This document shows positions 1 to 64,000 of a DNA stretch of 64,000 nucleotides, piece after piece; the first letter of the stretch is position 1, and each line of letters begins with the position of its first letter. This DNA comes from Actinokineospora inagensis DSM 44258. Its GTDB lineage: Bacteria; Actinomycetota; Actinomycetes; Mycobacteriales; Pseudonocardiaceae. Under the pieces are notes generated by a model. That model did no database searches. It saw only the letters and a list, made by a program, of their open reading frames with translations, and was not told the DNA's origin. The stretch lies in contig NZ_KI519516.1 in the NCBI RefSeq assembly GCF_000482865.1, forward strand, positions 180,574 to 244,573. The letters are read 5' to 3'. The position numbers and the translations under genes were made by a program.

Positions 1-672
1 CCCGGTCACGGCGGTGTGCCGGGCGGCGGTGACCCACAGGAGCAGGGCGGCCGCGCCGAGCAACGCCCACGAGCCCAGCGCCAACCGCCAGTCGGCGAGG
101 GCGTCCGCGAGCGGTGGGGTCAGCGCGGCGCCGATCGCGCCGCCGCCGGAGAGGGCGCCCATGTAGATCCCGGTGACCAGACCGATCCGGTCCGGGTACG
201 ACTGCTTGATGACCACCGGGAGCAGGACGTTGCCCACGGCGATGCCCGCGCAGGCGACCAGCGTCCCGCCGAGCACGACGAGCGGGCCGTCGAGCACGCG
301 GATCGCCAACCCGGCGGTCAGCAGCGCCAACGCGCCGCCGATCGACCGGGCGAGACCGAAACGCCTGTTCAGCCGGGGCGCGAGGACGCCTGCGGCGCCG
401 AAGCAGACGGCCGGGAGCGCGGTGAGCGCGCTGGCCCAGGCGTGACTGGCGCCCAAAGACCCGCGCACCTGCTCCAACACGGATGCCAGACTGGTCACCG
501 CGGGCCGCAGGTTCGCCGCGGCCAGGGCGACCCCGACAACCAACAGGACCGTGCCGACCAGGGCGGTGCCGCGCGGAGTGATTCCGGCCGGGTCCGTGGT
601 CGGTGCCCCCACGGCAGGGCCCGGCGTGGCAGTCTTGACGTCCCCGGCGCTCCGCCTGTCGTGGAGCGTCAT
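1..672 (-). CDS. CynX/NimT-type MFS transporter, C-terminal part cut off by window edge
   Basis: The window holds the first 224 codons of a gene that runs leftwards off the edge. From the ATG at 672, a hydrophilic Gly/Pro-rich lead of about 35 residues is followed by roughly six hydrophobic helices. The end of helix 1 reads NLRPAVTSL, the hallmark of the CynX/NimT branch of major facilitator transporters, and an arginine-rich loop (PRLNRRFGLARS) separates helices 2 and 3. The substrate cannot be read; known relatives move cyanate or other small organic compounds. It diverges from a GntR regulator across a 49-bp gap that contains a palindrome, so regulator and transporter are probably a pair. 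Confidence 0.8.
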   Translation of the reverse strand, partial: MTLHDRRSAGDVKTATPGPAVGAPTTDPAGITPRGTALVGTVLLVVGVALAAANLRPAVTSLASVLEQVRGSLGASHAWASALTALPAVCFGAAGVLAPRLNRRFGLARSIGGALALLTAGLAIRVLDGPLVVLGGTLVACAGIAVGNVLLPVVIKQSYPDRIGLVTGIYMGALSGGGAIGAALTPPLADALADWRLALGSWALLGAAALLLWVTAARHTAVTG

Positions 673-688
673 GGTCCGAGTATCACAT

Positions 689-703
689 AAACATAGGATG
701 TTT
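689..703. promoter_or_regulatory. Palindromic operator candidate between MFS transporter and GntR regulator
   Basis: AAACAT-AGG-ATGTTT is a perfect 6+6 inverted repeat, AT-rich in an otherwise GC-rich gap. It sits 16 bp upstream of the transporter ATG (672) and 18 bp upstream of the GTG of the GntR gene (722). GntR regulators commonly bind a palindrome in the divergent promoter next to their own gene, so this is the obvious autoregulatory site. It does not match the classical FadR consensus. Confidence 0.5.
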
Positions 704-721
704 GTCGGAAAGGATGGCGCT

Positions 722-1396
722 GTGCCGTTGGCCACTACCCGGCGTTCCGGCCTCGTCGACCAGGTGATCGACCAGATGCGGGCGGCGATCACCAACGCGG
801 AGTGGAAGGTCGGCGAACGCATCCCGACCGAGCCCGAACTCGTCACCGCCCTCGGCGTCGGCCGCAACACGGTCCGCGAGGCGGTGCGCGCCCTGTCCCA
901 CGCGGGCCTGCTGGAGGTGCGCCAGGGCGACGGCACCTTCGTCCGCGCCACCAGCGAGTTCTCCGGCGCGGTCCGGCGGCTCGCGGGCACCGAACTGCGG
1001 GACGTGCTGCAGGTCCGGCGGACCCTCGAGGTCGAGGGCGCCCGGCTGGCCGCGGCGCACCGCACCGAGGAGGAACTGACCGACCTGACCGAGCTGCTCA
1101 ACGCCCGCGACCACTCGATGACCACGAAGGACTACGAGCTCGGGGTCGACCAGGACGCCGCTTTCCACCTCGCGGTCGTGCGCTGCTCGCACAACTCCCT
1201 GCTGGCGGAGCTGTACCAGGGGCTGACCGAGGTCGTGCGCGCGTCGGTGGCCAGCACGGTCAGCACCAAGCCCAGCATGGCCGCGGTCGACCACCAGCGG
1301 CTGCTGGCGGCCATCCGCGACCGGGACACCGCCCGCGCCGCCGCGGAGGCCGCGGGCTTCCTCGACGAGCTGCTGGCCGACCTCGACCAGGACTGA
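722..1396 (+). CDS. GntR/FadR-family transcriptional regulator
   Basis: 224 residues. The start is GTG 722, preceded by GGAAAGGA at 707-714; the open frame extends further upstream but has no better ribosome site. Residues 1-75 form a winged helix: ERIPTEPELVTALGVGRNTVREAVRAL carries the recognition helix and QGDGTFV the wing. Residues 85-220 are an all-helical FCD ligand domain with the metal-site pattern D..FH (VDQDAAFHLAVV) and a later conserved His. FadR-type regulators respond to small carboxylates and usually repress an adjacent gene, here the divergent transporter. The effector is unknown. Confidence 0.85.
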   Translation: MPLATTRRSGLVDQVIDQMRAAITNAEWKVGERIPTEPELVTALGVGRNTVREAVRALSHAGLLEVRQGDGTFVRATSEFSGAVRRLAGTELRDVLQVRRTLEVEGARLAAAHRTEEELTDLTELLNARDHSMTTKDYELGVDQDAAFHLAVVRCSHNSLLAELYQGLTEVVRASVASTVSTKPSMAAVDHQRLLAAIRDRDTARAAAEAAGFLDELLADLDQD

Positions 1397-1432
1397 GCCG
1401 CTCACCCCCGATCGAGCCCCGATCGAGCACGG

Positions 1433-2953
1433 TCACGCCCCTGGCGGCAGGACCGGCAGACCCGGCGGTGCGCCGTGCTCGATCAGGTGCGTGATCGCCC
1501 GGGTGTCCAGGTGGTCGGCCACCAGGTCACCGAGCAGGTCGAGTTGGGCTTGGCGGGCGGCGGCGAAGTCGGTGTCGACAGCGGGGCGGAAGCCCGCGCG
1601 GCCCGCGCGGTCAGCCGCCCACACCAGGAACGCGCGACGGACACCGTCGTTCTCCAGCAGCCCGTGCCAGTGGGTGCCGACGACCGCGTCCGCCAGCGCG
1701 CCCTCACCCGAGCCGTCCGGGAGGGTGATCAGCGACCGCTCGGCGTGCCGGGTGACCCGGCCGTGGTGGATCTCGTAGCCGGTCGCGGGCGCGTCGAAGA
1801 CGGTGCCGTGCGGACGGGTGAGGGTCTTACCGGTGGCGAACTCGACGTCGAGGTCGAGGAGGGCGAGGCCGTCGACGGTACCCGCGCCGGACTCGACGCG
1901 GTCGTCGATCCGGTTGGCGAGCATCTGGAAACCACCGCAGATGCCGAGCAGCGGCAACCCGCGGCGGTGGTGGTCGACGACGGCATCGGCCAACCCGGTG
2001 CGGCGCAACCAGGCCAGATCGTCCACTGTGGACTTCGAGCCGGGCAGCACGACCAGGTCGGCGTCGGCGAGGCGCGCGGGCTCGGTGACGAAGCGGACGG
2101 AGACACCCGGTTCGCAGGCCAGCGCCTCGACGTCGGTGGCGTTGGAGATCCGGGGCAGCCGGACGACGGCCACCCGCAACCACTGGTCGCCCAGCGGCGG
2201 CCGGGGACGCCCGACCACCCCGTCGGCGGTGTAGGACAGGGAGTCCTCGGCGTCGAGCCACAACTCCTCGCGCCAGGGCAGCACGCCCAACACCGGCCTG
2301 CCGGTGAGCAGGCGCAGTCGGGCCAGGCCGGGGTCGAGCAGGGCCGGATCACCGCGGAACTTGTTGATCACGAATCCGGCGATGAGGGCCTGGTCGGCGG
2401 CGTCGAGGAGGGCGAGCGTGCCGAAGAGGTGCGCGAAGACGCCACCGCGGTCGATGTCGCCCACGACGAGCACGGGGATGTCCGCCGCGCGCGCGAGCCC
2501 CATGTTGGCGATGTCGGTGGCACGGAGGTTGATCTCGGTGGGTGAACCAGCACCTTCGCAGATGACGACCTCGTAGTCGGCGCGCAGGTCGGCCACTGTG
2601 CTGAGCACGACCTCCATGAGCTCGGCCTTCCGCGCACGGTAGGACAACGCGGACGCGAACCCGGTGGGCTTACCGAGCACGACAACCTGAGAGGTCCGGT
2701 CAGAACCCGGCTTCAAGAGGACCGGGTTGAACCGGACACTCGGCTCGACACCGCACGCGGCAGCCTGCACGGCCTGGGCACGGCCGATCTCGCCACCGTC
2801 GAGCGTGACCATGGAGTTGTTGGACATGTTCTGGGCCTTGAACGGCGCGACCCGGACCCCCTGGCGGGCCAACCAGCGGCACAACCCGGCGACCAACACA
2901 CTCTTGCCCGCGTCGGAAGTCGTCCCGGCTACCAGGAGGGCACCGGCCAACAC
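1433..2953 (-). CDS. cobQ: Cobyric acid synthase (adenosylcobyric acid a,c-diamide amidotransferase) CobQ/CbiP
   Basis: About 506 residues, the usual size. It amidates four side chains of adenosylcobyrinic acid a,c-diamide using glutamine and ATP in cobalamin synthesis. The N-terminal dethiobiotin-synthetase-like ATPase domain has the P-loop variant [11 protein letters not shown] followed by [10 protein letters not shown]. The C-terminal glutamine amidotransferase-like domain has the nucleophile elbow [11 protein letters not shown] and the catalytic His in [11 protein letters not shown] chose GTG 2953 (TTG 2950 is equally possible) because GGAGG lies just upstream and the family start falls there; the frame itself is open to 3004. 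No other cobalamin genes are visible, so it is an isolated cob gene here. Confidence 0.92.
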
Positions 2954-3012
2954 GCACCTCCACCAACGTCCACTCCCCCGCGGACACCCGGGGGCTGCCA
3001 TCATCTTCTGTC

Positions 3013-3720
3013 ATGCCCGCCGCAGCCGTCACCGCAGTCCTGGCGCACAGCCCGTTCCTGGGGCCGGCCAGCCTCCGCCCGCTGGCCGACGCGCTCGCCG
3101 CGCTCGGGCACCCCACCGTCCTGCTCGACCTGCTGCCCAGCGTCGCCGCGGCGCCGGTCCACCAGCGGCTGATCGGCGCCTTCGCCGACGCCCTGTCCGA
3201 CGCGGCCCTCACCGGCCCGATCGCCATCGTCGGCCACAGCGGCGCCGGTCCCCTGCTGCCCGCGTTCGCCGAGGAACTCGAGGACGACGTGCGCGCCCTG
3301 GTCTACCTGGACGCGGGCCTGCCCACCCCCGGTCGCAGTTGGCGCGACACCGCCACCGCCGCCGAGTACGCCGACCTGCGCGACCGCAGCCGCGACGGTA
3401 TCCTCCCGCACTGGCCCCAGTGGTCCCCGACCGATCCGCTGGCCGCCGTCACCGACCCGGCCCTGCGCGCCGAGATCACCGACGAGGCCCCCGAGGTGCC
3501 GCTGGCCTACCTCAAGGAACCCCACCCCACCGTCGAGTGGACCGGCCCGACCGGCTACGTCCGGCTCTCGGCGGACCACGCCGCCGACGCCGACACCGCC
3601 CGCGCGAACGGCTGGCCCGTCCGCGCGGCCGACCTGCACCACCTCGCCGCCGCGACCCACCCCGAACCCGTCGCCCGGCTGGTGCTGGCGGTACTGCTGG
3701 AACTGCTCAGCGGGGACTGA
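3013..3720 (+). CDS. Alpha/beta hydrolase fold protein
   Basis: 235 residues with no signal peptide. The fold is recognisable from the early strand TAVLAHSPFLGP (oxyanion region), the nucleophile elbow GHSGAGPLLP near residues 75-84 with Ser as nucleophile, VYLDAGLP after the next strand, and a late His (ADLHHLAAATHP) as catalytic base. The N-terminal half resembles small esterases or thioesterase-like hydrolases; the substrate cannot be stated. It is divergent from cobQ with a 59-bp gap and ends 9 bp before the stop of map, which converges on it. Confidence 0.75.
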   Translation: MPAAAVTAVLAHSPFLGPASLRPLADALAALGHPTVLLDLLPSVAAAPVHQRLIGAFADALSDAALTGPIAIVGHSGAGPLLPAFAEELEDDVRALVYLDAGLPTPGRSWRDTATAAEYADLRDRSRDGILPHWPQWSPTDPLAAVTDPALRAEITDEAPEVPLAYLKEPHPTVEWTGPTGYVRLSADHAADADTARANGWPVRAADLHHLAAATHPEPVARLVLAVLLELLSGD

Positions 3721-3729
3721 GGGCCGGGG

Positions 3730-4587
3730 TCACGGCAGGGTGAGGATCTCCGAGCCCGTGTCGGTGACGACCAGGGTGTGCTCGAACTGGGCGGTCCACG
3801 ACTTGTCCTTCGTGGTGGCGGTCCAGTTGTCGTCCCACAGGTCGTAGTCGATGCCGCCGAGGGTGATCATCGGCTCGATGGTGAAGGTCATCCCCGGCTC
3901 GATCACGGTGCGGTCGTTGAGGTCCTCGTAGTGCAGCACGACCAGTCCACTGTGGAAGGACCGGGCGATGCCGTGGCCGGTGAACGCGCGCACCACGCCG
4001 TAGTCGAACCGCTTGGCGTACTTCTCGATGACCCGGCCGATCACGTTGAACTCCCGGCCGGGCCGCACCGCCGCGATCGCCCGCATGGTCGCCTCGTGGG
4101 TGCGCTCGACCAGCAGCCGCGCCTCCTCGCTGACCTCGCCCGCCAGGAAGGTGGCGTTGGTGTCGCCGTGCACGCCGCCGAGGTAGGCGGTGACGTCGAT
4201 GTTGACGATGTCGCCGTCCTCGATCACCGTCGAGTCCGGGATGCCGTGGCAGATCACCTCGTTGAGCGACACGCAGCACGACTTCGGGTAGCCGCGGTAG
4301 CCCAGCGTGGACGGGTAGGCCCGGTGGTCGAGCAGGTACTCGTGCACCACGGCGTCGATGTCGTCGGTGGTCGCCCCCGGCTTGACCGCCTTGCCACCCT
4401 CCTGCAGCGCCCGCGCCGCGATCCGACTGGCCACCCGCATCGCTTCGATGATCTCCGGCGGCTGCACCCACGGGTCGGTGTTCTTCGCGGGCGCGGGACG
4501 GTCCACGTACTCGGGCCGGACGATGGTGGACGGCACAACCCGACGGGACGTCTGCACGCCGGGCGTCAACGGGGCACGAACGGACAT
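3730..4587 (-). CDS. map: Type I methionine aminopeptidase, MapB-like
   Basis: 285 residues. It removes the initiator Met from nascent proteins in the cytosol. The pita-bread metal ligands are visible: Asp in [10 protein letters not shown], Asp in GDTNATF, His in GHGIARSFH, Glu in TIEPM and Glu in FEHTLV. The N-terminal 40 residues are an extended Pro-containing arm ([17 protein letters not shown]) typical of the actinobacterial MapB (type Ic) form. The start at ATG 4587 follows GGTGGAGG; the frame is open to 4641 but the extra residues look non-native. It lies downstream of the PBP gene with a 143-bp gap. Confidence 0.93.
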
Positions 4588-4730
4588 GCCCTCCACCCTA
4601 CGACCCCCACCCACCCCGTTTCCCACCCGGCAAACCACCACCCGCGCACATCACACCTCGACGTGGCAACACCGGCCAACCCCCGGCTACAACCGGCTCC
4701 CGGGTACTCGACCTTCCTCGTTGCCGCGGC

Positions 4731-6542
4731 TCAACCGACCGAGGTGAGGAAGCGGCCCGCGGCCTGGACGGCGGTGGTGGACTGGCCGACGTCGGTGAGC
4801 AGGACGGCGAAGGCGAGGTCGCCCTTGTACCCGACGAACCACCCGTGTGAGTGGGTTCCGTCGCCGAACTGGGCGGTGCCGGTCTTGCCGCGGACATCGC
4901 CCAGCGGCTTCAGCGCGGTGGCGGTGCCGGTGGCGACGACCTCGGCCATCATGCCGCGCACGGAGTCGAGGACGGCGCCGGGCACCGGGTCGGGGGTACT
5001 GTCGATCTTGGTTTCCGAGCCGTGCACCAGGACCGGCTTGGGCACGCTGCCCGAGGCGACGGTGGCGGCGACCACGGCCATGCCGAACGGGCTGGCGACC
5101 ACCTTGCCCTGCCCGAACCCGTCCTCGGCGCGCTCGGTCTGACCGGACGCGGACGGCACGGACCCGGTGACCGTGGTCACCCCCGGGATGACGAAGTCCA
5201 GGCCGAGACCGAGCTTCTTGGCCATCTGGGTCAGCTCGTCGGGCCCCATGGCGAGGGCGAGCTGGGCGAAGGTGGTGTTGCAGGAGAACGCGAACGCGTT
5301 GCGCATCGGGATGACGCCCTTGTCGAACTTGTTGCTGTTCGGGATCTCCCGGCCGTCGACGACGGTGGTGCCGGGGCAGCCGAGCGGCGTGTCCGCGGTC
5401 GCCTTGCCGGAGGCAACGGCCTCGGCGGCGGTGACGATCTTGAAGGTGGAGCCGGGCGGGTAGCGGCCGGTCAGCGCGAGCGTGCCCTGCTGGTCGGCCG
5501 GGGTGTTCTGCGCGACGGCGAGCACGTCACCGGTGGAGGGCTGGATGGCCACGATCATCGACGGGGTCTTCTCCCCCGCGATGGCCGCCTGCGCGGCGTT
5601 CTGCACCTTGGTGCTCAGCGCCAACTGCACGGCCTTCGCCGGTTCCGCCGCCTTGGCGTAGAGCTCCTCGCCCTCCTTGCCCGCGCTGTCGACGGTGTAC
5701 ACCCGCCACCCCGACTTGCCCTGCACCTGGTCCTCGACCAGCTTGCGCAGACTGGGCAGCAGCGCGGGCGCGAACTTCTTGTCCAGCGGCAGCAACCGGG
5801 TGGACGCGGTGAACCGCACCCCGGCCAGGTCGTAGATCTGCGCCTTGACCTTCTGGTAGTCCGCGTCGCGCAACGACACCACCGGGTACGGCTGCCCGTT
5901 GGCCTTCGCCGCGCCGTCGAGGATGCCCTGCGCGGTGATCGTCGGGTCGATCCCGCCCAGCGCCTTGGCCAACTGGCCCGCGATCGCGGTGGCGTCGCCC
6001 GCCTTCGCCTGCTCGAACACCACCGACACGACCCGGTCCGGCTGCATCACGGCCTGGCCGTCCCGGTCGAGCAGCGGCGCCAACTGGGCGTCGTTGTCCT
6101 GCACCGCCAACGTCTGCTGCGCGGCCAGCTTCGGGTGCAGCACCGCGGGTTCCCAGTGCACCTTCCACTTCTCGTCCTGCAGCCGCAGCTCGAACTTGCT
6201 GTCGTAGGACCACAACCGGTTGTGCCCCAGGTCCCAGGTCAGGTGGTAGGTCGCCGTCGCCGTGTTGTCGGTCGTGTCGACCCGGTTGACCTGCGCCATC
6301 ACCGTGGCCGGTTTGAGCGCGCCGCGGACCTTGTCCATCAACGCCTTCGCCGAGTCGGCCGCGTCGGTCTGCGCGGACGCCGACGCCGTGTCGCCACCGG
6401 CGAACGCGGCGACGAACTGACTGGCCGCGTCCTCCGGCTTCGGATCGGAGCCGAACAGGCCGCAGCCCGCCAGCGGGAGAACGGCCACCAGCGCGATGAG
6501 CAGCGCGAGCAGCCGGGCGGTCGGACGGTGAGAGGCAAGCAC
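4731..6542 (-). CDS. Penicillin-binding lipoprotein, transpeptidase with MecA-like N-terminal domain
   Basis: 603 residues. A lipoprotein signal ends in the lipobox LAGC (Cys27). An NTF2-like MecA_N domain (about 36-150) and a dimerisation region precede the transpeptidase domain. Active-site motifs are STFK (Ser365/Lys368), SCN (Ser420/Asn422) and KTGT (Lys553). It should cross-link peptidoglycan at the outer face of the membrane, and Ser365 would be acylated by beta-lactams. By order and architecture it corresponds to what I recall as Rv2864c of M. tuberculosis. The intergenic gap upstream carries a consensus DnaA box. Confidence 0.9.
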   Translation of the reverse strand: MLASHRPTARLLALLIALVAVLPLAGCGLFGSDPKPEDAASQFVAAFAGGDTASASAQTDAADSAKALMDKVRGALKPATVMAQVNRVDTTDNTATATYHLTWDLGHNRLWSYDSKFELRLQDEKWKVHWEPAVLHPKLAAQQTLAVQDNDAQLAPLLDRDGQAVMQPDRVVSVVFEQAKAGDATAIAGQLAKALGGIDPTITAQGILDGAAKANGQPYPVVSLRDADYQKVKAQIYDLAGVRFTASTRLLPLDKKFAPALLPSLRKLVEDQVQGKSGWRVYTVDSAGKEGEELYAKAAEPAKAVQLALSTKVQNAAQAAIAGEKTPSMIVAIQPSTGDVLAVAQNTPADQQGTLALTGRYPPGSTFKIVTAAEAVASGKATADTPLGCPGTTVVDGREIPNSNKFDKGVIPMRNAFAFSCNTTFAQLALAMGPDELTQMAKKLGLGLDFVIPGVTTVTGSVPSASGQTERAEDGFGQGKVVASPFGMAVVAATVASGSVPKPVLVHGSETKIDSTPDPVPGAVLDSVRGMMAEVVATGTATALKPLGDVRGKTGTAQFGDGTHSHGWFVGYKGDLAFAVLLTDVGQSTTAVQAAGRFLTSVG

Positions 6543-6582
6543 GGCCGCAGTATGCCCGCTTCCGGGGAATCAGCGCCGGAAG

Positions 6583-6591
6583 TTGTCCACA
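6583..6591 (+). promoter_or_regulatory. Consensus DnaA box upstream of the PBP gene
   Basis: TTGTCCACA, the actinobacterial DnaA-box consensus, lies in the 55-bp gap between the GNAT stop (6598) and the PBP start (6542). It is one of four exact DnaA-box matches that I found in the window, all intergenic. Binding is not shown. Confidence 0.5.
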
Positions 6592-6597
6592 GGCGGA

Positions 6598-7455
6598 TCA
6601 GAACAGCACGGTCGCGTACTGCCCGACCTGCGCGAACCCGATCCTGTCATATACAGCACGGGCAGGTGCGTTGTAGCCGTTGACATACAGGCTCGCGGTC
6701 CGTCCCATCCCGCTGACCAGCCGCTGGACCACCGCCGCCGTCCCGGTGCCGCCCAGCCCCTCACCGCGCCGGTCCGGGTGCACCCACACGCCCTGGATCT
6801 GCCCGACCATGCTGGACAACGCGCCGATCTCGGCCTTGAACACGACCTCGTCGCCCTCGAACCGGGCGAACGCGCGGCCCGCCGCGATCAACTCGGCGAC
6901 CCTGGCCCGGTAGCCCGCGCCGCCGTCACCCAACCGGGGGTCGATGCCGACCTCCTCGATGAACATGCGCACCGCGGCGGGCAGGTACCGGTCCAGCTCG
7001 TCCGGGCGCACCGGCCGCACCCGGGGATCGGGGGTGACCAGCGGGGTGCTGCGCAGCGCCAGCAGCGGCTGGTCGGCCCGCACCTCGCGGGCGGGCCCCC
7101 ACTCGGCCGACAGCTCGGCCCACAACCCCAGCACCTGCTCGGCCGGGCCGACCATCGACGAACACATCCGCCTCCGCCGCAACGCCCGGTCGGCGAACGC
7201 GCGCAGCGACGACGGTCTGCCGCGCAACGGGACCAGGTTCGGCCCGGCGAAACACAGCGCGTCGAGCCGCCCCGAGGCGCGCAGGCCACGGCTGTCGCAA
7301 CCCCACACCTCGCCACCCAACCGCCACGGGTCCAACCCGGCCGCCTCGACCCGCGAGGCCACCATGCAGGACGCCACGGGATCGGCGGTGAGCACCGCGC
7401 GCACCGCCTGGCCGTCCCGCTCGTCGAGCAGCCGCGCTCCTGCTAGCCGCAACAC
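6598..7455 (-). CDS. GNAT-family N-acetyltransferase with DUF4081-type N-terminal domain
   Basis: 285 residues; GTG start at 7455 with GAGGG just upstream. The N-terminal half (about 1-130) matches the actinobacterial DUF4081 type (LLDERDGQAVRAVLTADPVAS). The C-terminal half is a GNAT fold: the acetyl-CoA loop is PDRRGEGLGGTGTAAVV, followed by LYVNGYNAPARAVYDRIGF. It occupies the position I recall for Rv2867c, between the PBP lipoprotein and ispG, an arrangement conserved in actinobacteria. The acceptor substrate is unknown. Confidence 0.85.
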   Translation of the reverse strand: MLRLAGARLLDERDGQAVRAVLTADPVASCMVASRVEAAGLDPWRLGGEVWGCDSRGLRASGRLDALCFAGPNLVPLRGRPSSLRAFADRALRRRRMCSSMVGPAEQVLGLWAELSAEWGPAREVRADQPLLALRSTPLVTPDPRVRPVRPDELDRYLPAAVRMFIEEVGIDPRLGDGGAGYRARVAELIAAGRAFARFEGDEVVFKAEIGALSSMVGQIQGVWVHPDRRGEGLGGTGTAAVVQRLVSGMGRTASLYVNGYNAPARAVYDRIGFAQVGQYATVLF

Positions 7456-7560
7456 GCCCTCAGCGTGCCAGAAAGCACGACCGGGGGAAAATGGTGTGAA
7501 TCCCCGGCGCCCCCGGCATCGTCGCCGACTTCACTCGTTCGGCGGCGCGCCGCCGCCCGC

Positions 7561-8724
7561 TCAGCCGACCGCGACGACGGTGGGAGCCCCGGACTCGCCG
7601 TCGACCGGCTCGCCCATCTCCTCGGCCAAGCGCATGGCCTCCTCGATCAGGGTCTCCACGATCTGCGCCTCCGGCACGGTCTTGACGACCTGGCCCTTGA
7701 CGAAGATCTGGCCCTTGCCGTTGCCCGACGCCACGCCGAGATCCGCCTCGCGGGCCTCCCCCGGTCCGTTGACCACGCAGCCCATGACCGCGACCCGCAG
7801 CGGCACCGACATGCCCTCCAGGCCCGCGGTGACCTGGTCGGCCAGCTTGTAGACGTCGACCTGGGCGCGACCGCAGGACGGGCAGGACACGATCTCCAGC
7901 TTGCGCGGCCGCAGGTTCAGCGACTGCAGGATCTGCAGGCCGACCTTGACCTCCTCCACCGGCGGCGCGGACAGCGACACCCGGATCGTGTCGCCGATGC
8001 CCTGCCGCAGCAGCGCGCCGAAGGCCACCGCCGACTTGATGGTGCCCTGGAACGCCGGGCCCGCCTCGGTGACGCCGAGGTGCAGCGGGTAGTCGCACTG
8101 GGCGGCCAGCAGCTCGTACGCGCGGACCATCACGACCGGGTCGTTGTGCTTGACCGAGATCTTGATGTCGTGGAAGTCGTGCTCGGCGAACAGCGACGCC
8201 TCCCACAGCGCCGACTCGGCCAGCGCCTCCGGGGTCGCCTTGCCGTACTTCTCCATCAGCCGCTTGTCCAGCGAGCCCGCGTTCACGCCGATCCGGATCG
8301 GCGTGCCGTGGTCCTTCGCGGCCTGCGCGATCTCCTTGACCTGGTCGTCGAACTTGCGGATGTTGCCCGGGTTGACCCGGACCGCCGCGCAGCCCGCCTC
8401 GATCGCGGCGAAGACGTACTTGGGTTGGAAGTGGATGTCGGCGATGACCGGGATCTGCGACTTCCTGGCGATCGCGGACAGCGCGTCGGCGTCGTCCTGC
8501 GACGGGCAGGCCACCCGGACGATGTCGCAGCCCGCCGCGGTCAGCTCGGCGATCTGCTGCAGCGTGGCGTTGATGTCGGCGGTCACGGTGGTCGTCATCG
8601 ACTGCACCGAGACGGGGGAGTCACTGCCGACGCCGACCGAGCCGACCTGGAGTTGGCGGGTCTTGCGGCGCTCGGAGAGCACGGGGGGCGGCGTGGTGGG
8701 CATGCCGAGCATCACGTCGGACAT
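7561..8724 (-). CDS. ispG: 4-hydroxy-3-methylbut-2-en-1-yl diphosphate synthase (flavodoxin)
   Basis: 387 residues. It catalyses the reductive ring opening of MEcPP to HMBPP, the penultimate MEP-pathway step. The N-terminal TIM barrel begins [12 protein letters not shown]. The C-terminal [4Fe-4S] domain shows [10 protein letters not shown] and GCVVNGPGE, which supply three Cys ligands and the conserved Glu. It lies downstream of rseP and dxr on the same strand with a 48-bp gap, so two MEP-pathway enzymes flank the membrane protease. A 14-bp self-complementary GC run (7541-7554) sits just after the stop. Confidence 0.96.
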
Positions 8725-8772
8725 GAAGACCTCTCTGAAATCAATGCTGGGCTCTTGTCCCAGTGTGCGCTC

Positions 8773-9990
8773 TTATTGCAGTCGAATCGGGTTCACGATG
8801 TCCGCGGTCACGGTGAGGAGCACCACCGCGCCACCGAGGATGACGAGGACCATCGTGATCCCAGCCAGCCTGTTGTAGTCCACCGGGCCGGCGGGCGCCT
8901 TCCCACGCGCCTTGCGGATCACGTCCCGTACCCGTTCGTACAAGACGACCGCGATGTGCCCGCCGTCGAGCGGTAGCAGCGGCAGCAGGTTGAACACACC
9001 GACGAAGAAGTTCAGCGCCGCGAGCATGAGGACGAAGATCTGCCACACGCCCTGCTCGACCGCGTCCGCGCCGATGATGCTGGCGCCGACGACGCTGACC
9101 GGTCGCTCGGGGTCGTTCTGCTCGCCGCCGATCGCCCGCAGCACGGCGGGGATCTTCTGCGGGAACTTCATCAACCCTTCCCAGGTGGACGCGAACAACT
9201 GCCCGGTGAACTTGGTGGTACCGCCGATGGCCGCGATGGGTCCGTAGTGGAGTGTCCCACCCGGTCCGACGCCGATCGCACCGACCTCGGTGACCGCGTT
9301 GTCCGAACCCGCCTTCGCGTCCGGCGAGGTGCGCTGGACGGTGGCCACGTCCACGGTGACCGTCCGCTGCACACCGTCACGCTCGACGACGAAGGTGTTC
9401 TCCCCGTGCAGACCGCGGATCTTGCCGACCAGGTCGCTCCAGGTGCCCGCGGGTTGGCCGTTCACGCTGATGATCTCGTCGCCGGGCAGGATGCCCGCGG
9501 CCTTGGCTGGCGACGGGTCGCTCGCCGTGCACGCGCTCAGCTTCAGCGTCTTGGCGTCCTGAGTGGCCGCCGCGCACTCGGTGCTGCCGACCAACGGCTT
9601 GCTCTCCGTGTTCGGCAGGCCCATGGTCACGGCCATCAGGTACAGGATGATGAACCCGAGCAGGAAGTGCGTGATCGACCCGGCGGACATCACCACCACG
9701 CGCTTCCAGGTGGCGAACCGCCACATCGCCCGCGGCGCCTCCTCGGCGGTCACCGGGTCCAGCGCCGTCATACCCGCGATGTCGCAGAAACCACCCGCCG
9801 GGATGACCTTGAGCCCGTACTCGGTCTCACCGCGGCGGAACGAGAACAGCGTCGGGCCGAACCCGATGAAGTACCGGCGCACCCGCATGCCGAACGCCTT
9901 CGCCGAGACCATGTGCCCGGCCTCGTGCAGCGCCACCGACACGCAGATGCCCAGCGCGAACAGCACGAACCCCAGCAACCAAGCGACCAC
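8773..9990 (-). CDS. rseP: Site-2 (RseP/Rip1-type) intramembrane zinc metalloprotease
   Basis: 405 residues with GTG 9990 as start: GGGAAGGGA precedes it and the dxr stop ends 2 bp upstream. The open frame extends to 10302 only as a shadow of dxr. The first helix holds HEAGH (His22, Glu23, His26). A periplasmic PDZ domain follows (ILPGDEIISVNGQPAG), and the third helix region contains NLLPLLPLDGGH with the metal-binding Asp. The length matches M. tuberculosis Rip1, which cleaves anti-sigma factors and controls envelope gene expression. It is probably translated with dxr. Confidence 0.93.
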   Translation of the reverse strand: MVAWLLGFVLFALGICVSVALHEAGHMVSAKAFGMRVRRYFIGFGPTLFSFRRGETEYGLKVIPAGGFCDIAGMTALDPVTAEEAPRAMWRFATWKRVVVMSAGSITHFLLGFIILYLMAVTMGLPNTESKPLVGSTECAAATQDAKTLKLSACTASDPSPAKAAGILPGDEIISVNGQPAGTWSDLVGKIRGLHGENTFVVERDGVQRTVTVDVATVQRTSPDAKAGSDNAVTEVGAIGVGPGGTLHYGPIAAIGGTTKFTGQLFASTWEGLMKFPQKIPAVLRAIGGEQNDPERPVSVVGASIIGADAVEQGVWQIFVLMLAALNFFVGVFNLLPLLPLDGGHIAVVLYERVRDVIRKARGKAPAGPVDYNRLAGITMVLVILGGAVVLLTVTADIVNPIRLQ

Positions 9991-9992
9991 GG

Positions 9993-11225
9993 TCAATCCC
10001 TTCCCGACCCGGCGTCCACGGACACGGCGAGCAGCTCGGCGGCCCTGGCCCGCGCCCACTCCTCGGCGGCGAGCACCTCGTCCACGTCCCGCGGCGGGCC
10101 GTGCCAGGCCACCGCGTCGTCGACCACCCTGTGCACAGTGTCCACGATGTCTGTGAAGGTGGTGTCGCCCCGCAGGAAGGCGGCCACCGCCTCCTCGTTG
10201 GCCGCGTTGAACACCGCGGGCAGGCAGCCACCGGTCGTCCCGACGGCCCTGGCCAGCCGCACCGCGGGGAACGTGTCGTCGTCGAGCGGCTCGAAGGTCC
10301 ACTGCGCGGGTACGCCCCAGTCACAGGGACGCGCGGCGCCGGGCACCCGTTCCGGCCAGGCCAGCGCCAGCGCGATCGGCAGCCGCATGTCCGGTGGGCT
10401 GGCCTGGGCCAGCGTGGAGCCGTCGGTGAAGGTGACCATCGAGTGCACCACCGACTGCGGGTGGACGACCACGTCGACCCGGTCGTAGGGCACGCCGAAC
10501 AGCAGGTGCGCCTCGATCAGCTCCAGCGCCTTGTTGACCAGCGTCGCCGAGTTGATCGTGATGACCGGGCCCATCGCCCAGGTCGGGTGGCGCAGCGCCT
10601 GCTCGGCGGTGACGCCGACCAGGTCCGCCCTGGTCCGGCCGCGGAACGGGCCGCCGGAGGCGGTCAGGACCAGCCGGTCCACCTCCTCGGCGCGGCCGCC
10701 GCGCAGCGCCTGGGCCATCGCCGAGTGCTCGGAGTCGACCGGCACGAGTTGGCCCGGCCTGGCCGCGGCGAGCACCAGGTCACCGCCGGCGACCAGCGAC
10801 TCCTTGTTCGCCAGGGCCAGCGTCGCGCCGGTGCGCAACGCGCTCAGCGTCGGGGCGAGACCCCGCGAACCGGTGATGCCGTTGAGCACCACATCGACCG
10901 GGACCGACTCGATCAACTCGGTGACCGCGTCCTGGCCCGCGAAGACCCGGGGCACGGGCACGCCTGCCCGCTTGGCCGCGGCGTCCAGCGCCGCCCGCAG
11001 GTCAGCGGCCGCGGCGGTCCTGGTCACGGCGACGGCGCCGACCTGGAAGCGCAGCGCCTGCTCGGCCAGCAGCGCCGGATCGGACCCACCCGCGGCGAGC
11101 CCGGCCACGGTGAACCGATCGGGATTGGCCGCGACGAGGTCGAGTGCCTGGGTGCCGACGGAGCCGGTCGAACCGAGCACGAGCAGTGAGCGCCGAGCGG
11201 TGCCGGGCGCGGGGGAAGCACTCAT
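9993..11225 (-). CDS. dxr: 1-deoxy-D-xylulose 5-phosphate reductoisomerase
   Basis: 410 residues from ATG 11225; an alternative start (ATG 11234) adds three residues. The enzyme makes 2-C-methyl-D-erythritol 4-phosphate with NADPH, the committed MEP-pathway step and the target of fosmidomycin. Motifs are the nucleotide loop [14 protein letters not shown] at the N-terminus, [22 protein letters not shown], and the metal/substrate segment [17 protein letters not shown]. First gene of a dxr-rseP-ispG run. The upstream part of the frame, beyond 11234, shows no homology and overlaps plus-strand genes. Confidence 0.96.
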
Positions 11226-11441
11226 CACCACCATTGTGGCCGACGGCCCGACACGCACGGCAACGGCCACCGGGTGATGTCGCGTCCCCGCGCGCACCGT
11301 CCGTACCGCGAAGGATCGTCCGAACGGCGCAATCCGAAAAAAGTTCCGCACCGAAGGAGTGAAACTCCGACACCGGGGGCACTTACTCGGCAGCACGGAA
11401 AGACCGCCGGGACGCGCGGCGGTCATCTGGAAGGAGCATCG

Positions 11442-11714
11442 ATGGGCATTCTCGGCTGGATCGTTCTCGGTTTGGTCGCCGGTCTCATCGCCAAGGCCAT
11501 CATGCCTGGTCGGGACCCGGGGGGCATCATCATCACGATCCTCATCGGCATCGTGGGCGCCATCATCGGCGGATTCATCGGCAACGCGATCTTCGGGGGC
11601 GGACTCGGCACATTCTTCGACCTCCGCACCTGGCTGCTGTCGATTCTCGGATCGGTGATCCTGCTGGCCATCTACCGCGCGGTCACCGGCGGTCGGGGTC
11701 GGGCAAGGGTGTAG
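11442..11714 (+). CDS. GlsB/YeaQ/YmgE-family stress-response membrane protein
   Basis: 90 residues from ATG 11442, with AAGGAG at 11431-11436. Three hydrophobic helices with Gly-rich stretches ([47 protein letters not shown]) fit the transglycosylase-associated/GlsB family of tiny membrane proteins linked to general stress. The biochemical role is unknown. It diverges from dxr across a 216-bp gap that should contain both promoters, and it ends before a very strong hairpin. Confidence 0.85.
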
Positions 11715-11733
11715 CCGAGCGAGACCCGTCACA

Positions 11734-11769
11734 CCCGAGGGCGCCGTGGGCAACCACGGCGCCCTCGGG
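11734..11769 (+). terminator. 16-bp perfect hairpin with GCAA tetraloop
   Basis: Arms 11734-11749 and 11754-11769 are exact reverse complements (16 bp) closed by GCAA, an extra-stable GNRA tetraloop. It follows the GlsB-like gene by 20 bp and has no T-tract, which is normal for actinobacterial terminators. It also lies 60 bp upstream of the next gene start, so it may insulate the two. Confidence 0.75.
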
Positions 11770-11829
11770 CTGTGCGGGGTGTGGGAGGATCGGCGGCGAA
11801 GCAGTGTGGTTCGAGCTGGAGGGAAACAC

Positions 11830-12099
11830 GTGGCGAACACGGAGCTGGAGAAGCGGAAGCCCACCGCGGCGGGCACCGTGAGCCCCGCGGACGAGCCGTC
11901 CGCCGAGTGGGGCTGGCACGGGTCGTTCCCGCGCGCCACCCTGATCGCCGGGGTGGTCGTCGGGATCGTCATGTTCCTCATGCTCATCGGCAACCACCGC
12001 GGCCGCACCGAGGACCTGTGGCTCGTCGGCGTCGGCGTGCTGCTGCTCGGCGGGGTCGCCTGGAAGGTCCACAAGAACCGGACCTCCTGGCGGCGCTAG
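11830..12099 (+). CDS. DUF2631-type small membrane protein
   Basis: 89 residues from GTG 11830, with GGAGGG at 11818-11823. A hydrophilic N-terminus contains [13 protein letters not shown], typical of DUF2631. Two transmembrane helices follow ([19 protein letters not shown] and [16 protein letters not shown]), then a basic C-terminus. I recall the M. tuberculosis counterpart as Rv2876, also near dxr. Function is unknown. Confidence 0.7.
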
Positions 12100-12255
12100 C
12101 AAACGATCACTCGGAAGAGTGGTTACGCGCCCGCCCACGTGGTGGGCATCTGTTGCGGGTGTGCGCACGGGCACAGTTGGCTGACGGCCATGCGCCCCTG
12201 TGCACTCGAGCCGTTCTGGCCATCGCGCCGACCCCGGCTCTACGACGAAGCGTGT

Positions 12256-12297
12256 ACGACGGCCGCGTGGGTGCGCTGAACCCCACGCGGCCGTCGT
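12256..12297 (+). terminator. 16-bp perfect inverted repeat upstream of carbonic anhydrase
   Basis: Arms 12256-12271 and 12282-12297 are exact complements with a 10-nt loop. It lies 157 bp after the DUF2631 gene and 38 bp before the carbonic anhydrase ATG. It may terminate the upstream transcript or be a leader hairpin of the carbonic anhydrase mRNA; the sequence cannot separate these. The rest of the 12100-12335 gap shows no gene. Confidence 0.5.
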
Positions 12298-12335
12298 CGT
12301 TTCCGTCCACACCCGACACAGATCCGGAGCCCACC

Positions 12336-12824
12336 ATGTCCGTCACGGACGAACTGCTCGCCAACAACGCCGAGTACGCCTCGGCGTTCCAGGGCCCGCT
12401 GCCGCTCCCGCCCGCCAAGCACGTCGCGGTCGTCGCCTGCATGGACGCCCGCATCAACGTCTACGGCGTGCTGGGCCTGGCGGAGGGCGAGGCCCACGTC
12501 ATCCGCAACGCGGGCGGCGTCGTCACCGAGGACGAGATCCGCTCGCTGGCCATCAGCCAGCGCCTGCTCGGCACCACCGAGATCATCCTCATCCACCACA
12601 CCGACTGCGGCATGCTCACCTTCTCCGACAAGGACTTCCGCGACGGCATCCGGGACGAAACCGGCGTCCGCCCCGCCTGGTCCTCCGAGGCCTTCGACGA
12701 CCTGGACACCGACGTCCGCCAGTCCATCGCCCGCATCAAGTCCAGCCCCTTCATCCCGGTGAAGGACTCCATCCGCGGCTTCATCTTCGACGTCGCCACC
12801 GGCAAGCTGAACGAGGTCGCCTGA
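12336..12824 (+). CDS. Beta-class carbonic anhydrase
   Basis: 162 residues from ATG 12336. It interconverts CO2 and bicarbonate. Zinc ligands are Cys35 (VACMDARIN), His88 and Cys91 (HHTDCGM); the Asp37/Arg39 dyad that opens the active site is present. The length and the FSDKDFRDGI segment resemble the short Rv1284-type enzymes of actinobacteria. The frame upstream of 12336 is a shadow. The gene ends just before a 14-bp hairpin separating it from the convergent toxin gene. Confidence 0.9.
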   Translation: MSVTDELLANNAEYASAFQGPLPLPPAKHVAVVACMDARINVYGVLGLAEGEAHVIRNAGGVVTEDEIRSLAISQRLLGTTEIILIHHTDCGMLTFSDKDFRDGIRDETGVRPAWSSEAFDDLDTDVRQSIARIKSSPFIPVKDSIRGFIFDVATGKLNEVA

Positions 12825-12830
12825 GACGGC

Positions 12831-12861
12831 CCGGGGACGCGACCCCCGGTCGCGTCCCCGG
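12831..12861. terminator. Bidirectional hairpin terminator between carbonic anhydrase and vapC-like toxin
   Basis: CCGGGGACGCGACC (12831-12844) pairs perfectly over 14 bp with 12848-12861 around a 3-nt CCC turn. It occupies the 42-bp gap between two convergent genes, so it can serve both. Confidence 0.75.
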
Positions 12862-12866
12862 TTCGA

Positions 12867-13289
12867 CTACGAATCACCCCACGGGTCGCGGAGAGCGATC
12901 CCGGTGTCAACGAAGTCCTTGACGTTGCGCGTACCCAGACACGCGGCATGACTACGGCAGATCGACGCGATAAGCGCATCGGCCATGCTTATCGGGAGCC
13001 CAGCGCGTTCGCGCGTTGACACTATGTCCCCGTAGTACTCGGCGGCCACGGTGTCGAACGGCAAGATCCGGTCTTGGAAGTCTTCCGCCAACAACCCGGC
13101 AACCTTGTCCACGAGCGTTTCCTTACGCCGCCCGTCGGCCACCCTGGCAACACCGTAGGTCAGTTCGGCCGCCGTGACCGCGGTGAGGTAGACCTCCGCC
13201 ACCGGATACCGGTCAACCCACCGCACGACGGTGTCGTCCGGGGACTGCCGCATCAACTCGGAAACGACGTTCGTATCGAGAACGATCAC
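12867..13289 (-). CDS. PIN-domain ribonuclease toxin, VapC/FitB type
   Basis: 140 residues. PIN-domain acidic residues are visible: Asp5 in VLDTNVVSEL, Glu in AAELTYGVAR, Asp in SMADALIA and Asp in TRNVKDFV. These coordinate Mg2+ for cleavage of target RNA. The ATG overlaps the antitoxin stop by 4 bp (ATGA), the usual tight coupling of a toxin-antitoxin operon. The active-site residues look intact, so the toxin is probably functional. Confidence 0.9.
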   Translation of the reverse strand: MIVLDTNVVSELMRQSPDDTVVRWVDRYPVAEVYLTAVTAAELTYGVARVADGRRKETLVDKVAGLLAEDFQDRILPFDTVAAEYYGDIVSTRERAGLPISMADALIASICRSHAACLGTRNVKDFVDTGIALRDPWGDS

Positions 13290-13531
13290 TCGAAGATCTC
13301 CGGCAACCGGGGGAACTCCGTCCGCTCCGGCAGTTCAAGCGCCACGTCACCGACATCGGTGAACCTCTGCCGGATCCGCGACCCCAACCCCGGACCAGTC
13401 GCCGACCTGGTCAGCGCCGCCGCGAGGATCGCCCGGACCTCGGCCTCCATGGATCGGCCGTGCTCAGCGGCCCGCACTCGCAACTTGGCCTTGAGATCCT
13501 CGTCGAGGTCACGGATGGTCAAGGTAGCCAC
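13286..13531 (-). CDS. FitA-type ribbon-helix-helix antitoxin
   Basis: 81 residues from GTG 13531 (AGAGG upstream). The N-terminal ribbon-helix-helix DNA-binding unit reads TLTIRDLDEDLKAKLRVRA, then EHGRSMEAEVRAIL as second helix. The C-terminal tail (PERTEFPRLPEIF) should wrap the PIN toxin. First gene of the two-gene operon. It probably represses its own promoter through the TGCTAGCA repeats just upstream. The longer frame to 13597 reads through that operator and is not the gene. Confidence 0.88.
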   Translation of the reverse strand: MATLTIRDLDEDLKAKLRVRAAEHGRSMEAEVRAILAAALTRSATGPGLGSRIRQRFTDVGDVALELPERTEFPRLPEIFE

Positions 13532-13755
13532 AGCACACCTCTCACTGCTAGCAGTGCAGTCAATGCTAGCACGGATGGCTGTTCTCGTCCTCGGCAACGA
13601 GGGTCATCCCCCTGGGTGCCAAGGGTCAAGGTCTCCTCCAGCGCCGCCAAGTCCGCATACCCGTGGTCGCGCTCCGCCCGGTCAACGAAATCAGACAAGC
13701 GATCTCGCACCACCTGGAGTGGCTCAACCACGTATTCGATGGGCACCCGAGGCAT
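13519..13755 (-). pseudogene. Remnant of a Phd/YefM-type antitoxin with internal deletion
   Basis: From ATG 13755 the frame reads like a Phd antitoxin for its first 32 residues (VVRDRLSDFVDRAERDHG), then jumps to ADLAALEETL, which in the family lies about 17 residues further on. The missing piece is the ITRNGRPAAVLISPD-type strand that forms the dimer core. After LEETL the frame loses similarity and runs through the promoter and start of the FitA-type gene. No RelE-like toxin follows. I read it as a decayed gene. Confidence 0.6.
13543..13571. promoter_or_regulatory. Paired TGCTAGCA operator of the toxin-antitoxin operon
   Basis: A perfect 14-bp palindrome CACTGCTAGCAGTG (13543-13556) and a second TGCTAGCA (13564-13571) share an 8-bp core; their centres are 18 bp apart, just under two helical turns. 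The pair lies 12 bp upstream of the antitoxin GTG. FitAB of Neisseria binds a paired site with a closely similar core (TGCTATCA/TGATAGCA). Confidence 0.65.
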
Positions 13756-13762
13756 GCCGCCG

Positions 13763-13906
13763 CTACGACCACACGAGGTCGGTCGGCTGAGCGGCCTCAC
13801 GGTCTACCTCAAGAGTGGACACGACATCGTGGTCTTCGAAGTCGGCAACGAGCTTCAGACGGCCACCCAGCGCGAGAACGTATCGGCTCAAGGTGTCCAC
13901 CTCCAT
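13763..13906 (-). pseudogene. C-terminal remnant of a HigA/Xre-type antitoxin
   Basis: A 47-codon frame from ATG 13906 to TAG 13763 contains LSRYVLALGGRLKLVADFED, the characteristic last two strands of HigA/Xre-type antitoxins (usual form LRRYVEALGGxLxLVADF). The helix-turn-helix that should precede it is absent; upstream sequence runs straight into the end of rlmN. It is therefore a truncated gene end, or much less likely a stand-alone small protein. Confidence 0.6.
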
Positions 13907-13922
13907 CCCGCAGTGGCCCTGC

Positions 13923-15026
13923 TCAGCCCTCGGCGGCGAGCTGCCCGCAGGCGGCGGCGATCTCCTGGCCCCGGGTGTCGCGAACGGTGCACTCCACGCC
14001 CTGTTCCTTCACCCGCCGGACGAACTCGCGCTCGACCGGCTTCGGGGACGCGTCCCATTTCGAGCCCGGGGTCGGGTTCAGCGGGATGACGTTGACGTGG
14101 GCGAACTGGCCGAGGTGCTTGTGCAGCAGCTTGCCCAGCAGGTCCGCCCGCCACGGCTGGTCGTTGATGTCGCGGATCAGCGCGTACTCGATGGACACCC
14201 GGCGCCCCGTGCGGTCGGCGTAACCGCGGGCGGCGTCGAGGACCTCGGCCACCTTCCACCGCGTGTTCACCGGCACCAGGGTGTCCCGCAGCTCGTCATC
14301 CGGCGTGTGCAGGGAAACCGCGAGCCGGACCTGCAAACCCTCTTCGGTCAGTTTCCGAATCCCCGGCACCAACCCCACCGTCGACACGGTCACCGAGCGC
14401 TGGGAGATCCCGAAACCGTCCGGGGCGGGATCGCAGATTCGGTGAACAGCCGCCAGAACCCGGCCGAAGTTGGCCAATGGTTCACCCATACCCATGAAGA
14501 CGATGTTGGACAGCCTGCCCGGGTCGCCGAGTTCGCCGTCGCGGAGGGTAGCAGCGGCGGCGCGGACCTGGTCGACGATTTCGGCGGTGGAGAGGTTGCG
14601 TTGGAGGCCGCCCTGGCCGGTGGCACAGAAGGGGCAGGCCATCCCGCAGCCCGCCTGGCTGGAGACGCACAGGGTGACGCGGTCGGGGTAACGCATGAGG
14701 ACGCTCTCCAGGAGCGTGCCGTCGTGGGCTTTCCACAGCGTCTTGCGGGTGGAGCCGTCGTCGCAGGTGACGTGGCGGACGACGGTCAGCAGGGGCGGGA
14801 GCAGCGAGTCGGCGAGGCGGTCGCGGGTGGCGGCCGGGATGTCGGTCATCGCGGCGGGGTCGGCGGTCAGCCGGGCGAAGTAGTGGTTGGAGAGCTGGTT
14901 CGCGCGGAACGGCTTCTCCCCGAGTTCGGCCACCGCGGCGCGGCGTTCGTCGGCGGTGAGGTCGGCGAGGTGCCGGGGCGGCAGGCCGCGCCGGGGTGCG
15001 TCGAAGACGAGGGGAAGTGAGGTCAT
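13923..15026 (-). CDS. rlmN: 23S rRNA (A2503-C2)/tRNA (A37-C2) methyltransferase
   Basis: 367 residues from ATG 15026 (GTG 15032 is an alternative). A radical SAM enzyme that methylates C2 of A2503 in 23S rRNA. The cluster-binding motif is GCGMACPFC (CxxxCxxC). GMGEPLANF and the [12 protein letters not shown] segment are also typical, and the C-terminal catalytic Cys is in [12 protein letters not shown]. The open frame continues to 15779 over the divergent padR gene, which is shadow. It diverges from padR across a 204-bp gap. Confidence 0.95.
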
Positions 15027-15168
15027 GGCCACCCCATTGTCCCACGTCGGCGGGCGGCGGTTCGGGGCGGCCGCAGTGCGCCGGGCGGGCTTGGGACGGC
15101 GGCGCCACCCGGTCACGAGCAGGCAGAACCCGCCCCGACCAGATTGCCCGTTGCATCGCGACATGTTC

Positions 15169-15189
15169 CGATATATCGTTGAGCTATCG
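15169..15189. promoter_or_regulatory. CGATATATCG palindrome, candidate PadR operator
   Basis: A perfect 10-bp AT-rich palindrome at 15169-15178 is followed 6 bp later by a half-copy TATCG (15185-15189). It is 53 bp upstream of the padR ATG, in the promoter region. PadR regulators commonly bind AT-rich palindromes in their own promoter, so autoregulation is likely. Confidence 0.45.
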
Positions 15190-15230
15190 CGAGCGACCGG
15201 CTCGCGGTCAACCAACCAGGGGAGAGAACA

Positions 15231-15920
15231 ATGCAGATCCCACACGAGCACCTGCACCGGCGCGGCCCATGGCGCCGACACGCACGCCGCGGCGAGCACG
15301 GTTTCGGCGCGGACTTCGGACCGGAGGATGAGATGACCCCGCCCTTCCCGCCGCTGCCCCCGTTCCCGCCCGGCGCCCCGTTCGGTCCGGGTGGACCGTT
15401 CGGCGGCGGCTGGGGCCGGGGGCACGGCCGCGGCGGCCGGGGGCGCGGGATGGGCAGGCAGCGCCGGGGCGACGTGCGCGCCGCGCTGCTGGCCCTGCTG
15501 ACCGAACGCCCGATGCACGGCTACGAGATGATCCAGGAGATCGCCGAGCGCAGCGGCGGGATCTGGAAGCCGAGCCCCGGCTCGGTCTACCCGACCCTGC
15601 AACTGCTCGCCGACGAGGGCCTGGTCACCGCGGTCGACGGCGACGGCGGCAAGCGCCTGTTCCAGTTGACCGAGGACGGCACGGCCGCCGCGGGCAAGCT
15701 GGACAGCACCCCGCCGTGGGAGCAGGCGAGCGCCGACGTGGACCAGAGCGACGTCGCGCTGCGGTCCGCCATCGGCCAACTGGCCGCGGCCGCCATCGCG
15801 GTGTCGCAGGCCGGTAACGCCAACCAGAAGGCCCGCGCGGTCGACATCCTCAACGGGGCCCGCCGCGAGCTGTACTCGCTCCTCGGCGAGGACACCGCTA
15901 CCGAGGACAGCGCCGAGTAA
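15231..15920 (+). CDS. PadR-family transcriptional regulator with Pro/Gly-rich N-terminal extension
   Basis: 229 residues; AGGGGAGAG precedes ATG 15231. Residues 1-75 are low complexity: a His/Arg-rich start, then a Pro/Phe/Gly run ([14 protein letters not shown]) and a Gly/Arg run. Residues 78-160 are the winged helix ([35 protein letters not shown]). The C-terminus is a short dimerisation helix region. No divergent efflux pump is present, unlike many PadR loci; rlmN is the divergent neighbour. The target and ligand are unknown. Confidence 0.85.
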
Positions 15921-15940
15921 GCGCTAACCGGGGGTCTTAG

Positions 15941-15982
15941 AGCTGCCCGCAGTACCTTCCACAGGGGTGCTGCGGGCAGTTT
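15941..15982. terminator. Hairpin terminator between padR and methyltransferase
   Basis: AGCTGCCCGCAGTACC (15941-15956) pairs with 15966-15981 over 16 bp with two G-U type pairs, closed by a 9-nt loop and followed by TTT on the plus strand. It sits between convergent genes (15920 and 15987). Confidence 0.7.
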
Positions 15983-15986
15983 CGCG

Positions 15987-16799
15987 TCAGCCGACGATGA
16001 GCCCACTCGGCTTGCGGCGCACGAGGGCGCGGTAGCCGACCGGGAACTCCAGACCCGGGGTCTCCGCTATTGCGCGCGCGGCAACGGCGGCCGAGAACTC
16101 TATGCGCAGCACGGCTTCCAACGTCTCGCGGTCGGGGAACGCCCACCGCGTCACCACCCGGTGCCGCCCAAAGCCGGAGATCTCGAAGAACCGGTCGACC
16201 TCGGCGACGTCGTACCCGGGTAGGTCCGCGCGCATCCACCGCCCATACGGCGGGTGCGCGGCGTCCAGGTCGACGATCACCAACGCGCCGCCGGGCCGCA
16301 GCACGCGATCGGCCTCGCGCAGGCCGGGTTCGCAACCGGGGCCGAAGAAGTAGGCCGTGCGGGCGTGCACCACGTCAACGCTCGCGTCCGCCACCGGCAA
16401 GTCCTGCGCCGACCCGAGCACGACCGCGACCCCGGTCATCCCGTCGATCCGCGTCTTGGCGCGCTCCACCAGCGGCGGGTGCGGTTCGACACCGAGCACG
16501 GCCGCGGCGCGTTCGGCGAAGCGCGGCAGGTGGAAACCGTCGCCGCAGCCGACGTCCAGCACGTCGCCGGTCCAGTTCGCGACACCGGCGAGCAGCCGCC
16601 AGATCTCGCCATCGGCGTCCTGGGCGCGGTTCTCCGCCTCGTACACCTGCGGCCAGTGCCAGATGTTCGGGCTGGGCAGCACCCGGTCCGCGCGCAGCGT
16701 CGCCGTCAACCGCTCCCGCGCCCGTGCCACCAGTGCCCTGCCCCCGAAGCCCACCCGCCAAGGAAAGCACACCGGCTGCCCAGCGCGGTGGGCGGTCAA
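15987..16799 (-). CDS. Class I SAM-dependent methyltransferase
   Basis: Up to 270 residues; a shorter start inside the first 45 codons is possible because homologs tend to begin near PNIWHWPQVYEAENRAQD. The SAM-binding motif I is VLDVGCGDGFHL and the acidic strand-2 end is GVEPHP; motif IV-like PVADASVDVVHARTAY and motif V-like LRPGGALVIVDLD follow. The combination of PNIWHWP and a small-molecule methyltransferase core is common in actinobacteria. The substrate is unknown. It converges on padR. Confidence 0.78.
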   Translation of the reverse strand: MTAHRAGQPVCFPWRVGFGGRALVARARERLTATLRADRVLPSPNIWHWPQVYEAENRAQDADGEIWRLLAGVANWTGDVLDVGCGDGFHLPRFAERAAAVLGVEPHPPLVERAKTRIDGMTGVAVVLGSAQDLPVADASVDVVHARTAYFFGPGCEPGLREADRVLRPGGALVIVDLDAAHPPYGRWMRADLPGYDVAEVDRFFEISGFGRHRVVTRWAFPDRETLEAVLRIEFSAAVAARAIAETPGLEFPVGYRALVRRKPSGLIVG

Positions 16800-16881
16800 A
16801 CGCCAGGAAGATCACCACCGCGAAGCGGCTGACTGACCCACTCGATCGGGTTAGTGTCAGGGAACTCGCCAGGAGGTCGCC

Positions 16882-17733
16882 ATGATGCCAAGCGATGCGA
16901 TCAGCGCTCTGGAAGAAGTGCCGGATGGCACCCCGGGCAGACCCTGTTGGGTCGAGGTCGCCACCCCGGACCCCACGGCAAGCAGTGAGTTCTACCGGGG
17001 CCTCTTCGGGTGGACCTATCGAGTAGGCGACGACGGTTACGTCATGGCGTACGTGGACGAGGTGTCCGTGGCGGGCATCTATACGCCGCAAGGCGGACAA
17101 CCCAGTCTCTGGACGCTCTACCTAACCGTGCACGACACGGGCAACACGACTGAACGCGTCCTCCAACTCGGCGGCCAGATCCTCACCGCGCCGCGCGAGA
17201 TCCCCGGCCAGGGCGGCCTGCTCATCGCGGCCGACCCGAGCGGCGGCCCCATCGGCTTCTGGCGGCAAGACCGCGGCTGGGACCTCGGCACCGGTTTCCC
17301 CGGCGCGTTCACCTGGGCCGAGCTGAACACCTGGGACGGCGCCGCGGCCGACGAGTTCTTCCGCGCCCTGTTCGGGTTCGAGCAGTCCCAGATCGGCGAC
17401 GGCGACAACTTCGACTACACCAGTTGGCGGCTCAACGGCGACGAACTGCTCGGCAGGCTCCGGATGGGCCCCGAGTTCGCCGCGGACAGACCCCCGCACT
17501 GGATGGTGTTCTTCGAGGTGGACCCGGAAATCGGGACCGACGCCACGGCCGCGCTCGCGGTCCGCCTCGGCGGCCGGATCACTGTGCCGCCCTTCGACTC
17601 CCCGTACGGACGGGCAGCGGTGCTCGCCGACGTCACCGGCGCCGAGTTCACCGTGCTCGACCGCTCCCTCGCCATCTCCGTGGTCCCGGAGGAGGAAATC
17701 GGCGCGGAAGTCGACGACCCGTACGACGACTAG
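16882..17733 (+). CDS. Two-domain VOC (glyoxalase/bleomycin-resistance fold) protein
   Basis: 283 residues; AGGAGG at 16871-16876 supports ATG 16882. Two repeated VOC modules are visible: WVEVATPDPTASSEFYRGLFGW at about residues 23-44, and WAELNTWDGAAADEFFRALFGF at about 145-166. Each has the FY/FF.xLFGW signature. Each module ends in a strand with a Pro/Gly loop (DPSGGPIGFWR; DVTGAEFTVLD). Such proteins in Streptomyces-like genomes are often annotated as hydroxylase-related, but no activity can be assigned. It ends 6 bp before the stop of cdsA. Confidence 0.82.
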   Translation: MMPSDAISALEEVPDGTPGRPCWVEVATPDPTASSEFYRGLFGWTYRVGDDGYVMAYVDEVSVAGIYTPQGGQPSLWTLYLTVHDTGNTTERVLQLGGQILTAPREIPGQGGLLIAADPSGGPIGFWRQDRGWDLGTGFPGAFTWAELNTWDGAAADEFFRALFGFEQSQIGDGDNFDYTSWRLNGDELLGRLRMGPEFAADRPPHWMVFFEVDPEIGTDATAALAVRLGGRITVPPFDSPYGRAAVLADVTGAEFTVLDRSLAISVVPEEEIGAEVDDPYDD

Positions 17734-17739
17734 CGCCCT

Positions 17740-18645
17740 TTAAACGGGGATGAACAAGCGCAGCAGAAGCAGGGACACAACGGCCGACGGCAACAGCGAG
17801 TCCAACCGGTCCATCAGGCCGCCGTGCCCAGGCAGCAGCGTGCCCATGTCCTTGATCCCCAGGTCCCGCTTGATCACCGACTCGACCAGGTCGCCCAGGG
17901 TGGCCGTGGCGACCAGGGCGGCGCCGAACAGCACCCCCTGCCACCACCGGCCGTCCAGCATCAGGGTGAGCGCCAGCGCGCCCGCGACGACACCGGCGAC
18001 CAGCGACCCGGCGAAGCCCTCCCAGGACTTCTTGGGGCTGATCGTCGGCGCCATCGGGTGCTTGCCGAACAACACGCCCGCGATGTACCCGCCGGTGTCC
18101 GAGCTGACCACGAGGATCAGGAAGCACAGCACCCGGTGGGTGCCGTCGGCGGGCAACACCATCATCGCCGCGAACGACGCGAACAACGGCACGTACGCGG
18201 CGGTGAACACCGACGCCGTCACGTCCCGCAGGTAACCGTCGACCCCGCCGCGCAGCCGCCACAGCAGGCACGCCAGCAGCGTCACCACGAACGCCGCCAA
18301 CACCGCGTCCCGGCCGAACGGCCACGACAGCCACACCATCGCCTGACCGCCGACCAGCACCGGCCACCGCGCGACCTCGATCCCCGCGCCCCGGCGCAAC
18401 GCCCCGGTCAGCTCCCAGGTGGCCACCGCGACCGCCACCGCGACGACGCCGACGAAACTCTGCCGAACCGTCAACAACGACACGAGGATCGCCGCACCCA
18501 GGCCGAGCCCGACCCCGATCGCGGCAGGCAGGTTGCGCCCGGCCCGGGAGGCCCGCGGCGCGGCGGGCCCACCGGCGCTCTCGACGCTCACCCGTCGGTC
18601 CCCGACCGAATCATGCTCCAGCTCCCCAACGGGTCCGGCCACCAT
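17740..18645 (-). CDS. cdsA: Phosphatidate cytidylyltransferase
   Basis: 301 residues. Makes CDP-diacylglycerol from phosphatidate and CTP at the membrane, feeding phosphatidylinositol and cardiolipin synthesis. After a 37-residue hydrophilic lead, about eight helices follow. The CDS signature SVIKRDLGIKDMGTLLPGHG, followed by GLMDRLDS, is complete near the C-terminus. It lies downstream of frr, the standard pyrH-frr-cdsA order, with a 28-bp gap. Confidence 0.95.
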   Translation of the reverse strand: MVAGPVGELEHDSVGDRRVSVESAGGPAAPRASRAGRNLPAAIGVGLGLGAAILVSLLTVRQSFVGVVAVAVAVATWELTGALRRGAGIEVARWPVLVGGQAMVWLSWPFGRDAVLAAFVVTLLACLLWRLRGGVDGYLRDVTASVFTAAYVPLFASFAAMMVLPADGTHRVLCFLILVVSSDTGGYIAGVLFGKHPMAPTISPKKSWEGFAGSLVAGVVAGALALTLMLDGRWWQGVLFGAALVATATLGDLVESVIKRDLGIKDMGTLLPGHGGLMDRLDSLLPSAVVSLLLLRLFIPV

Positions 18646-18673
18646 CCCAGCGATCCCCCTCCACCGCGCGAGG

Positions 18674-19231
18674 TCAGACCTCCAGCAGCTCGGTTTCCTT
18701 GTGCTTGACCAACTCTTCGACCTGGTGGACGTACCGGTCGGTCAGGTTCTGCAGTTCCTTCTCCGCGCGGGCGACGTCGTCCTCACCGGACTCGCCGTCC
18801 TTGACCAGCCGGTCGAGCTCCTCCTTGGCCTTGCGGCGGATGTTGCGGATGGAGATCTTGGCGTCCTCGCCCTTGGTCTTGGCGACCTTGACCATCTCCC
18901 GGCGCCGCTCCTCGGACAACTGCGGGATGACCACGCGGATCACCGTGCCGTCGTTGGACGGGTTGACCCCCAGGTCCGAGTCCCGGATCGCCTTCTCGAT
19001 CGTGTTGAGCGCGCTCACGTCGTAGGGCTTGACCACGGCCATCCTGGCCTCCGGGATGGCGACGCTGGCCACCTGGTTCAGCGGGGTGGGCGTCCCGTAG
19101 TACTCCACGTGGATCCGGGAGAACATGGACGGCGTCGCCCGGCCGGTGCGCACCGCCCCGAGGTCCTCCTTGGCCACCGACACCGCTTTGTCCATCTTCT
19201 CCTCGGCGTCGAGGAGTGTCTCGTCGATCAA
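18674..19231 (-). CDS. frr: Ribosome recycling factor
   Basis: 185 residues, the standard length, only if the start is TTG 19231: GGAG lies 6-7 bp upstream and the protein then begins [13 protein letters not shown]. The frame stays open to 19276 but those residues overlap the end of pyrH. It splits post-termination ribosomes together with EF-G. Hallmarks are [11 protein letters not shown], the arm [12 protein letters not shown], and the helical ending [15 protein letters not shown]. Confidence 0.95.
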
Positions 19232-19272
19232 GGGTGCTCCTTGTCCATCTACCCGCGAACCCGCTCGCGCGG

Positions 19273-19998
19273 TCACGCGGTCGGGGTGCTGACCAGCGTG
19301 CCGATCCTCTCACCACGCACCGCGCGGGCGATGTTCCCCTCCGTCAGGAGGTTGAACACGATGATCGGCATGTTGTTGTCCATGCACAGGCTGAAGGCGG
19401 TCGCGTCGGCCACCTTGAGGTTGCGCTCCAGGACCTCGCGGTGGGTGATGTCGGTGAACATCTTCGCGTCCGGTTCGAGCCGCGGGTCGGCGTCGTAGAC
19501 CCCGTCGACCGCCTTGGCCATCAGCACCACGTCGCAGCCGATCTCCAGCGCGCGCTGGGCGGCGGCGGTGTCGGTGGAGAAGTACGGCATCCCCACCCCG
19601 CAGCCGAAGATCACCACACGGCCCTTCTCCAGGTGCCGCTCGGCCCGGCGCGGGATGTACGGCTCGGCGACCTGGCCCATCGTGATCGCCGTCTGCACCC
19701 GCGTGTCGATGCCTTCCTTCTCCAGGAAGTCCTGCAGGGCGAGGCAGTTCATCACGGTGCCGAGCATCGCCATGTAGTCGGCGCGGTCGCGGTCCATGCC
19801 GCGCTGGCTCAACTCCGCGCCGCGGAAGAAGTTGCCGCCGCCGATCACGATCGAGGTCTGCACCCCGCCGCGGACCACGTCGGCGACCTGGCGGGCGACG
19901 GTGAGCACCACATCGGGGTCGACGCCGATCTCGCCGCCGCCGAACATCTCGCCACCGAGCTTGAGCAGCACGCGGCGGAACTTGCCGTTCTGACTCAC
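19273..19998 (-). CDS. pyrH: UMP kinase
   Basis: 241 residues from GTG 19998 with AGGAGGGG upstream. It phosphorylates UMP to UDP with ATP. Amino-acid-kinase fold motifs are [11 protein letters not shown] at the start, [12 protein letters not shown], the UMP-site region [12 protein letters not shown], and ATP-site residues in [10 protein letters not shown]. Its stop lies 41 bp before the frr TTG. A strong hairpin separates it from tsf upstream. Confidence 0.96.
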
Positions 19999-20019
19999 GT
20001 AGACCCCTCCTCGTGACTA

Positions 20020-20051
20020 TGCCCCGCCCCCGTTTCCCCGGGGGCGGGGCA
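20020..20051 (-). terminator. 12-bp hairpin between tsf and pyrH
   Basis: TGCCCCGCCCCC (20020-20031) pairs perfectly with 20040-20051 around an 8-nt loop. It sits in the 84-bp gap after the tsf stop. There is no T-tract; it may terminate or attenuate the rpsB-tsf transcript ahead of pyrH, or protect its 3' end. Confidence 0.65.
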
Positions 20052-20082
20052 CAATCGGATCACTGCGGCCGCGCCGAACCGG

Positions 20083-20898
20083 TCAGGACTGGCCGACCTC
20101 GAAGCGGGCGAACCGGGTCACGGTGACCCCGGCCTCGTCCAGCAGCGCCTTCACCGACTTCTTCGAGTCGAACACCGAGGACTGCTCGAGCAGCACGACG
20201 TCCTTGTAGAAACCGTTGACCCGACCCTCGACGATCTTGGGCAGCGCCGCCTCCGGCTTGCCCTCCTCGCGGGCGGTCTCCTCGGCGATGCGCCGCTCGT
20301 TGGCGACGACATCGGCCGGGACCTCGTCGCGGGTGACGTAGCTCGGCTTCATCGCCGCGATCTGCTGGGCGACCTGCCTGGCCGCGTCCTCGCCCGCACC
20401 GGTGTACTCGACCAGCACGCCGACCGCCGGGGGCAGGTCGGAGGCGCGCTTGTGCAGGTAGGTGCTGACGGTGCCGTCGAAGTTGACCGACCGGCGCAGC
20501 TCCAGCTTCTCGCCGATCTTGGCCGAGAGGGCCTGCACGGCCTCGTCGACGGTGGACCCGTCCAGCGGGGCGGCCTTGAGGGCGTCGACCTCGGTGGCAC
20601 CGGAGGACTTCGCGGCGACGACGATCTTGGTCGCCAGCTCCTGGAACTCCTCGTTCTTGGCCACGAAGTCGGTCTCGCAGTTCAGCTCGACCAGCACGCC
20701 GCCCTCGGCGGCGACCAGGCCCTGCGCGGTGGCGCGCTCGGCGCGCTTGCCGACGTCCTTGGCGCCCTTGATGCGCAGGATCTCAACGGCCTTCTCGAAG
20801 TCGCCGTCGGTCTCGGTCAGCGCCTTCTTGCAGTCCATCATTCCGGCGCCGGTCAGGTCCCGGAGCTTCTTGACGTCGGCCGCGGTGAAGTTCGACAT
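20083..20898 (-). CDS. tsf: Elongation factor Ts
   Basis: 271 residues from ATG 20898; the upstream frame to 21102 is shadow of rpsB. It is the guanine nucleotide exchange factor for EF-Tu. Hallmarks are the N-terminal UBA-like domain ([19 protein letters not shown]), the core contact [10 protein letters not shown] in the segment [13 protein letters not shown], and the C-terminal subdomain ending. Second gene of the rpsB-tsf operon. Confidence 0.97.
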
Positions 20899-20943
20899 CG
20901 TGCGTTTTCCGTCCTTCTTCGGGTACGCGCGTTGGGAAGGGGT

Positions 20944-20970
20944 CCCCGGCGGGCGGGTCGCCCGCCGGGG
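20944..20970 (-). terminator. 11-bp GC hairpin between rpsB and tsf
   Basis: CCCCGGCGGGC (20944-20954) pairs perfectly with 20960-20970 around GGGTC. It begins 7 bp after the rpsB stop. An intercistronic hairpin is common between these genes, where it can tune the S2:EF-Ts ratio by attenuation or mRNA protection (inference). Confidence 0.65.
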
Positions 20971-20977
20971 TGAGCCG

Positions 20978-21823
20978 TCAGGACTCGGCCGGGGTCTCGG
21001 TCGCCTCGGCGACCGCGGTGGCGGCCTGCTCGCCGTCGGCCGCGGCGGTCTCGGCGCCTGCCAGCAGCTCCTGCTCCCACTCGGCCAGCGGCTCGGCGGC
21101 ACCCGCCTCGGGCTTGTCCGAGCCGTTGCGCGCGCCGGAGCGGGCGATCAGACCGGCGGCGGCGGCCTCGGCGACCACCTTGGTCAGCAGGGCGGCGGAG
21201 CGGATCGCGTCGTCGTTGCCCGGGATCGGGTAGTCGACCTCGTCCGGGTCGCAGTTCGTGTCCAGGATCGCCACGATCGGGATGTTCAGCTTGCGCGCCT
21301 CGCCGACGGCGATGTGCTCCTTCTTGGTGTCCACGATCCAGATGGCGGAGGGAACCTTCGCCATGTCGCGGATACCGCCCAGGGTGCGCTCCAGCTTGTC
21401 CTTCTCCCGGGTGAGCATGAGGATCTCCTTCTTGGTGAGACCCTGGAAGCCACCCGTCTGCTCCATCGCCTCGAGCTCCTTGAGCCGCTGCAGGCGCTTG
21501 TGGACGGTGGAGAAGTTGGTGAGCATGCCGCCCAGCCAGCGCTGGTTGACGAACGGCATCCCGACGCGCTTCGCCTCGTTGGCGATCGCCTCCTGCGCCT
21601 GCTTCTTCGTGCCGACGAACAGGATGGAGCCGCCGTGCGCGACGGTCTCCTTCACGAACTCGTACGCGCGATCGATGTAAGTCAGCGTCTGCCGCAGGTC
21701 GATGATGTAGATACCGTTGCGGTCGGTGAGGATGTAGCGCTTCATCTTCGGGTTCCAGCGGCGGGTCTGGTGCCCGAAGTGCACGCCGGAATCCAGCAAC
21801 TGCTTCATGGTGACGACGGCCAT
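20978..21823 (-). CDS. rpsB: 30S ribosomal protein S2
   Basis: 281 residues. The conserved body starts [20 protein letters not shown] and includes [11 protein letters not shown] and [20 protein letters not shown]. The last 45 residues are an acidic Ala/Glu tail, longer than in E. coli and common in actinobacteria. It is the first gene of the rpsB-tsf operon, which should start in the 354-bp gap upstream. Confidence 0.97.
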
Positions 21824-22177
21824 GGCCGGTTTCGCACCTCTTCATTCGGGCGCGCTCGGCCGGTGGGGCCAGGCACGCGATCACGGTTGTCGCAGCGGAC
21901 CCGGCAGGTCCACCACCCTGGTGCCGTGCGGACGCCCGGACCCGGTGGTGGTGACACCATCGAGACCGCCGGGCGTCGGTGACCGCGCTCTGTGGGACCG
22001 CGGACGCGCACTGGCACGCGAAGTCGTCCGGTGAAGGCCACAGGACGCGGGGGAAGCATACGCCGCACCGGTGGGTCAACCGGAACCGGATTGCCCGGCC
22101 ACGTCAAGATCCAAAGTTGTCCACAGGCCCGAAGTCGACGGTGGCGATCTTGAGCCGGTCTGCGGGACCCTGGTCAC
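21824..22177. other. Divergent intergenic region of rpsB and the M23 peptidase gene
   Basis: No gene is supported in these 354 bp. On the minus strand TTGACC (about 22083-22078) and TATGCT lie only 13 bp apart, so they are not a good sigma-70-type promoter. A consensus DnaA box is at 22117-22125. The length leaves room for a long rpsB leader, which in many bacteria carries an S2-responsive RNA structure; I could not identify one by eye. Confidence 0.4.
22117..22125 (+). promoter_or_regulatory. Consensus DnaA box upstream of rpsB
   Basis: TTGTCCACA lies 53 bp upstream of the M23 peptidase start and 294 bp upstream of rpsB, within their shared promoter region. Confidence 0.5.
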
Positions 22178-22702
22178 ATGGTAGTTGACCTGCGGGGATC
22201 CGCATTCGTTCTGGTGGTCGTGGTGGTGTTGACCCTGTTGTCAGGCGTCCGCGCGGTGGGAACGACAGCACCCGGACAACGACCCCGGGTGTTCGCCTGG
22301 CCACTGGCACCACCCCGACCGGTGGGCCGCCCGTTCACCGCGCCGGCGCACCTGTACGGGCCGGGACACCGGGGCGTGGACTTACCGGGGACCGTGGGCG
22401 AACCGGTGTACGCGGCGGCGGACGGGGTGGTGGCTTTCGCCAGGCCGGTGATCTCCCGTGGCGTGGTATCCGTGCAACACCCGCAAGGTCTGCGGACCAC
22501 GTACGAACCGGTCACACCCGTGGTCACCGCAGGCGCGGTCGTGCACCGAGGAGACCGGATCGCCCTGCTCACCGCAGGCCACGACGGCTGCCCCGGCGCA
22601 CCCGCCTGCCTGCACTGGGGCTTACGACGGGGACGGGAGTACCTGGACCCACTGGTGGCGGTGAATCGCCCCCGAGTGCGGCTACTCCCCGTCTCCCCCT
22701 GA
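22178..22702 (+). CDS. Secreted M23-family (LytM-type) peptidase
   Basis: 174 residues. An N-terminal hydrophobic signal segment (SAFVLVVVVVLTLLSGVRA) is followed by the LytM beta core: zinc-site motif GHRGVDLPG (H-x3-D), the core strand EPVYAAADGVVAFA, and a C-terminal PACLHWGLRRG. In place of the usual His-x-His the protein has Cys-x-His, a variant I associate with the actinobacterial proteins found in this position. It probably acts on, or senses, peptidoglycan outside the membrane. Two TTA codons are present: Leu69 (22382-22384, inside the zinc motif) and Leu149 (22622-22624), making it a candidate bldA-dependent gene. Confidence 0.85.
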   Translation: MVVDLRGSAFVLVVVVVLTLLSGVRAVGTTAPGQRPRVFAWPLAPPRPVGRPFTAPAHLYGPGHRGVDLPGTVGEPVYAAADGVVAFARPVISRGVVSVQHPQGLRTTYEPVTPVVTAGAVVHRGDRIALLTAGHDGCPGAPACLHWGLRRGREYLDPLVAVNRPRVRLLPVSP

Positions 22703-22745
22703 TTTCAACGCTTCTTCGACCGTGGAAAGGAGGAATGACCCAGTC

Positions 22746-22838
22746 GGCAGATGCTCGATCCGTGAGGTCGTGAACGCCGCCGGGGCCCGGATGCGGGTGG
22801 ACGAGGTCTCCATCGGCGACCACGTGCCGGTCGGTGGC
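22746..22838 (+). pseudogene. Decayed trmD fragment (knot/SAM-site region)
   Basis: In the frame through 22746 the translation ends in [18 protein letters not shown] followed by HVPVGG. The intact TrmD at 34918-35688 has [18 protein letters not shown] followed by YVLVGG at residues 119-142. The DNA is identical over 29 consecutive bases (from the TGCGGGTGG stretch). Two residues are missing near the start of the match, and similarity stops on both sides. It is on the opposite strand to trmD. This is a fragment of a second trmD, not a working gene. Confidence 0.7.
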
Positions 22839-23218
22839 GGGGCACAGACACCGCTGGACGGTCGCGATCGCCACCGTCCTGGCTACTGCGCCCAGCCCGG
22901 GTCACGCGTCGGCAACAGCCCCGGTGCTCGACCAACCCGGCTCGCCATGCTGCCTGCGGGTGCGGCGGCTAGACCCAATGCCGTCAAGTCAAGCGTCTCT
23001 GCTGGCCAGCGACCCTGTGGACACCTTGACCGGCCTCGAAGTCCACTGGAAGCGTGGTCCACAGAGGTCAGAACTCGCGGAGTGCGAGGCGAACGCCCGG
23101 GTCGCCATCTCCCGGGCGGGTCGCCACCGACGGCGGAACCCGCCATCGACCCGCCTTCCGGAGGCCACGGAACTGCACCTGACCTGCGAAAACTCGGCTC
23201 AACCCAGCGGCATTGCGG
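22839..23218. other. Gene-poor stretch downstream of the trmD fragment
   Basis: The plus-strand frame 22834-23241 (135 codons) opens with a signal-peptide-like segment (VAIATVLATAPSPGHASA), but its third-position GC is clearly below that of neighbouring genes, it has no ribosome site, and it runs into the 3' end of whiG. I see no convincing gene, and no terminator hairpin for whiG. The stretch is probably decayed sequence continuous with the trmD fragment. Confidence 0.35.
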
Positions 23219-24151
23219 CTAGACCTCGGCGGTTTCCATGAGTTTGGCGCGGAGGCGGAGGACGGCGCGGGTGTGCAGTTGGCAGACGCGGGACTCGGTG
23301 ACGCCGAGGACGCGGCCGATCTCGGCGAGGGTGAGGTTCTCGAAGTAGTAGAGGGTCACCACCACCCGGTCGCGTTCGACCAGGAGGCCGATAGCCTCGG
23401 CGAGTTGGCGGCGGTTGTCCTGGTCCACCAAGAGGGCTACCGGGTCCTCGGCGGCCTCGTCCTCCAGCACGTCGGCGAGGGAGTTGGCGCCCCGGCCCGC
23501 AGCGGCGAGTTCGTCGAGGGCGACGACGCTGGTGAGCTGGAGTTGGGCGTAGACGTCGCGGAGTTCGCCGACCGAGAGGCCGAGCTCGTCGGCGAGTTCG
23601 GCGTCGGTGGGGGTGCGCTGCAGTTTGGCGCCGAGCCGCTCGATGCCGCGTTCCACCTCGCGGGCCCGGCCGCGGACGGTGCGCGGCACCCAGTCCTGGG
23701 CGCGCAGGTCGTCCAGGATGGCGCCGCGGATGCGCTGCATCGCGTAGGTCTCGAACTTGAGGCCACGTTCGGGTTCGAACTTCTCGATCGCGTCGACCAG
23801 GCCGAAGATGCCGGACTGGATCAGGTCGGAGACGTCGACGTGCGCGGGCAGACCGGTGCCGACCCGGCCCGCGACGTACTTGACCAGCGGGGCGTAGTGC
23901 AGCACCAACCGGTCGCGCAGGACCTGCTCGCGCTGCTCGCCGAACCGGCGCCACAGCGCGACGATGCCCGCCTCGACGTCGTCGGCGGTGCGGTGGTCAC
24001 CGGGCAGCACCCCGGACGACTGGCCCGCGCCGAACTGGGCGTTGCCGTTCACCTGGCCCGCCCGACCTGCGGACCCGCCTGCCCGCGGCAGCCGCGCCGA
24101 GGCACGGGAACCAGTCCCGGGGTCATCGGGAACGGGGGTGGGTACGGTCAT
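23219..24151 (-). CDS. whiG: WhiG/FliA-type RNA polymerase sigma factor
   Basis: 310 residues. A 55-residue disordered lead is followed by region 2 ([21 protein letters not shown], then [20 protein letters not shown] and the -10 recognition helix [19 protein letters not shown]), region 3, and the region 4 helix-turn-helix ([20 protein letters not shown]). This is the sigma-28 architecture of WhiG, which in Streptomyces starts sporulation septation in aerial hyphae. The ATG overlaps xerC by 29 bp, so the two are co-transcribed; an internal start is possible. No flagellar genes are visible, which favours the WhiG reading. Confidence 0.9.
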
Positions 24152-25739
24152 GGATCGCCTTCAGCCGTTCGACGGTCACGTGGGTGTAGAGCTGCGTCGT
24201 TGAGAGCGTAGCGTGACCGAGTAACTCCTGGACGCTACGAAGGTCCGCACCTCCTTCGAGCAGGTGTGTCGCCGCTGAGTGACGAAGACCGTGCGGTCCG
24301 AGGTCCACCACCCCCGGCACGGCGGCCGTCACACCATGCACGATACGCCGTACGGCGGTCGGGTGGAGCCGTCCGCCACGAGCACCCAGCAACAGTGCCC
24401 GGGGCGAGTCGGCGCGGACAAGTGACGGACGACCCTGGTCCAACCAGGTCCGAACCGCTTGCCCGGCGGGAATCCCGAACGGAACGGTCCGTTCCCGGTC
24501 GCCTTTGCCGACGACCCGGGCAACCCGCGTGTCGAGGTCGATGTCGTCGAGGTCGAGCCCACACAGCTCGGACACCCGAACCCCGGTCGCGTACAACAGC
24601 TCGACCACAGCGTGATCACGCAGCGCGACCGGGTCCAACTCCCGCGCCCCCGCCGCCGACGCCCGCATCACCTCGCCCGCCTGGTCCTGCCGCAACACCG
24701 CGGGCAACACCCGCTGCCGCTTGGGCGCCGCCAACCGCCCCCCGCTGTCCGCCCCCAAATACCCCCGCCGATGCGCCCACGCCGTGAACCCCCGCGCCCC
24801 CGCGGTACGCCGCGCCAACGTCGCCCGCTCCACCCCCGCGTCCCGCTGCGCGGCCAACCACGCCCGCAACCCCGGCAACTCAACCCCGAGGTCGTCCAAC
24901 CCCGCCCCACCCTCACCCACGACCCGCCCGACCGCGGCAACCTCACCCGCAGCGACAACCTCGACAGCAGCGGCAGTCCCACTCCCCGCCACCGCTACCC
25001 CACTCACTGCGGCAACCTCGCCCGCAGCGACCTCGCCCACCTTGGCGGCCTCACCGGCTGCAGCGACCTCGACCGCGGCGGCGATCCCGCTCCCTGCCAC
25101 AGCAGTCTCATTCACCACGTCGGCGTCACCCACGGCCGTGGCTTCCCGCACGGCGCGAGCCGCGTGCACCGTGGCGACCTGACGTGACACGGCGGGCCCA
25201 TGCACCAAGTGGGCCTTGCCCGCCCCAGCATGTTGATCCACGGCGGCGGCCGCACCCCCGGTGGTGGTCTCGGCCACAGCGGCGTTGTTCACGGCCACGT
25301 CTCCTCCCAACGCGCCACGCTCGGGTGGTGATTCCCCACCCCGGTCGCCTGAGTGGTCGATATTGGCGCCGGGAACGTCAGGGGTGGAGTGGCCACGGTG
25401 ATCAAAGTCGCTCCGGTTGGACGCGCTGTTTCCGGCCATTGGCGGTGGCCGCGTTGCGCCGTTCGCCGTGGTGGTCGGGAGGAATCCGGTGCTGACCTCC
25501 GTTTCGGGGGCTGGAACAGGTTCGCTCGGGCGGGGCGTGGATTCACCCGATCGTGTGGGGGCGACGTCGGTGATGCCCGCCAGGAAGCCCAGTAGGGAGA
25601 CGGCGTCGCCCAAGTAGGCGCGGACCGTGTGTGGGGACAGGCCCCGCTCGTAGGTCAGGTGCCGCTCGTACTCGTCGACCACGGCTTGGACGGGGGTGGG
25701 CAGCCGCGCCCGCACCGCCACCAGATCGACCCGACCCAT
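24123..25739 (-). CDS. xerC: XerC/XerD-type tyrosine recombinase with 224-residue low-complexity insertion
   Basis: 538 residues against about 300 for the family. Residues 13-56 are the start of the SAM-like core-binding domain ([20 protein letters not shown]). Residues 57-280 are an Ala/Val/Gly/Glu-rich insert, and the core-binding domain resumes at 281 ([16 protein letters not shown]). The catalytic domain is complete: Arg388 (GVRVSEL), Lys412 region, His483-xx-Arg486 (HGLRH), His509 and nucleophile Tyr518 (QLYTHV). It should resolve chromosome dimers at dif with a partner. Codon 506 is TTA (24222-24224). ATG 25739 is preferred over the longer frame to 25799. Confidence 0.9.
24900..25571 (-). 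repeat. Low-complexity, internally repeated insertion within xerC
   Basis: Encodes residues 57-280. The first part (57-150) is Pro/Ser/Thr/Asn-rich and hydrophilic. The later part contains two imperfect copies of about 36 residues beginning [17 protein letters not shown] and [17 protein letters not shown] (about 24945-25115). Third-position GC is visibly lower than in the flanking catalytic parts. There is no stop codon and no frameshift relative to either flank, so it is probably translated. Confidence 0.75.
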
Positions 25740-25829
25740 CGCACGACCAGTCCCACGTGACACCCACGCCACGCTGGGCCACAGACCCGCACCGGTCAAG
25801 CATCGCCACGCCCTCCGGGCGCTCGGGTG

Positions 25830-26960
25830 CTAGTGGCTCATGCTCAACCACCCCTCATCGGTTTGCCGGGCGAGTCCGGTGAGTTCGAGTTCGGGCAGGA
25901 GGGACCGAACTCGGTCTAGGGGAACACCGGAGGCGTGCGAGAGGTGTTCAGGACCGCGCGGCGTCTTCCGGCTGAGCGCGTCGTGCACCCGGATGGCTTG
26001 CGGTCCGAGGTCGTCGGTGGGGCGAGTGGGGCCGGTGACCGGCGCGGCGAGCTCACCGATCACCCCAACGGCTTCGAGGATGTCGGGCACCGAGGTGACG
26101 ATGCCCGCGGTACCCGCGCGAATCAGGTCGTGGCACCCACGGGACATCTCGGACGTGACGGGCCCGGGGACGGCGAGAACCGGCTTCCCGAGCGCCGCGG
26201 CCGAACTGGCCGTGTTGCGCGCCCCGCTGCGCACACCGGCCTCGACCACGACCGTGCCGCCCGGCATGGCGGCGATGAGCCGGTTGCGCACCAGGAACCG
26301 GTACTTCGCCGGTGCCGTGCCCGGCGGGTACTCACTGATCACCGCACCGTCGCGGGCGATGCGGTCGAGCAGGGTCGTGTGGGCGGCGGGATAGCTGACA
26401 TCGACCCCGCAGGCCAGGACCGCCACCGTCGGCCCCTCGGCCGCCAACGCGCCCCGGTGGGCGGCGCCGTCGATGCCGAACGCCGCACCGGAGACGACCG
26501 TGACCGACTGCCCCGCCAGTTCGAAGGCGAACTCGGCGGCTGTCCGCTCGCCGTACGACGTCGCGGCCCGAGCCCCGACAATCGCGACCGCCCGCCGCAT
26601 CGCGTCGTCGATCTGGGCGGGGCCGCGCACCCAGAGCGCGAGTGGCGGTGCGGCCCAGCGCAAGCCGCGTCTACGGCCGTTGTCGAGACTGAGCAAGGGC
26701 CAGGCGGGCCACTCCGGGTCTTCCGGTATGACGAGCCGGACACCCAGGTCGGCCGCTTTGGTGAGGTCTTCGGCAGCGAGATCTTGGCTTGCCCGCGCCG
26801 AAGTCTCGTCGTGGACGGGTGTCGGCGCCTGTCTGGACCGCACCAACTCGGCGGCCTGTACCGGCCCCACGTTCTCCACCAACAACCCCAAAGCCACGGC
26901 GGGCGGCTCGGCCACGCGGGACAGGTAGGCGCGCGCCAACCGGACGTCATCCACGGCCAC
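25830..26960 (-). CDS. dprA: DNA-processing protein A (ssDNA-binding, RecA loader)
   Basis: About 376 residues from GTG 26960; GTG 26954 is also possible, as GGGGGAG lies just upstream. An N-terminal helical domain (LARAYLSRVAEPP) is followed by the Rossmann fold: VAIVGARAATSYGERTAAEF, VVSGAAFGIDGAAHRG, AYP-like SYPAAH and SEYPPGTAPAKYRF. A C-terminal winged helix-like piece follows. DprA protects incoming single-stranded DNA and loads RecA in natural transformation; dprA and comM sit side by side here, as in many actinobacteria not known to be competent. Confidence 0.92.
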   Translation of the reverse strand: MAVDDVRLARAYLSRVAEPPAVALGLLVENVGPVQAAELVRSRQAPTPVHDETSARASQDLAAEDLTKAADLGVRLVIPEDPEWPAWPLLSLDNGRRRGLRWAAPPLALWVRGPAQIDDAMRRAVAIVGARAATSYGERTAAEFAFELAGQSVTVVSGAAFGIDGAAHRGALAAEGPTVAVLACGVDVSYPAAHTTLLDRIARDGAVISEYPPGTAPAKYRFLVRNRLIAAMPGGTVVVEAGVRSGARNTASSAAALGKPVLAVPGPVTSEMSRGCHDLIRAGTAGIVTSVPDILEAVGVIGELAAPVTGPTRPTDDLGPQAIRVHDALSRKTPRGPEHLSHASGVPLDRVRSLLPELELTGLARQTDEGWLSMSH

Positions 26961-27132
26961 TCCCCCGCCGCGATGCGTCCCAGTCGGACTGGTGTGCGGC
27001 CGTTCGGCCACCAGACGGAGGACTGCCGAAGCCAGGCAACCGACGGCGTCGGGTGAGGGTGGGGCGAGATCCGAGCAGGTGCCACTCGTGCGGAACGTGA
27101 CCGCCAGGCGGCGGGGTGATCATGCGAGACAT
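26947..27132 (-). CDS. Possible 61-codon ORF between comM and dprA
   Basis: AAGGAG-TTCAC-ATG is one of the better ribosome sites nearby. The frame (SRMITPPPGGHVPHEWHLLG...) is Pro/Arg-rich and ends in TGA overlapping the 5' end of dprA, as in a coupled leader. Third-position GC is only moderate and I recognise no family. It could be a translated leader peptide of dprA or chance. The rest of the comM-dprA gap shows nothing else. Confidence 0.3.
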   Translation of the reverse strand: MSRMITPPPGGHVPHEWHLLGSRPTLTRRRRLPGFGSPPSGGRTAAHQSDWDASRRGSGRG

Positions 27133-27162
27133 GTGAACTCCTTGTGCGGCAACGGGAATCGG

Positions 27163-28680
27163 CTAGGCGACCTTGCGGTCGCGGAAGTTGAGGGCGGAGG
27201 CGACGTGGTCGGGGGTTGGGCTGGGGGCGCCGGCGAGGTCCGCGAGGGTCCAGGCGACGCGGAGGCAGCGATCGGCGCCGCGAGCGGTGAGGGCACCGGA
27301 GGTGAGGGCGCGGTCGAGTAAGGAGGTGACGGGCCGGGGAAGGGCGAACTCGCGACGGAGAGCGGGGCCGGGGGTTTCGGCGTTGGTGCGCCAACCCTGG
27401 GCGGACCAGCGCTTCGCGGCGCGGGCGCGGGCCTCGGTGACGCGGGCGCGGACGGTGGCGGTGTTCTCCGGGGTGGTGTCGAGGGCGTGGGACAGCGCGG
27501 TGATGGGGCGCATGCGGACGCGGAGGTCGACCCGGTCGAGCAGCGGGCCCGAGAGCCGGGCCAGGTAGCGGCGACGAGTCTGGGGCGGGCACACGCAGTC
27601 GGCCTCACGGGGTGGGGCACAGGGGCAGACGTTGGTGGCGAGGACGAGTTGGAAGCGAGCCGGGTAGGTGACGACACCATCGCGGCGGGCCAGCCGGATC
27701 TCGCCCTCCTCCAAGGCCGTGCGGAGCGCTTCGAGGCGGGACGAGGCGAACTCCGCTGCCTCGTCGAGGAGGAGAACACCGAAGTGGGCCTTGCTGATGG
27801 CGCCGGGTTTGGCGAGGCCGACGCCACCGCCGACGAGGGCGGCGACCGAACTGGTGTGGTGTGGGGCGATGAACGGCGGGATGGTGACCAGCGGCGAGTC
27901 GGCGGACAGGGCGCCCGCCACCGAGTGGACGGCGGTGACCTCCAGGGCTTGTTCGGTGGACAGGGGCGGGAGCAGACCCGGGAGGCAGCGGGCGAGCATG
28001 GTTTTGCCGGTGCCGGGTGGGCCTGCCAGGAGGACGTGGTGGCCGCCCGCGGCGGCGACCTCCAAGGCCCAGCGGCCCTCGGGCTGACCGAGGACGTCGA
28101 CCAGGTCGGGTGGGTCGGTGGGTGGTGGGGTGGCGACCGGCGGGTCGGGGTGGCGCAGGACCTCGATGTCGCCGCGGGACCAGGTGACGACCTCGGTGAG
28201 GGTGGCGGCGCCGAGGACGTCGAGGCCGCTGACCAGGGACGCCTCGGGCAGGGCCGGGGTGGGCACGATCGCGCGGGTCAGGCCTGCGCGGCGGGCGGCG
28301 AGCAGGCAGGGCAGGACGCCCTTGACCATGCGGAGGCGGCCGTCGAGGGCGAGTTCGCCGAGCAGGACGGTGTCGGCGAACGGATCCGGCGGGATCTTGT
28401 GGTCGGCGACCAGCATGGAGACGGCGAGGGCCAGGTCGTAGCCGGAGCCCCCCTTGGGGAGGGCGGCCGGGGACAACGCGAAGGTGACCAGTTGGTCCGG
28501 CCACTGCAGGTCGCTGTTGCGCACAGCGGCCCGCACGCGGTCCTTCGCCTCGTTGAGCGCGGCGTCGGGCAGGCCGACGATCTGGGTGCGGGGCCTGCCG
28601 CCGCCGATGTCCGCCTCGATCTCCACGGCGATGCCGTCGACCCCCGACAGCGCCACGGACCAGATCCGGGAGAGCACCAT
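27163..28680 (-). CDS. comM: ComM/YifB-type Mg-chelatase-like AAA+ helicase
   Basis: 505 residues from ATG 28680; the frame beyond is shadow of yraN. The N-terminal Lon-like ribosomal-S5 fold carries PRTQIVGLPDAALNEAKDRV and PKGGSGYDLALA. The AAA+ core has Walker A AGPPGTGKTMLA, Walker B LLLDEAAEF and a Cys pair region (CPCAPPREADCVCPP). ComM drives branch migration during integration of transforming DNA. ATG overlaps the yraN stop by one base (TGATG). Codon 454 is TTA (27319-27321). Confidence 0.93.
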   Translation of the reverse strand: MVLSRIWSVALSGVDGIAVEIEADIGGGRPRTQIVGLPDAALNEAKDRVRAAVRNSDLQWPDQLVTFALSPAALPKGGSGYDLALAVSMLVADHKIPPDPFADTVLLGELALDGRLRMVKGVLPCLLAARRAGLTRAIVPTPALPEASLVSGLDVLGAATLTEVVTWSRGDIEVLRHPDPPVATPPPTDPPDLVDVLGQPEGRWALEVAAAGGHHVLLAGPPGTGKTMLARCLPGLLPPLSTEQALEVTAVHSVAGALSADSPLVTIPPFIAPHHTSSVAALVGGGVGLAKPGAISKAHFGVLLLDEAAEFASSRLEALRTALEEGEIRLARRDGVVTYPARFQLVLATNVCPCAPPREADCVCPPQTRRRYLARLSGPLLDRVDLRVRMRPITALSHALDTTPENTATVRARVTEARARAAKRWSAQGWRTNAETPGPALRREFALPRPVTSLLDRALTSGALTARGADRCLRVAWTLADLAGAPSPTPDHVASALNFRDRKVA

Positions 28681-29036
28681 CAGAAGACCCCGATCAGGTG
28701 CTGGACGACCGGGTCGCCGCCGGGTGGGAGCAGGACCGCGACGATGTCGAAGCGGATCGAGCACTTCGGGATGCCCCGGTCGACCCGCCAGCGGCGGGCC
28801 AACCTGCGGATGCGACGGGCCTTGACGTCGGTGACCGCCTCGGCCGGGCCGCCGTAGTGGGTGCCGGTGCGGGTCTTGACCTCGCACACCACCAGCCGGT
28901 CGCCGTCGGCGCAGACGATGTCGAGCTCGCCGAGTTCGCAGCGCCAGTTGCGGGCCAGGATCACCAACCCGCTGTCCACGAGGTGCTTCGCGGCGATCTC
29001 CTCGCCGCGCTCGCCCACCCGCAGGTGTTCCGCCAT
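28680..29036 (-). CDS. YraN/UPF0102 endonuclease-fold protein
   Basis: 118 residues from ATG 29036, preceded by GAGGGGAG. The restriction-endonuclease-like core is clear: ERGEEIAAKHL, ARNWRCELGELDIVCAD and CEVKTRTG give the E-(G)ELD-ExK pattern of the UPF0102 family. The function is unsettled; a Holliday-junction or DNA-processing role is often suggested because of its link to comM/dprA. It is coupled to comM by a one-base overlap. Confidence 0.88.
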   Translation of the reverse strand: MAEHLRVGERGEEIAAKHLVDSGLVILARNWRCELGELDIVCADGDRLVVCEVKTRTGTHYGGPAEAVTDVKARRIRRLARRWRVDRGIPKCSIRFDIVAVLLPPGGDPVVQHLIGVF

Positions 29037-29340
29037 GACCACTCCCCTCTCCGCAGACCAGCGCGGCGATCGCCGCGCCCCTGTCGACGATGCGGCCTCG
29101 GCGAGGCCGGTGGGAGGGGTGGTTCGGATCAGTGGATGGCCGGCGCGAATGTGGATAACTCGCCAGTAACCAGGGATCGGCCAAGGCGGGACTTGAAGCC
29201 GGAGGCGGGCGGGCCGGATCCGGGGCTCACGCGGATCGCTGGTTCGCCACAAGTCGACGCGAAGTCGGCGGGCGGGTCAGCGCAGCCCCGAGGCCGCTGG
29301 GCGCGGACCGCCCGAAAGCAGCCGGCGACGCGAACTGACG
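29037..29340. other. Gene-free region upstream of yraN
   Basis: No supported gene. The 103-codon minus-strand frame across 29129-29440 is created by the tandem repeat and a Pro/Arg-rich run. The region holds a DnaA-box match at 29150-29158 and must contain the promoter of the yraN-comM-dprA-xerC-whiG run. Confidence 0.4.
29150..29158 (-). promoter_or_regulatory. DnaA box (TTATCCACA) upstream of yraN
   Basis: On the minus strand the sequence is TTATCCACA, the classical strong DnaA-box form, 114 bp upstream of yraN. Confidence 0.45.
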
Positions 29341-29420
29341 ACGGAACGGCCGGGCACCGGACGGAACGGCCGGGCACCGGACGGAACGGCCGGGCACCGG
29401 ACGGAACGGCCGGGCACCGG
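29341..29420. repeat. Four exact tandem copies of a 20-bp unit
   Basis: ACGGAACGGCCGGGCACCGG is repeated four times head to tail without a mismatch. Each unit contains the palindrome CGGCCG, so copies can pair with each other in RNA or cruciform DNA. It lies between the end of DUF2469 (29505) and the start of yraN (29036). The period is not a multiple of three. It is not CRISPR-like because there are no spacers. Confidence 0.95.
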
Positions 29421-29504
29421 CAACAGCAGATCCGGCTCATGCCGGAGACCCGGGTCCGTGGGGAGTGGGCCCGGGTGTGCCGAGAACGGGGTCAGCCGAC
29501 TGGG

Positions 29505-29828
29505 TCAGCTACCGAATGGGCCGTCTTCCGGGAGGCGGAGGTCAGGCTTGTCGAGCTCCTCCACGTTGACGTCCTTGAAGGTGATGACCCGGACGTTCTT
29601 GACGAAACGGGCCGGGCGGTACATGTCCCAGACCCAGGCGTCGGACATGCGTACCTCGAAGTAGACCTCGCCGTCGGAGTCGCGGACCTGGACGTCGACG
29701 CCGTTCGCCAGGTAGAAGCGGCGTTCGGTTTCGACCACGTAGGCGAACTGGCCCACGATGTCGCGGTACTCCCGGTAGAGCTGCAGCTCCATCTCGGTCT
29801 CGTACTTCTCGAGATCCTCCGCGCTCAT
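29505..29828 (-). CDS. DUF2469 protein
   Basis: 107 residues from ATG 29828; the longer frame is shadow. The conserved actinobacterial protein reads SAEDLEKYETEMELQLYREY at the start and has the WVWDMYRPARFVKNVRVITF block. Acidic overall, no membrane segment. I recall it as Rv2901c, always next to rnhB and lepB. Function unknown. Confidence 0.9.
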   Translation of the reverse strand: MSAEDLEKYETEMELQLYREYRDIVGQFAYVVETERRFYLANGVDVQVRDSDGEVYFEVRMSDAWVWDMYRPARFVKNVRVITFKDVNVEELDKPDLRLPEDGPFGS

Positions 29829-29868
29829 CTGTCCGCGCGCCCCTCCTGGTCGTGACCTGTGCCGCCCG

Positions 29869-30609
29869 CTACTGCGGGGGTTCACCATTCTGGACCACAG
29901 CGGCCGCCGCCACACTCAGCGCCACCCGGTGTGGCGCGCGAAGACCGTGGGCGATGCCCGCGGCGGCGACGTTCGCATAGGACCAGCGGTGTTCGTGACT
30001 GGGCCCGTGGTCGCGCAACGCGCGGCCGTGCAGGCCCGTGCAATACCCCTTGTGCACGTCGAACCGGTACTCCGGCAGCTCGCCGTGCAGGTCTTCCATG
30101 ATGCGGTCCCGGGTGACCTTCGCCAGCACGGACGCGGCGGCGACGCAGGCGGCGGCCTGGTCGCCCTTGATGACCGGCATGCTCGGCGCGGTCAGCCCCG
30201 GCACCCGGAAACCGTCGACCAGCACGTACCCCGGGTGGGTGGCCAACCGGGCGACCGCGCGGCGCATGCCCTCGATGTTCGCCACGTGCACGCCCATCAG
30301 GTCGACCTCGGCGGCGGGCACGACGACGACGGCGTAGTCGACCGCGCGGGCGCGGACCAGGTCGAACATGCGATCCCGGGCGGCGGGCGTCATCAGCTTC
30401 GAGTCGGTGAGCCCGTCCAGCCGGGCCGCGTCACCGGGACGCAGCACGCACGAGGCGATGACCAGCGGTCCGGCGCACGCGCCGCGACCGGCCTCGTCGA
30501 CCCCGGCGACCGGGCCGAGACCGCGCCGGTGCAGCGCCGTCTGCAGACCCCAGTTGCCGGTGTCGCGGCGCAACACCACGCGCGGTGGTCGCAGCACCTC
30601 CGTGATCAC
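29869..30609 (-). CDS. rnhB: Ribonuclease HII
   Basis: 246 residues from GTG 30609, which overlaps the stop of the third signal peptidase gene by 4 bp (GTGA). It removes ribonucleotides from DNA and RNA primers. Catalytic acidic residues: Asp and Glu in [15 protein letters not shown], Asp in VLVDGFRVP, plus [22 protein letters not shown] and the HKGYCTGLH segment. The longer frame to 31164 is shadow. Confidence 0.94.
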
Positions 30610-31487
30610 CCGGTCCCCTTCCGTAACCGCGAGCGCAGCCGCCTGGCCAGCCACAACGTCGGCCAGGCCGCCGCGACACCAACCCCGGCGGGCAGACCTT
30701 CCTGCCACGCCGGTGCGGACAGCGCCTGCTGCGGGTCGTGGTCGCCGACCCCCCGCCACCGCGATGGCGGCAGGATGACCGCGCGCACCTTGCCGATGAC
30801 ATTGTCCACCGGCACCACACCGTTGCGGCCGCCGCCACCCTGGACGCGGGAATCGGCCGAGTTGTTCCGGTTGTCCCCCATGACGAACAGCATGCCCCGG
30901 GGGACCGACACCGCGTCGAACTCCTCCTGCCTGCTGCCCCGGTCGGGCTGCCAGTAGACGTACGGCTCGTCGAGCGGCTTGTCGTCCACCAGCACCCGGT
31001 TGGCCTCGTCGCAGCAGCGCACGGTCTGCCCGCCGACCGCGACGACGCGCTTGACCACGTCGTCCTCGTCGGGCGCGGCGAAGCCGAACTCGGCGCCGAT
31101 GCCCTGCACCCACCGGACGAACCCGTTGTCCGAGCGCGCCGTGTGGACCTCCGAGCGGTTCCACGTGTCCGGCCGGTGGAACACGACGACGTCGCCGGGT
31201 TCCGGGTCGCCGAACACCGAGTAGGCGAGCCGGTCGACCAGCACGCGGTCGCCGTAGCAGCCCGAGCAGCCGTGCAGGGTCTGCTCCATCGACTCCGACG
31301 GGATCACGAACACCCGGGCGATGAACGACTGGATGATGATCGTCAACACCAGCGCCATCGCGATCAGCAGCGGGATCTCCACCCAGAACGGGCGTTTCTT
31401 CCGCTTCCCCCGGCGTTCCCCGGCTGATCGGCCGGGCTCAGCAGGCTCATCGGGCTCGTCACCGTCCGGCACGGGACTTTCGGCCAC
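30606..31487 (-). CDS. lepB: Type I signal peptidase, third of three
   Basis: 293 residues from GTG 31487. A short acidic cytosolic start, one transmembrane helix ([18 protein letters not shown]), then the catalytic domain: Ser66 in PSESMEQTL (box B), the Lys-bearing [10 protein letters not shown] (box D) and [12 protein letters not shown] (box E). A second hydrophobic segment near the C-terminus may re-enter the membrane. It cleaves signal peptides outside the membrane. Closest to the gene immediately upstream, with which it shares [16 protein letters not shown]. Coupled to rnhB by a 4-bp overlap. Confidence 0.93.
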
Positions 31488-31496
31488 CGGCGCAGC

Positions 31497-32537
31497 CTAT
31501 CCGGCGCGTTTGGCGGAGCCGCGCGACAGGGCCGCGCGCACGCGCCTACCCGCGCCGCGGCTCAGCCACAGCGTGGGCCACGCCAGCGCGATGCCAACAC
31601 CAGCCGGTAGTCCTACCTGCCACGCGGGAGCAGACAGGGCTTCCTGCGGGTTGTGGTCGCCGATGCCACGCCACCGCGACGGCGGCAGGATGATGTAGCG
31701 CGCCTTGCCGATGACGTGGTCGACGGGGACGAACCCGTTCGAGCCGCCGCCGCCCTGCAGGCGCGAGTCGTCGGAGTTGTTGCGGTTGTCGCCCATCACC
31801 CAGAGCATCCCGTCCGGGACGGTGATCTTGGCGAACCGGCGCTGCGTCTCGTCCGGGTACGTGCGGTAGATGTACGGCTCGTCCAGCGGCTTGCCGTTGA
31901 CCAGCACCCGCTCCTGGGCGTCGCAGCACTCCACGGTCTGGCCGCCGACCGCGATCACCCGCTTCACCACGTCCTCGTTGCTCGGCTGGGCGAGGCCGAA
32001 CTGGGAGCCGAAGTCCTGCAGCCAGGCCACCACCGGGTTCTCCGAGCGGTTGCCCGGCCCGTCCTGGTCCCAGGTGTCCGGGCGCTTGAACACGACCACG
32101 TCGCCGGGCTCCGGGTCGCGGAAGTAGTAGACGACCCGGTCGACCAGGATGCGGTCGCCGTTGCAGCCGTAGCAGCCGTGCAGCGTCTGCTCCATCGACT
32201 CCGACGGGATCACGAACACCCGGGCGATGAACGACTGGATGATGATCGTCAACACCAGGGCGACCCCGATCAGGATCGGCAGCTCCACCCAGAACGACCG
32301 CTTCTTCTTCTCCTTGCGGCCCTTGGCTTCCCCGCCCTCGACGCCCCCGACATCCTCAGTGTCCTCGGTGCCGTCCACCTCCGGCCCGTCGTCCGGGCCG
32401 TGGGACCGCGGTCCGTCGTGCGGCGCGGGCCCGGTCGGTGTGGCGGTGGTGGCGTCCCTACCGGTCTGCGGTCGAGGCACGTCGAGGTCCTCGGTGCCGC
32501 GTCCTTCCCCTGGCACGGCACCGTTTGCGTCCGACAA
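31497..32537 (-). CDS. lepB: Type I signal peptidase, second of three
   Basis: 346 residues; the only start in place is TTG 32537, one base after the stop of the first paralog. An 80-residue charged, Asp/Gly/Pro-rich cytosolic lead ends in a basic patch (GRKEKKKRSFW) before the single N-terminal helix. Catalytic Ser114 is in PSESMEQTL, the Lys in VVKRVIAVGG and box E in [15 protein letters not shown] pair (VECCDAQ) is conserved in all three copies. A 9-bp gap leads to the third copy. Confidence 0.92.
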   Translation of the reverse strand: MSDANGAVPGEGRGTEDLDVPRPQTGRDATTATPTGPAPHDGPRSHGPDDGPEVDGTEDTEDVGGVEGGEAKGRKEKKKRSFWVELPILIGVALVLTIIIQSFIARVFVIPSESMEQTLHGCYGCNGDRILVDRVVYYFRDPEPGDVVVFKRPDTWDQDGPGNRSENPVVAWLQDFGSQFGLAQPSNEDVVKRVIAVGGQTVECCDAQERVLVNGKPLDEPYIYRTYPDETQRRFAKITVPDGMLWVMGDNRNNSDDSRLQGGGGSNGFVPVDHVIGKARYIILPPSRWRGIGDHNPQEALSAPAWQVGLPAGVGIALAWPTLWLSRGAGRRVRAALSRGSAKRAG

Positions 32538-32538
32538 G

Positions 32539-34398
32539 CTAGTCAGCCTTCCTGGGAGTGAGTGCGTTCTTCACGCGGCGCCCGAGCCACAACGCGGGCC
32601 AGGCGGCGGCCAGGCCGACACCGAACGGGACCCCTTGTTGCCAACCCGCCGCGGACAGTTGCGGCCCCGCCTGCGGGTTGTGGTCGCCGACACCGCGCCA
32701 CCGCGACGGCGGCAACACGATGTAGCGGGCCTTGCCGATGACCTTGCCGAGGGGGACGACTCCGCGTACGCCGCCGCCACCTTGGAAGCGCGAGTCGCTG
32801 GAGTTGTTCCGGTTGTCGCCCATCACCCACAGTGTGCCCTCGGGCACGGTAACCCGGGTGAACTCCCGCTGCGAGTTGGGGTTGCCGTTCTCCCAGTAGA
32901 TGTACGGCTCGTCGAGCGGCTTCCCGTCGACCAGCACGCGGTTCTTGTCGTCGCAGCACTCCACCGTCTGCCCGCCGACCGCGATGACCCGCTTGACGAA
33001 GTCGCGCTCGTCCGGCGGCGCGATGCCGATGAACGACCCGGCGTAGCGCAGCGCGCGGACCACCGGGTTGCCGCTCTCGCTCTCGCCGGCGTCGTTCTCC
33101 GTCCACGTGTTCGGCCCCTGGAACACGACGACGTCACCGGGCGAGGGGTCCTTGAAGTTGTAGACCATCTTGTCGACGAACACGCGGTCGCCGTTGCAGC
33201 CGGGGCAGCCGTGCAGGGTCTGTTCCATCGAGCCGGACGGGATCGAGTAGACGCGGCCGACGAAGTGCTGGATCAGGAACGTCAGCGCGAGCGCCACCAC
33301 GACCAAGGTGAGGATCTCGCGCCACAGCGGCTGCTTGCGCGGCGGACGGCGGTGCCTGCCGCCCTTGCGGTTGGCCTTCTCGGCTTCCCTGGCCCGTTTG
33401 CGCCTGGCGCGGGGCGAGGTGTTCAGCGCCTCCGCGCGGGCGCGCACGCGCGGGATCAACGCCGTCAGGTCGACGTCGGGGACGTCCTCTTGCGGGACAA
33501 CGTCTTCCTTCTCGACGTCCTCCCACTCGGGCGCCTCGGTCAACTCGGACAGGTCGACCGCGGGCTCGCGCCGGACCGGGATGTCCGAACGGCTACCGCC
33601 GCGCGCGGCGGGCACCTCGGGCTCGACCGGTACCAGGTCCTGGCGGGACGCCTCACCGCGCCGGGGGACGCCGGGTGCGAGATCTGGACGCGGGAGATCG
33701 GGACGCGGCTGGTCCGGGCGCGGCTGGTCGGTACGCGGGCGCGGGGCCTCGGGGCGACCGGTGTTCCGCGCGACCGGGACGGTCTCGTCCTCGTCGATGT
33801 CGTCGGTCGACACCATGTCCGCATGATGCTCGCCGGTGACGCGCGCCACATCATGAACGGGCTGCTGGGCCGGGGTGACCCCCGACCGGGTGTACGGGTC
33901 CGGGCGTTCGACCGACCGGGACACCGACGCCGGGAACCACTCGCCGCGATCGCCGGGGGCGCCATCGCCATCGGGCACCGGCGAGCCGAACCAGAAGGCC
34001 GGGTCGGCGGGCGGCACCGGGGGGAGCGGCGGCACGTCCGGCACCGGCGGCTTGCGCCGGATCGGCTCGGTGCGCTGCGGCCCGGGAACCGGTGTGCCGT
34101 TGCGCGCGGGTACGCCGTTCACCGGAGCGCCGTTCACCTGATCCCTGGTGACCGGGGTCCCGTTGAACGCGCCCGGTTCGACTGGGCTCCGGTCGCCAGG
34201 CGTCCGGTCGACCGGACCGCCGTTCACCGGAGCGCCGTTGACCCGGCGACCAGTCACGTCCCGCTTGCTGATCGGCTCGGTCTGCCGCGCCGAGGGGTCC
34301 TGGTCAGGGCCCCGAGTACGGTCGACCGACTCCCGGCGGGAGCGCTCCGGCTCTGCCCCGGCGTCCGGCGGCACACGGTGAGGAGGACGGTCGACCAC
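32539..34398 (-). CDS. lepB: Type I signal peptidase, first of three, with 360-residue disordered extension
   Basis: 619 residues, about twice the usual length. Residues 1-360 are Pro/Arg/Asp/Val-rich and predicted disordered by composition, with short repeats (NGAPVNGGPVDRTPGDRSPV; PRPDQPRPDLPRPDL). A basic stretch (RARRKRAREAEKANRKGGRH) precedes the helix EILTLVVVALALTFLIQHF. Catalytic Ser390 is in PSGSMEQTL, the Lys in FVKRVIAVGG and box E in [12 protein letters not shown]. First of the signal peptidase set behind rplS (36-bp gap). The extension is on the cytosolic side. Confidence 0.9.
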   Translation of the reverse strand: MVDRPPHRVPPDAGAEPERSRRESVDRTRGPDQDPSARQTEPISKRDVTGRRVNGAPVNGGPVDRTPGDRSPVEPGAFNGTPVTRDQVNGAPVNGVPARNGTPVPGPQRTEPIRRKPPVPDVPPLPPVPPADPAFWFGSPVPDGDGAPGDRGEWFPASVSRSVERPDPYTRSGVTPAQQPVHDVARVTGEHHADMVSTDDIDEDETVPVARNTGRPEAPRPRTDQPRPDQPRPDLPRPDLAPGVPRRGEASRQDLVPVEPEVPAARGGSRSDIPVRREPAVDLSELTEAPEWEDVEKEDVVPQEDVPDVDLTALIPRVRARAEALNTSPRARRKRAREAEKANRKGGRHRRPPRKQPLWREILTLVVVALALTFLIQHFVGRVYSIPSGSMEQTLHGCPGCNGDRVFVDKMVYNFKDPSPGDVVVFQGPNTWTENDAGESESGNPVVRALRYAGSFIGIAPPDERDFVKRVIAVGGQTVECCDDKNRVLVDGKPLDEPYIYWENGNPNSQREFTRVTVPEGTLWVMGDNRNNSSDSRFQGGGGVRGVVPLGKVIGKARYIVLPPSRWRGVGDHNPQAGPQLSAAGWQQGVPFGVGLAAAWPALWLGRRVKNALTPRKAD

Positions 34399-34434
34399 GC
34401 ACCCGAGCCTACGGGAGCGGGTGTGCTGACCGCG

Positions 34435-34794
34435 TCAGGAAGCGGCCTGCGGCTCGCGCTTCTCCTTGATCTTGGCAGCCTTGCCGCGCAGCTCGCGCAG
34501 GTAGTACAGCTTCGCGCGGCGGACATCGCCGCGGCGGGCGACCTCGATCTCGGCGATGTTCGGGGTGTGCACCGGGAAGGTGCGCTCCACGCCGACACCG
34601 AAGGACACCTTGCGCACGGTGAAGGTCTCCCGGATGCCACCGCCCTGGCGGCGGATGACCACGCCCTGGAACACCTGGACCCGCGAACGGGAACCCTCGA
34701 TGACGCGAACGTGGACCTTCAGCGTGTCACCCGGGCGGAAGTCCGGGATGTCGGAACGCAGCGACTTGGCGTCCAGGGCATCCAGGGTGTTCAT
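34435..34794 (-). CDS. rplS: 50S ribosomal protein L19
   Basis: 119 residues. The standard body: [40 protein letters not shown] and [12 protein letters not shown]. It lies at the 30S-50S interface. It is separated from trmD by 123 bp, a larger gap than in the rpsP-khpA-rimM-trmD run. That gap contains a small GC hairpin (34885-34900) and may hold its own promoter. Confidence 0.97.
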
Positions 34795-34917
34795 CGGTAG
34801 TCCGTCCTCGTCTTCTGAAGCTTCTCTACGTCCCGGCCAGGGGCGGCAGCGAACCGAACAGCCTGGCTCGGGTGGGCTTGCGGGCGCGCCGTGGGGCGCG
34901 GCAACCCGGAAAGTATG

Positions 34918-35688
34918 TCAGACCGGACCGGCGGACCCGAAATCGGCCCCCGCACGCAATGTGTCCAGCATCGCCCGATCGTGTTTGTCCAGGCTGTCCG
35001 CCGGGAGCGCGGCGAGCAGGTCGGGCCTGCGGGCGAAGGTGCGCTCCAGCGACCGGTCCCGCCGCCAGCGGGCGATCGCGGCGTGGTTGCCGGAGCGGAG
35101 CACGTCCGGCACCGGCCGGTCCCGCCACACCTCGGGCCGGGTGTAGCTGGGCCCTTCGAGCAGGCCGTCGGAGAAGGAGTCCTGCTGGGCGGAGACCGGG
35201 TTGCCCAGCACGCCGGGCAGCAGCCTGGCCACCGCCTCGACGATGACCATGACCGCGACCTCGCCGCCGACCAGCACGTAGTCGCCGATGGAGACCTCGT
35301 CCACCCGCACCCGGGTGCCCGCGTCGTCGACGACCCGCTGGTCGATGCCCTCGTAGCGGCCGCAGGCGAACACCAGGTGCTCCTCGGCGGCGTACTCGTG
35401 CGCCAGCGCCTGGGTGAACGGGCGTCCCGCGGGCGTGGGGACGACCAGCCGCGGCGGCGGACCGGCGCAGACCTCGTCCAGCGCCTCGCCCCACACCTGC
35501 GGCTTCATCACCATGCCGGGACCGCCGCCGTACGGGCTGTCGTCGACCGCCTTGTGCACGTCGTAGGTCCACTTGCGCAGGTCGTGCACGGTGAGGCTGA
35601 GCAGTCCGCGCTCGATGGCGCGCCCGAGCAGCGCCGCCCGCAGCGGCTCCAGGTACTCGGGGAAGATGGTGACGACGTCGACGCGCAC
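34918..35688 (-). CDS. trmD: tRNA (guanine-N1)-methyltransferase
   Basis: 256 residues from GTG 35688, which shares one base with the rimM stop (TAGTG). It methylates G37 of tRNAs and so prevents +1 frameshifting. The trefoil-knot SAM site is [11 protein letters not shown] to [16 protein letters not shown] (residues 109-143). [11 protein letters not shown] and [15 protein letters not shown] are also family hallmarks. A decayed copy of residues 110-142 lies at 22746-22838. Confidence 0.96.
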
Positions 35689-36212
35689 TACTCGATCAGA
35701 CCTTCCGGCGGGTCCAGCACGACCCGGCCGCCGCGCACGTCCACCTCGGGCACGATCTCGCGGACGAACGGCACCAGCAGCTCCGCGCCGTCGGCCCGAT
35801 CGATGACCAGCAGGTCGGGGCCGGGTCCGTGGGTGATGTCGCGGACAGTGCCCACCCTGGTCCCGTCGACCAGCTCGGCGGCCAGGCCTGCCAGCTCGTG
35901 GTCGTAGAACTCGTCCGGGTCGTCGATCGGCGGCAGGTCGGCGGGGTCGGCCAGCAGCAGGGCCCCGCGCATCGCCTCCGCGGTGTCCCGGTCGGGCACC
36001 TCGGCGAAGACGACCAGCAGCCGCCCGGCGTGGTGCCGGGCGGCCGACACGGTCAGCTCCCGGTGCGATCCGTCGCGCAGCCGGGCGGTGAGCCGGGCGT
36101 CGAGCGCGAACCGCCGCTCGGGCGAGTCGGTGCGCACGTCCACGGCGAGCTCGCCGCGGATGCCGTGCGCCTTGGCGACCCGCCCGACGGCGACCAGGTT
36201 CGATCCGTCCAT
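35688..36212 (-). CDS. rimM: 16S rRNA processing protein RimM
   Basis: 174 residues. The N-terminal beta-barrel begins [20 protein letters not shown]; the C-terminal PRC barrel contains [13 protein letters not shown] and [14 protein letters not shown]. It assists maturation of the 30S head around S19. Tightly packed between khpA (14-bp gap) and trmD (1-base overlap). Confidence 0.95.
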
Positions 36213-36226
36213 CGTGGTCTGGGTGA

Positions 36227-36466
36227 TCAGTGGTCGGTGTCGACCACGTCCACCCGGATCCCGCGACCGCCGACCCCGGCCATCACGGTCCGCAGCGCGG
36301 TCGCGGTGCGGCCGCCCCGGCCGATCACCTTGCCCAGGTCGTCGGGGTTGACGTGCACCTCGAGGGTGCGGCCGCGGCGGGTGGTGACCAGCTCGACCTG
36401 CACGTCGTCGGGGTTGTCGACGATACCGCGCACCAGGTGTTCCAGGGCGTCCGCGAGGGCACTCAC
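36227..36466 (-). CDS. khpA: KhpA, KH-domain RNA-binding protein
   Basis: 79 residues from GTG 36466, overlapping the rpsP stop by 4 bp (GTGA). A single KH domain with the GRGG loop ([20 protein letters not shown]) binds single-stranded RNA. KhpA pairs with KhpB/Jag in Gram-positives to regulate envelope and division gene mRNAs. The long frame to 37018 is shadow of rpsP and its leader. Confidence 0.94.
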
Positions 36467-36900
36467 TCGGCCGCGGCCTCCGCCTCGGCGGGCGCGTCCT
36501 CGGCCTTGCGCGGCGCGGACCGCTTCTTCGGGGTCGTCGCGTCGGTGGAGGGCTCCTCGCCCGCCGCCTTCAGCGCGGCCTCGAACAGCTCCTGCTTGCT
36601 GGTCTTCGGCTCCTTGACCCGCAGGGTGCCCTCGGCGCCGGGCAGGCCCTTGAACTTCTGCCAGTCGCCGGTGACCTCCAGCAGGTGCTTCACCGGGTCG
36701 GTCGGCGTGGCGCCGACCCCCAGCCAGTACTGCGCCCGCTCGGAGTCGACCTCGATGAGGCTCGGCTCCTCCTTGGGGGCGTACCGGCCGATCGTCTCGA
36801 TCGCCTTGCCGTCGCGGCGGGTGCGCGCGTCGGCGACGACGATGCGGTAGTACGGCGCGCGGATCTTTCCGAGGCGCTGCAGCTTGATCTTGACAGCCAC
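36463..36900 (-). CDS. rpsP: 30S ribosomal protein S16
   Basis: 145 residues from GTG 36900. The conserved part is [20 protein letters not shown] and [17 protein letters not shown]. The last 60 residues are an Ala/Glu/Lys-rich tail, longer than the roughly 85-residue E. coli protein and usual in actinobacteria. First gene of rpsP-khpA-rimM-trmD. The 172-bp gap upstream should hold the promoter. Confidence 0.96.
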
Positions 36901-37072
36901 GGGTAGGGGTACTCCTCAAAGCTCTCGAAGTGCGGTGTCGGGCGCGACGGCCCCGAGTGGGGTCGGGGATCTCGCCCGAAGTTCTGGGTGTCACGGCACG
37001 GTGAGAGGGTCCGGCCACGACGGACAGCCGCCAATTCTGCCAGATGGGTCCCCGGGGGAGAACTCGCGGGGG

Positions 37073-37822
37073 TCAGCCCGCGAACGGGACCAGTTCGACG
37101 CCCGCTCGTTCGAGCCCGGCTCGGACGGCCCGTGCGTGGTCCACGGCGCCCGGGGTGTCGCCGTGCAGGCAGAGCGACCGGGCAGCCATGGCGAGCACGG
37201 TGCCATCGATCGCGACAATCTCACCCGATTCGGCGAGTCGGACAGCGCGGTCGACGACGGCGGCGGTGTCGGTGATCAGCGCCCCTTCTTGCCCACGCGG
37301 GACGAGGGTCCCCTCGGGCGTGTAGCCCCGATCAGCGAAGGCCTCCTCAACGCCGACCGAGCCTGCGGCAGTCAAGAGGCGTGAACCGGGTAGGCCGAGG
37401 ATGGGGAGGTCACCGAACGCCTTGACCCCGTCGACCACGGCTTGGGCTTGGGCGTCGTGGTGCACGGTGGCGTTGTAGAGCGCGCCGTGCGGTTTGACGT
37501 AAGAGACGCTGGTTCCCGCCGCTCGCGCGAACGCTTCCAGCGCCCCGATTTGGTAGAGCACCTCATCGGCGAGGCGGGCGGGTTCGACGTCGATGAAGCG
37601 GCGGCCGAAGCCCGCGAGGTCCCGGTAGGACACCTGGGCGCCCACGGCGACCCCGCGCGCGGCGGCGGAGACGCAGACGGCGCGCATGGTGGGGGCGTCA
37701 CCCGCGTGGAAACCACAGGCCACGTTGGCGGAGGTCACCACGTCGAGCAGGGCGTCGTCGTCGCCGAGGCGCCACACGCCGAAGCCCTCGCCCAGGTCGC
37801 TGTTGAGGTCGAGCGCGGTCAC
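37073..37822 (-). CDS. pxpA: 5-oxoprolinase subunit A, LamB/YcsF family
   Basis: 249 residues from GTG 37822, overlapping the CPBP gene stop by 4 bp (GTGA). The family signature DLNSDLGEGFGVWRLGDD is at the start, followed by SANVACGFHAGD and VKPHGALYN. PxpA forms an ATP-dependent 5-oxoprolinase with PxpB and PxpC, which clears pyroglutamate; pxpB and pxpC are not in the window. The longer frame to 38506 is shadow. Confidence 0.9.
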   Translation of the reverse strand: MTALDLNSDLGEGFGVWRLGDDDALLDVVTSANVACGFHAGDAPTMRAVCVSAAARGVAVGAQVSYRDLAGFGRRFIDVEPARLADEVLYQIGALEAFARAAGTSVSYVKPHGALYNATVHHDAQAQAVVDGVKAFGDLPILGLPGSRLLTAAGSVGVEEAFADRGYTPEGTLVPRGQEGALITDTAAVVDRAVRLAESGEIVAIDGTVLAMAARSLCLHGDTPGAVDHARAVRAGLERAGVELVPFAG

Positions 37823-38595
37823 GAGTGCATCACCCCGAGGCTGATCAGCAGCGAGACGAGCGCGGGCAGGAAGTTGTTCACCTGGTGCGCGACCACGCTG
37901 GCGCCGAGGCGCTCGGTGTAGAGCCGGGCCAGGCCGATCGGGATGCCGATGACCAGCAGCAACGAGGTGCGCAGCGGTTCGAGGTGGCTGACCGCGAAGA
38001 TCGCCGTGGTGAGCCCGAACACCGCCCACCTGCCCCACTTCAACCGCTCCAACGCCCCCCACAGCAGGCCGCGGTAGATGATCTCCTCGAAGACCGGTCC
38101 GACCAGCCAGACGTAGACGAACAGGATGACCGCGGCGGCCACCGGCATGGTCTGGTTGTCCACCAGCCTGCCCAGCGACGAGGTGGCGTCGTGCTCGCCG
38201 ACGATGCGGGACCAGATGGCCGCGGCGACGGTGGTGCACACCAGGCCGAGCAGGCCGAACTTCACCCCGGAGCGCAGGTCGGCGCGGTTGTAGGACAGCC
38301 GCAGGTCGACCACCGGGCCGTTGCCGCGGACCCAGGTGACCACCAGCGCCGCCAGGGTCGCGAGGGCGGTGGGCACGATGGTGCCGACGAGGATCACGGC
38401 GACGGAGTCGATCGAGTCGGGGCCGCCCAGGCCCATCAGCGCGTTGATGACCACCGCGGACAGCAGGAACACGGCGAAGACGAACAGGAACGCCCCGAAG
38501 CCCCACTTGTGGTCGCGGCCGGGCGCGGTCGGTGGGACCGGCGGGGTCACCGCCTGCTTCTCGGCGGTGGGCTCACCGGGCGGAGGTGGTGCCAT
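37819..38595 (-). CDS. CPBP-family (CAAX-protease-like) intramembrane metalloprotease
   Basis: 258 residues from ATG 38595 with GGGGGAG upstream. A Pro-rich cytosolic lead, then about seven to eight helices. The motifs are VGPVFEEIIYRGLLWG (EExxxR), FAVSHLEPLRT (motif 2 His) and GASVVAHQVNNFLP (motif 3 His/Asn). Family members process prenylated proteins, bacteriocins or anti-sigma factors; the substrate is unknown. Coupled to pxpA, which is odd since pyroglutamate and membrane proteolysis have no evident link. Confidence 0.85.
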   Translation of the reverse strand: MAPPPPGEPTAEKQAVTPPVPPTAPGRDHKWGFGAFLFVFAVFLLSAVVINALMGLGGPDSIDSVAVILVGTIVPTALATLAALVVTWVRGNGPVVDLRLSYNRADLRSGVKFGLLGLVCTTVAAAIWSRIVGEHDATSSLGRLVDNQTMPVAAAVILFVYVWLVGPVFEEIIYRGLLWGALERLKWGRWAVFGLTTAIFAVSHLEPLRTSLLLVIGIPIGLARLYTERLGASVVAHQVNNFLPALVSLLISLGVMHS

Positions 38596-38674
38596 GGCGT
38601 GCTCCCCCACAGTCCATCCGAGTGTCCGTCCGATTCGGTTCCAACTGGTCGCGCTGCGCCGCACCCGGGCTGGA

Positions 38675-39748
38675 TCACCCGACGATCCGCCCTCTCAGGA
38701 TGATCCGCCTGGGGGCGCGCAGCACGGTGAGATCCTTGCGCGGGTCGTCGTCGAACGCGAGCAGGTCGGCGGCGGACCCCTCTTCCAGGCCCGACCAGCC
38801 GAGCCAGCCGCGCGCGGCCCAGGAGCCCGCGCCGAGGGCTTCCTCGGCGGGCATGCCAGCCCGGTGCAGGGCGGTGATCTCGTCGACGATCCGGCCGTGC
38901 GCGATGCCGCCGCCCGCGTCGGTGCCCGCGTAGACCGGCACCCCGGCCTCGACGGCGGCCGAGACCATGGCGCCCGCGCGGGCGTGCAGGTCGGCCATGT
39001 GCGCGGCGTAAGCGGGGTACTTGGTGGCCTTGGCGGCGATGTCCGGGAAGTTCTCGATGTTGATCAGGGTGGGCACCAGGGCGGTGCCGCGCCTGGCCAT
39101 CTCGGCGATGACCCCGTCGGTGAGCCCGGTGCCGTGCTCGACGCAGTCGATCCCGGCGTTGACCAGGCCGGGCAGCGCGTCCTCGCCGAACACGTGCGCG
39201 GTGACCCTGGCGCCCGCGTCGTGCGCGACCTTGATCGCCTCGGCGAGCACGTCGTCGGACCACAGCGGCGCGAGGTCGCCCCGGTCGCGGTCGATCCAGT
39301 CGCCGACGAGCTTGACCCAGCCGTCGCCGTAAGCGGCCTGTTCGGCTACCGCGGCCGGTAGCTGTTCCGGGTCGCCGACATCGATGCCCAGGTGCGGGAG
39401 GTAGCGCTTGGGGCGGGCGATGTGCCTACCGGCGCGGACGATCCTGGGTAGATCCAGCCGCTCTTGCAGCGGCCGGGTGTCTATGGGGGCGCCGCAGTCG
39501 CGCAGCAGCAGCGTGCCCGCGTCGCGGTCGGTCTCAGCCTGCGCCGCGGCGGTCTCCAGGTCCACCGGGCCCTCCGGCCCGATGCCCACGTGGCAGTGCG
39601 CGTCGACGAAACCGGGGAGCAGGTAGCCGCCGTCGACGACCGTCTCCGCGTTGGGCACCGGGGTGGTGCGGATCCGACCGTTGACCACCCAGAGGTCGCG
39701 CTCGTCGTCGCCGGGCAGCACGACCCCGCGCAGGTGCAGCGCGGTCAC
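38675..39748 (-). CDS. Metal-dependent amidohydrolase
   Basis: 357 residues from GTG 39748, overlapping the ffh stop by 4 bp. Metal ligands of the amidohydrolase superfamily are visible: LLPGFVDAHCHVG (HxH), VKLVGDWIDRD (possible carbamylated Lys), AHVFGED, CVEHGTGL, and the final Asp in PVYAGTDAGGGI. I recall an amidohydrolase (Rv2915c) next to ffh in M. tuberculosis, so the pairing is old. The substrate is unknown. The enzyme sits in the cytosol with no signal peptide. Confidence 0.88.
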   Translation of the reverse strand: MTALHLRGVVLPGDDERDLWVVNGRIRTTPVPNAETVVDGGYLLPGFVDAHCHVGIGPEGPVDLETAAAQAETDRDAGTLLLRDCGAPIDTRPLQERLDLPRIVRAGRHIARPKRYLPHLGIDVGDPEQLPAAVAEQAAYGDGWVKLVGDWIDRDRGDLAPLWSDDVLAEAIKVAHDAGARVTAHVFGEDALPGLVNAGIDCVEHGTGLTDGVIAEMARRGTALVPTLINIENFPDIAAKATKYPAYAAHMADLHARAGAMVSAAVEAGVPVYAGTDAGGGIAHGRIVDEITALHRAGMPAEEALGAGSWAARGWLGWSGLEEGSAADLLAFDDDPRKDLTVLRAPRRIILRGRIVG

Positions 39749-41286
39749 GGCTTCTTGGGGAACCGCAGCTTGGACGGGTCGAACCCGGGCGGCAGCGTGT
39801 CCAGCCCGGCCAGGCCCGGCGGGATCTCGTTGAGGCCGGGCGGCATGCCGGACAGGTCGGGGAACCCGCCGGGGAGACCACCGGGCAGTCCGCCGCGCAC
39901 CCGCGGCGGCGTCGGGCCGCGGCCCTTGCCCTTCTTCCCCTTCTTGCCCTTCTGCTTGCGCTGGTTGGCCCGGCCACCCATGCCGAACCGGCCCGCCATC
40001 TGCTGCATGACCTTCTTGGCCTCGAAGAACCGGTTGACCAGGTCGTTGACGTCGCGGACCTGGACACCGGAGCCGTTGGCGATGCGCAGCCTGCGGGAGG
40101 CGTTGATGATCTTGGGGTCCTGCCGCTCGGCCGGGGTCATGCCGCGGATGATCGCCTGCAGCCGGTCGATGTGCTTCTCGTCGACCTGGGCCAGCGCGTC
40201 CTTCATCTGCCCGGCGCCGGGCAGCATGCCGAGCAGGTTGGCGATCGGGCCCATCTTGCGGACCGCGAGCATCTGCTCCAGGAAGTCCTCCAGGGTCAGC
40301 TCGCCGGAGCCGATCTTGGCGGCCGCCTTCTCCGCCTGCTCGTGGTCGAAGTGCTGCTCGGCCTGCTCGATCAGGGTGAGCACGTCGCCCATGCCGAGGA
40401 TCCGGGACGCCATCCGGTCCGGGTGGAACGCGTCGAAGTCCTCGAGCTTCTCGCCGTTGGAGGCGAACATGATCGGCGCGCCGGTGACCTCGCGGACCGA
40501 CAGCGCGGCGCCACCACGGGCGTCGCCGTCGAGCTTGGTGAGCACGACACCGGTGAACCCGACGCCGTCGCGGAACGCCTCGGCGGTGGACACCGCGTCC
40601 TGGCCGATCATGGCGTCGACCACGAAGAGGACCTCGTCGGCGGACACCGCGGCCTTGATGTCGGCCGCCTGCCGCATCAACTCCTCGTCGACACCGAGCC
40701 GACCGGCCGTGTCGACCACCACGATGTCGTGCTGGCTGCGCTTGGCCTCCTCGATGCCGCGGCGGGCCACCGAGACCGGGTCGCCGACCCCGTTGCCCGG
40801 CTCCGGCGCGAACACCGAGACCCCGGCCCGCTCGCCGACCACCTGCAACTGGGTGACCGCGTTCGGGCGCTGCAGGTCGCAGGCCACCAGCAGCGGGGTG
40901 TGGCCCTGGCCCTTGAGGTAGCGGGCCAACTTGCCCGCCAGGGTGGTCTTACCGGCACCCTGCAGGCCCGCCAGCATGATCACCGTGGGTGGGGTCTTGG
41001 CCAGGTTCAGCCGCCGGGTCTCGCCGCCGAGGATGGCGACCAGTTCCTCGTTGACGATCTTGACGACCTGCTGCGCCGGGTTGAGCGCCGCGGACACCTC
41101 GGCACCCTTGGCGCGCTCCTTGACCCTGGCGATGAAGCCGCGCACAACGGTCAGCGCGACGTCGGCCTCCAGCAGCGCGATGCGGATCTCGCGCGCGGTG
41201 GTGTCGATGTCGGTCTCGCTCAGCCGCCCCTTGCCCCGCAGGTTCTGCAGGACCGCGGTGAGCCGGTCGGAGAGGGTGTCGAACAC
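39745..41286 (-). CDS. ffh: Signal recognition particle protein Ffh
   Basis: 513 residues from GTG 41286. N domain (VFDTLSDRLTAVLQNLRGKG), G domain with GLQGAGKTTLAGKLA, DTAGRLG and TKLDGDARGGAAL, then the M domain with FLEQMLAVRKMGP, INASRRLRIANGSG and FFEAKKVMQQM. The C-terminal 60 residues are a Lys-rich patch (RKQKGKKGKKGKG) followed by a Gly/Pro/Leu tail. It targets ribosomes to the membrane with 4.5S RNA and FtsY, whose gene is 13 kb away. The longer frame to 41421 lacks similarity. Confidence 0.96.
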   Translation of the reverse strand: MFDTLSDRLTAVLQNLRGKGRLSETDIDTTAREIRIALLEADVALTVVRGFIARVKERAKGAEVSAALNPAQQVVKIVNEELVAILGGETRRLNLAKTPPTVIMLAGLQGAGKTTLAGKLARYLKGQGHTPLLVACDLQRPNAVTQLQVVGERAGVSVFAPEPGNGVGDPVSVARRGIEEAKRSQHDIVVVDTAGRLGVDEELMRQAADIKAAVSADEVLFVVDAMIGQDAVSTAEAFRDGVGFTGVVLTKLDGDARGGAALSVREVTGAPIMFASNGEKLEDFDAFHPDRMASRILGMGDVLTLIEQAEQHFDHEQAEKAAAKIGSGELTLEDFLEQMLAVRKMGPIANLLGMLPGAGQMKDALAQVDEKHIDRLQAIIRGMTPAERQDPKIINASRRLRIANGSGVQVRDVNDLVNRFFEAKKVMQQMAGRFGMGGRANQRKQKGKKGKKGKGRGPTPPRVRGGLPGGLPGGFPDLSGMPPGLNEIPPGLAGLDTLPPGFDPSKLRFPKKP

Positions 41287-41397
41287 GGGTGCGGCACTCC
41301 AGCCTTGCGGATCGGGTCGGGCGGGTCGCGCGACGCGGCCCGGTGTCGAGGGTAGTCGCCGGTCGGGCCGGACCGCCCGGATGTCCGGGGACCGCCC

Positions 41398-41406
41398 TGT
41401 GGACAA
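41398..41406 (-). promoter_or_regulatory. Consensus DnaA box upstream of ffh
   Basis: TGTGGACAA on the plus strand, TTGTCCACA on the minus strand, 112 bp upstream of the ffh GTG. Confidence 0.5.
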
Positions 41407-41486
41407 CTTCGCGCGGCCCACCGCCGACCGGTGCTAACTTCCCCGGCACTGACCGAGTTTACCCATTCGCCGCAGGGGGTGTGTAG

Positions 41487-41846
41487 GTGGAATCCCTAGA
41501 CAGGACAACGAATCCGGACGTGCCCGGCCTGATCGCGGTCGCCGCCGCGCTCACGGCGCTCGCGGTGGTGCTTGGCGCGGCGGGGATCGCGGCGATGTCG
41601 GTGGTGGCCGCTGTCGGGGCGGGTGCCTGCGGTCTGCTGTGGGCGGGGCGCGGTGGAGGTCTGGCCGGGGAGGCCCGACCCCTCGGCGGACCTTCCCCGG
41701 ACCCGGGTCGCGGTCGGTGGCCCGGTTGCCCTCCCCGGCGGCCGGGGGTCCCGGTGCGACGCCCCGAAGTCTGGTGGACGGTCGGGGGCCCGCCACAGCG
41801 TGAAGGCACCCGGGTGGCACCGGGTAGGACTACTCAGTCGCGGGCG
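41487..41846 (+). CDS. Possible small membrane-protein ORF, probably frameshifted or chance
   Basis: From GTG 41487 (GGGGGTGTGTAG upstream) about 60 codons look coding: a hydrophilic start, then two hydrophobic helices (GLIAVAAALTALAVVLGAAG, MSVVAAVGAGACGLLW). After about 41650 codon quality falls, and the frame then stays open far into antisense glnD, which cannot be real. Another frame ends at a stop near 41806. Either a short gene has been broken by a frameshift or the similarity to a membrane protein is chance. End coordinate is nominal. Confidence 0.3.
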
Positions 41847-41852
41847 GCCCGG

Positions 41853-44183
41853 TCAGCGCGCGGCGGCGAGGACGGCTTGTTCGATGGTGGCGCGCCAGTC
41901 GGCGGTGGCGGCGGGGGCGGTGAAGGCGAAGGAGTCGACCGCGGAGGTGGCCAGGGTGGTGGCGCGGGCCCAGTGGACGTCGACGCCGGTGTGTTCGAGG
42001 GCGGTGGCGACGCTGTGCAGGAGGCCGATGCGGTCGGTGGCGCGGAGTTCGAGGACGACGGCGGGGCCGCCCGCCTCGTGGTCGAACCAGAGGACCCGCG
42101 GTGGCGGGGTGTCGCCAGGGTGGTGGCCGTAGTCGCGTTCCTTGGCGGCCAGTTTCTCCGCGAGCGGGAGGGAGCCGGTGACGGCGCGGGTGAACTGCTC
42201 GCGGAGGAGGGTCGGGTCGGGCATCGAGCCGAAGCGCGGGGTCACGGCGAACACGCCGACGGCGGCGCCCGCGTGGATGGCGACGGTGGCGGCGTGCACC
42301 TCCAGCGAGTTGAGGGCGAGCACCCCGGCGGCGCGGGACAGGACGCCGGGGCAGTCCGGGGCGGCCAGGGTGATGGTGGCGCCGGAGTCGGCGGGGTCGA
42401 CGAGGACGTCGGGTCTGCCGGTCGCGGCGACGGTCCCGGCGAGGGCGCGTTGGGCGTCGTCGAGCGGGACGGGCTCGGGGTAGGCGCCGCCCGCCATGGC
42501 GGTGCGGCAGTGGGCGACGAGGTCGGCGACCAGGCGGGCCTTCCAGTCGGTCCAGACGCCGGGGCCGGTGGCCAGGGAATCGGCCTCGGTGAGGGCGTGC
42601 AGCAGTTCCAGCAGCACGGGGTCGCCGTCAAGGGTGTCGACGACGCGGCGGACGGTGGCCTCGTCGTCGATGTCGCGGCGGGTCGCGGTGTGCGGCAGGA
42701 GCAGGTGGTGGCGGACCACCGCCGAGAGCACCCCGATGTCCGGTGTGGACAGTCCGATCCTGGCGCCGACCTGGGCGGCCAGCGCCGCGCCGACCACCGA
42801 GTGGTCCTGCTCGCGGCCCTTGCCGATGTCGTGCAGCAGCGCGCCGACCAGCAGCAGGTCCGGGCGGGAGACCGAGGTGACCAGGCGGGCGGCGTTGACC
42901 GTGGTCTGCACCAGGTGCCGGTCCACCGTCCACACGTGCGCGGCGTCGCGCGGCGGCAGGTCCCGCACGGCGCCCCACTCGGGGAACAACCGCGCCCACA
43001 GCCCCGTCCGGTCCAACGCCTCGACCACGTCGGCCAGCCCCTCGCCCGCGCCGAGCAGGGTGAGCAGGTCGTGCCGGATGTCGGTGGGCCAGGGGGCGCG
43101 CGGCTCCGGGGCCGCCTCGCCGAGCCGCGCCAACGAGCCGGGCGAGATGGGCTGACCGGTCCGCCCGGCCGCCGCGGCGACCCGCAGCAGCAGGCCCGCG
43201 TCCCGGCCGGGGTCCGCGTCCCGGGCCAGCGCGACCTCCGAGCCGTGCAGGACGACGCCCTCGTCGAGCGGACGCCGGTCTGGAGCGCGGCGCGGCACGC
43301 CGAAGACCTTGCGCGGTGTGGTGGACCGCAGCGCGACGTCGAGGGCGTAGGCGATCGCGCGCCCCGCCCCGGACAAGGCCCGAGCGAGGGCGAACCGGTC
43401 GGCGAGACCGAGCGCGGCGGCCACCTCGTCGCCGTCCTGCGGGCGCACCACGTCCCGCGCCCGTCCCGCGACCCGGCGCAGCTCGGTACGGGTGTCGAGC
43501 AGAAGCTCGTGCGCGGCCGCGACCTCCCCGCCGGGCCGGTCCACCAACTGCGCCGCGGCGAGGGCCCGGAGCACGGCGATGTCCCGCAACCCGCCCCGGC
43601 TGTGCTTCAGATCGGGTTCGACCCAGTGCGCGACCTCGCCCGAGCGCGCCCACCGGGCCCGCACCGACTCGGCCAGCTCGACCACGCGTTTGCGGGCCCC
43701 GGTCCGCCACTGCTCCCGCGCCGCCCCGACCAACCGGGCCGAGATCTCCGCGTCGCCTGCCAGGTGCCGACCGTCGAGCAGGCCGAGCGCGGTCCGCAGA
43801 TCACCGCTCGCGACCGCCAGCGCCTCCCCGACCGTGCGGACCGAGTGGTCCAACCCGACCCCGGAGTTCCACAGCGGGTACCAGAGCAGCTCGGCGACCG
43901 GCCCGACCCGGCTCCGGCCGTCGTGCGCCAGCACCAGGTCGAGGTCGGCGTACGGCGCCAGCTCGCGCCTGCCGAGGCCACCGACGGCGATCAGCGCCAC
44001 CCCGCCGCCACGGCCGGGGACCCCGGCGCGGGCGGCGTGCGCGGTGAGCCAGAACTCGTGCAGGTCGGCGAGCGCGTCGCGGAGGGCGCCGGGGGTGAGC
44101 CGGTGACCGGAGCCGAGCAGCCGGTCGCGCGCGCCGACCAGGTCCGCCGCGGTGCGCAGCAGACCGGGGTCCGGCTCGGTCAT
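41853..44183 (-). CDS. glnD: Bifunctional PII uridylyl/adenylyl-transferase and removing enzyme
   Basis: 776 residues from ATG 44183. The N-terminal nucleotidyltransferase has GGLGRRELAPYADLDLVL; a GlnD-linker helical region follows; the HD domain carries LLHDIGKGREQDHSVVGA and VRHHLLLP; two ACT domains (DCPGVLSRAAGVLAL, ATDRIGLLHSVATAL) sense glutamine. In actinobacteria GlnD adenylylates PII rather than uridylylating it. Third gene of amt-glnB-glnD, separated from glnB by a 134-bp gap with a 16-bp hairpin. Confidence 0.94.
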   Translation of the reverse strand: MTEPDPGLLRTAADLVGARDRLLGSGHRLTPGALRDALADLHEFWLTAHAARAGVPGRGGGVALIAVGGLGRRELAPYADLDLVLAHDGRSRVGPVAELLWYPLWNSGVGLDHSVRTVGEALAVASGDLRTALGLLDGRHLAGDAEISARLVGAAREQWRTGARKRVVELAESVRARWARSGEVAHWVEPDLKHSRGGLRDIAVLRALAAAQLVDRPGGEVAAAHELLLDTRTELRRVAGRARDVVRPQDGDEVAAALGLADRFALARALSGAGRAIAYALDVALRSTTPRKVFGVPRRAPDRRPLDEGVVLHGSEVALARDADPGRDAGLLLRVAAAAGRTGQPISPGSLARLGEAAPEPRAPWPTDIRHDLLTLLGAGEGLADVVEALDRTGLWARLFPEWGAVRDLPPRDAAHVWTVDRHLVQTTVNAARLVTSVSRPDLLLVGALLHDIGKGREQDHSVVGAALAAQVGARIGLSTPDIGVLSAVVRHHLLLPHTATRRDIDDEATVRRVVDTLDGDPVLLELLHALTEADSLATGPGVWTDWKARLVADLVAHCRTAMAGGAYPEPVPLDDAQRALAGTVAATGRPDVLVDPADSGATITLAAPDCPGVLSRAAGVLALNSLEVHAATVAIHAGAAVGVFAVTPRFGSMPDPTLLREQFTRAVTGSLPLAEKLAAKERDYGHHPGDTPPPRVLWFDHEAGGPAVVLELRATDRIGLLHSVATALEHTGVDVHWARATTLATSAVDSFAFTAPAATADWRATIEQAVLAAAR

Positions 44184-44256
44184 CCCAGGGCTCCCTGGCC
44201 ATCGGGCCACCGGCCGCGGGCGGACGGGGGCGTTCGAAGCGGACGGTGTCGGCGGG

Positions 44257-44297
44257 GACTGCCCCGGCGGCCGAGCGGCGTGGCCGCCGGGGCAGTC
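44257..44297 (-). terminator. 16-bp hairpin between glnB and glnD
   Basis: Arms 44257-44272 and 44282-44297 pair perfectly over 16 bp around a 9-nt loop. It lies 21 bp after the glnB stop, so it can end most amt-glnB transcripts and lower glnD expression relative to PII. Confidence 0.75.
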
Positions 44298-44317
44298 ACA
44301 GTGCTCTCCGCCGAGGG

Positions 44318-46047
<1,730 letters not shown>

Positions 46048-46147
46048 ACTGTCCTCCCGTGAACTTGGTTGGCGGGAAGCATCGGCGGGTGCTGTTTCAC
46101 CGGACGGCACCGGAGGTTTCCGGCCGGTGAACTCCCCGCTCACCAGT

Positions 46148-46207
46148 GTTACGGCCAGGTTTCCGGTACTGCCAGTACACGATCGACTACGGAATCGTGC
46201 CGGTAAC
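46148..46207. promoter_or_regulatory. Candidate GlnR binding sites upstream of amt
   Basis: GTTAC-6 bp-GTTTC at 46148-46163 (minus strand GAAAC-6-GTAAC) is an exact half of the GlnR box GTnAC-n6-GAAAC-n6-GTnAC-n6-GAAAC. A second GAATC-6-GTAAC at 46192-46207 matches with one change. They lie 100-160 bp upstream of the amt start. GlnR control of amt-glnB-glnD is established in mycobacteria and Streptomyces. No full four-part box is present. Confidence 0.45.
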
Positions 46208-46218
46208 GTGGCTCCGCG

Positions 46219-46875
46219 ATGAACCAGGTCCGGGAGGTGTACGCGGCGATCGCCGCTCGGTTGCCGTACCACGTGGGCGCCGGGGCTTCCGGACACGGCG
46301 TCCCGGTGGCGGCGGTCGGCGATCCGAAGTGGATCTCGGACCAGGTCGACCTGGCCGGGAAGCTCTACCGGCACGGTGACCGGCGGACCCTGGGCGTGCT
46401 GTGGTGGTACTCGGCCAGCGTGGTGGTCCCGGCGCCGACCGTGGAGTCGCTGGTGGTGACCGGGTCGGCGCTCGATCCGGCGGCGGTGCGGCTGTACCCG
46501 CAGGCGGACGGTCGAATCCTCGCCGCCACCGCGGACGCCCTGTGCTCGTCTCCCGGCTCGGCGTTGCGGGACGTTTTCCAGTCCGCGATCGATGCCGTTT
46601 CCGCGGTGACCGGGGCTCGGGCGCGGACACTGTGGGCGATCGCGGCCGACTCGCTGGCCAATCGTGTGTTGTGGACAGGGGGACGGCCGGAGTTGGCTCT
46701 GTCGTTGGCAGATGACATGCACGAGCTACCGAAACCACGATTCGTATCCGTCAACGGTCGCGACTACGTCCGGCGTGGATCGTGTTGTCTTGTCTACGAG
46801 ACCGGGGCCGCCAAGTGTGTCTCTTGTCCCCGTCAAAGGCCGGAGGAGAGATCGGCGAGGCTTTCCGCGCTGTGA
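46219..46875 (+). CDS. FhuF-like [2Fe-2S] protein, putative ferric-siderophore reductase
   Basis: 218 residues from ATG 46219. The N-terminal part (LYRHGDRRTLGVLWWYSASV) resembles the FhuF fold. The C-terminus carries the cluster motif SCCLVYETGAAKCVSCP, i.e. CC-x9-C-x2-C, one residue shorter in the spacer than the classical FhuF CC-x10-C-x2-C. It would reduce ferric iron released from siderophores in the cytosol. The last 43 bp overlap the 3' end of the convergent aldolase-like gene. No siderophore genes are near. Confidence 0.75.
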   Translation: MNQVREVYAAIAARLPYHVGAGASGHGVPVAAVGDPKWISDQVDLAGKLYRHGDRRTLGVLWWYSASVVVPAPTVESLVVTGSALDPAAVRLYPQADGRILAATADALCSSPGSALRDVFQSAIDAVSAVTGARARTLWAIAADSLANRVLWTGGRPELALSLADDMHELPKPRFVSVNGRDYVRRGSCCLVYETGAAKCVSCPRQRPEERSARLSAL

Positions 46876-47873
46876 GCCTCCAGCCGGTGGGTGTAGACGG
46901 CGGCGTAGCGGGTCACGAGTTGCGCGGGATGCAGGTCGATCCCTTGCAGGAAGCCAAGAGCGAGTGAGCGACGCACTTGGTTGTAGTGCCTGCGCCAACC
47001 CTCTATGACGGCGTCCCCTACCGGCAGCAGGGTGGTCGGGCTGTCGCAGAGGCGGATACCGCTACCGGCCGCGCCGACGAGGATGGCCTGCCGGGCGAAG
47101 TCGCAGGCGGGGTGGTCGGGTCCCGCGTCGGTCAGGCCGCAGGTGGCGGCGTAGGTGTCCGCGCCGAACACGAGCCCGGAGACCCGGCCCTGGCCTGACT
47201 CGATCAGGTGCGGCACGGCGAAGTGCCCGTCGTGGTCGACGACGGCCCGCGCGGTGTCCACGCCGATCTCGAACCGCAGCGCCCCGTCCGGCAGCCCGAG
47301 CCGCCGCTCCAGCACCTCCAGCAGGCCGACCAGGGCGGTGACCTGGCCGGGCCAGGTGACCTCGGGCAGGGTCAGCGCCTGCGGTCGGCCAAGCGCGGTG
47401 ACGACCAGGTCGAGCGAGCGCACCGCCCGCCGGAACGACTCGGCGGCGGCGAACGGGCGGACCCGGATCCCGGCCTCGGGCAGGCACCAGCGGCCGAGCA
47501 GGACGGCCGCGCGCAGGGCGTCGATGTCGCCGGTGTCGTGCTCGCGGCGGGAGAGGTCGATCCGGACGTCCTCGACCGGGTCGGTCGCCAACTTCCCGCG
47601 CACCCGCTCGTAGACGGTCTCGGCGATGGCGGGTGGCAGACCGACGATACCGGCGAGGGCGGCCGCGTCCGGGGCGTGCTCGGCGAGCGCGGCGGCGGCG
47701 AGCGCACCCCACCGGGACGGCAGGTCCTCGTCGGCGTCCTGCACCCTGACCAGGCAGGTGTGCACGGGCTGGCGGGCGGCGGCGCGACTGTCCACGGGGG
47801 ACGGCTCCGGGGCGGCCTCGGCCAGGGCGGCGACGAGACCGGCGATCAGGGAACCGTCCAGGGTGGTCCGCAT
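46833..47873 (-). CDS. HpcH/HpaI aldolase-like protein (DUF6986 type)
   Basis: 346 residues. The segment ARQPVHTCLVRVQDADEDLPSRWGALAAAAL and LRFEIGVDTARAVVDHDGHFAVP are what I associate with the actinobacterial DUF6986 family, a TIM-barrel group related to HpcH/HpaI aldolases and malate synthase-like lyases. FEIGVDT fits a barrel strand carrying an acidic metal ligand. The assignment is from memory of the family and the reaction is unknown. 3' overlap of 43 bp with the FhuF-like gene. Confidence 0.6.
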   Translation of the reverse strand: MRTTLDGSLIAGLVAALAEAAPEPSPVDSRAAARQPVHTCLVRVQDADEDLPSRWGALAAAALAEHAPDAAALAGIVGLPPAIAETVYERVRGKLATDPVEDVRIDLSRREHDTGDIDALRAAVLLGRWCLPEAGIRVRPFAAAESFRRAVRSLDLVVTALGRPQALTLPEVTWPGQVTALVGLLEVLERRLGLPDGALRFEIGVDTARAVVDHDGHFAVPHLIESGQGRVSGLVFGADTYAATCGLTDAGPDHPACDFARQAILVGAAGSGIRLCDSPTTLLPVGDAVIEGWRRHYNQVRRSLALGFLQGIDLHPAQLVTRYAAVYTHRLEAHSAESLADLSSGL

Positions 47874-47937
47874 GCGTCCATAGTGAACCCGGGCGGCCGA
47901 TTCAGACAGTTGGATCAGGCGGGTGGACCCGGCGGGC

Positions 47938-48612
47938 TCAGGTGCCGGTCCTGCGGTGCGGCTGGTCGGCGAGGATGCCGTTGCGGACGGCGAAGGAGGC
48001 GGCCTCCAGCCGGGAGTGCACGCCGAGCTTGGTCATCAGCGCCTGGACGTGGGTGCGGACCGTGGTCGACGAGATGCCCATCCTGCGCTGCATGGCGGCG
48101 GTGCCCGCGCCCTCGACGAGCAAGGCGAGGCACTGGCGTTCGCGCGGGGTGAGGTGGGCGGCGAGCCGCTGGGCGTCACCGGTGGCCGTCGAGCGTGGAC
48201 GTTCGCCCCGGGTCGGCAACTCCACCACGACCTCGCCGTCCAGTGCGCGGCGGAGGGCTCGGGCGAGCGAGTTGACGCTACCCGTCTTGTGGAGGTAGCC
48301 GGCCGCGCCCGCGTCCAACGCGCGGGTGACGGTGGCCGGGTCGTCGTCGGCGGTCAGCACGAGGATCTTGGTGCGCGCGCTGGCCCTGGTGAGCTCCCCG
48401 ATCGCGGCGACACCGTCGCCGTCGGCGAGCTTGCGGTCCAGCAGGCACAGGTCGGGGTGCAGGCCGCGCAGGGCGGCGACCGCGCCGGACACCGTCGGCG
48501 CCACCGCGCGCACGGCGAACCCGTGCAGGGCGAGCACCGTGCTCAACGCGTCGGCGAAGACCGTGTGGTCGTCGCACAGCACCACATCGACCGGGTCGAC
48601 CGGGTCGCTCAT
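47938..48612 (-). CDS. NarL/LuxR-type response regulator
   Basis: 224 residues. Receiver domain: acidic pair in VVLCDDHTVFADAL, phospho-acceptor Asp59 in PDLCLLDRKLADGDG, Thr in LVLTADDDP and Lys in GYLHKTGSV. LuxR helix-turn-helix: LTPRERQCLALLVEGAGTAA and MGISSTTVRTHVQALMTKLG. All phosphorylation residues are intact, unlike the second regulator at 53771. The stop region overlaps the kinase gene by 4 bp, so it is expressed after the kinase in one operon. Confidence 0.9.
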   Translation of the reverse strand: MSDPVDPVDVVLCDDHTVFADALSTVLALHGFAVRAVAPTVSGAVAALRGLHPDLCLLDRKLADGDGVAAIGELTRASARTKILVLTADDDPATVTRALDAGAAGYLHKTGSVNSLARALRRALDGEVVVELPTRGERPRSTATGDAQRLAAHLTPRERQCLALLVEGAGTAAMQRRMGISSTTVRTHVQALMTKLGVHSRLEAASFAVRNGILADQPHRRTGT

Positions 48613-49253
48613 CTCGCCTCCGGGGGGTCGTCGGTCGGCTCAACGACGCCGAAGGTCACCCGGATGCGCGTACCGGCGGGTAGTTCCGGGGTGATCCGGA
48701 CAACGCCGCCGACCGACCGGACCAGACCGTCCACAATGCCCAGACCGCGGCCGGACCGGCCGGGCGGCCCCGCGCCGAACCCGGGTCCGGTGTCGACCAC
48801 GTCCACCGCGACCGGGTCGGTGCCGACGACGGCGACCCGGACGGTGCCACCCGCGCGAACGGCGTTGGCCACCAGGTTGGCCACGACCCGCCACAACACA
48901 CCCGGGTCCAGCGGCGCGAACACCGGTTCCCCCGGGTCGAGGTCGACCGGGGCGCCCGCGGCGGCGGCCACCCCGACGAGCCTGCCGAGCAGGGCCCGCA
49001 CGTCCAGCGGGGCGGTGACCGGGGTGCCGCGGACCAGGTCGGTGAGCCGGGCCACCTGCTCGGCGATCAGCCCGACCCTGGTCCTGGTGTCCGCCCGCAG
49101 TTCGGCCGCGGTCCGCACGGACTCGACGAGCAGGGCGAGGGTGGCCAGTTCGTGGTCGATGTCGTGCAGGACGTCCTCGGCGGCGTGCAGCGCGTTGGCC
49201 CGGTCGGTGGTGCGCCGTCCGGGTCCGACCCGGCGGTCGTTCGGCCAGTCCAT
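48609..49253 (-). CDS. Soluble histidine kinase, partner of the adjacent response regulator
   Basis: 214 residues from ATG 49253 (AAGGGGCG upstream); the frame to 49397 lacks coding quality. There is no transmembrane segment or sensor domain. The dimerisation helix has the atypical H-box LHDIDHELATLALLVES. The HATPase part has the N-box RVVANLVANAVRAGG, G1 DTGPGFG and G2 GRGLGIVDGL. Signal input must come from a partner protein or the cytosol. It overlaps the response regulator by 4 bp. Confidence 0.82.
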   Translation of the reverse strand: MDWPNDRRVGPGRRTTDRANALHAAEDVLHDIDHELATLALLVESVRTAAELRADTRTRVGLIAEQVARLTDLVRGTPVTAPLDVRALLGRLVGVAAAAGAPVDLDPGEPVFAPLDPGVLWRVVANLVANAVRAGGTVRVAVVGTDPVAVDVVDTGPGFGAGPPGRSGRGLGIVDGLVRSVGGVVRITPELPAGTRIRVTFGVVEPTDDPPEAR

Positions 49254-49397
49254 ACGGCGCCCCTTCGGGGAGAGTCCACTTGCCAGATCGGTGCACACGA
49301 CCCAGGCGTTTCGTGGTATTCGGCGCGAACGGCCTAGCGGTTCACCCGAATGTAGGACTTTCTCATCCCAGATTTGCCACTCCGCGTGGCGGATCAT

Positions 49398-50024
49398 TCA
49401 CGGGGTGGTGAGGACGGCCTGGACGATGACGTTGTCGCGGTAGCTGCGGATGGCCCGGTCGAAGGTGCCGCCGCAGGTGACCAGGCGCAGTTCCGGGCCG
49501 GGGGTGGGCGCGTAGACGGCGTCGGTGGGGAACGCGGCCTTCGGGGTGCGGGTGGTCGAGACGACGCCGAACACGGCCCGGCTGCCGTCGGCGCGGTCGA
49601 CCTCGACCCGGTCGCCGGGGCGCAGGTCGACCAGCCTGAAGAACACGCCCGGTCCGGCGCGGGAGTCGACGTGCCCCGCGAGCAGCGCGGGGCCGATCGC
49701 GCCGGGGGCGGGTCCGGCGGTGAACCAGCCCGCGATGTCGGGGGCTGTGGGTGGGATGAGTGCTCCGGTGCCGTCCACGTTGATGTCGACGAGCGGTGTA
49801 TCGACGCCGATGGCGGGGATGCGCAGCCGGGTCGGTCTGGGCGCCGTCGTCGTGTCCGTCGCTGTGCCGATGGACGCTGTGTCGATGGACCAGGTTGGTG
49901 CTGCCGGGCCGGTCCGCGCGGCGGGGTTGACGGTGGTGGGCTGGTCTGCCGACCCTGTGACCAGGAAGCAGACCAACGCCACCACGACGCCGAGTACCGC
50001 GCCGACCGCGACCCGGACGATCAC
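49398..50024 (-). CDS. Class F sortase
   Basis: 208 residues. N-terminal signal anchor (AVGAVLGVVVALVCFLVTG), a Thr/Pro linker, then the sortase barrel: RLRIPAIGVDTPLV, LLAGHVDSRAGPGVFFRL (catalytic His), LRLVTCGGTFD (catalytic Cys) and YRDNVIVQA (catalytic Arg). This is the class F pattern of actinobacteria, whose substrates are poorly known. The ATG overlaps the DUF4397 gene by 4 bp (ATGA), so the two proteins are made together. Confidence 0.9.
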   Translation of the reverse strand: MIVRVAVGAVLGVVVALVCFLVTGSADQPTTVNPAARTGPAAPTWSIDTASIGTATDTTTAPRPTRLRIPAIGVDTPLVDINVDGTGALIPPTAPDIAGWFTAGPAPGAIGPALLAGHVDSRAGPGVFFRLVDLRPGDRVEVDRADGSRAVFGVVSTTRTPKAAFPTDAVYAPTPGPELRLVTCGGTFDRAIRSYRDNVIVQAVLTTP

Positions 50025-50824
50025 GCGCGGCGGCGGCGCAGCGACGAGACGAACAAGACCCCGACCGCGCCGGTGAGCACGACGAGCACGAGGGCGGCGA
50101 TCGTGACCGGGCTGGTCCCACCGCCGCCGGTCTCAACGCCACCGGCGGGGATCACCTCGGCGCCCTTCGCGTCGGCCTTCACCTCGGCGGTGAGCCCACC
50201 GTTCTTCTCCAGCACAAGAACCGTGTAGACGCCGCCCGGGTCAAGAGACACCGGCAGGTCCGTCGGGGACGTGTTCTTGGGAACCACCTGCAGCACAGTG
50301 GACCCGGACGGAACCAGGCTGTAGTTGGTGGCCTGACCGAACGACGCCTTCTCGATGACGGCCACACCGGCGCGGTCGATGTCGAGGTCACCGGCCGAGG
50401 GTGCCGCGTTGACGACCCGCATCCGCGCCTGCCCGGACGGCGGCAGGGTGATGTCGTCGTCGAGGACCTTGAGCGCGAGCGAGGCGAACTTGCCCAACCC
50501 GGCGACGGTGTAGGCGCGGCCGTCGCCTGCCTGCAGGGTCGCGGAGATCACCGGCGGGGTCGACGGGTCGGCGCCCGCCGGGCGCATCGCGACCGTGTAG
50601 GTGCCCGGGTCGACGCGCTGGTAGGCGGACACGGCGCCGTAGGCGACGCCGTTGAGCTTCACCGACCAGTCCGGCTTGGCGAAGTTGGTGACGGTGACAT
50701 CGACGGCGGGGGTGTCCGGCGACAAGTGGGCCAGCCGCAGGTAGGTGCCGGTCGCGGCCTGCGCGGGCGCCGCGCCCAACGCGGTCAGCACCGCCACCAC
50801 CAGCAGGATGAGGGTCTTGCGCAT
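50021..50824 (-). CDS. Exported DUF4397 protein with C-terminal membrane anchor
   Basis: 267 residues; GAAGGA precedes the ATG. The signal peptide is cleaved at about AQAATG. Two DUF4397 modules follow (LRLAHLSPDTPAVDV; MRVVNAAPSAGDLDIDRAG). The end is a Gly/Thr linker (VETGGGGTS), a hydrophobic helix (IAALVLVVLTGAVGVLFVSS) and the tail LRRRRA. That layout resembles a sortase-sorted protein, but no LPxTG motif is visible. Overlap with the class F sortase makes it the first candidate substrate. Confidence 0.85.
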   Translation of the reverse strand: MRKTLILLVVAVLTALGAAPAQAATGTYLRLAHLSPDTPAVDVTVTNFAKPDWSVKLNGVAYGAVSAYQRVDPGTYTVAMRPAGADPSTPPVISATLQAGDGRAYTVAGLGKFASLALKVLDDDITLPPSGQARMRVVNAAPSAGDLDIDRAGVAVIEKASFGQATNYSLVPSGSTVLQVVPKNTSPTDLPVSLDPGGVYTVLVLEKNGGLTAEVKADAKGAEVIPAGGVETGGGGTSPVTIAALVLVVLTGAVGVLFVSSLRRRRA

Positions 50825-50839
50825 GGTTCGGTGTCCTTC

Positions 50840-50894
50840 GGTCTAGTTCGGCGCGGTCTAGTTCGGGGCGGTGTAGTCCGGGTCTAGTTCGGGG
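50840..50894. repeat. 15-bp tandem repeats spanning the stop codon of the glycosyltransferase gene
   Basis: GGTCTAGTTCGG-type units occur at 50840-50854, 50855-50869, 50870-50880 (degenerate, shortened) and 50881-50894. The last one contains the TAG stop of the glycosyltransferase (50884-50886). On the coding strand the repeats read CCGAACTAGACC, so the gene end plus stop codon has been amplified into the 59-bp gap before the DUF4397 gene. Confidence 0.85.
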
Positions 50895-53664
50895 TGGCGT
50901 CGCCGGGGGCGGGGATGCGCCAGGAGAGGGTGAAGCCGCGGTCGGTGGCGCGGGAGTCGTCGGGGGCGTAGGGCGGCTGTTGGGCCGCGACCCAGGCGGT
51001 GAGGGCGGCGACCACGGACTGGTCGGTGGCGGGGTGGCCGTCCACCTCGGTCAGGACCGCGGTGCGCAGCGGCAGGTCGGAGCCGGTCTCCGGGCCGGGG
51101 TTGGTGACCTCGGCGACGGTGATGGCGTGGCCCGCGCTGATCTCGGCGAGCACGGTCATGACCCGCAGGTCGACCTGACCGGCGCGCAGCGCGGCGCGGA
51201 CCGTGGCCGGCGCGGTGATCCTGGTGTTGGCGGCGAGTTGGGCACCCGCGATCGCGCGGTTGCCGTCACCGACGTAGCCCGCGCCGCCGTCGGTGAGGCT
51301 GACCGTGACGCCGGGGAAGGTCGCGATCGGAAGTCCGCGCCCGTTGGCGGTGAGCGCGCCGCGGTCGTCGAGCCGCACGCGGCCCTCGGTGTCGTGGAGG
51401 TCGCGGCGAAGGTCGGATGCCAGGAGCGGCGGTGCGGACAGGGCCATGTCGTGTCCGGCGGCAGCGGCGTACCAGTCGGCGGTGGCGCGGTGGTCGACGG
51501 TGGGCGCGGTCGGTTGGATCGCCTTGACGCCCCACACAGCGCCCGCAAGCGCGGTGAGCGTGGCAAGAGCTATGCCGGGGCGGAAGGAGATGGCGGGTAG
51601 GACAACCCTGTCGAGCATCGCGGCCGTGAGGAATACCGCGCCAGTGAGCGCCACCGGCACAAGTTGGTCGGTCCCAGTCTCAAGAACCAAGGCGAGCACG
51701 GACGCAGCGGCTACTCCTGTTGCGACAGATCTAAAAGGAGTGATGAGCCCACCGAGAGCGACAACAAGAGCCGCGAGCAAGAGCAACGATCGCGTGCCGG
51801 GTACGAACATCGCGGCCGGGGTAGTGAGGTACAGGAATGGCACGACGCCAACGACTGCGACGACAGCGAAGGTTGCCGACCAACTCCACCGGCGGGTAGG
51901 GATGCTCCACGCGAGAGCGCCGACCGCCGCCGGTAGGACAAGCATGGGTGCCGTGGCGACAGCGGCAACGGCCGCGACGACGACTACGGGAACAGGTTTG
52001 ATGTCGCGGCGGGTGATAGCGGCGACTGAGGCCACACCCGCGACACCGAGCCAGGTAGTGGCCAACGGTCCCGGACCGGCTGTGGCGAAAGCGGTCGCGG
52101 CGACAGTGCACGCCGCGGCAATGGCCACCGCGACCGCCAAGGGCCGGAGCTTGAGAAGTGCGGCAGCGAGTAAGAGGCACAGGGCGAGGACGACCGCGGC
52201 AGCGACAGAAGCCTCGCGAGCGCTGAGAAGAACGCTGCTGTACCGGTCGAACGAGCGACTTATCCCGCCGTAGAGCACCAACTGGAGGTTGGTCGGGACA
52301 AGAGTGCCCGCCACCGGTGGTTCACCAATGCCGGCTACTCGGCTGTAGACCCCATCGATGACGGTGGTCTCCAACGGCGACGCAGGCAGGGTCGCGGCCG
52401 TCAGATAGACCCGAAGGACGAACACCCCTGCCGAACCCAGCGCGAGAAACCAACCGGCCACGGCGATCGGACGGGTCCGCCACCAACTCCGACTAGCGAC
52501 AGCAGGTGTCACAGCCCGGACCGGGCTCAGCCACCGCGCGCGAACAGGTGTGACGAGCGCGCTCAGGAACAGGACTCCGTCGAGCACCCGGACCAGCGGC
52601 AGGAAAACCGCGACGGGGAGATAGCGCGGCTCCTGCTGTCTACTGGCGACGACAAGAGTCAGCAGCAGGTCGGGCACGAACACGCCGAGCAGCAACGCCG
52701 GCACGGTGACCACGCCCGTAGCGACCAAGACCGGTAGAGCTATCCACAGCAAGGACGCGACAACCGTCTCCGCCGCGAAGGCGACAATCCCGCGCGTGTG
52801 CGATCCACCGCCGCCGTCACGCCGGGCAGCCTGCCAAAACCCCTTGGCCCATAAGCGAAGCTGGGTGCAGTAGGTGCGTAGGTCATCTGGGTCACGGGTG
52901 CTGACCACTGCACCGCGCACCACAACAACACGACCCAGTCGACGCCGGTAGATCTGGTTCGACAGGTCGAAATCCGCGACAGCCACACCGTCCGGGTCGA
53001 GATCGAGCTCAGCCAACACGCTCGACCGGTATAGCCGCGCCGGGCTCGGCAACAGACGGGCGACCTCGGTGCGGGGGCGGGTGCGGTCCACGGTCAGCAG
53101 CCACTGGGTCAATGCCAGCGACCGGGCCCGGTACGCGGTCAGCAGGCGGGCCACCGGGTTGCGCCGGGCGGTGTCCCACTCGGTCTGGGCGTACCCGGCG
53201 ATGGCCACCACGGCGGGGTCCTCGAACAGCGGCAGGGTCCGGTCGAGGAACCGGGGGTGCGGCCGGTGGTCCACGTCGAGCAGCAGGACGTACCGGTACC
53301 GGTCCAGCGCGCCGAACCCGGTCAAAGCCGCCGAGACGGCCCCCGACCGGCCCGAGGGCCGCACCGTCTCGGCGACGTTCACCCCCTGCGCGTGCGCGAC
53401 GTCCAGCGTGCGGTCGGCGGAGGCGTCCACCACCACGTGGATGTCGGTGCGCGGCACCAACCGGGCGGCCGCCGTGATCGCCGCCGCGACCTCGTCCTCG
53501 GCGTCGCGGGCCAGGATCAGCACCGCGACCTCGCCGAGCACCGGCTCGCCCCGCTCGACCGGCGGCGACCCGCGCTCCCGGTCCCGGCGGAACACCCCGA
53601 GCACCGCGCCGACCACGAACCCCACGCCGACCACGAACGCGGCGAGCACCCACGCCGGGATCAC
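50884..53664 (-). CDS. Large membrane glycosyltransferase, family 2, with extracytoplasmic C-terminal domain
   Basis: 926 residues from GTG 53664. After one helix, the GT2 domain (about 45-290) shows VVVDASADRT, LLLDVDHRP (DxD), ADFDLSNQ and QLRLW, the Q-x-x-x-W motif of processive enzymes. Residues 300-740 are about twelve to fourteen helices. Residues 745-926 are a soluble domain expected outside. It could polymerise or export a surface glycan; donor and acceptor are unknown. Codons 271 (52852-52854, in QLRLW) and 498 (52171-52173) are TTA. The central region has lower third-position GC than both ends. Confidence 0.8.
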   Translation of the reverse strand: MIPAWVLAAFVVGVGFVVGAVLGVFRRDRERGSPPVERGEPVLGEVAVLILARDAEDEVAAAITAAARLVPRTDIHVVVDASADRTLDVAHAQGVNVAETVRPSGRSGAVSAALTGFGALDRYRYVLLLDVDHRPHPRFLDRTLPLFEDPAVVAIAGYAQTEWDTARRNPVARLLTAYRARSLALTQWLLTVDRTRPRTEVARLLPSPARLYRSSVLAELDLDPDGVAVADFDLSNQIYRRRLGRVVVVRGAVVSTRDPDDLRTYCTQLRLWAKGFWQAARRDGGGGSHTRGIVAFAAETVVASLLWIALPVLVATGVVTVPALLLGVFVPDLLLTLVVASRQQEPRYLPVAVFLPLVRVLDGVLFLSALVTPVRARWLSPVRAVTPAVASRSWWRTRPIAVAGWFLALGSAGVFVLRVYLTAATLPASPLETTVIDGVYSRVAGIGEPPVAGTLVPTNLQLVLYGGISRSFDRYSSVLLSAREASVAAAVVLALCLLLAAALLKLRPLAVAVAIAAACTVAATAFATAGPGPLATTWLGVAGVASVAAITRRDIKPVPVVVVAAVAAVATAPMLVLPAAVGALAWSIPTRRWSWSATFAVVAVVGVVPFLYLTTPAAMFVPGTRSLLLLAALVVALGGLITPFRSVATGVAAASVLALVLETGTDQLVPVALTGAVFLTAAMLDRVVLPAISFRPGIALATLTALAGAVWGVKAIQPTAPTVDHRATADWYAAAAGHDMALSAPPLLASDLRRDLHDTEGRVRLDDRGALTANGRGLPIATFPGVTVSLTDGGAGYVGDGNRAIAGAQLAANTRITAPATVRAALRAGQVDLRVMTVLAEISAGHAITVAEVTNPGPETGSDLPLRTAVLTEVDGHPATDQSVVAALTAWVAAQQPPYAPDDSRATDRGFTLSWRIPAPGDATPN

Positions 53665-53770
53665 CCCGGCACCGATCCGTGGCCCACCGCATCTCCCCTA
53701 CACCGTGCCCCAACACGGCGACCGTAGGATCCGACGGACCAATTCGGCTCACCCCGCTGGATGAGCGCGC

Positions 53771-54448
53771 CTACGACATATGGACGGGATCTTTCGGTCG
53801 CGGTAAGAGCCCGGCGGCACGGGCAGCGCTCACGGCCTGCAAGCGACTGTGCACTCCCAGTTTCGCGTAGACGCTATGTGTGTGGGTCCGCACCGTGTTC
53901 GTGGACAGACCCAACTCGGCGGCGATCTGCGGGCCACGCATACCGTCCACCATGCACCCGAGCACCTCGCGTTCCCGTGCGGACAACTGGTCCAGTGGGC
54001 CCTCACCGACGCGGTTGACGTCGTCACGCAAGCCACGCAGGACCGCGCCGAGGAACCGCGGCGGGAACCACGCGTCACCGCGCGCGACACCACGCAGGAC
54101 CTCCACGAGGTGGGTCATCCCGGACGCCTTGGAGATCCACGCGTCGACCCCGAGCCGGGCCGCGGCCAGCGCGCGCTCCGGGTCCTTGCTCCCGGTCAAC
54201 GCGACCAGCCGGGCCTCCGGGGCCGCGGCGCGCAGGACCCCCAGCAGTTCGGCCAGTGGGACGCGGGCGGTATCGGGCTCGACGGTGATGATCGCGGGCC
54301 GCTCCCGCTCCAACCGGGCGGACAACCGCGGGTCGTCGCTGGCACTGCGGCCCGCCACCCACAGGTCGGTGAACGCGGCCAACCGGGTGGCCAGCGCGTC
54401 GGTGAGCAGGCTGTGGTCGTCGACGAGCCAGAGTCTGATGGGGTCCAC
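53771..54448 (-). CDS. LuxR-type regulator with Glu in place of the phospho-acceptor Asp
   Basis: 225 residues from GTG 54448. The receiver keeps the acidic pair (WLVDDHSLL, Asp10/Asp11), Thr in VALTGSKD and Lys in AWISKASG. At the phospho-acceptor position, however, the sequence is PAIITVEPD, with Glu57 where Asp is expected. LuxR-type DNA-binding domain: LSAREREVLGCMVDG and LGLSTNTVRTHTHSVYAKLG. Glu can mimic the phosphorylated state, so it may be constitutively active. It precedes the glycosyltransferase by 106 bp on the same strand, and no kinase adjoins it. Confidence 0.88.
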   Translation of the reverse strand: MDPIRLWLVDDHSLLTDALATRLAAFTDLWVAGRSASDDPRLSARLERERPAIITVEPDTARVPLAELLGVLRAAAPEARLVALTGSKDPERALAAARLGVDAWISKASGMTHLVEVLRGVARGDAWFPPRFLGAVLRGLRDDVNRVGEGPLDQLSAREREVLGCMVDGMRGPQIAAELGLSTNTVRTHTHSVYAKLGVHSRLQAVSAARAAGLLPRPKDPVHMS

Positions 54449-54548
54449 GGGCGGACACGGTGCATGAGGAAGCCTCGACTGTCCTCATGCAGTTGGAGGA
54501 GACTCACCCGATCGTGGTTCCCAGAGTTGACGTCAAGTCAGCAGCGCG

Positions 54549-55916
54549 TCAATTCAACAACGCGTCCACGAAGGCGCGGGGGTCGAAGGGGGCAAGGTCG
54601 TCAGCGCCCTCGCCGAGGCCGACGAGCTTGACGGGGACGCCGAGCTCGCGTTGGACCTGGAAGACGATGCCGCCCTTGGCGGTCCCGTCGAGCTTGGTCA
54701 GCACGACGCCGGTGACGGCCACGACCTCGCCGAACACCCGGGCCTGGGTGAGGCCGTTCTGACCGGTGGTGGCGTCGAGCACCAGCAGCACCTCGTCGAC
54801 CTTGGCCTGCTTCTCCATCACCCGCTTGACCTTGCCGAGCTCGTCCATCAGGCCGCTCTTGGTGTGCAGCCGACCGGCGGTGTCGACGAGCACGGTGTCG
54901 ACCCCGGACTCACGGCCCGCCTTGACCGCGTCGAACGCGACGGCGGCCGGGTCGGCACCTTCCTTGCCCCGGACCACTTGGGCGCCCACCCGGTCGGCCC
55001 AGGTCTGCAACTGGTCGGCGGCGGCGGCGCGGAAGGTGTCGGCGGCACCGAGGACGACGGTGCGGCCGTCGGCGATGAGCACTCGGGCGAGCTTGCCGGT
55101 CGTAGTGGTCTTACCGGTGCCGTTAACCCCTACGACAAGCACAACCGCGGGCTGCCGGTCGCCGTCTTCACCGTGCGGTAGCGCGCGCACGGACCGGTCC
55201 ATATCCGGGTGGAGCGCGTCAACCAAGACCTCACGTAGCAGTGCGCGGGCCTGTTCGGCGGTGCGGACTCCGCGCGACACCAGTTCGGTGCGCAAGCGAT
55301 CGACGATGTCCTGGGTGGTGGCGGCGCCGAGGTCGGCCAACAGCAGGGTGTCCTCGACGTCGGTCCACGAGTCCTCATCCAGGTCGCCCGCGCCGAGCAG
55401 GCCGAGCAGGCCCTGACCGAAGGACGACCGGCTGCGGGCCAGCCTGCCGCGCAGCCGCTCCAGCCGACCGGCGGTCGGGGCGATCTCCTCGACCACCGGG
55501 GGCACCGGCTCCGGGTCGGCAACCGGCTCGGGCGCCACGACCACCGGTGCAGGCACCGCCGCGACGACCGGGGGTTCGCCGGTGGCATCGGTGACATCAG
55601 GCTGGGTGACATCCGGCAGGGTGACGTCGACCAGCGGGCGCTTGACCGAGTCGCGCGGTACCGACGCGTCGTCGCCGACGCCGGGCTGGCCGTCCACCTC
55701 GGTCCGCTCGCCCGCCGGGTGCGGCGGGGCCTGCGGGCCGCCCTGGGCCAGGTTGATGCCGCCGCCCGCCTGGTACCCACCCTTGGGCCGCTCGGTCACC
55801 CCGGGTTCCCGGTCGAGGGTGATCCGCCTGCGCCGGGCCAGCACGACACCGGTGACGATGCCCGCGACCAGCAGCACCAGCACGACGACGAGGACGACGA
55901 TCAGGGTGTTCGACAC
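54549..55916 (-). CDS. ftsY: Signal recognition particle receptor FtsY
   Basis: 455 residues from GTG 55916; the frame beyond to 56126 overlaps the divergent symporter. A transmembrane anchor (LIVVLVVVLVLLVAGIVTGVV split near residue 5-25) and a Pro/Val/Glu-rich A domain precede the NG domain: SFGQGLLGLLGAGDLDED, GVNGTGKTTTTGKLA, DTFRAAAADQ, VDTAGRLH, TKLDGTAKGG and GEGADDLAPF. It receives Ffh-ribosome complexes. Confidence 0.96.
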   Translation of the reverse strand: MSNTLIVVLVVVLVLLVAGIVTGVVLARRRRITLDREPGVTERPKGGYQAGGGINLAQGGPQAPPHPAGERTEVDGQPGVGDDASVPRDSVKRPLVDVTLPDVTQPDVTDATGEPPVVAAVPAPVVVAPEPVADPEPVPPVVEEIAPTAGRLERLRGRLARSRSSFGQGLLGLLGAGDLDEDSWTDVEDTLLLADLGAATTQDIVDRLRTELVSRGVRTAEQARALLREVLVDALHPDMDRSVRALPHGEDGDRQPAVVLVVGVNGTGKTTTTGKLARVLIADGRTVVLGAADTFRAAAADQLQTWADRVGAQVVRGKEGADPAAVAFDAVKAGRESGVDTVLVDTAGRLHTKSGLMDELGKVKRVMEKQAKVDEVLLVLDATTGQNGLTQARVFGEVVAVTGVVLTKLDGTAKGGIVFQVQRELGVPVKLVGLGEGADDLAPFDPRAFVDALLN

Positions 55917-56079
55917 CCGGCCATCCTCGCATCCCGACACCCCGGCCCGCCGCGCACCGGGCGGGAGCACCCCCTGTGCTGCTCGGGTCCGGGCGGTCGG
56001 CCGTGGTCCAATGGGCGTCCACCGGGTGGCCGCCTGCAGGGCTTCCGGGCCGTCCCACCCCGACCCGGCGGGAGTCCGC

Positions 56080-57591
56080 GTGCACGTCCTCGACCTGGCG
56101 ATCATCGTGGTGTTCCTGATCGGCATGCCGCTGCTGGGGGTGCTGATCGGCGGGCGGCAGCGGTCCGCGAAGGACTACTTCGTCGGTGACGGCAAGATCT
56201 CGTGGTGGGTGGCGTGCCTGTCGGTGGTGTCCGCCGAGACGTCCACGCTGACGGTGTTGAGCGTGCCGACGGTGGCCTACCTGGGTTCTTTCACCTATTT
56301 GCAGCTCGCGATCGGGTACATCATCGGCCGCACGGTGGTCGCGTTCGTGCTCTTGCCGCGATACGTCGCCGGGAACATGACGACCGCGTACAACTTCCTC
56401 GGTCAGCGGTTCGGACCCGGGCTGCAGGCAACGGCGTCGGTCACGTTCCTGCTGACTCGTCTTCTTGCCGACGGCGTGCGGCTGTTCGCGACGGCCATAC
56501 CGGTGAAGGTTGTGCTGTCCGCCTACGGTTTGAACGCTCAGTACTGGCAGATCGTGGCCGTGCTCGGTGTCGCGATGGTGGCGTACACGTTCTTCGGTGG
56601 GGTCCGCGCGGTCGTGTGGGTCGACGCGGTGCAGATGCTCTGGTACGTCGCGGGCGGGATCGCGGTGATCGCGGTGCTCGCCGGGAAGCTGCCCGACGGG
56701 TGGCTGGACGCGGCGGTGCACGCGGGCAAGACGCAACTGTTCGACTTCGCCGCGGCGCCGCTGTCGAACCAGTACTCGGCGGTCGCGGCGATCATCGGCG
56801 GCGCGGTCCTGTCGATGGCTTCGCACGGCGCCGACCAACTGGTGGTGCAGCGGCTGATGGCCTGCAACGACGTGCGGGCCAGCCAGAAGGCGATGATCGC
56901 CAGCGGCGTGGTGGTGATCCTCCAGTTCGCGATGTTCCTGCTGATCGGGACGATGCTGTGGTCGTTCTACCGCGGCCTGGACCCGGTGAAGGGGCTCGGG
57001 CTGACCACGTCCGACGAGCTGTTCGCGTCGTTCATCGTGACCGACCTGCCCAGTGGGCTGTCCGGGTTCGTGATCGCGGGCATCCTGGCGGCCGCGCTCA
57101 GCTCGTCGCTGGGGGCGCTGGCGTCGTCGACCGTGACCGACGTCTACCAGAAGGTCGCCCGCCGAGACCTGTCGGACGCGGAGACGCTGCGTCTTGGTCG
57201 CATGTGGACGGTGGTGTGGGCGGGCGCGCTCATCGTGTTCGCGTCGATGTTCACCACAACCACGAACCCCATCGTCGAAACCGCCCTGGCCATCACCGGC
57301 TACACCTACGGCGCGCTGCTCGGCGCGTTCGTCTTGGGGCTGGCCGTGAAACGGGCCAGACAGGTGGACGCGATCGTGGCGTTCGTCGTAACGGTCGCGG
57401 TTATGGCGTTCGTGATCCTGGGGTTGAAGTTCGACAAGGCCACTGGCTCGTTCCTCGGCGTCAACTTCGCCAAGGCGTCCGGTAGCACTGTCGCGCTCGC
57501 GTTCCCCTGGTACACCCCGCTCGGGGTCGCGGTGACGCTACTCGTAGGCGGTCTGCTCGCCCTGCGCCACCGCAACCCCGTGCAGGTCTAG
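56080..57591 (+). CDS. Sodium:solute symporter (SSS) family transporter
   Basis: 503 residues from GTG 56080, preceded by GGCGGGAG. About 13 helices. Family marks are KDYFVGDGKISWWVACLSVV, SAETSTLT, GVRAVVWVDAVQMLWY and the helix-5/8 region GILAAALSSSLGALASSTVTDVY. The substrate cannot be read; relatives move sugars, nucleosides, sialic acid or carboxylates. Its TAG overlaps the stop of the convergent oxidoreductase within CTAG. It diverges from ftsY across 163 bp. Confidence 0.88.
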   Translation: MHVLDLAIIVVFLIGMPLLGVLIGGRQRSAKDYFVGDGKISWWVACLSVVSAETSTLTVLSVPTVAYLGSFTYLQLAIGYIIGRTVVAFVLLPRYVAGNMTTAYNFLGQRFGPGLQATASVTFLLTRLLADGVRLFATAIPVKVVLSAYGLNAQYWQIVAVLGVAMVAYTFFGGVRAVVWVDAVQMLWYVAGGIAVIAVLAGKLPDGWLDAAVHAGKTQLFDFAAAPLSNQYSAVAAIIGGAVLSMASHGADQLVVQRLMACNDVRASQKAMIASGVVVILQFAMFLLIGTMLWSFYRGLDPVKGLGLTTSDELFASFIVTDLPSGLSGFVIAGILAAALSSSLGALASSTVTDVYQKVARRDLSDAETLRLGRMWTVVWAGALIVFASMFTTTTNPIVETALAITGYTYGALLGAFVLGLAVKRARQVDAIVAFVVTVAVMAFVILGLKFDKATGSFLGVNFAKASGSTVALAFPWYTPLGVAVTLLVGGLLALRHRNPVQV

Positions 57592-59015
57592 AAGACTCCC
57601 TGGGCGGGGGCGAGGATGCCGCTGGGGTCGTACTTGGCTTTCAAGCGACGCAGACGGGGATAAGAGGCCCCGTAGTGGCGTGCCCAGTCACCTGAACGGC
57701 TCGGGATAGAGCCAATCGGGTACTGGGCGCCGCCTACGGACAGCGCGCGTTCGTAGGCGTTCCGGTTGTCCGTCAACAACTTCTGGACCATCGCGTCATC
57801 CGATGGGGCTACCACGCGCAGGATGGACAAGATGAACACGACAGGGCTGTCGGGCACCGACACCATGGGCCGGGTAAGACGCTTGCGGGAGAACGGGTAC
57901 AGCAGGATCGGGCCGTTACCGGTGTCGGCGGGGGTCAGCTTGGACAGCAACTCCTCGACGTAAGAGTCGGTGGCCTTGTCAGGCAGGAACAGGTTGAGCC
58001 ACGGGTTCGGGAACCGTAGTGGCCGCAATTGCTCGATAACCGCATAGATCCGGTTGAGCCAGTCCAAGTACGGCATCGACGTGATTTCCGTCGTCACCGG
58101 GGCCGGTAAGCCGCGCAGGATCGCGTTGTCGTCGGGATTACCGCCGTAGACACCGCCTTCGAGCAGGTAGGTCCACCCGGTGCCGGACCACACGGCCTGA
58201 CCTTCCAGGTAGTCGAAACGGCCGTCGGCGAGCGCGATCCGTTGCGCGGCCGTCATGGAACGCAGGTCCGGATAGCCGTAGTGGTAGATGCGGGCCGTGG
58301 CGGCCGCCGGGACAAGGGCCAGCGTGACGCGCACGATCACGCCGTACTGGCCGAGCCCGCCGAGCACGGCGTCGAACAGTTCCCGTTCCACGGTCGGCGA
58401 ACAGCGGACGAGCCTGCCGTCGCCGGTGACGACCTCCACCTCCCGCACCGCGTCCACCTGCAGGCCGTACCGGGAACTGGCCCCGCCGATCCCGCCGACC
58501 GACAGGGTTCCGCCCACGGACAGCCCGAGGTAGTCGGTCGCGACCGGCGGGGTGTACCCGGCCGCCAGCGTCGCCCGCACCACGTCCAGCCAGGTCGCGC
58601 CCGCGTCGACCACAACGGACCCGCGCGACACCGGGCCGATCTTCGCCAGGGTGCGCGAGTCGATCACGACACCGGCCGGGGCCTGCGCCTGGCCGAAGGT
58701 GGAGTGCCCCTGCCCGCGCACCGCCACCGGAATCCGGTGCGCGGCGGCGAACCGGACCACCGCCGTGATGTCGTCCACCGAACCCGGCCGCAGCACCGCG
58801 CGCGGACGGCGGTGCGCGATCTGCCCGTAGTCGTCGGCGGCCTCGCCGAGCGCCGCGTCATCGGTGACCAACCGGCCGTCCAGCCGGGGCACGGGGATGC
58901 CGCCCGCGCCGGTGTCCGCCTGGGCCTGGGTCACCCACCCCGGGCTTAGCGCGTCGAACGCGACGATCGCGCTCGCGGCACCTAACGAAGCAAGAACCTG
59001 ACGGCGGTTGGGCAC
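57588..59015 (-). CDS. Tat-exported FAD-binding oxidoreductase, cytokinin-dehydrogenase-like
   Basis: 475 residues. The Tat signal NRRQVLASLGAASAIVAFDAL is cut near AQADTG. The FAD PCMH domain has RPGSVDDITAVVRFAAAHRIPVAVRGQGHSTFGQAQ (in two parts: residues about 76-110), where the His in GHS is the covalent flavin site of cytokinin dehydrogenases, then LSVGGTLSVGGIGG. The C-terminal domain contains DYLEGQAVW and ends YPRLRRLKAKYDPSGILAPAQG. It may oxidise cytokinins or other secreted amines or alcohols; the bacterial family is diverse. Confidence 0.82.
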   Translation of the reverse strand: MPNRRQVLASLGAASAIVAFDALSPGWVTQAQADTGAGGIPVPRLDGRLVTDDAALGEAADDYGQIAHRRPRAVLRPGSVDDITAVVRFAAAHRIPVAVRGQGHSTFGQAQAPAGVVIDSRTLAKIGPVSRGSVVVDAGATWLDVVRATLAAGYTPPVATDYLGLSVGGTLSVGGIGGASSRYGLQVDAVREVEVVTGDGRLVRCSPTVERELFDAVLGGLGQYGVIVRVTLALVPAAATARIYHYGYPDLRSMTAAQRIALADGRFDYLEGQAVWSGTGWTYLLEGGVYGGNPDDNAILRGLPAPVTTEITSMPYLDWLNRIYAVIEQLRPLRFPNPWLNLFLPDKATDSYVEELLSKLTPADTGNGPILLYPFSRKRLTRPMVSVPDSPVVFILSILRVVAPSDDAMVQKLLTDNRNAYERALSVGGAQYPIGSIPSRSGDWARHYGASYPRLRRLKAKYDPSGILAPAQGVF

Positions 59016-59094
59016 GGGGACTCCTCGCCAACTCGGCAGCGGTGATCGGGGACCGGTCGAAGATGATCACGACCGGGGTCACCCTAACGGCCGA

Positions 59095-60012
59095 TCACCG
59101 CCGCCGGTAAGCGACCAGTTCCAAGTGGAGCCCGAACCCGAGCGCGGTGAACATCCGCTCCGAGGCGTCGTTGCCGAGCGCGATCACCGCCGCCGCCTGG
59201 CCGCGCACCCCCTTCGCCGCGGCGAGCGCACGCAACAGTGCCCGGACCAACGACCGGCCCGCGCCCGCCGACCGCATGTTGGGATCGACGGCCACATAGT
59301 CGACGTACAACTCCTTCTCCTGCACGAAGCCCGCCGCGTAGCCGATGACGCCGTCCGCTCCCGTCAGCACGACGACCGTGTGGCCACGCGCGCCCCGCAC
59401 CAACTGGTTCCCGGTCACCGTGCGGTTGGGGAAGCACCGCTCGTGCAGCTCGACGACCTGCGCCCGGGTCTCCGGGTCGTTGTCGAGCCGTCGCGGCCCA
59501 ACCGGGTCCGGCACCGCCCCCACCAACACCGACCGCAACGCGGACCCGGTGAGCGTGAACACCCGACTGGCCGAGCCCGCCGCGAACCCGTGCCGGGCGG
59601 CGAAATCACCCAACCCGCGGTTGCGCCGGTGCCCGTAGAGCTCCAGATCGGTGACACCCGCCAGCCTGGGCAGGGTCGTGACCAGGTCCAGCAGCTCGTC
59701 GGCGGTGTTCTGCCACACCTGGCGGGCCGCCGGGTGCCCGGTCGGCACGTCGACGAACGGCCCGTACAGCCAGGCCCGGCCCAGTTCCGGGCGCACCTCC
59801 GCGCTCAGCACGGCGCGCACGGCGCCGTGCTCGTCGCAGCCGACCACGGCGCCCGCGGGCCAGTCCCGGACGACCTGGGTCAACTCCTCGGTGATCTCCT
59901 CGGCCGTGGTCCCGTGGTAGCCGATGTGGTGCCCGGGATCGGCCTGCAGCCGGACCAACAACTCGACGACGGCGGTCAGGTCCGCCTCGCACGCGGCACG
60001 AATCGAATACAT
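59095..60012 (-). CDS. GNAT-family acetyltransferase
   Basis: 305 residues from ATG 60012 (a GTG at 60039 gives nine more). Two GNAT-like modules seem present: a degenerate N-terminal one (SIRAACEADLTAVVELL) and a C-terminal one with the acetyl-CoA loop VDPNMRSAGAGRSLVRALL and ALGNDASERMFTALGF. The double-module build resembles mycothiol-synthase-like or aminoglycoside-type enzymes, but no substrate can be given. Confidence 0.78.
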   Translation of the reverse strand: MYSIRAACEADLTAVVELLVRLQADPGHHIGYHGTTAEEITEELTQVVRDWPAGAVVGCDEHGAVRAVLSAEVRPELGRAWLYGPFVDVPTGHPAARQVWQNTADELLDLVTTLPRLAGVTDLELYGHRRNRGLGDFAARHGFAAGSASRVFTLTGSALRSVLVGAVPDPVGPRRLDNDPETRAQVVELHERCFPNRTVTGNQLVRGARGHTVVVLTGADGVIGYAAGFVQEKELYVDYVAVDPNMRSAGAGRSLVRALLRALAAAKGVRGQAAAVIALGNDASERMFTALGFGLHLELVAYRRR

Positions 60013-60390
60013 GTCCGAAATCGTGACCGGCGCGAGCACCCCCGCGCGACCGGATTACCGCAAGGGCAACCGGCCCCCGAGCAGTACACCCGACCGGACG
60101 CACCCGGCGCGCACCCCGTCGGCCCGCTGAATCGAGAAACCCGGCCGAGCGCACCAAGTGGACGGTGATCGCGCACCGCGACCGGATAACCCCAGGCAGT
60201 AGTCGTCCCATCCGGACAAGGGCCCAACGGCCACCAGCACGGGCAACGATCTCCACATTCGTCTACCCGAGACGGTCCCGTTATTTGCGAAACGGTCGGT
60301 TCAGACCATACTTTGTGCGATCCTCACCGCGTCCCGCTCGCACGCGGGCACCCGCGTACCCCCGAGATATCCCCAGAGAGGCCCCAGCCG
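60013..60390. other. Divergent intergenic region
   Basis: 378 bp without a supported gene. The frames in it are Arg/Pro-rich shadows with poor codon use. It contains one good promoter for the rightward gene (60285-60314); the 5' part presumably holds the acetyltransferase promoter. Confidence 0.5.
60285..60314 (+). promoter_or_regulatory. Sigma-70-type promoter for the four-helix membrane protein
   Basis: TTGCGA (60285-60290), an 18-bp spacer and TACTTT (60309-60314) resemble a housekeeping promoter. It lies 76 bp upstream of ATG 60391, giving a leader of about 70 nt. Confidence 0.5.
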
Positions 60391-60897
60391 ATGGCTAACT
60401 TCGACCCCAAGCGCGTCACCCCGATCGAATGGGCCGGCATCGGCGCGGGCGCGCTCGCGTTCATCGCCAGCTTCTTCCCCTGGTACACCGTGTCCTACAC
60501 CGGCGGCTTCGGCCTCAGCGGCATCGGCGGCTCGCTGAGCGCCTGGGGCGTCGGCATCCTCGGCTGGGGCGCCGTGCTGATGCTGCTGGCCGCGGGCGTG
60601 CTGCTGGTCCTGCCGCACGTGGGCACCGCGGTGAAGAACCTGTCGCTGATCTGGCTGATCCTGGCCGTCGTCTCGGTGCTGTTCGTGATCATCCGCTGGC
60701 TGACCCTGTCCAGCTCCAGCGGCCTCGGCTCGCTGGGCGCCGACGTGGGCATCTCCGAGGGCGCGGGCTTCGGCCTGTACCTCGGCCTGCTGGCCGCGAT
60801 CGGGTCGACCGTCGGCGCGGTGCTGGTGTTCCTGAACCAGCGCAAGACCGTCCCGCCGCAGGCCCCGCCCGCTCCTCCGGCCTACCCGGCCGCCTGA
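60391..60897 (+). CDS. Four-helix membrane protein
   Basis: 168 residues from ATG 60391. After ANFDPKRVTPIEWAGIGAG, four hydrophobic segments follow (ALAFIASFFPWYTVSY, ILGWGAVLMLLAAGVLLVL, LSLIWLILAVVSVLFVII, FGLYLGLLAAIGSTVGAVLV) and a short Pro/Ala tail (PPQAPPAPPAYPAA). The FFPWYTV segment is common in a broad group of actinobacterial membrane proteins of unknown role. It is followed by a strong terminator. Confidence 0.8.
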   Translation: MANFDPKRVTPIEWAGIGAGALAFIASFFPWYTVSYTGGFGLSGIGGSLSAWGVGILGWGAVLMLLAAGVLLVLPHVGTAVKNLSLIWLILAVVSVLFVIIRWLTLSSSSGLGSLGADVGISEGAGFGLYLGLLAAIGSTVGAVLVFLNQRKTVPPQAPPAPPAYPAA

Positions 60898-60914
60898 CCC
60901 GGGCGCAAGAGACC

Positions 60915-60949
60915 AAGCCCCGGCCGCAACCCCCCAGCGGCCGGGGCTT
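60915..60949 (+). terminator. Rho-independent-type terminator after the membrane protein gene
   Basis: AAGCCCCGGCCGC (60915-60927) pairs over 13 bp with 60937-60949 around a 9-nt C-rich loop; TCCCTTGT follows. The hairpin may also stop leftward transcription coming from smc (stop at 61005). Confidence 0.8.
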
Positions 60950-61004
60950 TCCCTTGTCCTCGGGCGGGTGGTCGCGACCGCACTGTCTGTCGCGTTAGGA
61001 GCGT

Positions 61005-64000
61005 CTAGTCGGCGCTCGGCTGTTCTACGGTGACGGGTTCACCAACGACCTGCTCGACCGAGGCAGGCTCAACGGCGACGGGCTCGACGGCAACAGGTTC
61101 AACCACAACGGGCTCGACCGCGACGGGCTCAACCACGACGGGTTCGGCGGCAACGGGTTCGGCGGCAACGGTTTCCGCGGCGGCGGGCCTGCGCGCCTCG
61201 GGCAGCGGTCGGGCCGGGCGCTGCAGCCGCTGCGAGATCACCTGGGTGATGCCGTCGCCGCGCATGCTGACGCCGTAGAGCGCGTCGGCGATCTCCATGG
61301 TCGGCTTCTGGTGGGTGATGATGATGAGCTGCGAACTGGCCCGCAACTGCTCCAGCAGACCGATCAGCCGCCGCATGTTCGTGTCGTCCAGCGCGGCCTC
61401 GACCTCGTCCATCACGTAGAACGGCGACGGCCGGGCGCGGAAGATCGCGACCAGCATGGCCACCGCCACCAGCGACTTCTCCCCGCCGGAGAGCAGCGAG
61501 AGCCGCTTGACCTTCTTGCCGGGCGGGCGGGCCTCCACGTCGACGCCGGTGGCGAGCATGTCGTCCGGCTCGGTCAGCACCATCCGGCCCTCGCCGCCGG
61601 GGAACAGCACGTTGAACACGGTGACGAACTCGCGGGCCACGTCGTGGTAGGCCGACGCGAAGACCTCCAGGATCTTGTCGTCGACCTCCTTGATCACCGT
61701 GAGCAGGTCGCGCCGGGTCGCCTTGAGGTCTTCGAGCTGCGTGGAGAGGAACTTGTAGCGCTCCTCCAGCGCGGCGAACTCCTCCAGCGCCAGCGGGTTG
61801 ACCTTGCCGAGCAGGCTCAGGTCCCGCTCCGCGCGCTTGGCCCGCCTGGCCTGGGTGTCGCGGTCGTACGGCGACGACGGCGGCATGCTGACGTCCTCGC
61901 CGCGCTCCTTCGCCGCCTCGTACTCGGCCAGCTCACCCGGGCTGGGCGGCACCGGGACCTCGGGGCCGTACTCGGCGACCAGGTCCGCCAGGCCGATGCC
62001 GAAGGTCTCCGCGATGCGGACCTCCAACTGTTCGAGCCGCAGCCGCTGCTCGGCGCGCAGCACCTCGTCGCGGTGCACGGCGTCGGTCAGCTTCTCCAAC
62101 TCGGTGCTCAGCTCGCGGACCTTGCCGCGGACCTCGGTCAATACCCGTTCGCGTTCGGCGCGCTGGGCCTGGATCGTGTCGCGCTCCTCGGCGGCGCGGG
62201 CCAGTGACCGGGCGATCCGGGTCAGCGCCAGCTCACCGCCGTCGACAACGGCCTGGGCGATCGTCGCGCCGCGCTTGCGGGAAGCCATCGCCCGGGACGC
62301 GCGCTCGCGGGCCTCGCGTTCGGCGCGGGCGGCGCGGCGCAGCCCGTCGGCCTTGCCCTGCAGAGCGCGGTGGCGTTCCTCGGAGGTGCGCAGCGTCAGC
62401 CGCCCCTCCATCTCCTCTTGGCGGGCGGTGGCCAGCGACGCGGTGTACTCGTCGCGTTCGCTGGAGTCGGGTTCGTCGTCGACGGACTGCTCCTGCTCGA
62501 CGACGGCGAGCCGTTCCTCCAGCTCGGCGAGCCGGGTCAACGCCTCCTCGCGGGCCCGCTCGACCTTGGTGCGCTGGGTCTCGGTCCGCTCGGCCTCGGC
62601 CTCGGCGGTGCGGACGGCGGCGCGCAGCCGGTTGAGCCGCTCGGCGGACCGGGCGGCGCGGACCTTGCCCTCGTTCACCGCCTCCTTGACCGCGTCGACG
62701 TCGGCGCGGCGGGCCTGCTGCTCGGCGCGGGCGCCCTCCAGCGCGGCGGACGCCTGCTCGGCCGCTCGCTCGGCGGCGGAGAGCTTGGCGTTGGCCTCGT
62801 CGACGGCGGCCTGGACCTCGATGACGCTGCGCGCCTTCTCCGAACCGCCGACCGCCCAGTGCGCGCCGAGCACGTCGCCGTCGCGGGTCACCGCTCGCAG
62901 GTCGGGATAGGTGCCGATCAGGGCGTTCGCCTCGGGCAGGCCGTCGACGACCGCCATCCGGTCCAGCGCCCGGTGCACGGCGGGCAGCAGCGCGTCCGGC
63001 GCCCGCACCAGGTCGACGGCCCAGCGCGCGCCCGGTGGCAGGGTCGGCCAGCCCGCGCGGTCCAGCGGTTCGGCCGGTCCGCCGACCAGCATCCCGGCAC
63101 GGCCCGCGTCGCCCGCGCGCAGCATCCGCAGCGCTTCCAGGGCACCGGTCGGGTCCGCCACGGCGACCGCGTCGGCGACCGGTCCGAGCGCGGCGGCCAA
63201 CGCGGCCTCAGCGCCGGGTTCGACGGTGAGCAGCGCGGCGACCGACCCGAGCAGTCCGGGCAACCGGCCGGACGCGGCGAGCAGCGCGCCCGCCCCGTCC
63301 TTGCGGGACAAGCCGAGCGACAGCGCGTCCACCCGGGCGCGCCAAGACGCGATGTCCTTCTCCGCCTGCCGTTCCGCGCGGACCAGTTCCTCGACCCGGG
63401 CGCGGGCGGCGTCCAGCGACGCGGTGACCTGGCCGTGCCGGTCGCCCAGGGTAGCGTCGTCGGTATCCTCGACGCCGGTTTCCTCTTGGGCCACGGCCAG
63501 TTCCTCGGCGGCGATCTCCACGCGCTCCCTGGCCTCGCCGAGGGTGAACGTCAGCCGCTCGATCTCCTCGTCGGTGGCGCCGGTCTTGCTGCGCAACGCC
63601 TCGACCTGACCGCCCAGCCGGGCCAAGCCCTCCCGCCGGTCGGCGATCGCGCGGACCGCGGCGAGGTGCGCCTTCTCAGCGGCCTGCACCATCCGCTCCA
63701 GCTCAGCGCGCCGCTCGGTGGACTCGGCCAGCGCGTAGCGGGCCTCGGCGACAGCCTCGAACAGCTCCGCCTCACGCATGGCGGTGTGCTCGGCCTCTTC
63801 TTCCAGTTCCTCCGGGGCACGCCCGCCGCGCGGGGCCTCCACGGCGGCGGACAGGTGCCGGGCGCGTTCGACGGCGAGCCGCACGGTGCCGCGCAGCCGT
63901 TCCTCCAACGCCGAGAGCCGGTACCAGGTCTCCTGGGCGGCGGCCAGCTTCGGCTGGTCGACGGCGAGGTTGTCCTCCAGCTCGGTCTGCCGGGCCTGGA
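61005..64000 (-). CDS. smc: Chromosome partition protein SMC, N-terminal part beyond window edge
   Basis: The frame is open to the right edge; the apparent start at 63908 is an internal TTG inside ETWYRLSALEERLRG. The window holds about 998 C-terminal residues: first coiled-coil arm (part), hinge (LPGLLGSVAALLTVEPGAEA), second arm rich in Glu/Arg/Ala, and the C-terminal ATPase half with LSGGEKSLVAVAML and Walker B FYVMDEVEAALDD. After VISQRLQR a tail of about 70 residues consists largely of VEPVAVEPV-like repeats, not usual in SMC. Confidence 0.95.
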   Translation of the reverse strand, partial: QARQTELEDNLAVDQPKLAAAQETWYRLSALEERLRGTVRLAVERARHLSAAVEAPRGGRAPEELEEEAEHTAMREAELFEAVAEARYALAESTERRAELERMVQAAEKAHLAAVRAIADRREGLARLGGQVEALRSKTGATDEEIERLTFTLGEARERVEIAAEELAVAQEETGVEDTDDATLGDRHGQVTASLDAARARVEELVRAERQAEKDIASWRARVDALSLGLSRKDGAGALLAASGRLPGLLGSVAALLTVEPGAEAALAAALGPVADAVAVADPTGALEALRMLRAGDAGRAGMLVGGPAEPLDRAGWPTLPPGARWAVDLVRAPDALLPAVHRALDRMAVVDGLPEANALIGTYPDLRAVTRDGDVLGAHWAVGGSEKARSVIEVQAAVDEANAKLSAAERAAEQASAALEGARAEQQARRADVDAVKEAVNEGKVRAARSAERLNRLRAAVRTAEAEAERTETQRTKVERAREEALTRLAELEERLAVVEQEQSVDDEPDSSERDEYTASLATARQEEMEGRLTLRTSEERHRALQGKADGLRRAARAEREARERASRAMASRKRGATIAQAVVDGGELALTRIARSLARAAEERDTIQAQRAERERVLTEVRGKVRELSTELEKLTDAVHRDEVLRAEQRLRLEQLEVRIAETFGIGLADLVAEYGPEVPVPPSPGELAEYEAAKERGEDVSMPPSSPYDRDTQARRAKRAERDLSLLGKVNPLALEEFAALEERYKFLSTQLEDLKATRRDLLTVIKEVDDKILEVFASAYHDVAREFVTVFNVLFPGGEGRMVLTEPDDMLATGVDVEARPPGKKVKRLSLLSGGEKSLVAVAMLVAIFRARPSPFYVMDEVEAALDDTNMRRLIGLLEQLRASSQLIIITHQKPTMEIADALYGVSMRGDGITQVISQRLQRPARPLPEARRPAAAETVAAEPVAAEPVVVEPVAVEPVVVEPVAVEPVAVEPASVEQVVGEPVTVEQPSAD

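Follow-up and report, generated by a model that had tools for sequence, protein, structure and literature searches.

The locus studied here raises the question of why a giant glycosyltransferase, a DUF4397 protein, a class F sortase and two-component regulators share one gene run, and around which of these parts the system is built. It lies in a 64,000-nucleotide stretch of DNA (the window), part of the 7.28-Mb genome of Actinokineospora inagensis DSM 44258, and a first-pass annotation had described it as a candidate uncharacterised surface system in which a GT2 glycosyltransferase and a sortase would attach a protein to a glycan. Our ORF check confirmed six co-directional genes at the coordinates then assigned, RR1, GT2, DUF4397, sortase, kinase and RR2, all on the minus strand and with matching domain families, and the 4-bp overlaps between DUF4397 and sortase and between kinase and RR2 were borne out (Table 1). 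The GT2 gene is a giant ORF of 926 aa (50884-53664, minus strand). The kinase start probably lies at 49253 (214 aa) rather than at 49397, because the codon-usage caller, home-made and used for all locus genes, and the 214-aa A. terrae orthologue both begin at MDWP; this start leaves a gap of about 144 bp after the sortase. The data presented below support the notion of an uncharacterised surface system, and we consider the block likely to be a regulated unit for cell-surface display, in which a class F sortase acts on a DUF4397 substrate carrying a sorting signal. The parts of this assembly are ordinary, their modular combination is unusual and the new candidate signal is well supported.

Table 1. 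Features of the six-gene block, with positions in the window
Feature	Position	Strand	Basis and remarks
RR1, LuxR/NarL-type response regulator	53771..54448	-	GerE E 3e-18; receiver below cut-off
GT2 domain, residues ~1-394	52483..53664	-	PF13641 E 8e-12; hydropathy
C-module, residues 395-926	50887..52482	-	multi-TM to ~716, soluble domain ~721-926; no named family
DUF4397 protein, 267 aa, proposed sortase substrate	50021..50824	-	PF14344 E 7.4e-36, two stretches
Candidate class F sorting signal PAGGVETGGGG, residues 226-236	50117..50149	-	position, alignment, statistics
DUF4397 hydrophobic segment and RRRRA basic tail	50024..50116	-	sequence
Class F sortase, 208 aa, N-terminal hydrophobic anchor (by eye)	49398..50024	-	NF033748
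Kinase, soluble histidine kinase, no sensor domain recognised	48609..49253	-	HATPase_c E 1.3e-9; longer ORF to 49397 possible
RR2, NarL-type response regulator, normal Asp (alignment)	47938..48612	-	Response_reg E 6e-20, GerE E 6e-16

The block had been placed between amt and ftsY, which we take to be adjacent in Mycobacterium tuberculosis, and had been read as an insertion into conserved gene order. Both genes do flank it, with a DUF6986 gene also intervening (RR2-DUF6986-amt), and the insertion holds at the genus level as an occupied versus an empty site, by gain or by loss. Within Actinokineospora the block sits between ftsY and DUF6986, and the same site is empty in three congeners without a GT2 match, with ftsY followed directly by DUF6986 (L287; L and G numbers are our labels for loci and genomes) or, in L288 and L289, with one gene of 505-527 aa, presumably malate synthase, between the two; the 20-kb ftsY stretches of L287, L288 and L289 yielded no call for any of the six genes. 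A sample of 397 genomes from the order gave near full-length GT2 matches in the own genome and in 4 of 7 other genomes of the genus. All four of these congeners keep the order RR1-GT2-DUF4397-sortase-RR2; the kinase was called in one of the four, and DUF4397 and sortase are fused in L041. The named relatives with identical gene order are Actinokineospora. Because four congeners carry the ordered set and three have the empty stretch, the block is present or absent as a unit within the genus, the kinase excepted.

The class F assignment of the sortase was upheld by NF033748 (181 bits, cut-off 166), and the catalytic residues His118, Cys184 (TCGG) and Arg196 (YRDN) are present by motif; phmmer returned no PDB match at E<=0.01. 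The adjoining DUF4397 protein scored 123.8 bits against a gathering cut-off of 30.6, and its N-terminus is signal-peptide-like by eye. At its other end, a motif, a TM segment and basic residues follow one another in the order of a tripartite C-terminal sorting tail, with PAGGVETGGGG in the place of an LPxTG-type pentapeptide, which is absent before the TM segment. When 16 DUF4397 proteins were aligned, P226, G233 and G235 were invariant (16/16) and G228 and V230 nearly so, in variable flanking sequence. The own genome holds no second DUF4397 gene, both matches falling within the window gene, and the other sortases there adjoin proteins with LVNTG (L158), LASTG (L160) or GGPSTG (L161, class F-like), except for one (L159) without such a tagged neighbour. 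Matches of the DUF4397 profile in the PDB were limited to PepT1 (E 0.0009 and 0.002) and AlgF (E 0.64), which hints at a beta-sandwich fold.

The pairing of the sortase with its likely substrate was supported well beyond the genus. The named loci, fetched with a DUF4397 alignment, are the best 80 of 125 confirmed stretches. They yielded 79 DUF4397 proteins, of which 73 have a class F sortase next on the same strand or fused, four lie at contig edges and two (L136, L155) lack a called class F sortase as neighbour; in-frame fusions of the two proteins occur in L041, L102 and L241. The first strict version of the motif pattern fits 65 of 77 DUF4397 tails in these loci. Conservation of the neighbourhood in other genomes was the check that the first-pass annotation had itself proposed, and the neighbourhood is indeed conserved. 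In addition, a phylum-wide search found PF14344 in 54 of 396 genomes, and 67 genes entered an automatic tail test, of which 64 were kept after two with too little downstream sequence and one fused gene were dropped; four loci that were open-ended or without an ORF, places in G598 and G683 and the window gene were left out. A tail of motif, hydrophobic segment and basic residues was present in 32 of the 35 DUF4397 proteins with a class F sortase downstream and in 0 of the 29 without (Fisher p 7e-15, not corrected for kinship). Among the latter, 23 had no such tail, five had [L/I/M]PDTG (LPxTG-type) and one LADTG, while the three linked proteins that failed the rule were near misses by eye (L206 VPTGDSG, L242 IDSGDGG, L222 VNTGGEL); tails classed by eye gave 35/36 linked versus 0/29 unlinked, with L245 set as LPxTG. 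The class F-linked rows span eight family labels, and G424 and G409 hold both kinds of DUF4397 protein. The tail thus tracks the sortase, and the DUF4397 domain, which depending on its neighbour bears the new signal or an LPxTG-type tail or lacks a tail, offers a natural experiment on sortase specificity.

The association also extends to genes that are not recognisably DUF4397. We looked for the strict motif in the C-terminal 80 aa of proteins encoded immediately upstream of class F sortases and of those from the other genes of the same loci, using regular expressions written after examples had been seen and 2x2 tables that are not phylogenetically independent: it was found in 22/26 upstream versus 4/64 other genes (30 loci, best of 121 genomes of the order), 11/16 versus 1/86 (20 further places hand-picked down the list), 16/23 versus 1/70 (30 loci in 31 genomes of a Streptomyces-like genus, with 2 to 10 class F sortase matches per genome) and 71/73 versus 5/1094 (named DUF4397 loci), four of the last five exceptions being DUF4397 proteins. 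A loose version of the rule also matches 25 of the 1094 other genes. LPxTG was found in none of the upstream genes of these sets (0/26, 0/73, 0/16 and 0/23). Three of the four exceptions in the first set (L251, L257, L269) lie beside a sortase or its presumed substrate within one small locus, and the fourth is in L280, where no sortase was called. The strict rule was missed by 4/26, 5/16 and 7/23 upstream genes, several of them near variants by eye (PSGHVKTGVGG, PAGAPQTGG); the upstream proteins of L311 and L313 have no motif, and that of L337 has only a hydrophobic, basic end. Pfam, run on eight upstream proteins, recognised DUF4397 in none, Ice_binding in two (L265, L276), Excalibur in one (L273) and nothing in five. 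Our own DUF4397 HMM, which includes the tail, flagged L279, 5/16 and 2/23 upstream proteins, flags that may be tail matches; L279 has no DUF4397 by Pfam. Clustering of 137 of the 138 upstream proteins by ectodomain gave 18 groups, 14 of which score for the motif, one spuriously (L311). The consensus of 95 distinct windows reads P (0.97), x, G (0.93), G (0.69), V (0.73), x, T/A (0.96), G, x, G, G/S (0.94), the frequencies of P and Gly being partly imposed by the search rule.

All these data make P-x-G-G-V-x-[T/A]-G-x-G-[G/S] a strong candidate for a class F sorting signal. The motif could also be a signal for other processing, by a rhombosortase/GlyGly-CTERM-like enzyme or an intramembrane protease, with the class F sortase a mere neighbour; it is Gly-rich and stands shortly before a hydrophobic segment, as do other C-terminal tripartite tags. 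Furthermore, a hydrophobic and basic tail is a requirement of the classical sorting signal, and seven upstream proteins (L252, L254, L257, L260, L271, L307, L310) keep the motif without it; they may be decaying, or the tail may be non-essential. In L252 a tail-like stretch is seen in another frame. However, motif and class F sortase go together in every sample and across different ectodomains, and DUF4397 proteins without such a neighbour have an LPxTG-type tail or none, so that we regard other processing as very unlikely and the sorting signal as the preferred reading.

The place of the GT2 in this system is a different matter. From its domain layout, the giant ORF is a GT2 domain (residues 1-394) fused to a membrane/extracytoplasmic module without a family name (residues 395-926, the C-module). 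Processive GT2 enzymes of the synthase type are recognised by DxD, D/ED and Q-x-x-R-W motifs plus TM segments, and the window GT2 has DVD, DFD, QLRLW (a variant of QxxRW) and TM segments, laid out as an N-terminal TM, DASAD at 80, DVD at 130-132, DFD at 231-233, Q268-W272 and then TM helices; the own genome has no second GT2 of this family. A glycan-centred system, in which the GT2 would make a polymer and the sortase would attach the DUF4397 protein to it, agrees with the position of the GT2-C-module fusion immediately before DUF4397-sortase in Actinokineospora, Umezawaea and Actinophytocola, and with the EPS-type relatives described below. However, of the 47 C-module ORFs in the named loci, 8 are also matched by the GT2 model, and next to DUF4397-sortase the C-module lacks a GT2 in Geodermatophilaceae, Lentzea and others, as well as in G373, where it stands alone. 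Many DUF4397-sortase loci, among them those of Micromonospora, have the pair with no C-module detected. Moreover, the GT2 part is both shortened and changed in its motifs in three sister species, A. terrae, A. globicatena and A. diospyrosa, whereas the rest is kept and the frames are open: in the first two (L078 and L080) the DxSxDR segment is deleted, DVD has become EPD, the DFD stretch is lost and QLRLW has become QVSTW and QVSTG, and in A. diospyrosa (L081) a similarly shortened region has DSE for DVD and an altered DFD stretch, with QVRLW kept. The GT2 of Actinophytocola (L086) keeps DVD, has NFD for DFD and lacks Q-x-x-x-W. The altered sister-species domains are probably inactive, and if this is right GT2 activity would be dispensable to the function of the remaining parts.

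On the grounds of domain distribution and altered motifs, we rejected the GT2 as the centre of the system, a role it had been given in the first-pass annotation, and consider a glycan-centred system unlikely. The core of the system lies instead in the DUF4397 protein with the class F sortase. The protein-glycan coupling proposed at the same time does not stand as a general function of the pair, since the module occurs without GT2, the sister GT2 domains are altered and Micromonospora pairs lack the module; where the GT2 is intact, coupling is possible, though unsupported.

The C-module itself is a recurrent companion of this core, lying directly upstream of DUF4397 in 43 of the 74 cases with a called upstream gene. 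The window module has no Pfam or NCBIfam match, and no PDB chain was similar to it at E<=10. Among 45 members scanned, no family was matched by more than four: the recurrent weak matches were T7SS_Rv3446c (4 members, best E 0.034), TrbD (3, 0.039) and DUF2079 (3, 0.73), and the best single match was DUF7261 (one member, E 0.0026). Most C-modules of Geodermatophilaceae measure 247-597 aa (129 and 793 aa were also called), and some consist of the soluble domain only; because the window and neighbour proteins served to build the module HMMs, remote members could have escaped them. The module could be a degenerate GT-C membrane glycosyltransferase that would glycosylate the DUF4397 protein or supply its acceptor. 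It has several TM segments and a C-terminal soluble domain, E432, D437, R483 and E484 are conserved round its first predicted outer loop, and hhalign with four PMT_2 proteins from the same genome gave a sole alignment, which falls after that loop. However, the hhalign probability is about 1%, so that GT-C identity by profile similarity was rejected, and Pfam gives only the weak matches mentioned above to DUF2079, a GT-C-like family. A GT-C origin therefore appears unlikely to us.

The fusion partners of the module vary. In L067 it is fused to a Pls-like adenylation/carrier/hexapeptide protein (1853 aa), followed by DUF4397 and sortase, and in L130 to a membrane protein likened by eye to PqqD/M50, which has no Pfam match, followed by DUF4397 at the contig end; in similar fusions of L061, L063 and L066, DUF4397 was not called within 19 kb. 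The C-module might thus be a docking element that would bring membrane-bound synthetases of different polymers (GT2 in the window genus, the Pls-like protein in L067, the M50/PqqD-like protein in L130) to one sortase device, with the class F sortase ligating DUF4397 to the nascent polymer. We consider this quite unlikely; if true, bacteria would have a system that conjugates proteins to polymers and uses a sorting signal of its own.

Two LuxR regulators had been recognised in the block, and Pfam found GerE in both RR1 and RR2. RR1 does carry Glu57 at the usual phospho-acceptor Asp position, as had been pointed out, and Glu is also found in one of nine other aligned homologues (L038) and in A. 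terrae (L078, seen at the sequence start); Asp stands there in the other eight aligned relatives, and Glu57 was rejected as a defining feature. Relatives of the regulatory genes were present in 15 EPS-type loci (L043-L057) of the same family and other genera of the order, chosen by GT2 match, whose GT2 ORFs of 391-615 aa match the window GT2 up to residue ~399. RR1 and RR2 homologues occur in 10 of these loci, GT2 and RR1 homologues together in 10 and kinase homologues (39-46% identical) in five, and one cluster holds GT2, GT4, GH18, epimerase and Bac_transf by Pfam. In the parts of these loci that were examined, gene calling yielded neither a DUF4397 nor a sortase homologue. We infer from these linked RR1, RR2, kinase and GT2 homologues, by gene content and not by a tree, that the window block looks like an EPS control/GT2 set joined to a sortase module.

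Taken as a display unit, the block could work as follows. After export, the DUF4397 protein would be retained through the hydrophobic segment and Arg tail at its C-terminus, and the adjoining class F sortase would recognise P-x-G-G-V-x-[T/A]-G-x-G-[G/S]. By analogy with other sortases, cleavage would take place between T/A and G via Cys184, and the enzyme would join the DUF4397 ectodomain to an acceptor, bond and acceptor both being presumed. The C-module may act as an auxiliary membrane/extracytoplasmic partner, fused to GT2 in this lineage, and expression of the block is probably coupled to the control of envelope or polysaccharide, since RR1, GT2, kinase and RR2 are related to the linked set of the EPS-type loci. 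The tag recurs beside a poorly understood enzyme class in many actinomycetes, and with a signal conserved in the adjacent upstream gene, the target of class F becomes testable and substrates can be searched for by sequence in actinomycetes with several class F sortases.

Several known systems resemble this one in part. PEP-CTERM/exosortase systems include a kinase and regulator part. Like the present block, that exopolysaccharide-associated sorting system combines a C-terminal tag with a dedicated enzyme near polysaccharide genes, as far as the available text of its description goes (PMC1569441). Unlike it, the enzyme here is a class F sortase and in most carriers the module is without a polysaccharide gene; the tag is without PEP, and Pfam and NCBIfam found no exosortase among the six genes. 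A class F sortase of P. acnes has reportedly been characterised in vitro and is said to use LPXTG, which counts against the signal proposed here. The SrtF1-4 enzymes of Actinoplanes missouriensis (NF033748) belong to the same class as the window sortase, with catalytic residues present, and in the accessible part of a 2026 study a quadruple mutant showed no phenotypic change, a result that we counted against the sorting-signal reading (PMC13251363). According to the same part of that report, two proteins with signal peptide, TM segment and basic tail beside srtF1 and srtF4 may be substrates and were set aside because no pentapeptide motif was found (PMC13251363); compared with these by description, the proteins studied here stand out by a conserved motif and by a partner domain that has a family name. 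The available text of PMC5148588 gives published sorting signals for sortase classes A to E, but none for F, and in the open-licence literature, as far as its texts were accessible, we found no proposal of a class F signal, which may be described elsewhere, nor a paper with both a class F sortase and DUF4397. A parallel described in PMC5148588 is S. coelicolor SrtE1 of class E, likewise actinobacterial, with the non-LPXTG signal LAXTG before a TM segment and basic tail (PMC5148588). Unlike the SrtE1/LAXTG pair, the candidate signal of the window reads P-x-G-G-V-x-[T/A]-G-x-G-[G/S] and often stands one gene upstream of its own sortase.

Sorting-signal-like ends were also observed on proteins from loci of other genomes (L-numbers). 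The proposed class F sorting signal, P-x-G-G-V-x-[T/A]-G-x-G-[G/S], was carried by Ice-binding-like domain (PF11999) proteins, whose genes lie immediately upstream of class F sortases (L265, L276). In L252, L254, L257 and L260 (genus label g3), the class F sortase-adjoining proteins stop directly after this motif, without the hydrophobic and basic tail, as does one in L271, from the same genus as the window; L252 does contain a tail-like sequence, but in a different frame from the motif-bearing protein. LPxTG-type tails were found on the DUF4397 proteins of L246-L250 (family label f32), and class F sortases were absent beside these DUF4397 genes. Additionally, three genomes belonging to different families encode DUF4397 and the class F sortase as a single fused ORF (L041, L102, L241), where draft-assembly errors are possible.

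Coordinates of a comparison-locus fusion and of another gene in the window
Feature	Position	Description
L067 ORF, 1853 aa	L067:9373-14934	AMP-binding, carrier and hexapeptide-repeat domains fused to the C-module
FAD oxidoreductase	window 57588-59015	Pfam cytokinin-binding domain match, E 1e-26

The C-module (residues 395-926 of the giant GT2 ORF) was also found fused to membrane proteins with a PqqD/M50 likeness by eye (L061, L063, L066); these fusions adjoin proteins of about 900 aa with a LuxR-type end, and neither DUF4397 nor sortase was among the genes called (19 kb). In L067, DUF4397 and then a class F sortase follow the C-module fusion ORF, which we take to be Pls-like.
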